This document shows positions 1 to 41,148 of a stretch of 41,148 bases of DNA, in pieces (the first letter of the stretch is position 1; the number at the start of each line of letters is the position of its first letter). The stretch is taken from positions 1 through 41,148 of the forward strand of contig NZ_AQYH01000015.1 in assembly GCF_000380505.1 (NCBI RefSeq). The letters run 5' to 3'. The notes under the pieces were generated by a model. It did no database searches and was not told where the DNA came from. It was given only the letters and a program-made list of their open reading frames with translations. Origin of the DNA: Kaistia granuli DSM 23481. GTDB taxonomy: Bacteria > Pseudomonadota > Alphaproteobacteria > Rhizobiales > Kaistiaceae. The translations under genes were made by a program, and so were the position numbers.

Positions 1-49
1 AATGGTGCTGCAAGAGAGGATTGAACTCTCGACCTCTCCCTTACCAAGG
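1..49. other. attL core (tRNA-Thr 3'-end remnant)
   Basis: This 49-bp block is identical to 41100-41148. Its reverse complement reads as the 3' part of a tRNA: loop TTGGTAA with anticodon GGT, variable loop, T-stem GAGAG/CTCTC around TTCAATC, then an acceptor strand ending ACCA. Sequence beyond position 49 does not continue the tRNA, because the integrase stop codon begins at 51. This is therefore the displaced 3' remnant, while the intact tRNA is at the right end. Confidence 0.93.
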
Positions 50-50
50 T

Positions 51-1241
51 TTATCTCGAAACCTTCTTACGCGTTGTTTTAGCTTCGCTTTCTGACTTCT
101 TCAATCTGTACTGCACGGATTTTGCACGAAATGACCCGTTCTTAACAAGCCTTCCAGCATGCTTGAGCGGGTCCGAAATCCACTCCATTTCACTCCATGC
201 GACTGGGACCGGCAAGGTGTTGATCGCATCGATTAGTGGCTGGTTCGGCAAGTGCGAGTAGACCCGGCTCATCTCTGTGGCGGCGTGCCCCAGGATCTGG
301 TCCTTGATGTGCGGGTGCACTCCGTTGATGACAAGCTGGGTGCTGACCGAGTGCCTCGCGGTGTAGGGCGAGATGTTCGTAATCCAGGTCCGACCGCGAG
401 CGCCTTCGATAGCCGAGCTCAACTGCCCGCCGCCGTCCTCCGTCATGGGATAGGCACCGCCGCGAGGAGTGCGGAACAGACGGCCGCCGCGCTTCAGCAG
501 CGCCGAGAAGAGGGGCGCCACGAAGTCGTGGATAGGTACGCCGCGCTCTGCGCCGGTCTTCGTCGCTGACAGCACCAGCCAGCGGTCATGCGGGCGAATA
601 TCGTCCTCGTCAGCGTCGAGAGAGAAAAGCTCGATCGGCCGCATCCCCGTGTAGAACAGCGCGGTCATGACGAACGCTGGGGCAGGGCTCATCGCCCCCA
701 CAAACTCCGCCGCCTTCTCATAGCTGACAGGGCGGGTGCCGGACCGCTTGGTCGGCGGTTTCAGCGCGGTACCCTTCGCCTTGCGAGGGCGTAGCCATCG
801 CCGTTCGTCAGCCCACTTGTTAGCCACCGCATGATTCCAGACGGCGACGAACGGGGTGTAGACCTGCCGGTTCTGTGTGGCAGCGCTCACGCCAGGCATC
901 AGCTTTTCAGCGACCTTCGTCAGGTCTTCCTGCCCGATCGTGTGCAGGCGGCGTTCCGCGAAGTGCCCGATAAGGCCGGTCCAGCGCCCGTTCTTTTCTT
1001 GCCCCAAGAAGCGGGGCGAGCCGCCGGCCGCCATGTATGAGACCGCTGCCTCAAGAAACGAAACGGTCGCCTTCTTCCCGTAGACACTCTGTTCGAGCAG
1101 GGAGGCCTCGCGCTGGATCCTTATCGCCTCTGCCGCTTCCTCGCTGTCAGTTCCCGTGCTCTCGAATACAGAGATGCCTCGGACGGTGCCGCGGAGATAC
1201 CAGTAGGGCGACTTGCCGCGACGGGCGAGCTTGAGGGGCAT
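51..1241 (-). CDS. int: Tyrosine site-specific integrase
   Basis: This 396-residue phage integrase should catalyse insertion and excision at tRNA-Thr. The C-terminal catalytic domain shows R201 (in GMRPIEL), K228 (in SATKTG), R296 followed by H297, H319 (in LGHA) and nucleophile Y328 (in RVYSH). The first histidine of the usual HxxR box is a tyrosine (Y293), a tolerated variation. An N-terminal arm-binding region (about 1-60) and a core-binding region (about 60-165) precede it. The stop codon lies two bases from the attL core. The 5' end overlaps the HTH gene by about 120 bases, suggesting co-expression of integrase and directionality factor. The start at 1241 fits the usual integrase N-terminus (MPLKL...). 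Confidence 0.95.
   Translation of the reverse strand: MPLKLARRGKSPYWYLRGTVRGISVFESTGTDSEEAAEAIRIQREASLLEQSVYGKKATVSFLEAAVSYMAAGGSPRFLGQEKNGRWTGLIGHFAERRLHTIGQEDLTKVAEKLMPGVSAATQNRQVYTPFVAVWNHAVANKWADERRWLRPRKAKGTALKPPTKRSGTRPVSYEKAAEFVGAMSPAPAFVMTALFYTGMRPIELFSLDADEDDIRPHDRWLVLSATKTGAERGVPIHDFVAPLFSALLKRGGRLFRTPRGGAYPMTEDGGGQLSSAIEGARGRTWITNISPYTARHSVSTQLVINGVHPHIKDQILGHAATEMSRVYSHLPNQPLIDAINTLPVPVAWSEMEWISDPLKHAGRLVKNGSFRAKSVQYRLKKSESEAKTTRKKVSR
112..129. repeat. Left arm-type repeat (candidate integrase arm site)
   Basis: TGCACGGATTTTGCACGA, inside the 3' end of the integrase gene, is repeated exactly at 40983-41000 near the right end. It contains two TGCACG units whose starts are 11 bp apart, about one helical turn. 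Identical short repeats flanking both attachment cores are what integrase arm-binding sites look like. This is inference from position and repetition only. Confidence 0.55.
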
Positions 1242-1411
1242 CGCATTGCATCCCAGAGCGCCATGATGTCCTGTTCGGAGAACAGCTTGCGCCTGCCATT
1301 GAGAGAATAGAAGGGGTGGACCTTCACGATGTCATGGAAGGCCCGCCGGCTGACGCGCAGCTTGGCGGCTGCCTCGTCCATGGTGAAGATTTCGGGGAGG
1401 GCTGACGACAT
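1121..1411 (-). CDS. HTH protein, probable excisionase
   Basis: A 96-residue protein with an N-terminal helix-turn-helix (about residues 8-35, around TMDEAAAKLRVSRRAFHD) and a short wing (LNGRRKLFSEQDI), like the MerR/Xis-like DNA-binding domain of small phage excisionases. The ATG at 1411 is chosen because AAGGAGG lies just upstream and the preceding gene's TAA overlaps the ATG by one base. The last 40 or so residues are low in complexity and run into the integrase gene. Its place directly upstream of int supports a recombination-directionality role, but that is inferred. Confidence 0.72.
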   Translation of the reverse strand: MSSALPEIFTMDEAAAKLRVSRRAFHDIVKVHPFYSLNGRRKLFSEQDIMALWDAMRCPSSSPVAASRPTGISAAPSEASLYSRARELTARKRQRR

Positions 1412-1689
1412 TAGTCCTCCTTCTGGCAAATCTGGCGCCCGTCAGCGCCCAGCCTCGGCGACAGCGCACCGTCGCGGGTGGCGAGGTACTGGCAGCCGGT
1501 GCCGTGGTCGGTGTGAAGGCGGAGGCCTGAGCGTTCGCCCGGTGCGTCCGTGTCGTCCATCGGGCGATTTATCGATATCAGGAACGTCACCGCGGCGAGC
1601 GCGACGACGCCCCAGAAGACGGCATCGGCAAGACGTTCCACCTTCGGTAGCGTCATGGTGACGTTCACGACCTTGGTCTCGATGTCCAT
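1411..1689 (-). CDS. Small single-pass membrane protein, DUF6440-like tail
   Basis: This protein of 92 residues has one hydrophobic segment (about 22-40, ADAVFWGVVALAAVTFLI). A C-terminal stretch (about 50-90) contains RSGLRLHTDHGTGCQYL and PRLGADGRQIC, which I recognise tentatively as DUF6440-like. A strong GGGAGGGG precedes the start, and the stop overlaps the start of the HTH gene. Function is unknown. It belongs to the leftward accessory operon. Confidence 0.62.
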   Translation of the reverse strand: MDIETKVVNVTMTLPKVERLADAVFWGVVALAAVTFLISINRPMDDTDAPGERSGLRLHTDHGTGCQYLATRDGALSPRLGADGRQICQKED

Positions 1690-1690
1690 G

Positions 1691-1945
1691 TTACCCCTCC
1701 CTGACCGGAATGCCGGCGGCTTTGGCGGGGACAGGCGCGAGAGGCCCAGCCGGAGCCGGGTCGTACCGCGCCAGATATCGCTTCTGCGCCTTCAGCCACA
1801 TCTTGTAGGGGTGCATGCGCCGCTCACCCCAAGGGTAAGCGTCGCTGATTGCCTTGCGCCGTTCGGCGAAAGGAGTATCCGGCGCAAGCGTCGCATGGAC
1901 GGCGTCGATGTGACCCCACGCGCTATCATACCAGGAGCCGCTCAT
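1691..1945 (-). CDS. Conserved hypothetical phage protein
   Basis: An 84-residue soluble protein rich in Trp, Tyr, Arg and Lys (SWYDSAWGHIDAVHATL..., YKMWLKAQKRYLARY), with a Pro/Ala-rich tail. I do not recognise a function. It is separated by one base from the following gene and by two from the preceding one, so it is part of the tightly packed leftward operon. The codon pattern looks coding. Confidence 0.6.
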   Translation of the reverse strand: MSGSWYDSAWGHIDAVHATLAPDTPFAERRKAISDAYPWGERRMHPYKMWLKAQKRYLARYDPAPAGPLAPVPAKAAGIPVREG

Positions 1946-1947
1946 CC

Positions 1948-2196
1948 CTACTCCTCCCTTGCCACAGCCGGCGGGGCGGGGAGGGGCGTAAACTCGAACC
2001 CATCATGGTCGAACCCATGCTCAAGGCACAGCATGGTGGCGTAGGTTGAACCCAAGCCGTAGGCTTCCATAGCCACAACCCAGTTGGGCTGCCGCTTGAA
2101 CCTTCCGATGCGTCGGGCATTTCTGAGGATGGTACTGACCGGCCACGAGGCAATGACTTTTCGAAAGCGGGCCCATTCTTGCTCAGAGGTCCACAT
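1948..2196 (-). CDS. Hypothetical protein
   Basis: A product of about 82 residues with a basic N-terminal half (WARFRKVIASWPVSTILRNA) and a Pro-rich C-terminus; no known motif. The ATG at 2196 is favoured because the upstream gene's TGA overlaps it (TGATG) and GGAGG lies seven bases before it. A GTG one codon earlier (2199) is possible. Confidence 0.55.
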   Translation of the reverse strand: MWTSEQEWARFRKVIASWPVSTILRNARRIGRFKRQPNWVVAMEAYGLGSTYATMLCLEHGFDHDGFEFTPLPAPPAVAREE

Positions 2197-2375
2197 CACA
2201 GCGCCTCCGCCATCTGCTGGATACGGGCAAACCGAGCGGTTCGCATTTCGGCTCGGGCGCGCTCGTAGTTCTCCTTGGCCTGCACGGCCAGGAACTCGTG
2301 ATCGAACATCGGATCGTCGAGCCCGTCAGGATCGGGCGCCCCAGCCTCTACGGCTCGTTCCATCGCGCTACTCAT
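2196..2375 (-). CDS. Small acidic/basic helical protein (59 aa)
   Basis: This short gene encodes 59 residues, starting MSSAMERAVEAGAPDPDGLD and ending RIQQMAEAL. The second half (about 27-58) is predicted helical, with alternating charge. Its TGA overlaps the next start, a coupled arrangement seen through this operon, and a GAGAGGG lies upstream. The initiator ATG (2373-2375) shares a CATG palindrome with an in-frame ATG on the other strand. No function recognised. Confidence 0.5.
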   Translation of the reverse strand: MSSAMERAVEAGAPDPDGLDDPMFDHEFLAVQAKENYERARAEMRTARFARIQQMAEAL

Positions 2376-2403
2376 GGCTCGCGCCCTCTCTATATTCGAA
2401 GGG

Positions 2404-2649
2404 ATGGGTCATGGATTTCCAACCGTTTGGATCTGGGTTGCGCTCGGCAAGCGCCAGGCTGTCGGTGACGTCGTGCGAGCGGCCGAGCTGCTCTTGAAGC
2501 ACTGGCCGGACGATTTCTCCGACACGGCGCTGCACCGAGACGCGCGGATGGCTTGCCTGGAAGCCTGGGAGGGCGAGGGCGACCCGCTGGATGCGCGAGC
2601 CGCGTTCGTCGAGGCGGCGGAGGAGGCCGGCATTCTGGCGGAGGCGTGA
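2404..2649 (+). CDS. DUF982 family protein
   Basis: The product of about 81 residues matches the DUF982 pattern typical of Rhizobiales: an N-terminal strand (FPTVWIWVALGKRQAVGDV), RAAELLLKHWPDDF, then ARMACLEAW and a terminal DARAAFVEAAEEAGIL. The family has no established function. It is the only plus-strand gene inside the leftward operon, ending five bases before the converging stop at 2655. The start is uncertain: ATG 2404 fits the family length and lies just downstream of a TATATT at 2391-2396, while ATG 2374 would add ten residues. A minus-strand frame opposite also stays open (see findings). Confidence 0.7.
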   Translation: MGHGFPTVWIWVALGKRQAVGDVVRAAELLLKHWPDDFSDTALHRDARMACLEAWEGEGDPLDARAAFVEAAEEAGILAEA

Positions 2650-2654
2650 GGGCA

Positions 2655-3566
2655 TCACGTTCCTCCCTTCGGCGCGGGAGAGGCGAGAGAGCGGATGCGC
2701 GGCAGTTCGCACCAGCCCAAGAGATCGGCCTCAGGGATTTCACGGAAGCCATGCCCGGTCCAATAGAACCACCCCTCGAAGGGCGGCTGTTCTGACCCGC
2801 TCATATCGCTGGCCCAATGAGCGATCAGATAGCCGTTGAGCCCGGCGCGGTTCGAGGTCGCAACCACCACTTCCTTGCCGTGCTTGCGGGCTTCTGACAT
2901 CGGCCGGAGCATCGCCTCGGCGTCTGCGTAGGTGGTAGGGGCGGAGACAAGGCGGCGCATTGTCTTGTGCGCCGGGAGGACTGGCCAACCGATCGCCTGA
3001 TGCATCACCGGCCCCCACTGATGGGCCTGATCGTCCGGGTTCTCGTCGCCGTGCTGGATAATCTCGCCGACCTTGAGGAACCGGTACACCGGCTCCTGCC
3101 CTGGCGCTTCGGCTGCGGGAGGCGTGGGGGCGGCGGCGAGCATGGCGCGGATCTTCGCCCCCACCGCCTTCAAGGTGCTGTACCGGGGCAGAAAGTCAGG
3201 CGTTAGCGGCACAAGAGCGATGCGCTCGGCCATCACCCAAGCCTGAAGCTCTCTCAGTCCCCCTGGCACCGCCACGGCTGGCGCGGGCGGGGAGGCGTAG
3301 ACCGGGATTGCCCCCATCCACGATGTCGGTCGAGTGGCCCCCACATGCACCTTCGTGTTCAGGGGCTCCCCCAATCGGCCGCGACCGCCGTATTCAATCC
3401 ACGCCACCGGCTCAGCGGGCGGGGAGGCGCGGCGGTCCATGGCGAGGATCGCGCGAGCGATATCGCCGTATTTGTCGTTACGGTCCAAGCCCTGCACAAT
3501 GAGGTTGCACACCCGCGCGATTTCCTCGGCTGTCGGCTCAAGCTTCACTTCGCGGGTGTCGCTCAT
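2655..3566 (-). CDS. Phage accessory protein with Pro/Ala-rich linkers
   Basis: About 303 residues, starting MSDTREVKLEP at 3566, where ATG overlaps the methyltransferase TGA by four bases. The N-terminal part (about 1-45) is helical and charged. The middle contains Pro/Ala-rich spacers around a PVAWIEYGGRGRLGEPL motif of the kind seen in mosaic phage accessory proteins. The C-terminal region (about 240-295) has aromatic motifs (GYLIAHWASDM, FEGWFYWTGHGFREIP). The function is unknown. The modular look suggests a recombinant built from several small domains. Confidence 0.65.
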   Translation of the reverse strand: MSDTREVKLEPTAEEIARVCNLIVQGLDRNDKYGDIARAILAMDRRASPPAEPVAWIEYGGRGRLGEPLNTKVHVGATRPTSWMGAIPVYASPPAPAVAVPGGLRELQAWVMAERIALVPLTPDFLPRYSTLKAVGAKIRAMLAAAPTPPAAEAPGQEPVYRFLKVGEIIQHGDENPDDQAHQWGPVMHQAIGWPVLPAHKTMRRLVSAPTTYADAEAMLRPMSEARKHGKEVVVATSNRAGLNGYLIAHWASDMSGSEQPPFEGWFYWTGHGFREIPEADLLGWCELPRIRSLASPAPKGGT

Positions 3567-4336
3567 GCTGCGAGCCTTTCTGCGTCGAGGTAGGCTCGAC
3601 CGATCAGTTCCGGGATGGCGGGGATCACGGCGTTTCCGCATCCGTGCAGTCGGTCCACCCAGTTGGCAGGCCGGTCATCCACTCCGCGAAGGAGGGGTTG
3701 AGGAAAACGATCATCTCCACCGAAGGCAGAATGCGCGATGTCGAGCAGATCCGGCGCGCTACTCGGCCGCCTTTGTCCAGCCGCGCCAGCACGGACGCTT
3801 TCGAACAGTCCTTCCATTCGCTCGCCGGCAGGGTAGGCAACAATCCAGATGCGTTTGCGTGCCTGAGGGGCGCCAACGAACCAGCCGGGGACAACATCCC
3901 ACTGCGCATCATACCCGAGCGCGGCAAGGGACCTGAGAACGCGGTCAAGTCCGTCCCCGGCGAGGCGATCGACGTTTTCGATGAAGGCGACGCGCGGCCG
4001 CAGCTCGTCGATAAGCCTGGAGTACTCGAACCAGAGCCCGCTTTGGTCCCCGTCGAGGGAGGTGTCCCCTCCATGGGCGGTGGCTGCGATGGATACGTTC
4101 TGGCATGGGAATCCGCCGCAGATGGCGTCGACGGCAATTCCATCGGCGGCAAGACCCGCCGCGGTGAGTTCGCGGATGTCATGATATCGTGGGACTTTCG
4201 GCCAGTGCTTCGCCAGGACGCGGCGCGGGAAGAGCTCGATCTCGCAGAAGGCTACGGTCTCGAAGCCACGAGTTCGTTCAAGGCCGAGCGAAAAGGCGCC
4301 AATGCCGCTGAACAGGTCGAGGACGCGGAGGCTCAT
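3563..4336 (-). CDS. DNA cytosine-5 methyltransferase
   Basis: A C5-methylcytosine methyltransferase of 257 residues. Motif I (DLFSGIGAFSLGLE, about 7-20) binds AdoMet. Motif IV carries catalytic C78 in GGFPCQN. Motif VI is ENV (120-122), motif VIII QARKR (158-162) and motif X GNAV (about 234-237). The target-recognition region between VIII and X is short, so this is a compact enzyme. No restriction endonuclease is adjacent, which suggests an orphan enzyme that protects phage DNA from host restriction or alters expression in the lysogen. Both ends overlap the neighbouring genes by four bases (ATGA). Confidence 0.93.
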   Translation of the reverse strand: MSLRVLDLFSGIGAFSLGLERTRGFETVAFCEIELFPRRVLAKHWPKVPRYHDIRELTAAGLAADGIAVDAICGGFPCQNVSIAATAHGGDTSLDGDQSGLWFEYSRLIDELRPRVAFIENVDRLAGDGLDRVLRSLAALGYDAQWDVVPGWFVGAPQARKRIWIVAYPAGERMEGLFESVRAGAAGQRRPSSAPDLLDIAHSAFGGDDRFPQPLLRGVDDRPANWVDRLHGCGNAVIPAIPELIGRAYLDAERLAA

Positions 4337-4620
4337 GCTTCACCCCCGACATTCACGCCCATCTGGCGGGAGCGGGCGGCGAGCATAGCGTCCGCGGCTT
4401 CGTAGGCTCCATCGGCAGCGACCACGTAGACCGAGACTGCATAGGGGATCCCGCTTACGGCCGAGGCTGCATAGAGATTGGCAAGCAGCGTCGGCATGAC
4501 ACTGATGGCGATGGCATCGCGCAGCGACATGCCAAACGCTCGATGCTCAAGCGGGTGCCCCTCTGTGTCCCGGAAAGCGAAGGGGAACGCTGGCCCGCCG
4601 TCTTCAATGCGGTCAGCCAT
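4333..4620 (-). CDS. Small phage accessory protein (MADRIEDGGPAFP family-like)
   Basis: The product of 95 residues contains DGGPAFPF, then a GMSLRDAIAISVMPTLL helix and a C-terminal YEAADAMLAARSRQMG, the layout of many small phage proteins of unknown role. The start at 4620 is supported by GGAGG seven bases upstream and by a TGATG junction with the preceding gene's expected stop in another frame. In the sequence as given, the frame stays open further upstream (to 5022), but I read that as a frameshift artefact or mutation in the neighbouring gene. Confidence 0.68.
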   Translation of the reverse strand: MADRIEDGGPAFPFAFRDTEGHPLEHRAFGMSLRDAIAISVMPTLLANLYAASAVSGIPYAVSVYVVAADGAYEAADAMLAARSRQMGVNVGGEA

Positions 4621-5022
4621 CACAGGCCTCCATGTGCTGAGGTGAGGCCCATCTGGCGGGCGGAGAGGCGCTCGGAGGCGTAGGGGGGCGATCTGAGTGG
4701 GCAAGCCGCGCTTGAGCCGGTCAGCGAGCGCGCTGAGCGCCGGCAGGAGGAATTCCTCTGCGGCATTGCTCACGAAGTCGTCGGCGTCGTCGTGCTCAGA
4801 CTTGGTCAGGCTGCCGCACCAGCCTTCGACTTCGGCCAGCCAAAGTGCGTAGCAGCCATCAACAGCCGTATTAATGATCTGGGCGCCCTGTCGGGCCGAG
4901 ACCGCGGCGCGGTGCTTGGCACGCTCGGAATAGGCGGGGATAGGCGCGGCTGTGAGCATGGCCTGACGCAACTTCTCGACGGCACGGTCCACGCTCTGTT
5001 CGTAGATACTCTGGGCCATCAT
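4620..5022 (-). pseudogene. Hypothetical protein with probable frameshift in a 6-G/C run
   Basis: The N-terminal 110 residues or so look like a real protein (MAQSIYEQSVDRAVEKLRQA, then a helical DDADDFVSNAAEEFLLPAL segment). After IAP the frame continues as Arg/Pro-rich sequence straight into the next gene. If the six-base homopolymer at 4683-4688 is read as five, the frame becomes IAPYASERLSARQMGLTSAH, two or three more residues and TGA, overlapping the downstream ATG exactly as the other junctions of this operon do. So the gene is probably frameshifted, by mutation, sequencing error or programmed slippage. Two tandem ATGs (5022, 5019) could start it. Confidence 0.55.
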
Positions 5023-5246
5023 GCCACCTTCCGATCGGCGGCCGGGTAGACCGGAGCCGCTTCGACCATCTGTTCTGCGTTGATCCGAGCGGCGAGGCGG
5101 AGCGCCAAGCCCTCGCTGTCGAGGCCGATGGAGAAGAACTCAGCAGCCTCGCCGGCCTCATTGCGCATCGACAGGAACAGGCGGTTCTGGTGCGCGTCGG
5201 CTTTGATCCGAGCGACGTTGTGAACTTGGACAGTGATGTCGGGCAT
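5019..5246 (-). CDS. Hypothetical small protein
   Basis: A protein of 75 residues starting MPDITVQVHNVARIKADA. It has a beta-rich first half and a helical LALRLAARINAEQMVEAAP segment. The ATG at 5246 has GAGGAG seven bases upstream; the longer frame would need a TTG start. The stop overlaps the tandem ATGs of the next gene. No function recognised. Confidence 0.58.
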   Translation of the reverse strand: MPDITVQVHNVARIKADAHQNRLFLSMRNEAGEAAEFFSIGLDSEGLALRLAARINAEQMVEAAPVYPAADRKVA

Positions 5247-5311
5247 GGAAATGCTCCTCTGGGCCAAACCACTCGCTGACGACGCCCCGAAGGGCGGCGC
5301 TGGGGAGGGGT

Positions 5312-5944
5312 TCAGGCGGCGAGCTTGGCGAGGGCTTCGCGGAGGCGGGCCTTCTCGGCGGTGAGGAAGGCGTCATGTTCCGCCTTGATGGCGTTGCGCA
5401 CTTCCGAGACTGCGGCATTCGTCGCCTTCTCGATTTCAGTCTTGAAGGCCTGCTGCATGACGCCCTCGACGAGGCTCTGAATGCGGGTCTTGCCGTAGTA
5501 CCGGTCGTTAGTGGGTTTCCCCGAGCTATCCACGGATGCAGTGAGATACTCCCGGCCGGTCAGCCCAATGAACTCCCGCATCGTCATGGGCTTCTCGTCA
5601 GCCTTCATGAACGGGAACTTCGGGGTTATGGGCTGGTCGATGATCTCGGCCGTGACGTTTGCGAGATGCTTGTCGATCTTCTCGACCGAAAGCGCGATGC
5701 AGCGCTCCTCGACAAGCTTCGCCAGCTTGTTGTTGCCGTATTCACCGACAACCACACGCGCCGCCGCTTCGACGATCAGCGCCTCCATGTCTCGCTGGGT
5801 ATAGCTACGCATGGAGACATGGAATTCGATGCCGCGCCCCTCGGCCTCCGTCGTCGCGACCATATTGGTGTCGACGTCCTGCGGCTCGTTGGGGCCATCC
5901 CATTGGGCCTCGGCCATTTCATGGGTGCTGGTGATCTCGTCCAT
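5312..5944 (-). CDS. First gene of the leftward early operon, unknown function
   Basis: This protein of 210 residues is mostly helical and acidic to neutral. It has a central EALIVEAAARVVVGEYGNNK segment, a PMTMREFIGLTGREYL motif and a long C-terminal charged helix (EVRNAIKAEHDAFLTAEKARLREAL) that may form a coiled coil. The start at 5944 has GGAGGG seven bases upstream and is the first gene after the operator-covered leftward promoter, so it should be among the first made on induction. I do not recognise the family. Confidence 0.68.
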   Translation of the reverse strand: MDEITSTHEMAEAQWDGPNEPQDVDTNMVATTEAEGRGIEFHVSMRSYTQRDMEALIVEAAARVVVGEYGNNKLAKLVEERCIALSVEKIDKHLANVTAEIIDQPITPKFPFMKADEKPMTMREFIGLTGREYLTASVDSSGKPTNDRYYGKTRIQSLVEGVMQQAFKTEIEKATNAAVSEVRNAIKAEHDAFLTAEKARLREALAKLAA

Positions 5945-6001
5945 CTACATTCCCTCCATCTGCTGCAGGGCCAATGTGCCGGCGCTGCTGATGGAGAGAA
6001 C

Positions 6002-6028
6002 GCTATACGCATGAAACGTATCTTGCAA
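6002..6028 (-). promoter_or_regulatory. Leftward early promoter with CI-type operator
   Basis: On the minus strand TTGCAA (6028-6023) is followed after 15 bases by TATAGC (6007-6002). The 17-bp imperfect palindrome ATACGCATGAAACGTAT (6005-6021) fills the spacer and overlaps the -10 by three bases. This is exactly the geometry of the rightward promoter at 6926-6955. The -35 spacing is short, so the exact -35 is uncertain. Confidence 0.62.
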
Positions 6029-6034
6029 GTGAAA

Positions 6035-6051
6035 ATACGCCACTAACGTAA
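6035..6051. promoter_or_regulatory. Second leftward operator
   Basis: ATACGCCACTAACGTAA resembles the 17-bp operator (ATACG-N7-CGTAT) with one end mismatch. It is centred 30 bp from the operator at 6005-6021, about three helical turns, which would allow cooperative repressor binding. Confidence 0.5.
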
Positions 6052-6118
6052 ATTCGGTTTGTGGGGATACAATTCATGCATATCGGAGGGCGAGTTGCCG
6101 CTGCGGCATGTGGCGCGC

Positions 6119-6146
6119 ATAAAAAAGCCCGCCTGAGGCGGGCCTT
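6119..6146 (-). terminator. Intrinsic terminator of the repressor gene
   Basis: GCCCGCC (6127-6133) and GGCGGGC (6137-6143) form a perfect 7-bp stem with a three-base loop. On the minus strand it is followed by six T. It lies about 35 bases after the repressor stop codon. It would also separate repressor transcription from the leftward early operon. Confidence 0.85.
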
Positions 6147-6176
6147 ATGTTTGGCAGGTGTTGCTCTGGCGGGGCG

Positions 6177-6911
6177 CTACGAGGCTGCGCCGCCCATTAC
6201 GACGAAGTGGACGGAATGCACGTTCTCATGAGGGAAGCGCAGCTCCTTGGATGGATTGTACTGCGTCAGGACCAGCTCTTGAGCATTGTGCCGGACAAAC
6301 CTCTTGATGAAGGCAAGCCGGGGGCCGCCTTCCTCGATCTCGATCTGCGCAACGACAAAATCGCCCTTCTTCACCCGCCTGGTGGGGTCAACGAAGGCAA
6401 TTTCACCGTCAAAATAACGCGGTTCCATGGACTCGCCGGAAATCTGCACCGCGTATGCGCCCGCAATAGGTGACAGCGAAGGCGGCGCCATCACCTCATA
6501 CAGGATATTCCCATTCATTTCGAACTCCCCGTCGACCCCTCCGACGGCACTACCATAAACAGGGATATGCCTTCCGCCAGCCTCAATCCTCGAGCCAACG
6601 ACAGCGTTTGGCTCCGGTTGACGGCCAAAACTGAACTCAGGACCGGCTAATTCCCAGATCTCAGGGCGCTGAATAGGCGGGCTGCCCTTGCCGAGCAGAG
6701 CGCGCTCGATCTTCGCGACAAAGTCACGGGTGAGGTAGCCGCCCTTGTACTGATCGGGGTTCTCGTAGCGCTGGATGCTGGACGCGGCCTTGTACCCCAT
6801 GGCTCGCGCCATTTGGTCCATCGTCAGGCCCGACCTTTCGCGCAGCGTGCGTACGCGACCGGTGATTGATTCCGGCGAGTTATCCATGTCGCGCACAAGA
6901 CCATTAGTCAT
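6177..6911 (-). CDS. CI-type repressor, XRE HTH with S24 peptidase domain
   Basis: The master lysogeny repressor. Numbered from ATG 6887, an XRE helix-turn-helix (about 10-45, RVRTLRERSGLTMDQMARAM) leads through a linker to a LexA/CI S24 domain. That domain has the catalytic serine S153 in SGESMEP and lysine K195 in AFIKRF. SAVGG near residues 113-117 is a plausible autocleavage site, so RecA-dependent self-cleavage and SOS induction are expected. Two starts are possible: ATG 6911 has a weak GGAAAA upstream, and ATG 6887 gives the more usual N-terminus. It faces away from the Cro-like gene, with operators between them. Confidence 0.92.
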   Translation of the reverse strand: MTNGLVRDMDNSPESITGRVRTLRERSGLTMDQMARAMGYKAASSIQRYENPDQYKGGYLTRDFVAKIERALLGKGSPPIQRPEIWELAGPEFSFGRQPEPNAVVGSRIEAGGRHIPVYGSAVGGVDGEFEMNGNILYEVMAPPSLSPIAGAYAVQISGESMEPRYFDGEIAFVDPTRRVKKGDFVVAQIEIEEGGPRLAFIKRFVRHNAQELVLTQYNPSKELRFPHENVHSVHFVVMGGAAS

Positions 6912-6928
6912 CTACGTTTTCCACGTTG
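6912..6928. promoter_or_regulatory. Weak operator-like site at the repressor start
   Basis: The sequence CTACG-N7-CGTTG matches the operator pattern ATACG-N7-CGTAT at seven of ten defined positions. It starts 24 bp to the left of the perfect site at 6936 and directly abuts the ATG at 6911. It may allow autoregulation of the repressor, but the match is weak. Confidence 0.3.
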
Positions 6929-6955
6929 ACAACGAATACGCACGATGCGTATAGT
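6926..6955 (+). promoter_or_regulatory. Rightward early promoter with perfect CI operator
   Basis: Consensus TTGACA (6926-6931) and TATAGT (6950-6955), separated by 18 bp, form a strong sigma-70 promoter toward the Cro-like gene. The spacer holds the perfect palindrome ATACGCA-CGA-TGCGTAT (6936-6952), whose last three bases are the first three of the -10. A repressor bound there should block polymerase. Transcription would start near 6962. Confidence 0.8.
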
Positions 6956-6987
6956 CTGCGTACGAAAAGCCATTGCTGGAAAATCGG

Positions 6988-7224
6988 ATGCACGCTTCAC
7001 CTGCCCACTACGTCATCGGGAAATTCGGCGGCCTCACGAAAACCGCCAATGCCATCGGCAGCCCGGTCACGACCGTGCAGGGGTGGAAGGACCGCGGTCG
7101 TATCCCGCAGGACCATTGGCAAAACATCATCGTGGCCGCACGGGTGATTGGTGAGGAGTTGGAGCTTGCCGACTTCATCCAAGACCACGTGGCGCCCGTC
7201 AAGCAATCGGGAGCTGCATCGTGA
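6988..7224 (+). CDS. Cro-like HTH regulator (CARPH/YdaS-type)
   Basis: A small DNA-binding protein of 78 residues. HYVIGKFGGLTKTANAIGSP followed by VTTVQGWKDRGRIP is a helix-turn-helix of the type annotated as CARPH-isopro or YdaS-like in alphaproteobacterial phages. It lies opposite the CI gene, directly downstream of the operator-controlled promoter, the position of Cro. The start at 6988 has GGAAAA upstream; an in-frame ATG at 6973 would add five residues. The stop overlaps the next GTG start. Confidence 0.78.
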   Translation: MHASPAHYVIGKFGGLTKTANAIGSPVTTVQGWKDRGRIPQDHWQNIIVAARVIGEELELADFIQDHVAPVKQSGAAS

Positions 7225-7322
7225 TCTGGCTCTTACTCGCTATCGGCAACTGGCTCTCCGAGATCACCCGCAAGCGCCGCCCCGTCGAGCTTCACGAGCA
7301 TGTTCCGGGAGATCACCAATGA
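7221..7322 (+). CDS. 33-residue membrane peptide
   Basis: GTG at 7221 overlaps the Cro-like gene's stop by four bases (GTGA) and has GGGAG seven bases upstream. The peptide begins with a hydrophobic segment (IWLLLAIGNWL), followed by a basic stretch (TRKRRP), consistent with a tiny inner-membrane protein. The stop overlaps the next start. Unknown role. Confidence 0.5.
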   Translation: MIWLLLAIGNWLSEITRKRRPVELHEHVPGDHQ

Positions 7323-7468
7323 TCACCGCGCTCATGACCTCCATCGACCAGAGCGGCCCGGCGCTGATTTTCGGCGCCTCGGCGATTGCCTGGCTCTCCA
7401 TCGAAATCGCCTGCGCCTTTGCGATCCGTCGCAACGAGAGGGCTCGAAACAACCGGGGGCGGGAATGA
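7319..7468 (+). CDS. 49-residue membrane protein
   Basis: Starts ATG 7319 and overlaps the previous stop by four bases. It has one hydrophobic segment (about 15-38, ALIFGASAIAWLSIEIACAF) and a strongly basic C-terminus (RRNERARNNRGRE). It is the second of three consecutive small membrane proteins in the immediate-early rightward operon. No function is recognised. Confidence 0.52.
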   Translation: MITALMTSIDQSGPALIFGASAIAWLSIEIACAFAIRRNERARNNRGRE

Positions 7469-7644
7469 TCGACAAGCGGAATGCCGCCCGTGTCGGCTGG
7501 GTGATCCTTCTGATCGCGCTGTCGGTGGTCCTAGGCGATTTGTCGGGCCTGATGGAGCCGGGCTTCATCAAGGTCTGCAATGGGTTTGTTGGCCTCCTGG
7601 CGCTTGTCCTCGCCATGCACGTCACGGACGAGGCGTACCTATGA
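7465..7644 (+). CDS. 59-residue two-pass membrane protein
   Basis: Starts ATG 7465, in an ATGA overlap with the previous stop, with a GGGGG stretch upstream. Two hydrophobic segments (VGWVILLIALSVVLGDLSG and GFVGLLALVLAMHV) are separated by a short loop with a cysteine. As an immediate-early membrane peptide it could act in exclusion or in signalling the lysis-lysogeny choice, but that is only inference. Confidence 0.55.
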   Translation: MIDKRNAARVGWVILLIALSVVLGDLSGLMEPGFIKVCNGFVGLLALVLAMHVTDEAYL

Positions 7645-7697
7645 GCGCCGCCTCCACGAAATTCCCCGCTGCCGTTGCCCCCATCGGCAGCCAACTT

Positions 7698-7735
7698 GCG
7701 GCGGGCGCAATACTGACCTGCGCCCGCCGCTTTTT
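7698..7735 (+). terminator. Strong intrinsic terminator ending the immediate-early operon
   Basis: GCGGCGGGCGCA (7698-7709) and TGCGCCCGCCGC (7719-7730) form a perfect 12-bp stem with a nine-base loop, followed by TTTTT. It lies 54 bases after the 59-residue membrane gene. Any read-through to the replication genes therefore needs a new promoter or antitermination. Confidence 0.9.
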
Positions 7736-7736
7736 C

Positions 7737-7997
7737 TCAATCCAGATTGCCGCCGACCGACTCCCCGGTGGCGATCAGGCGGCGACCCTTGGCTTCCTCC
7801 CCCATCGGTCGCCGCCGCAGTTCTCCCGCTCGTCGAAGCATCAGCCCACGCACAACATTCGCGGCTGCAGCTCCGAGCGAAACGAAGTCGGTGTCGTCCG
7901 CGACGCTGATCTGAGGGCCGAGCGGCGCGCCCCAACTCTCATTGGAACGCTCGGTCCTCAGGTTCTTATCCGGCTGGTGGGCCTCGCGCATCGCCAT
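7737..7997 (-). CDS. Possible small protein divergent from the replication operon
   Basis: This minus-strand frame encodes about 86 residues. The C-terminal half looks like protein (TDFVSLGAAAANVVRGLMLR, then EEAKGRRLIATGESVGG). The stop touches the plus-strand terminator at 7735, and the start (7997, other ATGs possible) lies beyond the dyad at 8033-8061. That makes a convergent end and a divergent start. The AGGAG is 12 or so bases from the ATG, which is long. No function recognised. Confidence 0.45.
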   Translation of the reverse strand: MAMREAHQPDKNLRTERSNESWGAPLGPQISVADDTDFVSLGAAAANVVRGLMLRRAGELRRRPMGEEAKGRRLIATGESVGGNLD

Positions 7998-8032
7998 CCA
8001 TCTGTCCGTTCTCCTGTCACTTCCTCGGTTGT

Positions 8033-8061
8033 CATGTTCGGTCCTCGCAACTCCGAACATG
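8033..8061. promoter_or_regulatory. Dyad operator between divergent genes
   Basis: CATGTTCGG (8033-8041) and CCGAACATG (8053-8061) are perfect 9-bp inverted repeats separated by 11 bp. They lie between the minus-strand gene ending at 7737 and the plus-strand gene starting at 8080. No T-run follows, so an operator is more likely than a terminator. It is unrelated to the CI operator, implying a second regulator. Confidence 0.6.
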
Positions 8062-8079
8062 AATCAAAGGAATTGGCAG

Positions 8080-8526
8080 ATGACGGAAATCTCACGGCGC
8101 AACGAATCAAACTCACGGCGGGAGACGGAAATGCAAAGGGTTGAGGCCATTAGAAAAGAGATGTCGAGCGGAGTGCGACTGCTCGGTGCTTCAGGCCGCA
8201 ATGCTGACGAAGAGAACGCAATTGCGGCGCGTCTGAGCGGTCTTTCTGTGACCGTTATCGAACGTCTTCGCTGGAAGAAGATCAAGCGCATCCCTGCAGA
8301 CATCACGGATGCGATCCGGGACGCCATCGATGCTTACAACGCCATCACGGAGGCTAGGGCCCGGCATGAACGCGACATCCTCGCTGCGCAACTCGCAAGC
8401 TTCGTCGGTCTCTCCGATCAGTCGGGCGATCCGGAATTTTATCGGGCACGCCTTGCTCCGGTCCTCGACCAAGCGCGCCGCGTTGGCATTTCGGATCGCT
8501 CCCTGGCTGAAGATGGAGAACGTTGA
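8080..8526 (+). CDS. Putative HTH regulator of the replication region
   Basis: This basic-to-neutral protein of 148 residues has a segment at about 45-90 (NAIAARLSGLSVTVIERLRW then KKIKRIPADITDAIRDAID) that reads as a helix-turn-helix followed by a helical dimerisation region. It resembles small alphaproteobacterial phage regulators. The ATG at 8080 has AAAGGA about eight bases upstream and follows the dyad operator, suggesting autoregulation. ATGs at 8131 and 8161 are alternatives. The stop overlaps the next start (TGATG). Confidence 0.6.
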   Translation: MTEISRRNESNSRRETEMQRVEAIRKEMSSGVRLLGASGRNADEENAIAARLSGLSVTVIERLRWKKIKRIPADITDAIRDAIDAYNAITEARARHERDILAAQLASFVGLSDQSGDPEFYRARLAPVLDQARRVGISDRSLAEDGER

Positions 8527-8870
8527 TGAGTAAGCCAGCCGCGAACGCCTATGACCTCGCGACCCGCGAAACGATCCTGGACCTCTGGGCGCAGGGAACC
8601 CCAACGGGGGAGATTGCTGATCGCGTAGGGCTCCGCTCCGAAACGGCGGTCACCAGCTTTATCGCCCGCGCTCGTGAGAAGGGCGACGTCCGAGCGGCCG
8701 CCCGCAGCATCCGCCGGAAGAAAGCTGGCCGCGAGGGCGTCTTCGCGGTCCCAGATACGGTCGAGCGCGCCACGCCAAGCTGGGAGGGCCTGACGCCCTT
8801 CGGCTTCATGATGGGCGACCCGCCGCGGGGCAGGTCTGCGCTCGATCAGAAGATGGCCGCCCATGGGTAA
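8526..8870 (+). CDS. Small HTH DNA-binding protein
   Basis: The product of about 114 residues begins with a region like a GcrA or transposase-type HTH (TRETILDLWAQGTPTGEIAD, then RVGLRSETAVTSFIARAR). A basic stretch (RSIRRKKAGR) and a Pro/Gly-rich tail follow. It is coupled to the upstream gene by TGATG and overlaps the next by eight bases. A regulatory role in early transcription is possible; a DNA-replication accessory role is the alternative. Confidence 0.6.
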   Translation: MSKPAANAYDLATRETILDLWAQGTPTGEIADRVGLRSETAVTSFIARAREKGDVRAAARSIRRKKAGREGVFAVPDTVERATPSWEGLTPFGFMMGDPPRGRSALDQKMAAHG

Positions 8871-9204
8871 GCCATCGCGAGACAAGGGGCAGCGCGAAGA
8901 GCGCGCCATCGTCAACGGCTGGCAGCTTCACGGCTTCGCCAGCGAACGCATCCCGCTTTCTGGCGCAGCTGGCGGTTCCTTCATCGGCGACGTGACCATC
9001 CCGATCACCGGGACGGATCGGATTTTCGAAGCGAAGGTCCGCGCCAATGGCTTCCGCGAGATCTACGGTTGGCTCGCCGATCACTTCGGCCTGTTCATCC
9101 GCTCTGATCGGAATGACCGCCTGGTGGTTCTCCGGGAAGCTGACTTCCGCGAGATCTGCAAGCTCGCTGAACTCAACAAGAACGAAATCCAAAACGCTGC
9201 CTGA
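8863..9204 (+). CDS. PD-(D/E)XK nuclease-like, probable Holliday-junction resolvase
   Basis: A protein of 113 residues with conserved acidic and lysine residues placed as in small archaeal/phage-type resolvases: E12/E13 in GQREERAIV, D43 in SFIGDV and E56-x-K58 in FEAKVR. This fits metal-dependent cleavage of branched DNA. It overlaps the HTH gene by eight bases and precedes the Sak4-like ATPase, SSB-like protein and Cas4-like nuclease, so a recombination or replication-resolution role is consistent. The call rests on motif layout, not on a search. Confidence 0.68.
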   Translation: MGKPSRDKGQREERAIVNGWQLHGFASERIPLSGAAGGSFIGDVTIPITGTDRIFEAKVRANGFREIYGWLADHFGLFIRSDRNDRLVVLREADFREICKLAELNKNEIQNAA

Positions 9205-9227
9205 ACCTCAACAGCAAAGGTGAAATC

Positions 9228-10049
9228 GTGTCCTTCAGCATCATTACAGCCGATCAACGACTATCGACACCGCGTGGTGTGAAGGCCCTGATCGTTGGGC
9301 CGGCAGGCGTAGGCAAGACCTCGCTGCTGCGCACCGTCAACCCGAACACGACGCTCTTCGTAGATCTTGAAGCCGGCGACCTGTCGGTGCAGGACGTCCA
9401 GATTGACACCATGCAGCCGAAGACGTGGCCGGAGTGCCGCGACCTCGCTGCACTGCTCGGCGGCCCGAACCCGGCCCTTGAGCCGCATATGTCCTACAGC
9501 CAGGCCCACTATGATGCGGTCTGCGCGAAGCTTGGCGACGTCTCGTCGCTCGACAAGTATGAGACCTACTTCATCGATTCCATCACCGTCGCGGGCCGTC
9601 TCTGCCTCCGGTGGTCGCAGTCGCAGCCGGAAGGCATGTCGGACAAGACCGGCAAGCCGGACCTTCGCGGCGCCTACGGCCTGCACGGCCGCGAGATGAT
9701 CGGTTGGCTTACCCAACTGCAACACGCCCGGTCAAAGAACGTCATCTTCGTTGGAATCTTGGAGAAGGTGACGGACGACTTCAACGTCAGTACCTGGCAG
9801 CCGCAGATCGAGGGATCGAAGACGGGCCGCGAGCTCCCCGGCATCGTCGACCAGGTAATCACCATGCAGCTCGTCACCTTCGACGAGGAGGATGCCAAGC
9901 CCGTCCGGGCTTTCGCATGCTGGCCCGACAACCCGTACGGGTGGCCAGCGAAAGACCGATCCGGCCGTCTCGAAATGTTCGAGAAGCCCGATCTCGGCGC
10001 CCTGATCGAGAAGATCACGGCCCCGCAGAAGACCGCAGCCGCGGCCTAA
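9228..10049 (+). CDS. RecA-fold ATPase, Sak4-like single-strand annealing protein
   Basis: The product of 273 residues has Walker A GPAGVGKT (24-31) and a Walker B strand ending in D117 (YETYFIDS). The RecA-like core without a helicase domain matches the phage Sak4/AAA_24-type ATPases that assist single-strand annealing. The GTG start at 9228 is preceded by AAAGG. It sits beside the SSB-like protein and the Cas4/RecB-like nuclease, the usual partners of Sak4 in phage recombination modules. Confidence 0.82.
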   Translation: MSFSIITADQRLSTPRGVKALIVGPAGVGKTSLLRTVNPNTTLFVDLEAGDLSVQDVQIDTMQPKTWPECRDLAALLGGPNPALEPHMSYSQAHYDAVCAKLGDVSSLDKYETYFIDSITVAGRLCLRWSQSQPEGMSDKTGKPDLRGAYGLHGREMIGWLTQLQHARSKNVIFVGILEKVTDDFNVSTWQPQIEGSKTGRELPGIVDQVITMQLVTFDEEDAKPVRAFACWPDNPYGWPAKDRSGRLEMFEKPDLGALIEKITAPQKTAAAA

Positions 10050-10080
10050 CTCAGCAAAAGCAAACAAGGAAACTCACAGC

Positions 10081-10656
10081 ATGTCTCTTCTCGACTTTAA
10101 CTCTGCACCAACCCAGCGTGACGATTTTGAACTGATCCCGGACGGCACGAAGGTGCCGGTGCAGATCACCGTTCGACCAGGCCATGCCGGCGACGGTGGC
10201 TGGCTCAAGCGTTCCAAGGCGGGCGACTGCCTGATGATCGATGCAGAGTTTGTCATCGTCGATGGCCAGTATGCCAAGCGCAAGTTCTGGTCGCAGCTGA
10301 CGGTGGATGGCCAGACCGAGGGCCAGAAGAAGGCCGTCGAGATAAGCGTGGCGCGGCTCCGCGGTATCCTCGAAAGCGCCTTCGGCATCCGCCCCGACGA
10401 CGAGTCGGAGAAGGCGATGGAGAAGCGCCGTATCAGCAGTTACGGCGATATCGACGGGCTTCGCTTCTGGGCCGTTCTCGGCATCGAGAAGGGCAAGGAC
10501 GGCTACAAGGACAAGAACACCATCAAGGCGGTCCTGACGCCCGATCGTTCCGACTGGCAGCAGCTTGATCAGGTCAAGGCGGCCGGCGGCAATCATGCCG
10601 TTTTGGCCGCTCAGCAGGCCGCGAAAGTCAGCGGGGCTCGGCCGGCGTGGGCGTGA
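10081..10656 (+). CDS. DUF669-like single-stranded-DNA-binding-type protein
   Basis: This protein of 191 residues starts MSLLDFNSAPTQRDDFELIP and is followed by strands such as GTKVPVQITV and LMIDAEFVIVDGQYAKRKFW, the layout of DUF669 and other OB-fold phage proteins found next to Sak4-like ATPases. It probably coats single strands or loads the annealase. AAGGA lies upstream of ATG 10081. The stop overlaps the next ATG (TGATG). Confidence 0.75.
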   Translation: MSLLDFNSAPTQRDDFELIPDGTKVPVQITVRPGHAGDGGWLKRSKAGDCLMIDAEFVIVDGQYAKRKFWSQLTVDGQTEGQKKAVEISVARLRGILESAFGIRPDDESEKAMEKRRISSYGDIDGLRFWAVLGIEKGKDGYKDKNTIKAVLTPDRSDWQQLDQVKAAGGNHAVLAAQQAAKVSGARPAWA

Positions 10657-11126
10657 TGGCCAAGCACGATCACGAACTTGAAAGGGCGGCGCACAACGCC
10701 GCCCTGGAGTCGGTCCGAATGATCTGGGACGGGCCACTCGCCACGATCAATGGCAATGCGCAGCTGAAGTCGCTCTCTCAGACCGAGCTTAATTGGATCG
10801 TGAGCATGGCGATTTCCGAATGGATCGTGGCGCGGTCACGCCAAGTCACCGAGACGCGTGTCGGCGTGGAAGCTCTGATCCGCACCATGCAGGGCGAACC
10901 GGAGCCATGGGATGCAGGCGCCATTGAGGCTTGCTTGCCAATCCTTGGCGACCTCGTCGTGCAGATGGAGACGACCGATCTGCCGATCGGGAGTTGGCCG
11001 AAGCACAAGGTGATGCAGCTCGCCTGGGCCTGCTTCGTCGGCCTCGATGCCGCGCGCACCAATCGCGAGGAAAGGGATGAAATCCCTTTTGATCACTCCG
11101 AAACCTCAACACTGATGGCCGGATAA
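10656..11126 (+). CDS. Hypothetical protein of the recombination module
   Basis: The product of about 156 residues is mostly helical and acidic. Tryptophans recur (MIWDGPLA, LNWIVSMAISEWIVARSRQV, PEPWDAG). I recognise no domain. It is coupled at both ends (TGATG before, TAATG after), so it is made together with the SSB-like protein and the nuclease and may be their partner. Confidence 0.65.
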   Translation: MAKHDHELERAAHNAALESVRMIWDGPLATINGNAQLKSLSQTELNWIVSMAISEWIVARSRQVTETRVGVEALIRTMQGEPEPWDAGAIEACLPILGDLVVQMETTDLPIGSWPKHKVMQLAWACFVGLDAARTNREERDEIPFDHSETSTLMAG

Positions 11127-11848
11127 TGCTTGACCTTAATCGCTCCATTCATAAATCGAAGGCCGCCAACGACGCCATCAACGTCGCAATCGATGCTGCC
11201 ATAATGGAGCGGGCCGAACGGGAGCCGAAGCGCCAGTATCTCGGCGCTTCCTCCATCGGTCATGAGTGTCTCCGCCGCATTCAGTGGGACTGGCGCAGAC
11301 CGAAGATGCCGCAGGCCAAGAGCCAGCGCATTTTCTGGCGCGGTCATACCTGGGAAGACTACACCGCCAAGCTTTTCGTACACGCCGGCTTTGACCTTCG
11401 CCGCGGTGGCTCTGAGACGGGCTTCGAACAGGCTGGTGGGCTCTTCCGCGGCCACTGTGACGGCATCTTCTACGCAGGGCCTGAGATCGATGGCATCGGC
11501 TATAGATGCCTTTGGGAAGCCAAGGCTCTTGGCGAGAACTCATTCAAAACCATCGTGCGCGACGGCTTGAAGAAGGCCCGGCCTGAATATGCAGCGCAGG
11601 TTGCGCTCTATCAGGCCTATCTCGGCCTCACCGAAAATCCGGCCATCTTCACCATCAACAACACTTCAACCGGAGACATCCTTCACCTGCTGGTGCCGTT
11701 CGACCCCGAGGCCGCGCAGAAGGCTTCGGATCGCGCCGTGTTGGTACTGCGTGCAGATGAAGCCGGCGAGACACTTCCCCGAGTTTCAGACGACCCTGAA
11801 TTTTTCCTGTGTCGTTTTTGTTCGCATCGCGAGGAGTGCTTTGCATGA
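11126..11848 (+). CDS. Cas4/RecB-like PD-(D/E)XK exonuclease with cysteine cluster
   Basis: A nuclease of 240 residues. It shows C48, D112 (GHCDGIF), E131-x-K133 (WEAK), Q158/Y162 and a C-terminal C229-xx-C232...C238 group. One cysteine near the N-terminus plus three near the C-terminus is the Fe-S arrangement of Cas4/AddB-type nucleases. It probably resects DNA ends for Sak4-mediated annealing. TAATG couples it to the previous gene, and the next ATG overlaps its stop by four bases. Confidence 0.85.
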   Translation: MLDLNRSIHKSKAANDAINVAIDAAIMERAEREPKRQYLGASSIGHECLRRIQWDWRRPKMPQAKSQRIFWRGHTWEDYTAKLFVHAGFDLRRGGSETGFEQAGGLFRGHCDGIFYAGPEIDGIGYRCLWEAKALGENSFKTIVRDGLKKARPEYAAQVALYQAYLGLTENPAIFTINNTSTGDILHLLVPFDPEAAQKASDRAVLVLRADEAGETLPRVSDDPEFFLCRFCSHREECFA

Positions 11849-13872
11849 CGGGCATCCTCCTCGATTTCAACGCCGCGCTGACACAAGAACAGTTGGAAGC
11901 GAACCTTCGGCGCAACACTGTTGACGCGGACGATATCCGCGAACGCCTGAACGCCAACCCGGAAGCCTTCCTGAAGTGGATGTATTCGGGCCGGGCCCTG
12001 ATCTCGCGGGGCGAGGCCCGCATCGGCGATGTAAGTGGCTCCGCCGGCGGATCACTGTCGATATCGCTCAAGGGTGCCAGCGCCGGGCTGTGGCATGATC
12101 ACGCGACCGGCGAGGGTGGCGATCTGGTCGGGCTCTATATGGCCTACATGGGCTATGGGCAGTCCGGATTTGGTCAAGCGCTGAAGGAGGTTGCGGCCGA
12201 GTTTCTTGGCGACCCGATCGACGTCAAGCGACCATCGTGGGAAGAGAGCGCAGCCCGCCGGATCGAGGTGAAGGCGAAGACCATGGGAACGGCGCCACGC
12301 GCCGACATGGTGGAGCTGGGCCCGAAGGTCGCGGACTGGAAGTATCGGGATCTGCACGGCAACATCATCGCGTCCGTGGCACGCTATGAGCCGGACGGCC
12401 CCGCCAGCAAGACCTATCGACCATTCTGCTACAAGATCGAGGACGGCAAGCCGGTCTGGCGCATGGGCGCCCCGGCGCTTCGCCCCCTCTACCGTCTCCC
12501 TGAAATCGTCACGTCCAATGCCATCGTGCTTGTCGAAGGCGAGAAGTGCGCCCAGGCGCTGGCGGATCTAGGCATCGATGCCACGACGGCGATGCAGGGT
12601 GCTCATTCCCCGGTAGAGAAGACTGACTGGTCTCCCATCCATGGCAAGACCATCGTCATATGGCCGGACAACGATGCGCCAGGTCGTGAGTATGCGACGA
12701 AGGTCGCGGACCATCTCCGGGCGATCGGCTGCGAAGTCTCCATCGTCGAAATTCCAGCCGACAGGCCAGAGAAGTGGGACGCGGCCGACTGCGTTGAAGA
12801 GGGGGGCGACCCTCGCATCATCCTCCGCACGGCCGTCAAGGCCGAGCCTTCCAACATCTACAAGCTCTATACGCTGGAAGAGTTGGAAAACCTTCCGCCG
12901 CCAGTCTGGCTGATCGACGGGATGATGATTGAAAACGGCCTCGTGCTGTTCTGGGCCGGCAGCGACAACTACAAGACCTTCGTCGCCATCGACATCACCA
13001 TGAGCATCGCCACCGGTACACCATGGCACGGGCGGGAGGCCCAAGGCGGCCCGGTCGTCTATGTCGCCGCGGAAGACCTTGCCGGCGTGAAGCTCCGAAT
13101 GGTCGGCTGGCGCGAGACGAAGGGCAGGGGGCTCCCTCGCCCGGACGTGACGCTTCTCAACGACAGCTTCACGATGGCCTCGCCTGACGCCGAGAAGCTC
13201 GTGCGCTCGATCCAGATGTTGCCCCAGAAGCCGCGTCTGATCGTGATCGACACGCTGGCCCGCACCTTTGGCGCCGGGAATGAAGACAAGACCTCCGACA
13301 TGAACGCCTTCATCCAGGGCTGCGACCTGATCCGGCGCGCCACAGGGGCGACTGTCATGGTGGTTCATCACACCGGGCGCAACACCGAACAGGAGCGCGG
13401 GAACGTCTCCCTGCGCGGCGCCTGCGACGTGATTTTCACCGTTCAGCGGCAAGGCAAAAGCGGAAAAATCAAACTCATCAACTCACCACCAAAAGGCAAA
13501 CAGAAGAACGCAGAACCCTTCAACGACATCCAGTTGAGAATGCAGCAGGTGCGCTTCGGCGCGCCTGGCAATGAACAGTCCACGTTGGTCGTCATGGCTG
13601 ACGATGGGGCCGCGCCGGCGGGCTCGGACGATGATGCGGATGATGAACTCGAAGACGCCGCCCCGCGCCTTGGGCGGATCGAAAAATCCATACTCGACGC
13701 TCTTGAAAAGGCTGCACGGAGCGGGCGGGACAGTCTGGGGTTCAACTCCCTCTACACGATGATCGGTGGCGACAAGGGCAGCTTCGGACGAGGTCTCAGG
13801 AACCTCGTTGCGAAGGGCCTGATCGCCCAAAACGGTGAAGATGGAAGCAGTAATTACGTCCGGGTCAAATAG
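11845..13872 (+). CDS. Primase-helicase (TOPRIM plus RepA-like ATPase)
   Basis: A fused replication protein of 675 residues. The N-terminal region (about 40-130) resembles the non-catalytic part of phage primases (GLWHDHATGEGGDLVGL). A TOPRIM domain has EGEK at 231-234 and DND at 275-277. The C-terminal RepA/AAA_25-like ATPase has a modified P-loop ending in K377-T378 (AGSDNYKT, with Tyr for the second Gly), Walker B D469 (RLIVIDT) and HH 508-509. A short C-terminal winged-helix-like region follows an acidic linker. The start at 11845 is chosen for the ATGA overlap. It probably primes and unwinds at the phage origin. Confidence 0.88.
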   Translation: MTGILLDFNAALTQEQLEANLRRNTVDADDIRERLNANPEAFLKWMYSGRALISRGEARIGDVSGSAGGSLSISLKGASAGLWHDHATGEGGDLVGLYMAYMGYGQSGFGQALKEVAAEFLGDPIDVKRPSWEESAARRIEVKAKTMGTAPRADMVELGPKVADWKYRDLHGNIIASVARYEPDGPASKTYRPFCYKIEDGKPVWRMGAPALRPLYRLPEIVTSNAIVLVEGEKCAQALADLGIDATTAMQGAHSPVEKTDWSPIHGKTIVIWPDNDAPGREYATKVADHLRAIGCEVSIVEIPADRPEKWDAADCVEEGGDPRIILRTAVKAEPSNIYKLYTLEELENLPPPVWLIDGMMIENGLVLFWAGSDNYKTFVAIDITMSIATGTPWHGREAQGGPVVYVAAEDLAGVKLRMVGWRETKGRGLPRPDVTLLNDSFTMASPDAEKLVRSIQMLPQKPRLIVIDTLARTFGAGNEDKTSDMNAFIQGCDLIRRATGATVMVVHHTGRNTEQERGNVSLRGACDVIFTVQRQGKSGKIKLINSPPKGKQKNAEPFNDIQLRMQQVRFGAPGNEQSTLVVMADDGAAPAGSDDDADDELEDAAPRLGRIEKSILDALEKAARSGRDSLGFNSLYTMIGGDKGSFGRGLRNLVAKGLIAQNGEDGSSNYVRVK

Positions 13873-13997
13873 GTGGCTTTGGTGGCTATAGCCACCTGAA
13901 AAGCCACCCACCCGATTACGGTGGTCTAGGTGGCTTTTGGTGGTGGCTTTTGCGCTTCTCCCCATAGGGGAGCGCCACCAAACGCCACCGAGCCACC
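13872..13997. repeat. GGTGGC/GCCACC repeat cluster, candidate replication origin
   Basis: Nine copies of GGTGGC or its complement lie within 126 bp: forward at 13872, 13881, 13929 and 13942; reverse at 13891, 13903, 13974, 13984 and 13992. They make a perfect 16-bp palindrome (GGTGGCTATAGCCACC, 13881-13896) and a larger imperfect inverted repeat from 13929 to 13997, centred on CTCCCC-ATA-GGGGAG. The cluster directly follows the primase-helicase stop and holds no convincing gene. Iterated sites next to a replication gene suggest an origin; a regulatory RNA hairpin is the alternative. Confidence 0.6.
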
Positions 13998-14029
13998 ATC
14001 GGGCCACAAACCAGCAAAGGAGAAATCGC

Positions 14030-14317
14030 ATGCTAGCCAACAGACACCCTGTCGATCGCCTCGCAGATCTCCGAGTGGCGATAAAGGCTCTCAAGGCCGA
14101 GGAAGACGAGATCCGCAAATCGCTCCTGGCAGAGGGCGCCGACCTCTCGGGCTCGGAGCACTACGCCCGCATCACGCTCACCGAACAATCGAAGCTGGAT
14201 CGCAAGGTGTTGGAAGAACGGTACGGGGCAAAGGAAGTCGCCGAGTGCTCCAAGCCGGTCCAGGTCGTCACCATCCGAACCGTCGCCCGCTTCGCAGACT
14301 GCGAGGGCGAAGAATGA
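14030..14317 (+). CDS. Small helical phage protein
   Basis: The product of 95 residues begins with a charged helix (DRLADLRVAIKALKAEEDEI), probably coiled coil, and then carries a beta-rich part (HYARITLTEQ, PVQVVTIRTVARF). Similar small proteins occur near phage replication genes, without known function. AAAGGAGAAATCGC before ATG 14030 fixes the start; the frame is open further upstream across the repeat cluster, but no good site exists there. Confidence 0.62.
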   Translation: MLANRHPVDRLADLRVAIKALKAEEDEIRKSLLAEGADLSGSEHYARITLTEQSKLDRKVLEERYGAKEVAECSKPVQVVTIRTVARFADCEGEE

Positions 14318-14375
14318 CCACACCCCCACCGAATGGCCCCCGGCCGCACAAGCAACCGCAGCATAGGAGATCGAG

Positions 14376-14660
14376 ATGACCGACCTGCACATGTCGCACC
14401 GCTTCTACCAGTCCGAGGACGGCGCCGAATGGCTGCTGCGGACGTGGGAGCCGGACTACCCGACCAAGATCCGGTTCATCGACGTCGGCCCGGATCGAGA
14501 CGCACTGCTGGCGAACGCCCGCAAATTCTGGGTCGAGTACATCGAGCCGATGCGAGCCCGGCGCCAGGAGAACGAAGCCAGGCTCGAACGGGACCGCGCC
14601 GATCGTGCCGCCAAGAAGGCCGCCAAGGCCTCCGCCCCCATCCCAGCAACCGCAGCATAG
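14376..14660 (+). CDS. Hypothetical phage protein
   Basis: A protein of 94 residues with an N-terminal compact part (HRFYQSEDGAEWLLRTWEPD, IRFIDVGPDRDALLANARKFW) and a highly charged C-terminal helix rich in Arg, Glu, Ala and Lys. No motif recognised. AGGAGA lies upstream. The sequence around its start and around its stop shares the 17-mer described under junction repeats. Confidence 0.55.
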   Translation: MTDLHMSHRFYQSEDGAEWLLRTWEPDYPTKIRFIDVGPDRDALLANARKFWVEYIEPMRARRQENEARLERDRADRAAKKAAKASAPIPATAA

Positions 14661-14670
14661 GACGATGAGC

Positions 14671-14859
14671 ATGGCAGCATTGGTCCAAGCAATAGTGTTC
14701 CTGGCGTTTCTGGCCCTGCTCGTCGTCGTCAGCTTCGGCTCAGGGTACGAATATCAGCGGCGACAGGATTGCACCGCCCGAGGCGGGCGCAGCATCGCCA
14801 TCGACGGCGATTTCGTCTGTGCGGCCAAGATCATTCCCATCCCCCACACCCCCGCATAG
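14671..14859 (+). CDS. Small single-pass membrane protein
   Basis: A protein of 62 residues. An N-terminal hydrophobic helix (VQAIVFLAFLALLVVVSF) is followed by a soluble part with two cysteines (QDCTARGG, DFVCAAK), possibly disulfide-bonded in the periplasm. ATG 14671 is preceded by AGGACGATGAGC. ATG 14665 is possible. Role unknown. Confidence 0.58.
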   Translation: MAALVQAIVFLAFLALLVVVSFGSGYEYQRRQDCTARGGRSIAIDGDFVCAAKIIPIPHTPA

Positions 14860-14869
14860 GAGAGACGAG

Positions 14870-15085
14870 ATGGCAGAGACGAGCGAGGTGAAAGTTGTCC
14901 GATACGAAGCAGCTCTGCGGCAGATCGATGGAGCGATAACAGCGGGGATCAGAGAAAACGGCGAGGAGCGGCATAGGATCCTGCTCCCGGATGGATCAAT
15001 CATCCGCGGCCCTGCGGCCGACTTTGTCCGAGAGACCCTTGTCGCAATCCGGGATCGAGCCCGTTCAGCCCTTCAGGAGCCCTAA
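14870..15085 (+). CDS. Hypothetical protein
   Basis: A protein of 71 residues (MAETSEVKVVRYEAALRQID start) with two helices around a small hairpin (HRILLPDGSIIRG). AGGAGAGACGAG precedes ATG 14870. No function recognised. It belongs to the run of small accessory genes between the replication and packaging regions. Confidence 0.55.
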   Translation: MAETSEVKVVRYEAALRQIDGAITAGIRENGEERHRILLPDGSIIRGPAADFVRETLVAIRDRARSALQEP

Positions 15086-15088
15086 CCC

Positions 15089-15367
15089 ATGGCAGACCAG
15101 AGCAACGAGATGGTGGGCAGGGCCGCGAGGGCGCTGTTGATCGCCGACGGCCTTGAGCCTGAGTGCTGGCCGTATCGGGCGGAGAAGTACCTCAAGCTTG
15201 CCCGCGCGGCTATCGAGGCGATGAGGGAGCCGACCGAGAGGATGGTGTCAGAAATGCAGGACACTATCCGGTTCATATCCGACGAATGGTTCCCTGCTGA
15301 TGGTGTTAAGACCGCCTGGTCCGATGGAATCGACGCCGCTCTCTCACACGATGAGGTGAAGGCGTGA
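15089..15367 (+). CDS. Hypothetical phage protein
   Basis: A protein of 92 residues. Its first half is like that of many small phage proteins (MVGRAARALLIADGLEP, YLKLARAAIEAMREPTERM); the second half contains DEWFPADGVKTAWSDGIDAA. The family is common in phages but its role is unknown. It starts three bases after the previous stop; its own stop overlaps the next GTG. Confidence 0.62.
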   Translation: MADQSNEMVGRAARALLIADGLEPECWPYRAEKYLKLARAAIEAMREPTERMVSEMQDTIRFISDEWFPADGVKTAWSDGIDAALSHDEVKA

Positions 15368-15789
15368 ACAGACGCGGGCTCATGAAAATGATGGGGCTGG
15401 GCGCCGCTGCAGCTCCTATCGCCGTGCCGCATATCGGGGCGATGCCGGCTCTCGGTAGCTCAGTGCAAGGCCTGGCGGTGGCAAGCGCTGCGGGCGGCTA
15501 CGAAAATAGTGTGGGCGGCCCATTCGAAGGCGCTTCAAGCGGCATTTCCAAGCTCGCGCTCAAGACCATGGGTATCCCTGACTGGCTGAGCCGCCAATGG
15601 GACAAAGAGGCCCAAGAGCTGCGAGGCTTCGATTTGGACATCGCCGCCTACCGGTTCATGAGCCTCCCGGCCAAAGTGGCGTTGCAGCGGAAGCGCAACC
15701 GGCAGCGCGTCGAGGCAAATTTCTGGAAGCCCGACCCGTGGCGTGAACGGAACGCTTGGCATCAGAAGCATGGCTGGTTCGACGACTAA
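15364..15789 (+). CDS. Protein with twin-arginine-like leader
   Basis: A product of 141 residues, read from GTG 15364, which overlaps the previous stop (GTGA). It starts MNRRGLMKMMGLGAAAAPIA, with a consecutive Arg pair, a short hydrophobic Ala-rich run and small residues before about 27, resembling a Tat signal. The mature part has an aromatic, basic C-terminus (FWKPDPWRERNAWHQKHGW). If exported folded, it would act in the envelope. No enzymatic motif is visible. A soluble protein with a chance RR leader is the alternative. Confidence 0.6.
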   Translation: MNRRGLMKMMGLGAAAAPIAVPHIGAMPALGSSVQGLAVASAAGGYENSVGGPFEGASSGISKLALKTMGIPDWLSRQWDKEAQELRGFDLDIAAYRFMSLPAKVALQRKRNRQRVEANFWKPDPWRERNAWHQKHGWFDD

Positions 15790-15843
15790 CCCCACCACCT
15801 GACCGAAAAGGGAGGAAACCTTTTTTGACAGGGCACATCACCG

Positions 15844-16431
15844 ATGAAGGCACGTACCAAAGCCGCCAAGCGCCGCGTCCACAAGGGAGGGCGACCAAGG
15901 ACTGAAGGGGCGCCACGAGAAGCGTCAGGGAAGGTGGACCGCAAATGGTCCGCGGCGAAGACCTCCGAAGACGTCATGCGCACCGGGATCAACGCCAGGG
16001 TGCGCTTGTTCGGGCTCACCGAGGCCCAGGCGAAGACGCAGGAGGGCGGCACGGTCATCGGGCGCCTCCTGATCGGCAAGGAGATCAGCCTCGACCAGGC
16101 GCGCGCGGCAGAGCGTTACACCGAGGTCCGCAACGCCTACCAACGGGCTATCGGGGCAACTCCAGAAACAGGCACCCCACCGCCACCACCAATGTTCGAA
16201 ACCGGGGGAGGGACGTTCGAGGACTTCTGCGAGAGCGCCAAGGCCGCGCAACGAGCCCTTCAGAATTGCCTTCAGTCCCTCGCCGTCGAGGCCCGCAGCT
16301 ACAACCCCATCACGGCGCTGGATGTGTTCGTGATCAAGGACGAGTTTGCCGCGCATCTCCTCGGCGATCTGAGGATTGCGCTCAACGCGCTGCACCGGCA
16401 CTTTACGCAGGAACGGAGGAGGGCGGGATGA
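15844..16431 (+). CDS. Basic N-terminus protein, possible late regulator
   Basis: A protein of 195 residues with a strongly basic start (KARTKAAKRRVHKGGRPRTE) and a helical middle that includes ARVRLFGLTEAQAKTQEGG and SLDQARAAERYTEVRNAYQ. A Pro run and a helical C-terminus follow. I recognise no family with certainty. Its position just before the probable late promoter and hairpin (16649-16733) is where lambdoid phages keep a Q-type antiterminator, so a late-activator role is worth testing, but a packaging accessory is equally possible. Confidence 0.58.
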   Translation: MKARTKAAKRRVHKGGRPRTEGAPREASGKVDRKWSAAKTSEDVMRTGINARVRLFGLTEAQAKTQEGGTVIGRLLIGKEISLDQARAAERYTEVRNAYQRAIGATPETGTPPPPPMFETGGGTFEDFCESAKAAQRALQNCLQSLAVEARSYNPITALDVFVIKDEFAAHLLGDLRIALNALHRHFTQERRRAG

Positions 16432-16652
16432 CGACTGATGCGGATCTGGCGGGCTTTGTTGGTGCCATTGCTGAACTCAATCGGCGCGCGCAAATTCTAG
16501 GGATCGGCAGCCTTAGCCTTGGGTTGTCCCCAACAGACAAATCCTCGCTGCTATGCCGTCTGACGTCGGTATACGGCCTTAGGGCCGCCTCTCCAGGTGA
16601 ATCGGTGTCCACAGATCAAATTGCTGGGGTCCAGATTAGGACTATCGCTTGA
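16428..16652 (+). CDS. Hypothetical protein (74 aa)
   Basis: ATG 16428 overlaps the previous stop by four bases. The product (MTTDADLAGFVGAIAELNRR start, ILGIGSLSLGLSPTDKSSLL middle) has a coding look but no known motif. Its last codons overlap the -35 of the putative late promoter. Confidence 0.5.
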   Translation: MTTDADLAGFVGAIAELNRRAQILGIGSLSLGLSPTDKSSLLCRLTSVYGLRAASPGESVSTDQIAGVQIRTIA

Positions 16653-16677
16653 CGCCGCTCGCAAATCACGTCAGAAT
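16649..16677 (+). promoter_or_regulatory. Putative late promoter
   Basis: TTGACG (16649-16654) and CAGAAT (16672-16677) are separated by 17 bp, giving a reasonable sigma-70 promoter pointing to the terminase and head genes. Transcription would begin about 16684, shortly before the hairpin at 16705. No other strong promoter was seen ahead of the packaging genes. Confidence 0.5.
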
Positions 16678-16704
16678 CCGTCCATAACTCAATAGTCGAG
16701 TGGT

Positions 16705-16744
16705 GCGCCCGGAGGAGAGATCCTGCCGGGCGCTTCTCGTTTCT
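16705..16744 (+). terminator. Leader hairpin, possible regulated terminator
   Basis: GCGCCCGG-AGGA (16705-16716), loop GAGA, then TCCT-g-CCGGGCGC (16721-16733) make a 12-bp stem with one bulged G and a GNRA tetraloop. The following TTCTCGTTTCT is T-rich but interrupted, so termination may be partial. Just downstream of a promoter and ahead of the late genes, it resembles the leader terminator bypassed by late antiterminators. Confidence 0.55.
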
Positions 16745-16754
16745 GGGGCACGGC

Positions 16755-16922
16755 ATGGCGAACAACCCAACCGCCGCCGGCTACGCTCTTGCCGCCACTC
16801 ACATCGCACAAGCCCAGCAAGCCGCAGGCCTCTCCAACAGAGCCTTCGCCGACTGGCTTCGCGTGATCGCCAAGGATATCGAGACAGATGGACAGCGCAG
16901 CCTTGGCGAAGTCCGAAGCTGA
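16755..16922 (+). CDS. Small hypothetical protein (55 aa)
   Basis: Starts MANNPTAAGYALAATHIAQA and ends IETDGQRSLGEVRS. The Ala-rich helices give a coding look, and GGGG lies seven bases upstream. The C-terminal IETDG-x-R-x-LG is also the end of the next gene, and each time the downstream ATG is embedded in it. First gene of the probable late operon; function unknown. Confidence 0.5.
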   Translation: MANNPTAAGYALAATHIAQAQQAAGLSNRAFADWLRVIAKDIETDGQRSLGEVRS

Positions 16923-17277
16923 CACGCGCCGTGCGCTCTACCACATCGCCTATGGCCCGCCGCTCCGCCTGTCATGGCGAGACCAGTTCACCTTCGCGTA
17001 CAGGGATCTGAAACGGGAATGGCATGGGCAGTCGCCGTCCAACTACCCAGGCCGGTTCATCCGTATGTTGTCCGATCATCATGGGGCCCCGCCTGGGTTC
17101 ATCGCCGGCCGGTTCATGAAGGCCTACCTGCGCGCGCTGATACTGATCCCTGACATCGCTTTTCGGGCGGGGGCAATAGTCCGCAAGCGGGCCATGTTCA
17201 ATCGCGGGGTCGCGGCCACTAGGGCTGGCGCTCGTAGAAAGATCGAGACAGATGGCGAACGAGCGCTCGGCCAGTAA
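16888..17277 (+). CDS. Hypothetical protein preceding terminase
   Basis: A product of 129 residues, basic and aromatic (LSWRDQFTFAYRDLKREWHG, AGRFMKAYLRALILIPDIAF), ending KIETDGERALGQ. It overlaps the preceding gene by 35 bases and the next by 26. No family recognised. Being next to the small terminase it may be a packaging accessory. Confidence 0.58.
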   Translation: MDSAALAKSEADTRRALYHIAYGPPLRLSWRDQFTFAYRDLKREWHGQSPSNYPGRFIRMLSDHHGAPPGFIAGRFMKAYLRALILIPDIAFRAGAIVRKRAMFNRGVAATRAGARRKIETDGERALGQ

Positions 17278-17554
17278 AGTGCAGGGAAGTGCTGCAAAGC
17301 CCCCGAACGCTGGCAAGGGTCGCAAGAAGGGCGTCCCGAACAAGACAACCGCCGCGCTGAAGGAAGCCATTCTAGCCGCAGCCGAACAGGTTGGCGCAGA
17401 TGGTAACGGCGAAGACGGCCTGACGGGCTACCTCGTCCATATCGCGAAGAATGACATCAAGGCCATGGCCGGCCTTCTCGGGAAGGTGCTGCCCATGCAG
17501 ATTGCCGGAGACCTTACAATTTACCACGAGGATGCGCTTGGCGAGCTTGAGTGA
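17252..17554 (+). CDS. Terminase small subunit-like protein
   Basis: A protein of 100 residues with a GRKKGVPNKTTAALKEAIL basic motif followed by helices and LLGKVLPMQI. This resembles the short DUF5681-like proteins that sit in the small-terminase position directly before the large subunit. It should help choose and deliver DNA to the packaging motor. The HTH is not obvious, so the call rests on pattern and place. Confidence 0.62.
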   Translation: MANERSASKVQGSAAKPPNAGKGRKKGVPNKTTAALKEAILAAAEQVGADGNGEDGLTGYLVHIAKNDIKAMAGLLGKVLPMQIAGDLTIYHEDALGELE

Positions 17555-19094
17555 CCGGGAACGGTCCATCCGCCAGAAGCTGAAAGATGACTTCTCCCAC
17601 TACGCCGCTCGCTGCCTCAAGATCCGAGCCAAGTCTGGCGCCATCGAACCGCTCGCCCTCAACGTCGCGCAGATCTATCTGCATGAACGGCTTGAGGCGC
17701 AGCGGGCTCGAACCGGCAAGGTCCGCGCTCTCGTCCTGAAGGGGCGCCAACAGGGCATCTCTACGTATATCGGCGGCCGCTTCTACTGGCGCGCGACACA
17801 CGCTAGGGGCCGCCGCGTCTTCATCCTGACCCATGAGCAGGACGCCACGAACAACCTGTTCGGCATGGTCGAGCGGTATCACGAACATTGCCCGGCACTG
17901 GTCAAGCCAGTGACAGGCGCCGCCAACGCAAAGGAGTTGGCATTCTCGGTGCTGGAAAGCGGCTACGCGGTCGGCACGGCTGGCGCGAAGGCCGTTGGCC
18001 GGTCGCAGACTGTTCAGCTGTTCCACGGCTCGGAGGTCGCTTTCTGGCCCAATGCGCCGACGCACTTCGCGGGCGTTGTGCAGGCCATCCCGGACCTGCC
18101 CGGCACAGAGATTGTGCTGGAATCAACGGCAAACGGTGTTGGCGGCGAGTTCCACGAGCGCTGGCAGCAGGCCGAAGCTGGCATAGGCGACTACGAGGCG
18201 ATCTTCATCCCGTGGTTTTGGCAGCCGGAGTATCGGCGCCCGGTGCCCCCCGGGTTCACGCTGGACGACGAAGAACAGGAATACGCGACCTCGCACAGCC
18301 TCGAACTGGACCAGATGGTCTGGCGACGGGCGAAGATGGCGGAGTTGAAAGACCCGCTGCTGTTCAAGCAGGAGTACCCGGCAACCGCTGCTGAAGCATT
18401 CCAGATGACCGGCCACGACAGCTTCATCAAGCCCGAAGCGGTCATGCGCGCACGGAAAGCGGAATGCGAGGGCATCGGTCCTCTGGTGCTTGGCGTCGAC
18501 CCGGCCCGGTTCGGCAACGACCGGTTCTCGATCGCATGGCGCAAGGGCCGCAAGGTTTCGAAGACGGAGAGCCAGGGCAAGATCGACGTCGTCGCTGGCG
18601 CCAATTGGGTCAAGCAGGTCATCGACGTGGACAAGCCCGCCCGGGCGTTCATCGACGTGGGTGGTGTCGGCGCCGGCGTCGTCGACATCCTTCATAGCTG
18701 GGGCGAGCCGTACAAGAGCATCGTCGTCCCGATCAACTTCGGCGGCGAACCTCAGGAACCGTACAAGCTGCTCCCGACTGGTGAGAAGCAACCCGGGCCC
18801 AAGAACCGGCGCGCCGAGATGTGGATGCGCTCCCGCGACTGGCTGGACGAGACGGGCGGGGCTGACATCCCGGATGTCGATGTGCTCCAGGCAGACGCCT
18901 GCGGCCCCGGCTACGGCTACGACGTGAACCAAAGGCTGCTCCTCGAGAGCAAAGAGCACATGCGAGCGCGCGGCGTGCGGTCCCCTGACGATTGGGACGC
19001 CATCGCGCTGACGTTCGCTGAGCCGGTCATGGACCGCAAGAAGCCGGAACGCGAACAATACGGGCGCCGTGTCGGCGGATGGATGGGTAGCTAA
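17532..19094 (+). CDS. terL: Terminase large subunit
   Basis: The packaging motor, about 520 residues. The ATPase has a non-canonical Walker A KGRQQGIST (70-78), a Walker B ending in E168 (LFHGSE) and the coupling motif ESTANG (197-202). The C-terminal RNase H-like nuclease begins LGVDPARFGND with D323; a late acidic site is DDWDAI. It cuts and translocates phage DNA into the P22-like procapsid through the portal. The start is ambiguous: ATG 17532 overlaps the small gene by 23 bases, and a TTG at 17547 is possible. Its stop overlaps the portal ATG. Confidence 0.93.
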   Translation: MRLASLSDRERSIRQKLKDDFSHYAARCLKIRAKSGAIEPLALNVAQIYLHERLEAQRARTGKVRALVLKGRQQGISTYIGGRFYWRATHARGRRVFILTHEQDATNNLFGMVERYHEHCPALVKPVTGAANAKELAFSVLESGYAVGTAGAKAVGRSQTVQLFHGSEVAFWPNAPTHFAGVVQAIPDLPGTEIVLESTANGVGGEFHERWQQAEAGIGDYEAIFIPWFWQPEYRRPVPPGFTLDDEEQEYATSHSLELDQMVWRRAKMAELKDPLLFKQEYPATAAEAFQMTGHDSFIKPEAVMRARKAECEGIGPLVLGVDPARFGNDRFSIAWRKGRKVSKTESQGKIDVVAGANWVKQVIDVDKPARAFIDVGGVGAGVVDILHSWGEPYKSIVVPINFGGEPQEPYKLLPTGEKQPGPKNRRAEMWMRSRDWLDETGGADIPDVDVLQADACGPGYGYDVNQRLLLESKEHMRARGVRSPDDWDAIALTFAEPVMDRKKPEREQYGRRVGGWMGS

Positions 19095-21313
19095 TGGCTG
19101 GTGCGAAGGCTGATCCCGACTTCATTGCCACGGCACTGAAGCGGTACGACGCCGGCTATGACCGTGAACGCGAGAATATCGATTGGGCGTATGAGGATCT
19201 GGAGATCCGCGCCGGCAATCAATGGCCTGAATACGCGAAGAAGGCCCGGAAAGATCGCCCGACGCTCACGGTGAACCGCATCCCGCAGTTTGTCCGCCAG
19301 GTGACTGGCGACATCCGCATGATGCGCCCGTCGATCAAGGTCGTTCCGGTCGACAACCGCGGTGACGTCAAGACGGCCGAGAAGCTTTCTGGCCTGGTCC
19401 GGTACATCGAGAACCGTTCAGACGCTCGCAGCGTCTACACCGACGCGGCCGACAGCCAGGTAGTCGCCGGCATCGGCCACTTCCGCATCGAAACCGAGTA
19501 CGCCGCGTCGACCACGTTCGACCAGGAGATCCGCATCGCCTCGGTTGAGGATGGCGTCGCGGTCATCTGGGATCCGAACGCCAAGCGCCCCATGCGCGAT
19601 GACGCGATGTGGTGCCATGTGCCTGTCGACATGTCGGTTGAGGCCTTCAAGGAGAAGTACCCCGACGCTTCGGTCGAGGATTTTGGCAAGGTTCAAAACC
19701 GTGGCGAGTGGCACGGCAGCGATACGGTGCGCGTCTCGGAATATTGGGAGAAGCGCGCCGAGAAAAAGACGCTCGTGCTGCTGCCAGACGGCTCAATCGA
19801 GGACGTCACGGACGATGAGAACGCATTGGCCCGCAACGTCGAGGGCGCCCGCGTCGAAAAGCGAGACTCCTTCGCCATCTATCGGAGCCTGATCACCTGC
19901 GCGCACACGCTGGAAGGCCCGGACAAGTGGCCCGGCGCGTACATCCCGGTCATTCCGGTGATCGGCGAGCAGGTGAAGATCGGCCGCAAGATCATCCGCC
20001 ACGGCATTGTGCGTTTCGCCGCAGAAGCGCAGCGTATGTACAACTACGCGGTGTCGGCTGAGACCGAGGTGGTTGCGCTGCAGCCTAAGGCTCCGTTCAT
20101 CGGGACCGAGGTGAACTTCGAAAACAACCCGAACGAATGGCTGTCTGCCAACACCGACAATCTTCCGTACCTGACATATAAGCCGGACCCTGTGAACGGC
20201 GGAGCCCCGCCCCAGCGCTCCCAGCCGCCGGTCACGTCGCAGGGCCTGTCCGAGATGATCGCCCGCACGGCCGAGGAGATGAAAGCCGTCATCGGCATCT
20301 ACGACGCTGGGCTCGGCAATCGATCTAACGAGACGAGTGGCAAGGCCATCCTCGCCCGCCAGCGCGAAGGTGACATCGGCTCGGTCGTCTACATCGATAA
20401 CTTCAATCTCGCCGTCCAGCAGGCCGGCCGCATCATCGTGGACCTGATCCCTCACATCTACGACACGGAGCGGATGATCCGCATCCTTGGCGAAGACGGG
20501 AAGATGGACCCGCTGCAGATCAACCATAAGGTCCAGGTGCAGGTCGGCAAGGACGGGATGGCAACCCATCCGGCGACGGGACAGAAGTTCCCCGCCAAGC
20601 CGGGGATGCGCCCCGGCGATACGATGAACGTCATTGGCTACGACGTGACGGTCGGCGCTTACGACGTCGTGATGTCGACTGGGCCGAGCTATTCGACGCG
20701 CCGCGAGGAAGCCAAGGAGGGCATGACCGCCTTCCTCCAGGCGGCACCCGACGTCGCCCCGCTTGTGATGGACCTTGTCGCCAAGGCGCAGGACTGGCCG
20801 AATGCCGACCAGTTCGCTAAGCGGCTTGAGACGGCATTGCCGCCGCAGATCCGGGCCATGGAGGCTGAAGAGGGCGATATGGCGCCTCCGCCGCCTCCGC
20901 AGCCTAACCCGGCACAGATGGCCGCCGCAGCCGAAGCGCAGGCCAAGGGCGAGCAGTCGCAGATTGACCTACAGAAGGCTCAGATCGAACTTCAGATGAA
21001 GGAGATCGACCTGCTTCTGAAAAAGGCGTCGCTTCTCGCGCCGCAGCAGCCTCAACTGCAGCAGATTGGTGGCCCGCAGCCGCAGGATCAAGCTGCACCG
21101 CAGGGCACGCCGCCCGGCGAGGTCGAGGCCGCGCTCCGCATCGTGGGCGACCAGTTGCTCGAACAGCAGCAGATCAACGCTCGTCAGGAGCAGATGCTGC
21201 AGGAACTCGCCGCGGTCATCATGGGGCAGGGAGCACAGCAGCCCGCTCCGATGCCTCCGCAAGCCGCAGAACCAGCCTTTCAGCCGGCCGAGGACATCCC
21301 GCCGGCACTCTGA
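19094..21313 (+). CDS. P22-type portal protein
   Basis: The product of 739 residues matches the P22 gp1-like portal layout: YDRERENIDWAYEDLEIRAG then WPEYAKKARKDRPTLTVNRI near the N-terminus, a central crown and stem with GLSEMIARTAEEMKAVIGIY, and a long C-terminal Gln/Ala/Pro-rich barrel-like region (about 590-739) predicted coiled coil. Twelve copies should form the DNA channel at the capsid vertex. TAATG couples it to the large terminase. Confidence 0.93.
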   Translation: MAGAKADPDFIATALKRYDAGYDRERENIDWAYEDLEIRAGNQWPEYAKKARKDRPTLTVNRIPQFVRQVTGDIRMMRPSIKVVPVDNRGDVKTAEKLSGLVRYIENRSDARSVYTDAADSQVVAGIGHFRIETEYAASTTFDQEIRIASVEDGVAVIWDPNAKRPMRDDAMWCHVPVDMSVEAFKEKYPDASVEDFGKVQNRGEWHGSDTVRVSEYWEKRAEKKTLVLLPDGSIEDVTDDENALARNVEGARVEKRDSFAIYRSLITCAHTLEGPDKWPGAYIPVIPVIGEQVKIGRKIIRHGIVRFAAEAQRMYNYAVSAETEVVALQPKAPFIGTEVNFENNPNEWLSANTDNLPYLTYKPDPVNGGAPPQRSQPPVTSQGLSEMIARTAEEMKAVIGIYDAGLGNRSNETSGKAILARQREGDIGSVVYIDNFNLAVQQAGRIIVDLIPHIYDTERMIRILGEDGKMDPLQINHKVQVQVGKDGMATHPATGQKFPAKPGMRPGDTMNVIGYDVTVGAYDVVMSTGPSYSTRREEAKEGMTAFLQAAPDVAPLVMDLVAKAQDWPNADQFAKRLETALPPQIRAMEAEEGDMAPPPPPQPNPAQMAAAAEAQAKGEQSQIDLQKAQIELQMKEIDLLLKKASLLAPQQPQLQQIGGPQPQDQAAPQGTPPGEVEAALRIVGDQLLEQQQINARQEQMLQELAAVIMGQGAQQPAPMPPQAAEPAFQPAEDIPPAL

Positions 21314-21361
21314 GCTTCGCCAGCAGGCAGCCGCATGACGTGGCCGCCGCGACGATGACCT

Positions 21362-21386
21362 GCCGTCCTTCGGGGCGGCTTTTTTT
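21362..21386 (+). terminator. Intrinsic terminator after the portal gene
   Basis: GCCGTCC-TTCG-GGGCGGC forms a 7-bp stem (one G-U pair) with a TTCG loop, followed by seven T. It lies inside the late operon between portal and scaffold, so it may only tune expression or be read through by antitermination. Confidence 0.75.
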
Positions 21387-21397
21387 ATGGGCCTCAC

Positions 21398-22237
21398 ATG
21401 ACTGACGGAACCGACGTGCAAGCCGCCCCCGAGGCCGCGCCTGCCGAGAGTGACAACGACAACACCGCCGCTACGACGACTGAAGCCACCGCAACCGAGA
21501 CGACCACGGAAGCGACTGGCGAGGACACCGAAGCGGATGAGGCCGCGAAGGATGACGGCGACGAGGATGAGGACAAACCTCGCCGCGCCTCCCGAGCCGA
21601 GCGGCAGAAACGGGCGCTGCAAGCCAGCAGGGCCCGAGAGGCTGAACTGGAGCGACGCCTTGCTGAAGTAGAGCAGGCCAGAAGCCAGCCGGCCAAGGAC
21701 GACAGGCCCAAGGAACAGGATTTCAACGGCGACTATGCCGCTTTCGAGCGCGCCCAGACCGCCTACGAGATCCGCCAGGCCATCCGCGAGGAAAAGGCTC
21801 AGGAAAGTCAGGCGAAGGACCAGGAGCGACGTTCTGCTGAGAGGCAGGAGAAGCTCGATTCCTTCGAGGACGCCGTGGACCAAATCCGGGATCGGGTACC
21901 TGATTACGACAAGGTCATGAAGCAGGCCGAAACTGACGGTCTGAAGTTTGCGCCGCATGTCGGCGAGCTAATTCTGGACAGCTCCAAGGCTGCTCATCTT
22001 GCCTACTTCCTTGCAGGGAAGCCCGAGAAGGCACGCGCGTTGAACGCGATGTCTCCTGTGCAGGCCGCCCGCGAGATTGGCCAGATCGAGGCGCGCCTGT
22101 CGCTGCCGACCCCGAGCAAATCCACAAAAGCACCGCCTCCGCGATCCGCCCCAGGTGGCGGCGCAGCGCCCGCGCCTGACCTCAGCAAGATGTCGATGGA
22201 CGACTATGTCGCCTACCGGCAGAAGCAGCGCGGCTAA
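21398..22237 (+). CDS. Scaffolding protein
   Basis: The protein of 279 residues is highly charged: an acidic, Thr/Ala/Glu-rich N-terminal 60 residues, a long Arg/Glu/Lys helix (about 60-160) and a short C-terminal domain (MSMDDYVAYRQKQRG end) like the coat-binding tail of P22-type scaffolds. It lies between portal and coat, the gp8 position. It should guide coat assembly and leave the procapsid. Little sequence identity is expected in this family, so the call is largely by composition and place. Confidence 0.82.
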   Translation: MTDGTDVQAAPEAAPAESDNDNTAATTTEATATETTTEATGEDTEADEAAKDDGDEDEDKPRRASRAERQKRALQASRAREAELERRLAEVEQARSQPAKDDRPKEQDFNGDYAAFERAQTAYEIRQAIREEKAQESQAKDQERRSAERQEKLDSFEDAVDQIRDRVPDYDKVMKQAETDGLKFAPHVGELILDSSKAAHLAYFLAGKPEKARALNAMSPVQAAREIGQIEARLSLPTPSKSTKAPPPRSAPGGGAAPAPDLSKMSMDDYVAYRQKQRG

Positions 22238-22268
22238 GGCGGACTGACCTCGAAAGGTTCAGCCCAAA

Positions 22269-23510
22269 ATGGCAAATACGACCCTTACCGCGGATATCAT
22301 CGCCAAAGAGGCGGTGATGATCCTCGACAACGAACTCGTGCTCGCGAAGAAGGTCTTCCGAGGCTATGAGAGCGAGTTCGACAAGAAGGTGAACGGCTAC
22401 GAGGTCGGCGAAACGATCTCGATCCGCAAGCCGACTGACTTCACCGTCCGCACGAACGCCACCATGGCGGTGCAGGACGTCGTGGAAGGCAAGACAACCA
22501 TCACGGTTGATCAGCGTCGTGGTGTGGATTTCGAGTTCACCTCGCAGGATCTGACGCTCAAGATCGGCGACCTCTCCGAGCGCGTCATCAAGCCGGCCAT
22601 GGTCCAGCTTGCCAACTCGGTCGACACCTTCCTGGCTGGCATGTACGCCTCCGTCCCGAACTGGGTCGGCACGCCGGGTCAGCTCATCAATTCGTTCTCC
22701 GACTTCTATGCCGGCAAGGAACGACTGATGGAATATGCCGTTCCGACCGACAGCTTGGCGTCTGTTCTGTCGCCGGCAGACGAGGCGGCGATGCTCGGCT
22801 CCCAGACCGCGCTATACATCCAGAACGCGGCCTCTGGCGCCTATCGCAATGGCTCGCTCGGGACCATCGGCGGCGTCGACACCAGCATGTCGCAGAACAT
22901 CCTGACCCACACGGTCGGCGTCGCGACGGGCACCCCGCTCGTCAACGGCGGCACGCAGGGTGTCACCTATGATGCAGTGAAGGATACTGGCACGCAGTCG
23001 CTGGTAACCAAGGGCTGGACCAACTCGACGACCGGCATCCTGAAGAAGGGCGACGTCATCACGATTGCCGGTGTCTATGCCGTCAACCCGGTGACCAAGG
23101 CGAAGTTGCCGTTCCTGAAGCAGTTCGTCGTGAAGGCGGATGCTGATTCCGGTGCGTCGACTGGCCCGGCAACGCTGACCATCTCGCCCCCGATCATCGC
23201 GTCGGGTGCGTTCCAGACGGTTTCCGCCGTTCCTGCTGCCGATGCCCCGATCACGGTCATGGGAACGGGTGGCGCCAGCTACCGCCAGAACATGATGTTC
23301 CACAAGAACGCGTTTGCTCTGGTGACCGTGCCGCTCGTCTCGCCCCCGGGCGCAGTCGACGTTGCGCGTCAGTCCTACAAGGGCATCAACGTTCGCGTGA
23401 TCCCTGTCTATGACGGCGTGAACGACAAGAGCGCATGGCGTCTGGACATCCTGTTCGGCGGCCGGGCTATCGACCCCCGCCTCGCCACCCGCCACAGCGG
23501 CAACGCCTGA
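22269..23510 (+). CDS. P22-type major coat protein
   Basis: A protein of 413 residues that begins like the P22 gp5 family (LTADIIAKEAVMILDNELVL, FRGYESEFDK, VGETISIRKPTDFTV). The HK97-like fold should include the N-arm, and the inserted domain probably falls about 225-340, where beta-rich Gly/Thr sequence appears (GTPLVNGGTQGVTYDAV, KKGDVITIAGVYAVNPVTKA). AAAGG lies upstream of ATG 22269. It follows the scaffold. Confidence 0.94.
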   Translation: MANTTLTADIIAKEAVMILDNELVLAKKVFRGYESEFDKKVNGYEVGETISIRKPTDFTVRTNATMAVQDVVEGKTTITVDQRRGVDFEFTSQDLTLKIGDLSERVIKPAMVQLANSVDTFLAGMYASVPNWVGTPGQLINSFSDFYAGKERLMEYAVPTDSLASVLSPADEAAMLGSQTALYIQNAASGAYRNGSLGTIGGVDTSMSQNILTHTVGVATGTPLVNGGTQGVTYDAVKDTGTQSLVTKGWTNSTTGILKKGDVITIAGVYAVNPVTKAKLPFLKQFVVKADADSGASTGPATLTISPPIIASGAFQTVSAVPAADAPITVMGTGGASYRQNMMFHKNAFALVTVPLVSPPGAVDVARQSYKGINVRVIPVYDGVNDKSAWRLDILFGGRAIDPRLATRHSGNA

Positions 23511-23573
23511 TCCTCCTGACGAAGACGGCGGCGGACCTTCGGCCCGCTGCTTCCTCTCGACCAAGGATAGCCC

Positions 23574-23939
23574 ATGAGCACCAGCACCAAGGCCGACCTC
23601 GTCGTAGCGGCCATGCAGAAGGCTGGCCAGCTCGCAACCGGCCAGAGCCCTGCAGCCGACGAGACGGACCACGTCAGCGCAGCAATCGACCGCGTGCTGC
23701 CGGCCCTTGCGCGGCTCAAGGTCGTTTACATCTCGGACGACGACGAGATCGACGACGCGTTCATGGAAGACCTCGCCATCATCGTCGGTGAGGCCATCAT
23801 CAAGACGCGCGATCCTGACGTGGCGCTGATCGAGCGCTCTCAAGAGAGACTGAAGAAGATGCAGGTGCCCCAACCGGCCCGCCGCACACTTCAGACCGAT
23901 CCGTTCTTGCGTCATGCCTTTGGCGGGCGCCGCCACTAA
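23574..23939 (+). CDS. gp4-like head-completion/tail adaptor
   Basis: A protein of 121 residues, helical with a KADLVVAAMQKAGQL start and a basic tail (RRTLQTDPFLRHAFGGRRH). Place and size fit the P22 tail accessory factor gp4 that binds the portal after packaging. Its stop overlaps the gp10-like ATG (TAATG). Known gp4 also has muralytic activity; no catalytic signature is clear here. Confidence 0.72.
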   Translation: MSTSTKADLVVAAMQKAGQLATGQSPAADETDHVSAAIDRVLPALARLKVVYISDDDEIDDAFMEDLAIIVGEAIIKTRDPDVALIERSQERLKKMQVPQPARRTLQTDPFLRHAFGGRRH

Positions 23940-25345
23940 TGGCCAAGATCCTTTTCCCGCAGTCCACCTCTCCCGGCGTCGACAGCCAGGAGGGAGGCGG
24001 ACGGCTGGTCAACGCATATTCGGAGCCGCTCGGGCAGGGCGCGGGCAATGCATTCGTTATCCGCCGCGCCCCTGGCCTCCGGACCTTCGCCGGCTCTGGC
24101 GAGAGCGGCTGCCGTGGCATGACGGTGGTCGACCCCTACCTCTTCGTCGCCTATTCCAACAAGCTGGTGCGTTTCGACAGCACAGGTGTTGGCGCGACGG
24201 TCGGCACGCTGAACGGCGACGACTGGGTCTGCTTCGCCCGCAACAACAAGACGCCGACACCGGACCGCGTGGTAGTGACGGAAGACGCGGTCTACACCTT
24301 CACCGAGACGGCGATTGCCGAGCTGGTCGATGGCGACCTGCCGCAGCCCAACTCGGTCTGCTTCATCGACGGCTTTTTCTTTTTCACAATCGCAGACGGC
24401 CGCTGTTTCGCCTCCGGCATCAACGACGTCACGGTCAACGGCAACGACTACATCCGAGCCGAGGCCAAGCCTGACGGGCTCCTGCGCGGCATTGCGTTCG
24501 ATCGTGAGCTCTATCTTTGCGGTCCCAGCAATATCGAGGTCTGGGCGAACACCGGCAACGCGACGGGCTTCCCGTTCAGCCGCACGACTGTCATTTGGCG
24601 GGGCCTGGCGGGTCGTAAGGCCATAGCAGGCTTCGAGGACGGATTTGCCGCGGCGCTGCTCTGGGTCTCTGACGACAATGGCGTCCATCAACTGGCCGGT
24701 TACGGCACGCAGAAGGTCTCGCCGCCGGAACTCGACCGCTTGATCGAGGCGACCACGAACAAGGATCTGCTTGAGGCGAGTGTTTACGTTGTTGGCGGGC
24801 ATCCCTGCTGGCGGATCACCGGGCCCGGTTTCACCTGGGTCTACGATCTGAGCACGAAGACGTGGCACGAGCGGAAATCCTACCTGACATCCTCGTGGCG
24901 CATAGGCGCCAACAGCGTCCAGGCGTTCGGGAAGTGGCTGACCGGTGACCGGCTGAGCGGCAGCGTCCTCGAAATCACCGAGAGCACCTATCGCGAGGTC
25001 GGCGAGCCGCTGATCTGGGAGGCGGAATCCTACGCGATGGGTGACTTCCCGGCGCGCTTCCGTGTCCCCCGGGCTGAGTTCAATTTTGTGCGCGGCACGG
25101 GCATTGCGAACGGTGAAGACCCGATCGAGCGCCAGCCGCAGGTCGCGATTTCGTGGACCGATGACGGCGGGGACAACTACACGACGCCGCTTCTTCGTGA
25201 GCTGGGCGCGCAGCAGATCCAGAAATACCCGGTCGCGATCAACGGCTGCGGCGTGACGAACACCATTGGCCGCCGTTGGCGCCTGACTGTGGCCGACCCG
25301 GTCTATGTGGGTCTCCTCGGTGGGGACATGGGCGTCATGCGATGA
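23939..25345 (+). CDS. P22 gp10-like DNA-stabilisation/tail hub protein
   Basis: The product of 468 residues is beta-rich with repeated aromatic, Gly and Asp turns (SRTTVIWRGLAGRKAIAGFE, GGHPCWRITGPGFTWVYDLS). It matches the P22 gp10 family that plugs the portal channel and carries the spike or needle. An early RRAPGLRTFAGSG block and the C-terminal VAISWTDDGGDNYT are typical of that family. The gene immediately follows gp4-like, as in P22. Confidence 0.87.
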   Translation: MAKILFPQSTSPGVDSQEGGGRLVNAYSEPLGQGAGNAFVIRRAPGLRTFAGSGESGCRGMTVVDPYLFVAYSNKLVRFDSTGVGATVGTLNGDDWVCFARNNKTPTPDRVVVTEDAVYTFTETAIAELVDGDLPQPNSVCFIDGFFFFTIADGRCFASGINDVTVNGNDYIRAEAKPDGLLRGIAFDRELYLCGPSNIEVWANTGNATGFPFSRTTVIWRGLAGRKAIAGFEDGFAAALLWVSDDNGVHQLAGYGTQKVSPPELDRLIEATTNKDLLEASVYVVGGHPCWRITGPGFTWVYDLSTKTWHERKSYLTSSWRIGANSVQAFGKWLTGDRLSGSVLEITESTYREVGEPLIWEAESYAMGDFPARFRVPRAEFNFVRGTGIANGEDPIERQPQVAISWTDDGGDNYTTPLLRELGAQQIQKYPVAINGCGVTNTIGRRWRLTVADPVYVGLLGGDMGVMR

Positions 25346-25578
25346 GCCGAACTTGGCCAACGCTCCCGCCGCTTCCGGGCCCGAATATCCCGGTGATCGA
25401 CCCGGCCACCGGCACAATGACACGCGACTGGTACCGGTATTGGACCGTCGCAGACCCCATCCTTCGCGGCGTTCTCGCCCTCTCAATCAATGATCTCTCC
25501 GACATCGACGCAGCGACGCCCGCCAATGGCGACGTTCTGACGTTCGTTTCGGCCGATAGCCGCTGGAAAGGCATCTGA
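25342..25578 (+). CDS. Small tail-associated protein
   Basis: A protein of 78 residues (MSRTWPTLPPLPGPNIPVID, PATGTMTRDWYRYW), a short motif found in many phage tail and fibre genes. It probably attaches to the tail. ATG 25342 overlaps the previous stop (ATGA). No catalytic motif. A tail-needle (gp26) homologue was not found here. Confidence 0.65.
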   Translation: MSRTWPTLPPLPGPNIPVIDPATGTMTRDWYRYWTVADPILRGVLALSINDLSDIDAATPANGDVLTFVSADSRWKGI

Positions 25579-25579
25579 C

Positions 25580-26233
25580 ATGGGCTTGAAAGACTTGTTC
25601 TCAGACAAGAACGAGGAGAAGGCCGCCCAGGCGCTCAAGGACGGCTATGGCAACGCCAAGAACGAGGCATATGGTCAGATCGATACTGGTGTTTCCAACG
25701 CCAATGCCGACTACACGAAAGCGCTCGGGCTCTACGCACCGCTATCCGACACCTACAACCGTGGCTCGTCGCTCTATGCTGATGCCCTCGGCCTGAATGG
25801 TGCAGACGGCAACGGTAGAGCGGCCGGCGCCTATCAGACCGGCCCCGGCTATCAGTTCGCCACCGACCAGGCCATCCAAGCGCTGGAAAGGCGGGCAGGA
25901 GCGCAGGGGCGCCTTGGTTCGGGGCAGACTGGCCTCGACACGCTGAGCGCCGTCTATGGGCTTGCAGATCAGGATTACGGCAATTGGCTCGAGCGTCTGA
26001 GCGGCTACGACGGCAAGGCGCTGGGCGCCGCCGACAGCCAGGCGGGCCTCTACGGCGCCAAGGCGGGCATGGGCTACGACGCTGGCGTGACGAAGGCCGG
26101 GTATGGCTGGAACGCCGCCACAGGCGCTGCAGGCGCACAGTCCGACTTCCTGAAGGGCAAGGACCAGACCGGCGCCAACATCATCGGGACCGCGCTCGGG
26201 GGCATCTCCGCCGCCAAGAAGATTTTCGGGTAG
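25580..26233 (+). CDS. Gly/Ala-rich probable ejection protein
   Basis: A protein of 217 residues, rich in Gly, Ala, Asp and Tyr (YDGKALGAADSQAGLYGAKA). A helical GYQFATDQAIQALERRAG region is followed by a C-terminal hydrophobic IIGTALGGISAAKKIFG. It occupies the position of P22 gp7, and such low-complexity proteins are ejected to build a conduit across the envelope. The function is inferred from order and composition. Confidence 0.62.
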   Translation: MGLKDLFSDKNEEKAAQALKDGYGNAKNEAYGQIDTGVSNANADYTKALGLYAPLSDTYNRGSSLYADALGLNGADGNGRAAGAYQTGPGYQFATDQAIQALERRAGAQGRLGSGQTGLDTLSAVYGLADQDYGNWLERLSGYDGKALGAADSQAGLYGAKAGMGYDAGVTKAGYGWNAATGAAGAQSDFLKGKDQTGANIIGTALGGISAAKKIFG

Positions 26234-26245
26234 AGGAGCCGGACC

Positions 26246-27181
26246 ATGGCCGACTACAGCCGACAGCTTTTCGATATGTTCAGCGGGGTGGGCGATAGCT
26301 TCGTCGACTCCCGTAAGGAAAAGCGGTCCAACATGGAGAGCGATCGAAATTTCTCGGCGCAACAGGACCAGTTCGACTGGCGGAAGCAAACCGATCAGCG
26401 GGATTTCGACCGCGGAGTCGTGACGTCTGACCGCTCGTACAATCGTGGCATCTTCGAGAGTGACCGTGGTTACGGCCTGCAGGAGCGCAATTTCAACCGA
26501 GGCGCCTTCGAATCCGATCGGAACTACGACCTCGCAAGGAGGGCGTCGGAACGAAGAGACATCCAGCCCCTCGTCAATTCGAAGACAGGCATCTACGACC
26601 CGAACACGCGAGAGTGGATCCAGCCGCCGCCGGCCTCTGGCCCGAATGGCTCAGTCAGCCTCGACAATGAGAGCTTTGACAATATCTCCGGCGTGCGGAA
26701 AGAGGTTCAGGCCCTCCCGTCCTATAAAAACTTCGCGCAGGCTCTCCCCATCTATCGGTCGATGGTCGAGACAGCTGGCCGCGACAGCAAGGCTTCCGAC
26801 CTCAATCTCGTCTACGGCCTCGGGAAAATCATGGACCCGACCTCTGTCGTTCGAGAGGGCGAAATGGTCATGGTCAACAAGACATCGTCATTGCCCGATT
26901 GGCTCCGCGGCGCGATCAACCAGTTGAACGGTGGCGCTACCCTGAGTCCCGCCACCCGAGATGCGCTGCTCCAAGAGGCCCAGGGTCGGATACAGGGCTA
27001 CAAGACCGCTTTCGACCAGGACGCCGGCCAGTACCAGGGCATCGCTCAGCGATACAATATCAACGAGCAAGACATCATCCCGAGCTTTGGGGACGTCCCC
27101 AAATGGTCCGGTATGCCGGGGCAGCAGGGTGGTCAATGGAACGATCTCGGTGGCGGCGTGAAGATGCGACAGGTGAAGTAA
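26246..27181 (+). CDS. Repeat-bearing internal virion protein
   Basis: A protein of 311 residues. The region about 30-105 consists of imperfect repeats with the core R-x-F/Y-x-R-G-x-F-x-S-D-R-x-Y (for example FDRGVVTSDRSYNRGIFESD). The rest is helical. It lies between two ejection-type genes and is probably ejected with the DNA (gp20 position). The stop overlaps the next start (TAATG). Confidence 0.6.
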   Translation: MADYSRQLFDMFSGVGDSFVDSRKEKRSNMESDRNFSAQQDQFDWRKQTDQRDFDRGVVTSDRSYNRGIFESDRGYGLQERNFNRGAFESDRNYDLARRASERRDIQPLVNSKTGIYDPNTREWIQPPPASGPNGSVSLDNESFDNISGVRKEVQALPSYKNFAQALPIYRSMVETAGRDSKASDLNLVYGLGKIMDPTSVVREGEMVMVNKTSSLPDWLRGAINQLNGGATLSPATRDALLQEAQGRIQGYKTAFDQDAGQYQGIAQRYNINEQDIIPSFGDVPKWSGMPGQQGGQWNDLGGGVKMRQVK

Positions 27182-29100
27182 TGGGCACCTTTCAGTTCGA
27201 AACGGAAGACGGGCGCTCTTTTGAAATCGAGGCGCCGGATGCCCAGACCGCAACGGCCGCATTTCACAAGAACGTGCCGGCCGCACAGTCGCAACCCAGC
27301 ACCGCCGAATCCGCAATTCGCGGAATGGGCGACATGGGTTTCCTGGGCTTTGCTGACGAGGCGACCGCAGGCATCAAGACCGGCTTCGGACTGCTCGGTG
27401 ACTACGGCAAGGAGCTGCAGGCCCAGCGCCAGGCGAAAGCGGCGGCCGAACAGGCGCACCCGTATGCCTTCATGGGCGGGCAGCTGGCTGGTGCCATCCC
27501 GGCATCGGTGCTGCCTATCGGCGCTGCGGCGCGTGGGACAACGATGCTCGGGCAGATGGCCCGCGGCGCGATCGGCGGCGCTGTACAGGGCGGGGCATAT
27601 GGCTTCGGCTCGGGCGAGGGTGGTGCTGAGAACAGGCTCGATGAGGGCATGAAGGGTGCTGGCATAGGTCTCGCGGCAGGCGCAGCCGCGCCGGTTGTGG
27701 GGCGGCTCGCTGGCGCCGGCCTCAGCAAGGTCATGGGCCGCGGGGGAGAAAAGGCCACGCAGCAGGTCTCCCGCGCGTTGCAGTCCGATTCCGTAGACCC
27801 GGCGGCTCTCGCTAATATGGCCCCCGACGAAATGATTGCCGACCTCGGGCCGAACCTTCAGCAGATGGCATCGGTGCAGGCAGCATCGCCGGGGCCGGGG
27901 CGTCAGGTCGTGCGCGAGGCGATGGCGGCCCGACAAGCTGGCGCCGGGCAGCGTACGCAAGACGCCGTCGACCATGCCCTAGGCCCGCGCACGAACGTCG
28001 TTCAATCCGCTGACCAGATCGCTGCGGACCGCGCCAGCACCGCCGCGCCACTTTATCAGCAGGCATATGCCGCGCCGGTTCAGGTGACACAGCCAATTCA
28101 GGAGATCCTTGCGACCCCGACCGGGCGTGCGGCTCTGGCAAAGGCAAAGCGCCTGGCCGCTGACGAACGAGCTCCTATTGATGTCAACAACCTCGATACC
28201 CGCGCGCTCGACTATGTGAAGCGCGGGCTCGACGACGTTGCCGGGGCGCTTGCGCGCGGCGGTCGACGCGAGCAGTTGCGCGCCGTTAACGACATGCGGA
28301 CAACACTTCTCGGTGAGATGGACCAGATGAACCCGGCTTATGCGCAGGCGCGCGCCGCGTACGCTGGTCCCTCCGGCGTTCTCGATGCCATGGACGCGGG
28401 CAAGAGCGTGTTCCAGCGTTCCTTGAGCCCGGACGAGTTGCGCAAGGAGATCGCGGCGCTCGGCCAGGCGGAGCGCTCGGCATTCCAGGAAGGCGCGCGC
28501 TCGCAGATCGAAGAGATCATGGCAACGGCCCGGAACGATGCTGGGGCGGCTGCCCGAGAACTGGCCGAAAAGGGCTGGAACCGCGAGAAGCTGAGGATCT
28601 TGGTCGGAAGCAAAGCCGACAACCTGATCGGCGCGCTTGAGAAAGAGAAGCGTTACGCCGGGACCGCAAACCGCACGCTGAACAACTCTGAAACAGCAAC
28701 GCGCGTTGCTGGAATGGGCGATTTGGCTAAACAGACCGGCGGGATACGACAGGCGTACGAGTCCGGCGGGTTCCTGGGTCTGCTCCGTGCTGGCGGGCTG
28801 AAAGCCGTTGAGGGCCTTATAAAGGGATCCTCCGATGAAGAGATGCGGGCCATTGGGGAGCAGATCGCTCGCCAGCTGACCGCGACGGGCTCGGACCGCA
28901 CTGCGGTACTCGCCGCGCTACAACGTGTTCAACGATCCAATACCAAGAACAAGGCCGTTGCAGATAAGGCCGGCTATCTGCTGTCGCTGACGGCAAACGC
29001 AGGTGGCCAGACGGCGGGGCAGCAGATTGCGCCACGCCAGCCCCTACGGGTCGATGTCAACCGACCGGCCAATTTTGCCGATGTGCTTGAGTCTCGGTGA
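27181..29100 (+). CDS. Large ejection/internal virion protein
   Basis: The product of 639 residues begins MGTFQFETEDGRSFEIEAPD. It then has a Gly/Ala-rich hydrophobic zone (about 95-185: AGAIPASVLPIGAAARG, AIGGAVQGGAYGFG, GIGLAAGAAAPVVG) of glycine-zipper type that could insert in a membrane. Long helices (about 185-560) follow. This matches large DNA-ejection proteins (P22 gp16 place). The start at 27181 is fixed by the TAATG overlap; the frame is open upstream. Confidence 0.75.
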   Translation: MGTFQFETEDGRSFEIEAPDAQTATAAFHKNVPAAQSQPSTAESAIRGMGDMGFLGFADEATAGIKTGFGLLGDYGKELQAQRQAKAAAEQAHPYAFMGGQLAGAIPASVLPIGAAARGTTMLGQMARGAIGGAVQGGAYGFGSGEGGAENRLDEGMKGAGIGLAAGAAAPVVGRLAGAGLSKVMGRGGEKATQQVSRALQSDSVDPAALANMAPDEMIADLGPNLQQMASVQAASPGPGRQVVREAMAARQAGAGQRTQDAVDHALGPRTNVVQSADQIAADRASTAAPLYQQAYAAPVQVTQPIQEILATPTGRAALAKAKRLAADERAPIDVNNLDTRALDYVKRGLDDVAGALARGGRREQLRAVNDMRTTLLGEMDQMNPAYAQARAAYAGPSGVLDAMDAGKSVFQRSLSPDELRKEIAALGQAERSAFQEGARSQIEEIMATARNDAGAAARELAEKGWNREKLRILVGSKADNLIGALEKEKRYAGTANRTLNNSETATRVAGMGDLAKQTGGIRQAYESGGFLGLLRAGGLKAVEGLIKGSSDEEMRAIGEQIARQLTATGSDRTAVLAALQRVQRSNTKNKAVADKAGYLLSLTANAGGQTAGQQIAPRQPLRVDVNRPANFADVLESR

Positions 29101-29283
29101 GCCATAGCGCTCGCAGAGCAACCAACCGACAGCTAGGCCAAAACCCAACCCGGTGAGCCCGTAGACAGCCTTGATTGGCAAGCGGTCGACACCCCAGTTC
29201 AACCCCCACACGATGCCGATCATCACCAAAATCGTGATGATTGAGGCGAGGACTTTTCCAAGCGGGGATAGGTCGGGCAGCAT
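29044..29283 (-). CDS. Two-pass membrane protein (79 aa)
   Basis: Two hydrophobic segments (VLASIITILVMIGIVWGLNW and VYGLTGLGFGLAVGWLLC) with a basic C-terminus. The gene is antisense to the last 57 bases of the ejection gene, so the two converge. TGATG couples it to the upstream small gene. It is the last gene of the reversed cassette. A role in blocking superinfection is possible but unproven. Confidence 0.55.
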   Translation of the reverse strand: MLPDLSPLGKVLASIITILVMIGIVWGLNWGVDRLPIKAVYGLTGLGFGLAVGWLLCERYGSPRLKHIGKIGRSVDIDP

Positions 29284-29474
29284 CAGTTGCAGTGCCTCCT
29301 AAGCTTCTCGATAGCCCTGTTTTTCGACAACATGTAGTCGTCGACCCAGACATCGAAACTCATTCGGCTCGATAGGTTGTAAACGGGGACCATCCCGTAT
29401 CCTTCGATCTCGCCAACCAGTTCGTCGCCCTCATCGGGGCCAAAGCCCATTGCCTGCAAGAGCGATAGCCCCAT
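29283..29474 (-). CDS. Small hypothetical protein (63 aa)
   Basis: The acidic N-terminal half (GFGPDEGDELVGEIEGYG) leads to an aromatic middle (FDVWVDDYML) and basic end. It overlaps the upstream membrane-protein gene by 44 bases in a different frame. The ribosome-binding site is weak, so expression may depend on coupling. Unknown function. Confidence 0.45.
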   Translation of the reverse strand: MGLSLLQAMGFGPDEGDELVGEIEGYGMVPVYNLSSRMSFDVWVDDYMLSKNRAIEKLRRHCN

Positions 29475-29655
29475 AGGGGTCTCGACCAGGCGGTGGCTCT
29501 ACGGCAGCTGTTGACGAATTTTGCGGCTGGTGTCGAAGGCCGCGAAGCTGGTCGCCCACCCAACGCGATGCCGGCCCTGCAATATAGATAGCGACAAGCG
29601 CCACCAGCCCGAAGGCGATGGCCTTTACGTACCAAGGATCGTGGTCAGCTGACAT
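29431..29655 (-). CDS. Single-pass membrane protein (74 aa)
   Basis: The N-terminal transmembrane helix (VKAIAFGLVALVAIYIAGPA) is followed by a soluble Arg/Pro/Gln-rich tail. AGGA lies seven bases before ATG 29655. It sits eight bases after the Rap1a-like gene, in one transcription unit. Function unknown. Confidence 0.52.
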   Translation of the reverse strand: MSADHDPWYVKAIAFGLVALVAIYIAGPASRWVGDQLRGLRHQPQNSSTAAVEPPPGRDPYGAIALAGNGLWPR

Positions 29656-29663
29656 TCAGTATC

Positions 29664-30002
29664 CTACTTGCAGGGCCAAGCCTGTTGAACTGAGCGGAAG
29701 ACAAGAAGCGCTGCGAGAAGGTTTCGATCTTTTGGGTTTTCACGAAGGTCTCGGCAAACGACGTCGCGGAGCTGTTTGCCCGTCACGGTCGGTGGGATGC
29801 AAAATGTGCCTTCGTTCATAGCGAGCGCTAGCGCGTCAACCGCCCCCTGCATGTATCCGACGCCGAAGTTAATCTGAGCCTCGCACTGGTCATAGAGCTT
29901 ATTGCCATCCTGCCAATACGCCGATGCTGAACTTGCCGTCATGATCGCGAAGAACGCGACCAAGGCGAGAACTTTACCGTACCAAGGAAGGTCTGAGAAC
30001 AT
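29664..30002 (-). CDS. Exported Rap1a/Tai-like protein
   Basis: A product of 112 residues with a signal peptide (WYGKVLALVAFFAIMTASSA, cleaved near residue 28) and a mature domain containing FGVGYMQGAVDAL, FCIPPTVTGKQLRDVV and LLAALLVFRSVQQAWPC. This resembles the Rap1a/Tai family of periplasmic immunity proteins, known as antidotes to type VI effectors and also common in phages. The prophage might protect the lysogen. The ATG shares a CATG palindrome with the plus-strand start at 30001. Confidence 0.7.
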   Translation of the reverse strand: MFSDLPWYGKVLALVAFFAIMTASSASAYWQDGNKLYDQCEAQINFGVGYMQGAVDALALAMNEGTFCIPPTVTGKQLRDVVCRDLRENPKDRNLLAALLVFRSVQQAWPCK

Positions 30003-30201
30003 GAGCCCCGACGAAGAAATTCGGTTTGAGTGTCTGAAACTGGCCCTCTCCGAGCATCATCCTCAATTTGACGCCGTGGAGAGAGCCAGGAAGTTTTTGG
30101 AATTCGTCTCGCCTACTTCTTTGCCGGTCGAAACCCGGTCGCAGCGACAAGACATTCCGCATATGTGTCTAGTATGTATGCCCTGTCTCGGGTCTGCGTA
30201 G
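30001..30201 (+). CDS. Small EIRFECLKLA-type phage protein, possibly truncated
   Basis: A product of 66 residues with AAGGAAGG nine bases upstream. The first 40 residues (MSPDEEIRFECLKLALSEHH, VERARKFLEFV) match a small phage family whose members are about 45-70 residues long. From about 30113 its codons are antisense to the opposite-strand gene, so the tail may be read-through of a shortened original. Divergent from the Rap1a-like gene. Confidence 0.5.
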   Translation: MSPDEEIRFECLKLALSEHHPQFDAVERARKFLEFVSPTSLPVETRSQRQDIPHMCLVCMPCLGSA

Positions 30202-30298
30202 AGTTGCTTTCCGCATTTCGGATATCGATAAACAGCTTGTACGCAACGCCTTCTGGCGAGTTCTCGCCAATATGAACCACTGCTGGTTTGTCAGCCAT
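30113..30298 (-). CDS. Conserved small hypothetical protein (61 aa)
   Basis: A protein of 61 residues (VVHIGENSPEGVAYKLFIDI, DTYAECLVAATGFRPAKK). A strong GGGAGGGG lies just before ATG 30298. The amphipathic fold has no known motif. It looks like a small cytoplasmic phage protein. Its 3' end overlaps the opposite-strand gene. Confidence 0.58.
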   Translation of the reverse strand: MADKPAVVHIGENSPEGVAYKLFIDIRNAESNSTQTRDRAYILDTYAECLVAATGFRPAKK

Positions 30299-30373
30299 AT
30301 GCCCCTCCCAGGTTGCGGGGAGAGCATGCCCTAGCGCTATTCGCGAGTCGAGGGTGGCCTACCGCCCCTGATG

Positions 30374-30520
30374 TCACTTACCGCCGGGGCGAACCGTTGA
30401 AGCCCGGTCACCGCAGCGCGATCCGTCCGACGCGCGGTCGGTCGTATAGGTGCAGTTGCCAGCCAAGGCCGCGCTAACGCCCATCACGCTCAAAACGAGC
30501 GTCAGTACCAAAGTCTTCAT
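30374..30520 (-). CDS. Small secreted protein (48 aa)
   Basis: A signal peptide (KTLVLTLVLSVMGVSAALA) is followed by a short mature part with two cysteines and Arg/Asp/Gly residues (TDRASDGSRCGDRAST). GGGGGAGAG precedes ATG 30520. Similar short exported proteins occur in Rhizobiales genomes, as I recall. It would be periplasmic. The long frame continuing upstream to 32005 is only a shadow of the collar and fibre genes. Confidence 0.62.
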   Translation of the reverse strand: MKTLVLTLVLSVMGVSAALAGNCTYTTDRASDGSRCGDRASTVRPGGK

Positions 30521-30591
30521 GATCTCTCCCCCAGCCGCCTGACCGGCGGACGCGAGATTCTGCCCCAAACACAACCAAAAGTCACCACAGG

Positions 30592-30618
30592 CCGCCCTCC
30601 GAGGCGGTCTTTTCATTT
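30592..30618 (+). terminator. Short hairpin before the collar gene
   Basis: CCGCC-ctccga-GGCGG followed by TCTTTTCATTTT. A 5-bp stem with a T-rich tail gives weak to moderate termination of rightward transcription just before the tail-collar gene, which would then need its own promoter or read-through. Confidence 0.45.
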
Positions 30619-30628
30619 TGAGGTACTC

Positions 30629-31630
30629 ATGGCCGGTCTCTGGAACCTCTCGCTGACGCAGAGGATCGACCTGAACGGGAAGCCGTACCCAGGCGCCAAG
30701 GCATACTTCTACGAGGCCGAGACCCTTACCCCGCTGATCGTCTACCAGAACTACGACTGCTCGGTGTCTCATCCCAACCCGGTCGCGGCTGACGGCTACG
30801 GCATGTTCCCGGCGGTCTACCTGAAGGAGTCGGACGGCTTCTTCCGTGTCCGCGTCACAACGTCCGGCGGCGTGATCCTGTTCGACCAGGCAACGCTTCC
30901 GATCATCGGCCCATCGGGCGGCGGCGGCGGGGGAGGCGGGGGCACGCCGGTTGATCCCAATGCGCTCTGGCAAACGGGCGACATCAAGACTCGGTTTGCG
31001 ACGGGCGTGCACCCTGGCTGGGAGCGCTGCAATGGGCGGACCATTGGCGACGCGACGTCTGGCGCCACCGGACGCGCCAACGCTGATACGCAGGCGCTGT
31101 TTGAATTCCTCTGGGCCGCGGTCCCGAACACCATCCTTGCGGTGAATGGTGGGCGGGGTGCGTCCGCATCCGCTGACTTCACCGCGCACAAGACAATCCA
31201 GCTGCCAGACTTCCGCGGCCGTGCGGTTTTCGGCCTCGATGACATGGGTACGAGCGCCGCAGGTCGCCTGCTGTCGGCATTGGTCGCAACGGGCTCGCCG
31301 ACGCAGCTGGGCTCGTCCGGTGGCGACGATCAGCATGTGCTCACGGTCCCTGAACTCCCCGTCGTCACTCCGGCCGGCACGATCAGCGAGATCCCGCCGC
31401 ACGTTCATGGGCTCTCCGGCAACGGCGGCCCGCTCGGCCGTGGCTCGGCAGAGGGTGGCGCGCGAGACACGCAGCTGATGTCGCCCTCGGGAGCGGCTTC
31501 GTCTCCGCCCATTAACACCGGCACGGCTGGCGGCGTGACACCGACGTTCACAGGCACGCCATTCGGCGGCGGCGCACCGCACAACAACATGCCGCCCTTC
31601 GCCCTTGCCTCCTTCTACATCAAGCTCTGA
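30629..31630 (+). CDS. Tail collar-domain fibre protein
   Basis: A protein of 333 residues. The N-terminal 90 residues form a beta-rich adapter (GKPYPGAKAYFYEAETLTPL, VAADGYGMFPAVYL). A poly-Gly hinge (about 97-105) and a phage tail-collar domain (about 115-333) follow, with CNGRTIGD, LPDFRGRAVFGLD and the terminal NNMPPFALASFYIKL. It probably forms a distal fibre or collar at the short tail. No catalytic residues. First gene of the host-recognition block. Confidence 0.85.
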   Translation: MAGLWNLSLTQRIDLNGKPYPGAKAYFYEAETLTPLIVYQNYDCSVSHPNPVAADGYGMFPAVYLKESDGFFRVRVTTSGGVILFDQATLPIIGPSGGGGGGGGGTPVDPNALWQTGDIKTRFATGVHPGWERCNGRTIGDATSGATGRANADTQALFEFLWAAVPNTILAVNGGRGASASADFTAHKTIQLPDFRGRAVFGLDDMGTSAAGRLLSALVATGSPTQLGSSGGDDQHVLTVPELPVVTPAGTISEIPPHVHGLSGNGGPLGRGSAEGGARDTQLMSPSGAASSPPINTGTAGGVTPTFTGTPFGGGAPHNNMPPFALASFYIKL

Positions 31631-31639
31631 GAGGCGCCG

Positions 31640-31981
31640 ATGCTTATTGCGACGCTCCCGCCGCAGTCCAATCGGGCTGATTGGATCGAAGGTATCGAGT
31701 TCAAGGACGACGACAACGGCGACCTCATCGACCTGACCGGCAGCACCATCACCATCACCGTGAAGGATGAGGACGGCTGCCAGGTGCTCAACGCGTCGAC
31801 GACGGACGGCTCGATTGTCATCGTCTCGACCGGGCTCGCCGAATTCACCTTCCCCCGCTCGAGCATGACAAATCTTCGCGCTGACGCCTACGAGGTCGGC
31901 GGCACGCTTGAGCGTGGTGGCGAGACCATGCAGTTCCTGATCGGCACCGTCCCGGTCGTTGATGGGGTGGTGAATAGATGA
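31640..31981 (+). CDS. Small beta-rich tail protein
   Basis: A product of 113 residues (WIEGIEFKDDDNGDLIDLTG, STITITVKDEDG, RGGETMQFLIGTVPVVDGVV), the immunoglobulin-like pattern common in phage tails. It overlaps the next fibre gene by four bases (ATGA), suggesting a structural partner or chaperone of that fibre. Confidence 0.65.
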   Translation: MLIATLPPQSNRADWIEGIEFKDDDNGDLIDLTGSTITITVKDEDGCQVLNASTTDGSIVIVSTGLAEFTFPRSSMTNLRADAYEVGGTLERGGETMQFLIGTVPVVDGVVNR

Positions 31982-34428
31982 CCATTGGAAGCAGCGCCCT
32001 CCCATACCTCCGCGTTCGTGTAGTCCCGCGCTTCCCGGCGCAGATCGAGGGCGTCAACGGGCTCAAGGTCGACAAGGTCGATGGCACCTATACCCTTGGG
32101 CCTGCGCTGGAGCGGCTTGTTGAGACGTCAGTTCTCCCCCAGCCGAACGATGCGTTTGTGTGGTTCTGGGACCAGCAGACGAACGTCTATTCGCGGTTCT
32201 CGATCGGCTCGATCATCGACATGGTCGAAGTCGTGGCTGGTGTCGGCCCGAAGGGCGACAAGGGTGACAAGGGCGACCCTGGGCCGAAGGGCGACAAAGG
32301 CGATACCGGCGAGACCGGGGCCGCTGGCGCGAAGGGTGAAAAGGGCGACACTGGCGATACCGGCCTGACCGGTGCGAAGGGTGACAAAGGTGACCAGGGC
32401 CCTGCGGGTGCAAAGGGCGATACCGGCAATAATGGTGCTCCTGGCGCCCCCGGCGAGAAGGGCGAAAAAGGTGACGCTGGGGCGAAAGGTGACCCTGGCA
32501 ACCCCGGCGCTGATGGAGCACCCGGCGCGAAAGGCGATAAGGGCGACCCTGGAGAGAAGGGGGCTACTGGTGACACTGGTGCGGACGGCGCGCCCGGCAC
32601 TCCTGGAGCAAAAGGCGACAAGGGTGACCAAGGCGATGCGGGCGCCCCGGGTGCCGATGGCGCCGACGGCGCGCCCGGTGCCAAGGGTGATAAAGGCGAC
32701 AAGGGCGATACCGGATCGACTGGCGCCAAAGGCGATACTGGCGAACAGGGTCTGCCCGGCCTGAAAGGCGACAAGGGCGATAAGGGTGACAAGGGGGACA
32801 CTGGCGCAAAAGGCGATCAGGGGGAGTCCTTCAAAGTCGATGAGGCTGGTCCTCTCGCGGATCGCGACCTCTATGACGGCGAGCCCGCCGGCTTCAGCTT
32901 CCTGGATACCGACGACGGCAACCTCTACATCCGCCAGGGCCCTGTCGGTTGGTCTGCGGCGATCCCGTTCGGCAAGGGCGAGACCGGCGACCAGGGCCCG
33001 AAGGGCGATAAAGGCGACAAGGGTGACCCCGGTACCGATGGCGCAGACGGCGCGGCCGGGGCAAAAGGCGACAAGGGTGACAAAGGGGACAAGGGCGATG
33101 CCGGCGATCCGGCGAGTGTGAATTCGACCAACGTTGCTGCCGCCGGGGCCTTCATGAAGGCAGTCGACGACAGCGATGACCTGACCGAGGGCACGTCCAA
33201 GCTGCTCATGACGGCGGCTGAGCGGTCGAAGCTGGCGGGCGTCGCCACCGGGGCCACGGCAAATTCGGCTGACGCAACGCTGCTAGCTCGCGCCAACCAC
33301 ACCGGCACCCAATCCGCTGATACGCTCACGGACGGCACGACCAATAAGGCATTCCTCGCCACCGAGCGCACAAAGCTCTCAGGTATAGCGACCGGCGCGA
33401 CTGCCAATTCCTCCGATGCGACTTTGCTCGACCGAGCCAACCACACTGGCTCACAAGCCATCTCGACGGTCACAAATCTACAGACGACGCTCGACGGCAA
33501 GGCGTCGACGGCCGCCGTCACGACCTCCGTCAACGGCCTGATGATCGCCGCTGACAAGGTCAAGCTGAACGGCATCGCGACCGCTGCCACGGCCAACGAC
33601 ACCGACGCCAACCTGAAGAACAGGGCGAACCACACTGGCACGCAGGCGGCGTCGACGATCACCGGCCTTGGGACGGCCGCTACGGTCAACACCGGAACGG
33701 CGTCCGGGAACATCCCCCTCTTGGGCGCGTCTGGCCTCCCGGCGGTTGGCGGCTCTTTGATTACCGGCCTCACCAAATCTCAGGTCGGCCTCGGCAGTGT
33801 CGACAATACGGCGGATAGCGCTAAGCCGGTTTCAACGGCCCAGGCAGCGGCCATCGCGGCCAAGCTCGGGCTAGCTGGCGGCACGATGACGGGTGATATC
33901 GTCCTGAAGGGCGACCCGACCGCGAACCTCCACCCAGCGACAAAGCAGTATGTCGACAATGCCTCGCGGGCGCCTGAGTACTTCGTCATTCGGGACGAAA
34001 AACCCAGCGGGACGGTTGCCGGAGCTGGCACAGTCGGCTCTTTCGTCACGAGAAATCTGAACACCGTTCTGGTGAACACAATCGCTGGCGCATCGCTGTC
34101 GTCAAATGTGTTCACGTTGCCGGCTGGGACATTCAAGTTGGTCGCAAGGGCCCCGGGGTACAAATGCGATAGGCACAGGATCGCGCTCTACGACGTGACG
34201 GGTAGCGCCTATGTGTTCCAAGGCGCCAATGCGATGACGCCGGGTGGGTTCGATACAATCACGGACGCATGGCTGCAGTGCATTCTCACCATCGCAGCGT
34301 CTACCGCATTCAGGATTGATCACCGGATCCAAGAGGCCACTGGCACCACGCAGACGCTAGGGCGAGCGATGGTTTTCTCGGGCCTTGTCGAAGTCTACAC
34401 CGAAGTGTTTGTGGAGAAATTGGCATGA
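31978..34428 (+). CDS. Collagen-like tail fibre
   Basis: A protein of 816 residues. Residues 1-88 are an anchor (VRVVPRFPAQIEGVNGLKV) shared with the second fibre. Gly-X-Y triplets (GDKGDPGPKGDKGDT type) run from about 90 to 282 and from about 332 to 378, with a small globular piece between. Several degenerate repeats with KLSGIATGATANSSDATLL and RANHTGTQ follow to about 570. The C-terminal 200 or so residues are probably the receptor-binding head. Collagen triplets should trimerise the fibre. Hundreds of near-identical triplets make the gene prone to slippage. Confidence 0.9.
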   Translation: MTIGSSALPYLRVRVVPRFPAQIEGVNGLKVDKVDGTYTLGPALERLVETSVLPQPNDAFVWFWDQQTNVYSRFSIGSIIDMVEVVAGVGPKGDKGDKGDPGPKGDKGDTGETGAAGAKGEKGDTGDTGLTGAKGDKGDQGPAGAKGDTGNNGAPGAPGEKGEKGDAGAKGDPGNPGADGAPGAKGDKGDPGEKGATGDTGADGAPGTPGAKGDKGDQGDAGAPGADGADGAPGAKGDKGDKGDTGSTGAKGDTGEQGLPGLKGDKGDKGDKGDTGAKGDQGESFKVDEAGPLADRDLYDGEPAGFSFLDTDDGNLYIRQGPVGWSAAIPFGKGETGDQGPKGDKGDKGDPGTDGADGAAGAKGDKGDKGDKGDAGDPASVNSTNVAAAGAFMKAVDDSDDLTEGTSKLLMTAAERSKLAGVATGATANSADATLLARANHTGTQSADTLTDGTTNKAFLATERTKLSGIATGATANSSDATLLDRANHTGSQAISTVTNLQTTLDGKASTAAVTTSVNGLMIAADKVKLNGIATAATANDTDANLKNRANHTGTQAASTITGLGTAATVNTGTASGNIPLLGASGLPAVGGSLITGLTKSQVGLGSVDNTADSAKPVSTAQAAAIAAKLGLAGGTMTGDIVLKGDPTANLHPATKQYVDNASRAPEYFVIRDEKPSGTVAGAGTVGSFVTRNLNTVLVNTIAGASLSSNVFTLPAGTFKLVARAPGYKCDRHRIALYDVTGSAYVFQGANAMTPGGFDTITDAWLQCILTIAASTAFRIDHRIQEATGTTQTLGRAMVFSGLVEVYTEVFVEKLA

Positions 34429-34817
34429 CTGATGTTGTCCTGGTGGTTGACGGTACCGTCCAGCAAATCTGGCGCGGGGCTCAGGCTGCAGAGGTCGACG
34501 GAACCGGCGGCACGCTCGTCGAGACGCCCGATGGCGCCGTCGTTTGCGGCATGGCCTACGATGGAAGTTCGTTTTCGCTGCCGTATATAGAGCCTGAGCC
34601 AGAGCCTCGCCGCCGCGTGGAAAAGTGGGTGATTGCTGAACGCATTGAAGCGGCCGGGAAAAGTGATGCCGCCTATGAGCTACTCACCATGCCGGGCAAT
34701 AGGGCCGCCTTCATCAAGTGGAACATGCCTGTACCGAGCGTGTTCTACGACGACCCCGACACGCTGCTGTTCATCAATGCGCTCGGGCTCGACCCGGCCG
34801 TGATCCTGGCGCCCTAG
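34425..34817 (+). CDS. Possible fibre-assembly or tail protein
   Basis: A product of 130 residues: a beta-rich start (VVLVVDGTVQQIWRGAQAAE), a Pro/Glu hinge (PYIEPEPEPRRR) and a helical C-terminus (KWVIAERIEAAGKSDAAYEL). It overlaps the fibre stop by four bases, the position of tail-fibre chaperones, but no chaperone motif is visible. Function inferred from place only. Confidence 0.55.
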   Translation: MTDVVLVVDGTVQQIWRGAQAAEVDGTGGTLVETPDGAVVCGMAYDGSSFSLPYIEPEPEPRRRVEKWVIAERIEAAGKSDAAYELLTMPGNRAAFIKWNMPVPSVFYDDPDTLLFINALGLDPAVILAP

Positions 34818-34840
34818 CCCCTCCCCAAGGACATCACCGC

Positions 34841-35908
34841 ATGGCTTTCAGATCCTCTTCGCGGGGCGTTTCCGTTCGCGTTGTCCCCAAAATGCCGGCT
34901 ATCATCGAGGGGGTGGACGGCCTCAAGGTGATCAAGGAGGCAGGCCGGTTCACGTTCGGGCCGGATCTGCGTCTCTTGCCCGTATCGGCAGACGTCGACA
35001 ACGAGCGGGCGTTCGTCTGGATGCAGGACGTCGACACCGGCCAGTTCTGGGCGGTATCGCTGCAAGACCTGAAGGGCTCCGGCCCTCAAGGAAACAGCGC
35101 CTGGTCGCCGGTCTACGCCACGGTTGTCGACGGCTCGCGCCGCGTCTCACAGATCGTCGATTGGGTCGGAGGACAGGGGACCAAGCCGGCAACTGGGCTG
35201 TATGTCGGCCCGACCGGCTTCACAGCCTCCATTGCCAGCGCGACCGACATTCGCGGGGCAGCCGGCGCCGGCACTGGCGACATGCTCGCCGCGAACAACC
35301 TGTCCGATCTCACCAACAAGCCGACAGCTCGGACAAACCTCGGCCTCGGTGCTCTGGCGCTGCTGGCATCGGTGAACAACGCTAACTGGTCGGGGACAGC
35401 CCTATCCCTCGCCAATGGCGGCACAGGCGCGACGACGGCAGCGGCCGCTCGTACCGCGCTGGGCGTGGCTATCGGCTCCAACGTTCTCGCCTACGACGCG
35501 GATCTGGCCGGCATTACGACCGCTGGGCGGGCCATGGTCACCGCTGCGTCTGCTGCCGCCCAGCGGGCTGCGATCGAGGCGGAGAAGATCGGCGAGCGCA
35601 CTGGCATCAACTCCCAGACCGGCACCGCCTATACGCTCGTGCTCGCTGACAAGGGCAAGCTCGTCCGGATGTCGAATGCCGCTGCCAATGTGCTGACGGT
35701 GCCGCCAAACAGTTCTGTAGCCTTCCCGGTCAACTCTTGGATCGACATCGGCCAGTACGGCGCCGGCCAGACTTCCATCGCTGCGGGGGCGGGCGTCACG
35801 ATCCGGTCAAGTGGCGCCAAGCTCAAGCTCGGTGGCCAGTACTCGGCCGCGCAGCTGATCAAGATTGCCACCGACGAATGGCACCTTATCGGAGACATCG
35901 CAGCGTGA
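34841..35908 (+). CDS. Second tail fibre, paralogous anchor
   Basis: A protein of 355 residues. The anchor (residues 1-75: VRVVPKMPAIIEGVDGLKVI, FVWMQDVDTGQFW) aligns with that of the collagen-like fibre. The stalk (about 150-265) has LSDLTNKPTARTNLGLGALA and SLANGGTGATTAAAARTALG segments typical of phage fibre shafts. The C-terminus is beta-rich. Both fibres could dock on the same tail site. AAGG lies before ATG 34841; the stop overlaps the next GTG. Confidence 0.82.
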   Translation: MAFRSSSRGVSVRVVPKMPAIIEGVDGLKVIKEAGRFTFGPDLRLLPVSADVDNERAFVWMQDVDTGQFWAVSLQDLKGSGPQGNSAWSPVYATVVDGSRRVSQIVDWVGGQGTKPATGLYVGPTGFTASIASATDIRGAAGAGTGDMLAANNLSDLTNKPTARTNLGLGALALLASVNNANWSGTALSLANGGTGATTAAAARTALGVAIGSNVLAYDADLAGITTAGRAMVTAASAAAQRAAIEAEKIGERTGINSQTGTAYTLVLADKGKLVRMSNAAANVLTVPPNSSVAFPVNSWIDIGQYGAGQTSIAAGAGVTIRSSGAKLKLGGQYSAAQLIKIATDEWHLIGDIAA

Positions 35909-36564
35909 GCCTCGGGGTCGGCGTATTCGCGGCATCGGGCGGGGCTGCTTCAGAGCCCCCATCGGTAGCGTTTGGCGGTAGCAACTTCATCACCAACTCG
36001 AATTCATCGTTTGATGTCACTCTGAACAATCTTGGTGGCAATGATGCGAGCCGCCGGGTTCACATAGCGCTCACATGGAAAGCATCCCTGGGCAATCCCA
36101 CGATTACAGTGGGCGGCACCACGGCGACCCTGGCGGGGACCCGAGACCAGGGCGCCATCAGGGCCGGCATATTCACCGCCCCCGCACCGACAGGAACAAG
36201 CGTTGCCGCCAATCTAAATTTCGGTGGGAACACCGGCGTTGTCCCAATCGCATGGTGGATTAGCCGTTTCCTGGCATCCAGCGCCGCAACATCATTTGGA
36301 AGCGCTGCGAACGCGAACAACCTGTCTACTTCGCTCAATGTCGCGGCGGGCGGGATCATCGTGGCCTATTATCAAGTGGCCTACGGCGTTAGCCCGGGCA
36401 CGGTTGTGTGGAGCGGCGCCACTCAAAACTTCAACGTCGACTATTCCGTTCAGCAGCGTCGTTCAGGCGCGTCCGCCACGCTGGTCAATGCGAACGACTC
36501 TCGCTCGGTCGCCGTGTCGTTCAACTACAATTCCAGTGTTTTGGTGGCCGCCGCGTTTCGATAG
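35905..36564 (+). CDS. Probable fibre-tip or receptor-binding protein
   Basis: A protein of 219 residues read from GTG 35905, which overlaps the second fibre's stop (GTGA). It is rich in Gly, Ser, Asn and Val in beta strands (FGGSNFITNSNSSFDVTLNN, AGGIIVAYYQVAYG). Such proteins directly after fibre genes often decorate the tip. No motif assigned. Confidence 0.6.
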   Translation: MSLGVGVFAASGGAASEPPSVAFGGSNFITNSNSSFDVTLNNLGGNDASRRVHIALTWKASLGNPTITVGGTTATLAGTRDQGAIRAGIFTAPAPTGTSVAANLNFGGNTGVVPIAWWISRFLASSAATSFGSAANANNLSTSLNVAAGGIIVAYYQVAYGVSPGTVVWSGATQNFNVDYSVQQRRSGASATLVNANDSRSVAVSFNYNSSVLVAAAFR

Positions 36565-36588
36565 CGGCCGCCGCCAGCACCTCCCCAC

Positions 36589-36608
36589 ATCACCGGAGAC
36601 AAGACATG
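36589..36608 (+). repeat. Junction repeat, copy 1
   Basis: ATCACCGGAGACAAGACATG is identical to 36775-36794, 186 bp downstream. Each copy contains GGAG and ends in an ATG that begins a reading frame. Confidence 0.9.
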
Positions 36609-36671
36609 CTCGTGCCCAACTGGCGCGCGGTGGTCGATCCATTTTGGGGGAATTATGCCCGCCGGCACTGA
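36606..36671 (+). CDS. 21-residue remnant of a holin-like gene (?)
   Basis: ATG 36606 has GGAG eight or nine bases upstream and opens a short frame starting MLVPNWRAVV, like the beginning of small alphaproteobacterial phage holin-type proteins, which would then continue into a hydrophobic helix. Here the frame ends after 21 residues with no helix. It may be a deletion remnant or a tiny peptide. The bracketing 20-bp repeats support an arrangement lost by recombination. Confidence 0.35.
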   Translation: MLVPNWRAVVDPFWGNYARRH

Positions 36672-36774
36672 GTTTCGGATCAGGCCGGCGGACCGCACCC
36701 CGCCTGGGCCTTGGAAGCAGAGACGGTTGCTTTCTCAGTAACAGCACAACTTGACGTTAAGTCAACCTCTTCCT

Positions 36775-36794
36775 ATCACCGGAGACAAGACATG
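36775..36794 (+). repeat. Junction repeat, copy 2
   Basis: Second exact copy of the 20-mer found at 36589-36608; its ATG starts the endolysin. An imperfect promoter (TTGACG at 36751, TATCAC at 36774) overlaps it, so the repeat may bring both the ribosome-binding site and the start. Confidence 0.9.
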
Positions 36795-37613
36795 ACCCGT
36801 GTCACGGCGGACGATTTGCGTCGTCTTGCGCCCAAGGGCAATGCCGCAATTCTCGCTGGGCTCGCCCCGTCGCTCTCCGTGACGTTGGCACGGTACGGCA
36901 TCACCACGCCGTTGCGGTTTGCCCACTTTATCGCCCAGGCGGCGCATGAGACGGCCGGCTTCAAGACGCTCGTCGAGTATGGCGACGACGCCTATTTCAA
37001 CAAGCGCTATGGCCCACAGACCTCGGTCGGGAAGCGTCTCGGCAACACCCAGCCGGGAGACGGCGCGCGATTCCGGGGCAGGGGCATCTTTCAGTGCACC
37101 GGCCGGTTCAACTACGCCAAGTACGGCAAGGCGATCGGCATCGACCTCGTTCGCGCTCCTGAGCGTGCGGCCGACCCCGTCAACTCGATCCAGATCGCCT
37201 GCGAGTACTGGAAGGCCAAGGGCCTGAATGCGCTTGCCGACGCCGACGACGTCGAGGGCATCACCCGCAAGATCAATGGCGGGCTCAACGGGCTGACGGA
37301 TCGCAAGCGCTACCTCACGCTGGCCAAGGCCATCTTCGCTGACGCCGCGCCGCCGAGGGTCTCGCCGCCCAAGGCCGAGCCGCTCCCGCCAGACGTCGCC
37401 GAGATGCCGGACACGCCCATTGCGATCCCTGCGCCGGGCTCGATCCTGAAGTCGGAGAGCTTCATGGGCGCGATCATGACCATGATCAGCTCGGGCGCGT
37501 TCGGCTTTCTCGCCTTCATCGACAGCCCCTGGGCGCTTCTGGCGTTCCTCGCCGTTCTGGCGGCCGGAGGCTTCATCGGCTTCAAGGCCCTGCAGCGGCG
37601 CGGGATCGTCTGA
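36792..37613 (+). CDS. GH19-type endolysin with C-terminal membrane segments
   Basis: A lysozyme-like protein of 273 residues. The GH19 chitinase/endolysin fold shows AHFIAQAAHETAGF with probable acid E53, VEYGDD about 61-66, RFRGRGIFQCTGRFNY (about 94-108) and a late NGGLNGLTDRKRYL. After a Pro-rich linker (about 185-215) two hydrophobic helices occur (FMGAIMTMISSGAFGFLAFI and WALLAFLAVLAAGGFIGF). The enzyme should cut peptidoglycan; the membrane tail may tether it or cause lysis itself. TGATG couples the spanin gene. Confidence 0.87.
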   Translation: MTRVTADDLRRLAPKGNAAILAGLAPSLSVTLARYGITTPLRFAHFIAQAAHETAGFKTLVEYGDDAYFNKRYGPQTSVGKRLGNTQPGDGARFRGRGIFQCTGRFNYAKYGKAIGIDLVRAPERAADPVNSIQIACEYWKAKGLNALADADDVEGITRKINGGLNGLTDRKRYLTLAKAIFADAAPPRVSPPKAEPLPPDVAEMPDTPIAIPAPGSILKSESFMGAIMTMISSGAFGFLAFIDSPWALLAFLAVLAAGGFIGFKALQRRGIV

Positions 37614-37861
37614 TGCTGGCCTGGTTCCTCGCCACCCGCATCGGCCGCTACTGCGCCATAGGCGTCGCCATCGCTGCCGCCCTCGGCCTCGCCGCTCTCA
37701 AGCTCATCTCTGTCGGCAAGCAGCAGGAGCGATCCCGCCAGCAGGCCAATGACCTCACCGCCATCAGGAACAGGAACACCAGCGATGAAAAGGTTGATGG
37801 CCTTGGGCCTGATGCTGTGCGTGACAAGCTTGGCGAGTGGGTGCGTGACCGCCCGCGGTAG
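37613..37861 (+). CDS. Rz-like inner-membrane spanin
   Basis: A protein of 82 residues with an N-terminal transmembrane helix (YCAIGVAIAAALGLAALKLI) and a periplasmic charged helix (GKQQERSRQQANDLTAIRNR). The outer spanin begins within its 3' end in another frame, the classic Rz/Rz1 arrangement. It would help fuse the inner and outer membranes at lysis. Downstream of the endolysin, coupled by TGATG. Confidence 0.8.
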   Translation: MLAWFLATRIGRYCAIGVAIAAALGLAALKLISVGKQQERSRQQANDLTAIRNRNTSDEKVDGLGPDAVRDKLGEWVRDRPR

Positions 37862-37988
37862 CTTCTGCGACACCTCGAGGCCGATCCGGCCGTCCGTCGA
37901 AGACCGGCTTACAGACGGCACCGCCCGCCAGATCCTCAAGCACAACACCTATGGCGCGCAGGCATGCGGCTGGAAGGCGAAGCCATGA
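37785..37988 (+). CDS. Rz1-like outer-membrane lipoprotein spanin
   Basis: A product of 67 residues with a lipoprotein signal (RLMALGLMLCVTSLASGC; Cys at about 20 after the LASG lipobox). The mature part has two more cysteines and a Pro-containing segment. It overlaps the Rz-like gene by 77 bases in a different frame and should reach the outer membrane. Start ATG 37785. Confidence 0.82.
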   Translation: MKRLMALGLMLCVTSLASGCVTARGSFCDTSRPIRPSVEDRLTDGTARQILKHNTYGAQACGWKAKP

Positions 37989-38218
37989 CGCGCACCGACG
38001 ACGAAATCCGCGCCATCGTTAAGGCGACGGTAGAAGAGACCCTTCTGGCGCTCGGTATAGATACCGACGAGCCGCTCGAGGCTCAGAAAGACTTCCAGCA
38101 CCTTCGCGCCTGGCGCACCAGCTCCGAGACCGTGAAGCGGCAAGGGCTCGTCACAGCCATGGGCATCCTGATCACAGGGCTGCTCGGCCTCATCTGGCTC
38201 GCCATTCAGAATCGCTAA
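37985..38218 (+). CDS. Holin-like single-pass membrane protein
   Basis: A protein of 77 residues: an acidic helical N-terminus (TDDEIRAIVKATVEETLLAL), then KRQGLVTAMG and a C-terminal membrane helix (ILITGLLGLIWLAI). The four-base overlap with the spanin stop and its place in the lysis block suggest a holin or antiholin. I also see resemblance to DUF6127-like phage proteins, which is tentative. Confidence 0.62.
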   Translation: MTRTDDEIRAIVKATVEETLLALGIDTDEPLEAQKDFQHLRAWRTSSETVKRQGLVTAMGILITGLLGLIWLAIQNR

Positions 38219-38241
38219 TCCCCCTCCCTAGGAGCACTGCC

Positions 38242-38595
38242 ATGCGCATGTTGATTGCGGCTACGGCCATGACTCTGGCCGGTTGCCTGCCGGCGCTCGC
38301 CGAGGATATGAGTTGCAGGGAGGCCAAAGGTCGGGCTCTCGAGCAAGCGCACGAGGTCGCGCAGCAGATCAAGGGCGAGGTTGTCTCGATCGAAGACGCC
38401 GAGCTGGCGCAGCGGACCGCGGACATGATGTTCGACGCCCTCGGCAAGCCAAGCCAGCCGGTCGCCTCCATGATCGTGCTGAAGGCCCCTGGTGGCGTAG
38501 CGCTCGCGGCGTTGTTCGGGCCGGGCGGTTGCTTCGTGGTCGGCGTCCGATTGCCGGCGGCCGTGCTGATCGAGATGATCGGACGGTCCGCCTGA
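38242..38595 (+). CDS. Exported protein of the lysis region
   Basis: The 117-residue product begins MRMLIAATAMTLAGCLPALA. Either a signal peptidase I site (ALA) or a lipobox (LAGC) is possible. The mature part has a conserved-looking helix (SIEDAELAQRTADMMFDAL) and two more cysteines. AGGAG lies upstream. Function unknown; being exported it may act in the envelope during lysis or as a lysogen protein. Confidence 0.58.
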   Translation: MRMLIAATAMTLAGCLPALAEDMSCREAKGRALEQAHEVAQQIKGEVVSIEDAELAQRTADMMFDALGKPSQPVASMIVLKAPGGVALAALFGPGGCFVVGVRLPAAVLIEMIGRSA

Positions 38596-39662
38596 TGCCA
38601 ACTCCCCCGCTATCCAAACAGGTGGCGGAAGCCACAGTCGCCCTCGTTCAGCAACATGTCGACGCCGGGTTCAAGCTGGGCGGCACACCCAGTGCCGTAG
38701 AAGCCGCCGGCCGCGCCGCGGTGAAGGCCGGCGTGGTGAAGTCGGTTCGGACCTTCGTCACCCGCTACCGGGCCGCGCTCGACAATTTCGATCTCGCCGC
38801 CAAGCCGGCAGAGCCGAAAGACCAGTTCACCACCTACGAGACCATTCACGCGCCTCTGAGCAAGCCCAGGGTGCGCGTTCAGGCGATCACCCACGCTGCG
38901 CCACCAGAAGGCCCAATCGTCCGCGTCCTCGGCATTGGTGACGTCCATTGCAAGCCCGGCCGCACCCATGAGCCCGTGATCCTGGCCGCCCGCCACGCCG
39001 CGGCGACCAAGCCCGACCGGATCGTCTGCATCGGGGACTATGCCTCACTCGATAGCTGCTCGTTCCATCCGGCTAAGGGCAGCGCCAAGGATAGCGAGCG
39101 ACCAGCGTTCCATGAGGAACTTGCGGCTTTAGAGGACAGTCTTGAGGCTTTCGACAGCGAATGCCCAGCGGACATCCCCCGCGACATTACTCTCGGCAAT
39201 CACGAGCACCGCGCCTGGCGGATGGCGAACGCAGATCCACGCGTGGCGGGTGATTTCCCGCTCCGAATCGATCAGGCCTTTAGCCGTTACCGCTGGAAGA
39301 CCCACGAGTACGGGAAGTGGCTCTATCTCTATGGGGTCGGCTTCGTCCACGTGCCGCTCAATCAGATGGGGCGCGAATATGGCGGGAAGCACTCGGAAAA
39401 CACCATCGGCAACGACGCGACGCATTCCGTTGTCTGGGGCCATGATCATCGCTTCCGGCACAAGACCGTGGCGAAGCTGGGCCCGAACAACCGGATCACC
39501 CTGACCAACCTCGGCACCTGCATGCCGTGGGGCCAGGTCGAGGACTACAACGTCGGAACGACCGGCTGGACCTATGGCGTTGCGGATCTCGCGATCCAGA
39601 ACGGCATCGTGATCTCGGCGCGCTTCTATGATCAGCTCGAACTGAGGGCTCTCTATGGCTAG
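38595..39662 (+). CDS. Calcineurin-like metallophosphoesterase
   Basis: A protein of 355 residues. Metal-binding motifs occur in order: GDVH (115-118), GDYASLD (147-153), GNHEH (201-205) and GHDH (282-285). These define a two-metal phosphoesterase. The N-terminal 70 residues are helical with an HTH-like look (AAGRAAVKAGVVKSVRTFVT). The substrate is unknown; nucleotide or nucleic-acid phosphates fit. The gene is TGATG-coupled to the exported protein. It is unusual in a lysis block. Confidence 0.88.
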   Translation: MPTPPLSKQVAEATVALVQQHVDAGFKLGGTPSAVEAAGRAAVKAGVVKSVRTFVTRYRAALDNFDLAAKPAEPKDQFTTYETIHAPLSKPRVRVQAITHAAPPEGPIVRVLGIGDVHCKPGRTHEPVILAARHAAATKPDRIVCIGDYASLDSCSFHPAKGSAKDSERPAFHEELAALEDSLEAFDSECPADIPRDITLGNHEHRAWRMANADPRVAGDFPLRIDQAFSRYRWKTHEYGKWLYLYGVGFVHVPLNQMGREYGGKHSENTIGNDATHSVVWGHDHRFRHKTVAKLGPNNRITLTNLGTCMPWGQVEDYNVGTTGWTYGVADLAIQNGIVISARFYDQLELRALYG

Positions 39663-39861
39663 TTCCGCCCGCCTCGAATTCGACCGCGGCAAGCTCATCC
39701 TTCACAGCGACGGCCCTTGGCAGGAACTGACCGAGTACGAATTCCTGCATCTGTTCGCGTCGTGCTGCGACGCCGGCCGGGCCCTAGCGATGCACAAGGT
39801 CTACCCGCCGGCCACTGATTACACCCAGGCAGTGTTCCCTCCGGAGCCCCAGCTGCCCTAG
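39655..39861 (+). CDS. Hypothetical protein (68 aa)
   Basis: The product (LEFDRGKLILHSDGPWQELT, EFLHLFASCCDAGRALAMHK) overlaps the phosphoesterase gene by eight bases. It has a tandem cysteine pair but no clear motif. Unknown role. Confidence 0.55.
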   Translation: MASSARLEFDRGKLILHSDGPWQELTEYEFLHLFASCCDAGRALAMHKVYPPATDYTQAVFPPEPQLP

Positions 39862-39991
39862 CCGTCGCCTTTCCTCAGAAAGTTTTGAGGCCGTTTCTTT
39901 CTGATCTGCCACTTCGGCAGGCGACCTGGGCGCCTTCCTCGACAAGGTGAGCGGGCTTACCCAGATCTCACTCGCCTGATAGCCTCAGGCC
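39862..39991. other. Intergenic with weak hairpins
   Basis: CCTCA (39873-39877) pairs with TGAGG (39886-39890), followed by CCGTTTCTTT, a weak terminator for the late genes. A second hairpin, CTGCC/GGCAG, lies at 39906-39920. An open fragment (39905-39979) reads DLGAFLDKVSGLTQISLA but has no start codon, so it may be a gene relic. Confidence 0.35.
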
Positions 39992-40093
39992 ATGCTGCTC
40001 CGAACCCTCGTCTATGCCGGCATCGTCGCGCTGAGCCTGCTGCTCTGGTGGTCCTGGATCAAGCTCGCCTCAGACATCATCGGTTGGGTGTGA
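39992..40093 (+). CDS. 33-residue membrane peptide
   Basis: Starts MLLRTLVYAGIVALSLLLWW and ends SDIIGWV, a single membrane helix. CAGG precedes the ATG. Its end overlaps the converging zinc-ribbon gene by 17 bases. It is similar in design to the small protein at 40828-40953, but not in sequence. Could be a small holin-type peptide; uncertain. Confidence 0.42.
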   Translation: MLLRTLVYAGIVALSLLLWWSWIKLASDIIGWV

Positions 40094-40319
40094 ACTTGGG
40101 CAGGTGAGGGTGTATCCGCATCGAGCAGTTGGCCGAGCCGCAGTGGGAGCACTTGAGTAGCCCGCGCCCGATCTGTCTTGGCCCTTTGACAGGTGCATCC
40201 ATCCCGTACCGCTCCGCCATCGCAGGCATGTCCACCTCGACCGCCGACTTGTTGCACTCGTGGCAATAGGCGTAGAGGCGATATTCGCCGTCGATGATCT
40301 CTCGGATGGTCCCGGTCAT
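40077..40319 (-). CDS. Small zinc-ribbon-like protein
   Basis: A protein of 80 residues with two cysteine knuckles, CHEC (about 19-22) and CSHC (about 57-60), plus a nearby NCSM, in the pattern of a four-Cys zinc ribbon. It may bind DNA, RNA or protein. AAGGA lies just before ATG 40319; the longer frame to 40436 adds sequence with no good site. It reads away from the structured RNA at 40452 and may be regulated together with it. Confidence 0.65.
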   Translation of the reverse strand: MTGTIREIIDGEYRLYAYCHECNKSAVEVDMPAMAERYGMDAPVKGPRQIGRGLLKCSHCGSANCSMRIHPHLPKFTPNR

Positions 40320-40440
40320 GTTCCTTTTTTGTTCACGGAAAGCGATGGCCGTCAAGAGTGATTTCCAAAACGCTTGAAACCGGCTGAAAATGGCAGAGTT
40401 CTGCGCCCGGTTGCCGATTCCCTTTCGATTCGGCATGGGG

Positions 40441-40446
40441 TAGAAT
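40441..40446 (+). promoter_or_regulatory. -10 element of the structured-RNA promoter
   Basis: TAGAAT matches the -10 consensus at five of six bases. A start seven bases on would be about 40453, where the first RNA stem begins. A clear -35 at 16-18 bp was not seen (TTGCCG lies 24 bp upstream). An inverted repeat (TGCCGA 40412-40417 and TCGGCA 40430-40435) lies just upstream. Confidence 0.4.
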
Positions 40447-40451
40447 GCGGG

Positions 40452-40815
40452 CGACGCGGCAGGCGCTGGAGCAACGGCTTACCTGAGGACGTTCGGGGCA
40501 CCCGCCAGGGGCCGCGTCAACAGTTCGATTTCGACGCGGCGGCGCTGAAGGAAGCGCGGAGTGACTGGCCCCCGGAGTGCACCCGACCAGCACGAGCACC
40601 TTAGGTAAGCCGGTATCAAGCCCGGCCCGCGTCGATCCTATCGCTCACGCTTCGGTGTGAGCCACGACAAGGTGCGTGACACGGTGAAATTCTGCCTGCC
40701 GTAGAGCGTCCTGCAGATTTACAGGACGGATCGCCTTGTGGGGTTCGCTGGCAGGCCCCACCGCGCCGACCATCATCAGCCCGGCTCTGTCTTCGGACGG
40801 GGCCGGGCTTTTTTG
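40452..40815 (+). ncRNA. Putative structured non-coding RNA
   Basis: No gene is supported on the plus strand here, yet nested pairings fill the segment. Outer stem CGACGCGG (40452-40459) pairs with CCGCGTCG (40627-40634). CGGCTTACCTGAGG (40475-40488) pairs with CCTTAGGTAAGCCG (40599-40612), 14 bp. Inside are TCGGG-GCAC-CC with GG-a-GTGC-a-CCCGA, GCCAG/CTGGC, GCCGCGTC/GACGCGGC and GCGCT/AGCGC. A second part has a cUUCGg hairpin (40643-40662), CGTCCTG/CAGGACG (40707-40728) and GTGGGG/CCCCAC, whose loop GGCAGG can pair with CCTGCC (40695-40700) as a pseudoknot. It ends in a strong terminator. I do not recognise a known class. Confidence 0.62.
40778..40814 (+). terminator. UUCG-loop intrinsic terminator
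   Basis: A 14-bp stem starts AGCCCGGC (40778-40785), continues TCTGTC and closes on TTCG; the other strand ends GCCGGGCT (40802-40809). It includes G-U pairs and no mismatch, and six T follow. It ends a rightward transcript that contains no gene after 40093, the best evidence that a non-coding RNA is made here. Confidence 0.92.
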
Positions 40816-40827
40816 CGTTTCGCTGCC

Positions 40828-40953
40828 TCACCACCCCGCCACCGATCTCACCAGTTTGAACACCCCAGCACCCAACTGCCAGAGCAGCATAGCCCATAGG
40901 CCGATCACTACGATCCAGCCGGCGATAGGTATGCGGAGGCGGCGGTAGGACAT
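40828..40953 (-). CDS. 41-residue membrane protein
   Basis: Reads MSYRRLRIPIAGWIVVIGLW and continues as a hydrophobic helix, then FKLVRSVAGW. The positive N-terminus and single helix suggest an inner-membrane peptide. GGAG lies five bases before ATG 40953. It lies between the RNA terminator and attR and points leftward, so it is likely expressed in the lysogen. Function unknown. Confidence 0.52.
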   Translation of the reverse strand: MSYRRLRIPIAGWIVVIGLWAMLLWQLGAGVFKLVRSVAGW

Positions 40954-40982
40954 GGGGGCTCCGGAACGTTCGCGGAACATCG

Positions 40983-41007
40983 TGCACGGATTTTGCACGA
41001 GTGCACG
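40983..41007. repeat. Right arm-type repeat
   Basis: The same 18-mer as at 112-129 (TGCACGGATTTTGCACGA) occupies 40983-41000, and a third TGCACG follows at 41002-41007. It is about 100 bp from the right core; the left copy is about 60 bp from the left core. In circular phage DNA both would flank attP. Confidence 0.55.
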
Positions 41008-41099
41008 TGCAGTTTCACGCTTCGTTCTGCCCAAATGTGCCAGGTGGCTTAGCTAGGGCGTTTCTAGCTTGGCAGTAAGTATTTGATTTTATTGAGGGA

Positions 41100-41148
41100 A
41101 ATGGTGCTGCAAGAGAGGATTGAACTCTCGACCTCTCCCTTACCAAGG
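41100..41148. other. attR core
   Basis: Exact copy of 1-49. The window stops at the end of the repeat, so the host flank is not visible. As the core is the 3' half of a minus-strand tRNA, the intact tRNA must extend to the right. Confidence 0.93.
41102..41148 (-). tRNA. tRNA-Thr(GGT), 3' part only
   Basis: Read on the minus strand: CC-TTGGTAA-GG of the anticodon arm (anticodon GGT), the rest of the anticodon stem GGGAG, variable loop AGGTC, T-stem GAGAG/CTCTC with TTCAATC, acceptor strand TTGCAGC, then ACCA. The 5' half lies outside the window. Prophage insertion restores this 3' part, keeping the tRNA functional. Confidence 0.88.

Follow-up and report, generated by a model that had tools for sequence, protein, structure and literature searches.

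A phage RNA family with a conserved, probably tRNA-like frame and a variable insert, found through a Kaistia granuli prophage

The stable RNAs C (species 1 RNA) and D of phage T4 are annotated as 139 and 119 nt long. They lie beside tRNA genes and are annotated just as small stable RNAs. Read by eye, the 3' end of RNA C contains a T-arm, CCGGG-UUCGAAU-CCCGG, and then a strand able to pair with the 5' end. RNA C is an example of the tRNA-like RNAs already known from phage tRNA clusters. The tmRNAs and permuted tmRNAs (RF04321) contain a tRNA-like domain with a large insert in place of the anticodon arm. YrlA-type bacterial Y RNAs contain a tRNA-like module joined to a protein-binding arm. Theta ribozymes fold as an HDV-like double pseudoknot. 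GOLLD and ROOL are phage or prophage RNAs of unknown function that are often found near tRNA islands. A passage of PMC12286853 puts GOLLD at more than 800 nt, far larger than the family RNA described here, and a passage of PMC10879173 presents theta (HDV-like) ribozymes as small structured phage RNAs next to tRNA genes.

The family resembles GOLLD and ROOL in its phage origin. It resembles tmRNA in having a large insert where the anticodon arm would be, and differs from it in the CCA, which is not found in the family (NCCA in 2 of the 86 members listed). Rfam tmRNA models gave no match over member cores in the loci scanned. T4 RNA C differs from the family in its normal 7-nt T-loop, and a GAWGGA hairpin was not seen in it; the family covariance model gave no match in the T4 genome at E up to 0.1. 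Unlike theta ribozymes, the family has a nested multi-branch junction and no known cleavage activity. By this comparison, T4 RNA C, tmRNA and the Y RNAs are analogues in kind.

The window is the whole stretch of DNA that was analysed, 41,148 nt. It is a complete contig of the Kaistia granuli genome and is identical to IMG/VR record 2521172615_000001. Profile searches matched an integrase, a terminase, a portal, a major head protein, an endolysin and a Sak4-like protein, and the window is therefore a prophage. PHROG annotation covered the window, one ORF of viral contig L041, one ORF of K. terrae and the prophage of a relative outside the genus (G223). The contig ends contained the following features.

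51..1241, minus strand: phage integrase by profile search, at the opposite contig end from the RNA
41105..41148, minus strand: 3' half of a tRNA, cut by the contig end (26.1 bits, under the 29-bit cut-off)

The tRNA half was the best sub-threshold Rfam match in 39850-41148. ARAGORN called no tRNA in the window, and no Rfam family reached its gathering score there. GOLLD and ROOL, to which a preliminary description could not match the RNA, were among the Rfam models without a match in the window, and identity with them was rejected. The same description had placed the RNA beside a tRNA attachment site. An att site at the tRNA half is plausible; because the window is a complete contig, what is present is a tRNA half at a contig end. 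The half is on the strand opposite to the RNA, which counts against our best explanation.

The preliminary description had proposed a new class of phage-encoded structured RNA in the 364 bases at 40452-40815. A new class is supported, with compensatory changes in homologues beyond controls. The conserved core is only about 103 nt, and in place of a large ornate RNA the class is a widespread and probably tRNA-like one. The core contains P1, a 2-nt linker, the P2 hairpin, a variable stretch, an A, the P3 hairpin and the other strand of P1.

40532..40539, plus strand: P1 5' strand, acceptor-stem-like, pairing with 40627-40634 by comparison
40540..40541, plus strand: linker CG, 2 nt (C-R in 78 of 79 first-set members)
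40542..40557, plus strand: P2 hairpin GCGCU-GAAGGA-AGCGC, D-arm-like, 5 bp (family P2 loop GAWGGA)
40558..40607, plus strand: variable stretch of about 51 nt, in the place of the anticodon arm
40608, plus strand: A immediately 5' of P3 (80 of 82 P2-anchored members)
40609..40626, plus strand: P3 hairpin GCCGG-UAUCAAGC-CCGGC, T-arm-like, 5 bp, abutting P1
40627..40634, plus strand: P1 3' strand, 0 nt after P3
40475..40488, plus strand: 5' strand of a 14-bp alternative stem (3' strand 40599-40612)

The 3' arm 40627-40634 has two candidate 5' partners, 40452-40459 and 40532-40539. The former pairing, described earlier as an outer 8-bp stem, is in the predicted minimum-energy fold. Comparison showed that 40532-40539, which adjoins the P2 hairpin, is the conserved partner instead. 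The family model scored 40532-40634 at 77.1 bits (E 3.7e-13), partly by construction, since the window copy is among the 37 model sequences. A pairing-based scanner found the window core independently. The 14-bp stem, also described before, is in the predicted minimum-energy fold and competes with the family fold, because its 3' strand shares bases with the 5' side of P3. Predictions for the full-length window transcript put the family fold 18 kcal/mol above the minimum-energy fold and give pair probabilities of 0 for the family's P1 and P3 and 0.8 for P2, which counts against our best explanation. The module folded alone is predicted to take the family fold. Cleavage at the P1 5' end would, by these predictions, free the module from the competing fold. 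Alternatively, the window copy may be regulated or decayed.

The surrounding segment also folds well. Positions 40445-40825 gave -192.4 kcal/mol, which beat 100 of 100 dinucleotide shuffles (z = -3.99). The many helices of the preliminary description are borne out, with 21 runs of at least three stacked pairs in the minimum-energy fold. The segment contained these further features.

40441..40446, plus strand: -10-like box TAGAAT (GGGGTAGAAT and neighbours also in K. adipata, K. terrae and viral contig L041)
40453..40518, plus strand: candidate decayed first copy of the module, by inference only (GACGCGGC at 40453-40460 could pair with GCCGCGTC at 40511-40518)
40643..40662, plus strand: hairpin GCUCACGC-UUCG-GUGUGAGC, in Kaistia copies and viral contig L041 only
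40663..40777, plus strand: second variable stretch of the Kaistia type
40778..40814, plus strand: intrinsic terminator, a 14-bp UUCG hairpin and a T tail

The TAGAAT box is present as described, 5 bases before the first stem and not 7. It alone suggests a promoter; a sigma-70 scan of 40300-40900 gave none. The candidate first copy was missed by the family model. The UUCG terminator was read correctly, and the Kaistia phage copy has the appearance of an independent gene that carries its own terminator. The terminator sequence AGCCCGGCTCTGTCTTCGGACGGGGCCGGGCT is repeated, slightly altered, in several Kaistia genomes (G000 C1 6974-7009, G014 C1 1423869-1423909 and others). CCTGCC (40695-40700) and GGCAGG (40750-40755), which had been proposed as a pseudoknot, do form a helix in the minimum-energy fold; it is nested there, so a pseudoknot is unnecessary.

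DNA searches retrieved relatives from K. adipata (G014), K. terrae (G026, two places), G023, a second place in the own genome (G000) and one IMG/VR contig, L041. The Kaistia copies are nearly identical in the promoter-like box, two short blocks and the UUCG hairpin, and their intervening sequence differs. Folded separately, K. adipata, K. terrae C7 and L041 give minimum-energy structures with one common skeleton. The K. terrae P3 loop is 5 nt long (CAAGC), which counts against our best explanation. Weaker copies are located near 3395229 of G023 C1, near 76100 of K. terrae C1 and near 162595 of C2 in the own genome. They lie beside tRNA genes for Met (G023), Pro and Gln (K. terrae C1) and Val (own C2), on either strand; the tRNA-Met beside the decayed G023 copy is on the opposite strand to the RNA, again counting against our best explanation. 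The family model did not match these three copies, which may be what is left of lost prophages. Divergently encoded beside the Kaistia RNA is a small conserved protein (DIT-RL-AALDPES...). The window does not contain it, and PHROG and Pfam gave no match for the L041 copy. It was found at four places.

L041 923-1102, plus strand: DIT-RL-AALDPES protein
L084 9625-9978, minus strand: DIT-RL-AALDPES protein
L085 15909-16211, minus strand: DIT-RL-AALDPES protein
L089 10646-10888, plus strand: DIT-RL-AALDPES protein

An RNA restricted to Kaistia fitted these early homologues, all from Kaistia and one viral contig, and was overturned by later scans. A 59-nt model retrieved one clear relative outside the genus, G223, among 397 genomes of the order. 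The prophage that contains the G223 copy has genes for integrase, terminase, portal and head, and a tRNA-Gly gene lies 253 nt upstream of the RNA. A gapped pattern retrieved viral contig L127. Comparison of G223 and L127 showed a constant P2 loop GAWGGA and a constant P3 hairpin, with stems that change in step. The G223 prophage contains a small ORF (L124 10086-10310, plus strand; MGHSARRRHDLARMKKK...) between the RNA core and the terminator; PHROG gave no match for it. In L127 the same terminator follows the core directly, without this ORF.

The 17-base P3 pattern matched at least 120 stretches in IMG/VR. A scanner that demanded P1, P2 and P3 retrieved at least 79 distinct members, the first set, and 0 matches from the reversed sequences of six sources. 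A P2 pattern matched at least 120 stretches, which gave at least 105 contexts. From the 105 listed, 86 with an unambiguous P1 were kept as the P2-anchored set; 17 without P1 and 2 ambiguous ones were left out. The family is present at at least 132 IMG/VR loci (sets of 74 and 73, with 15 shared), where the second set takes 8-nt P3 loops only. Nine phage records were searched whole, picked for BLAST matches and with T4 as a comparison, and the family model found the RNA in six. The carriers are Caulobacter phage DMCA, with the RNA at 25553-25687 of PQ480021.1, Komagataeibacter phages phiKX1 and phiKX2, Pseudanabaena phage Pan3, Acidovorax phage AP1, which has an additional weak match of 19.1 bits, and Alcaligenes phage QDWS595. 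The matched places have no annotated feature. Bordetella phage PHB04 and Vibrio phage pVco-5, like T4, gave no match over their whole genomes at E up to 0.1. Strictly filtered scans at class and phylum level retrieved the family from 3 of 337 and 3 of 398 bacterial genomes, own genome included. Rfam 15 gave no match at its thresholds to any member core in the loci scanned. The family was not found described in the literature searched, with subscription papers outside that coverage, and it is apparently undescribed.

Several other matches were set aside. The 21-29-bit covariance-model matches in the family scan looked like coding or chance sequence. Matches to the pattern GGGGTAGAATGCGGGCGA in the related contigs L082 and L083 were chance matches in coding sequence, and 26 of 28 GCGTCRATCCTATCRC stretches were not homologues. 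Some contigs showed further arrangements. L242 contains two RNA modules in tandem with different inserts (1703-2035). L356 contains two P2 motifs 200 nt apart (5281-5500). L151 contains a family RNA and, at 1542-1615 on the minus strand, an RF02917 Burkholderiales-2 RNA (93.5 bits).

The members almost certainly form a family with one conserved secondary structure, judging from their sequences. The first set was found with pairing required, so its alignment and tRNA-neighbour results are biased towards pairing. Choices by P3 only and by P2 are fairer tests, although the P2-anchored choice still needs a P1 complement. When contexts were chosen by P3 only, C-R-N5-GAWGGA was found upstream in 88 of 119 distinct viral contexts among the matches listed; controls gave 5 of 119 for reversed sequence and 1 of 119 for the reverse complement. 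The pairing test used the 87 contexts with exactly one such motif. Among the matches listed, P2 was 5/5 Watson-Crick in 76 of these 87, and the inner 6 bp of P1 consisted of Watson-Crick pairs throughout in 69 of 87 (mean 3.4 and maximum 9 over 1000 partner shuffles), with 41 different P1 hexamers. When members were chosen by P2 and a P1 complement, a 5-bp hairpin abutted the P1 3' strand in 82 of 86 among the matches listed, compared with 292 of 8600 random positions (3.4%). These listed members contain 20 different P3 stems. Where free to vary, the P3 loop has the consensus U-D-U-C-R-A-N-Y. Among the 74 8-nt loops listed, U1 is present in 62, U3 in 71, C4 in 72, R5 in 71, A6 in 74 and Y8 in 70. 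In an alignment of 37 members, for whose selection pairing was a requirement, 98.9% of the cells pair, and both sides vary in 12 of the 18 pairs. The covariation score was 0.578 versus 0.150 for shuffled sequences, and slid versions were 26-40% paired. The G102 P3 is GCAGG/CCUGC, a compensated change. All 79 first-set members have GG in the P2 loop. The preliminary description had asked for compensatory changes in the paired positions of homologues, and the RNA survived this test, with P1, P2 and P3 all covarying.

The variable stretch occupies the place of the anticodon arm. It is 44-174 nt long, with a median of 80. In 21 of the 79 listed members a helix scoring at least 6 stops 1-2 nt short of P3 (20 shuffles: mean 4.7, maximum 8). 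The window, L041 and K. adipata have identical scaffolds and 3' flanks that are 95-100% alike. Their variable stretches are 51-57% alike, with shuffled means of 50-57%. L151, L214 and L231 show the same pattern, an identical scaffold and payloads whose likeness does not exceed that of shuffled sequence. Scaffold identity was at least 0.92 in 69 pairs, and payload identity was at least 0.7 in one of these, L141/L218 (97%). By these sequence comparisons, the payload is replaced wholesale between relatives beside a near-constant scaffold.

The detected tRNA and tmRNA genes near the RNA are on its strand in 29 of 29 cases within 3 kb (first set) and in 24 of 24 within 1.5 kb (P2-anchored set); the two sets overlap. 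Of the members listed, 11 of 79 have such a gene within 3 kb and 11 of 86 have one within 1.5 kb. The other 68 of 79 and 75 of 86 listed contexts have no tRNA nearby, which counts against our best explanation, and many of the contigs are fragments. Three examples show the RNA inside tRNA arrays. The L211 RNA has tRNA-Cys 73 nt upstream and tRNA-His 12 nt downstream, and the L321 RNA has tRNA-Leu 20 nt upstream and tRNA-Lys 7 nt downstream. The third, the L336 RNA, has tRNA-Gly 6 nt upstream. A permuted tmRNA ends 17 nt ahead of the L193 RNA. The variable stretch of the L197 RNA contains a tRNA-like gene, at 27-97 of the RNA's 135 nt. Permuted tmRNAs were found on three contigs.

L286 3646-4017 (Bordetella phage PHB04): permuted tmRNA, ARAGORN tag ANDDYIRAAA, RF04321 match
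L193 3432-3751: permuted tmRNA, ARAGORN tag ANDEVYDNRLAA, RF04321 match
L287 1572-1948 (Alcaligenes phage QDWS595): permuted tmRNA, ARAGORN tag ANDNVYAAAA

The annotation tables of the PHB04 and QDWS595 records have no feature at these genes. Directly after the PHB04 tmRNA (L286 about 3970-4025) comes a long stem of the P1 type together with a hairpin of the P3 type, without P2, and by eye the loop of this hairpin is altered (GGAUAAGC). This single case fits the predicted P2-P3 loop contact and proves nothing.

The fold is likely to be tRNA-like. The order of stem, 2 nt, hairpin, insert, 1 nt, hairpin, 0 nt and stem matches tRNA topology, with counterparts in the acceptor, positions 8-9, the D-arm, the anticodon arm with the variable loop, and the T-arm. 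The tRNA T-loop consensus is UUCRANY. The P3 loop has this consensus plus one extra base and is 8 nt long, not 7. Marks of a tRNA-like structure are present as read from sequence and covariation, namely the 2-nt linker, putative D- and T-arm-like hairpins, a UUCRA-type loop and no gap between T-arm and acceptor. Those of a tRNA itself were not found (a 7-bp acceptor, an anticodon arm with a 7-nt loop, CCA, and a call by ARAGORN or RF00005). P1 varies from 7, the search minimum, to 14 or more bp, and NCCA follows the seventh P1 pair in only 2 of the 86 P2-anchored members listed. Because P1 is not fixed at 7 bp and NCCA is rare, the RNA is not a chargeable tRNA as encoded. These points and the 8-nt loop count against our best explanation.

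Three other identities were dropped. P3 resembles the twister hairpin GCCGG-NNNCAAGC-CCGG; only P3 is similar, and Rfam scans gave no twister match in the loci scanned. A CsrA sponge, considered for the GGA loops, was abandoned when P2 and P3 proved to be a D-arm-like and T-arm-like pair. A TnpB guide RNA was considered for the transposase upstream in phage DMCA, but such a neighbour is not the rule.

Our best explanation is a phage tRNA mimic whose conserved frame presents a rapidly exchanged payload. Taken whole, it stands at about even chances. The mimic is argued from topology and loop sequence. P1 would be acceptor-like, P2 the D-arm, and P3 the T-arm stacked on P1. The GG of the P2 loop would dock with the U and C of the P3 loop, as G18 and G19 of tRNA do with positions 55 and 56. 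The hypervariable domain would take the place of the anticodon arm. The RNA would come from a gene of its own or from a phage tRNA/tmRNA array, and enzymes that recognise the T-arm/acceptor stack would trim it, with RNase P as the first of them. The fold would keep the RNA stable, and the exchanged payload would act in trans on host or rival-phage molecules. Display of a payload, as a mechanism, is somewhat doubtful. A more specific version is tentative at most. It is a natural form of tRNA-scaffold display, in which a swappable payload is recombined via identical scaffold arms, so that each phage has its own version against host or rival-phage RNAs or tRNA-sensing defences.

The RNA may instead be a decoy, a tRNA-like elbow without an anticodon arm that binds and sequesters a tRNA-reading host factor (RNase P, tRNA-modifying enzymes, anticodon nucleases or another tRNA-sensing defence), with the variable stretch as a spacer or shield. 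The conserved parts are exactly the acceptor, D and T elements that such factors read, the variable stretch is unconserved, and the RNA is associated with phage tRNA arrays. A pure spacer, however, need not span 44-174 nt or keep a helix beside P3, and we consider the decoy unlikely. Less probable still is a folded processing or insulating element in longer phage transcripts, such as tRNA arrays and 5' leaders, that is not a free RNA. It would account for the members that abut tRNAs and for several that stop 10-40 nt short of an ORF that has a ribosome-binding-like sequence. It fits poorly with the members that precede a terminator or convergent genes, with the Kaistia copy's own terminator, and with payload replacement beside an identical scaffold, which would be unexpected of a plain processing site.

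A phage relative of YrlA would share the plan of a tRNA-like module and another arm, with the variable stretch as the protein-binding arm. This tether is very improbable. Ro60/TROVE (PF05731) was found in 0 of 23 phage and virus records, some of them fragments, and is absent from the own genome. Of 7 bacterial genomes only one had it, with 24.9 bits versus a cut-off of 23, and Rfam scans gave no YrlA match. We give hardly any credence to chance, that is, a stem-rich, GC-rich sequence or a DNA-level element with no RNA role. GC-rich sequence does fold readily, the window z is only -4, and the G223 relative folds no better than shuffles (z -0.78, 40/200). Against it stand the covariation, G-U pairs included, and the T-loop consensus over at least 132 IMG/VR loci, as well as the one-sided strand association with tRNA genes.

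To return to the tRNA mimic with an exchanged payload, the RNA is unannotated in phage records of Caulobacter, Komagataeibacter, Acidovorax, Alcaligenes and Pseudanabaena, and Rfam 15 and ARAGORN gave no match to it. Wholesale replacement of an insert on a near-constant scaffold is a signature of strong diversifying pressure, and phage RNA effectors or decoys thereby become directly testable in culturable phages. The family may also bear on the role of the small stable RNAs in phage tRNA clusters, such as T4 RNAs C and D. It suggests that a tRNA-like frame serves phages as a mount for RNA parts that change fast.
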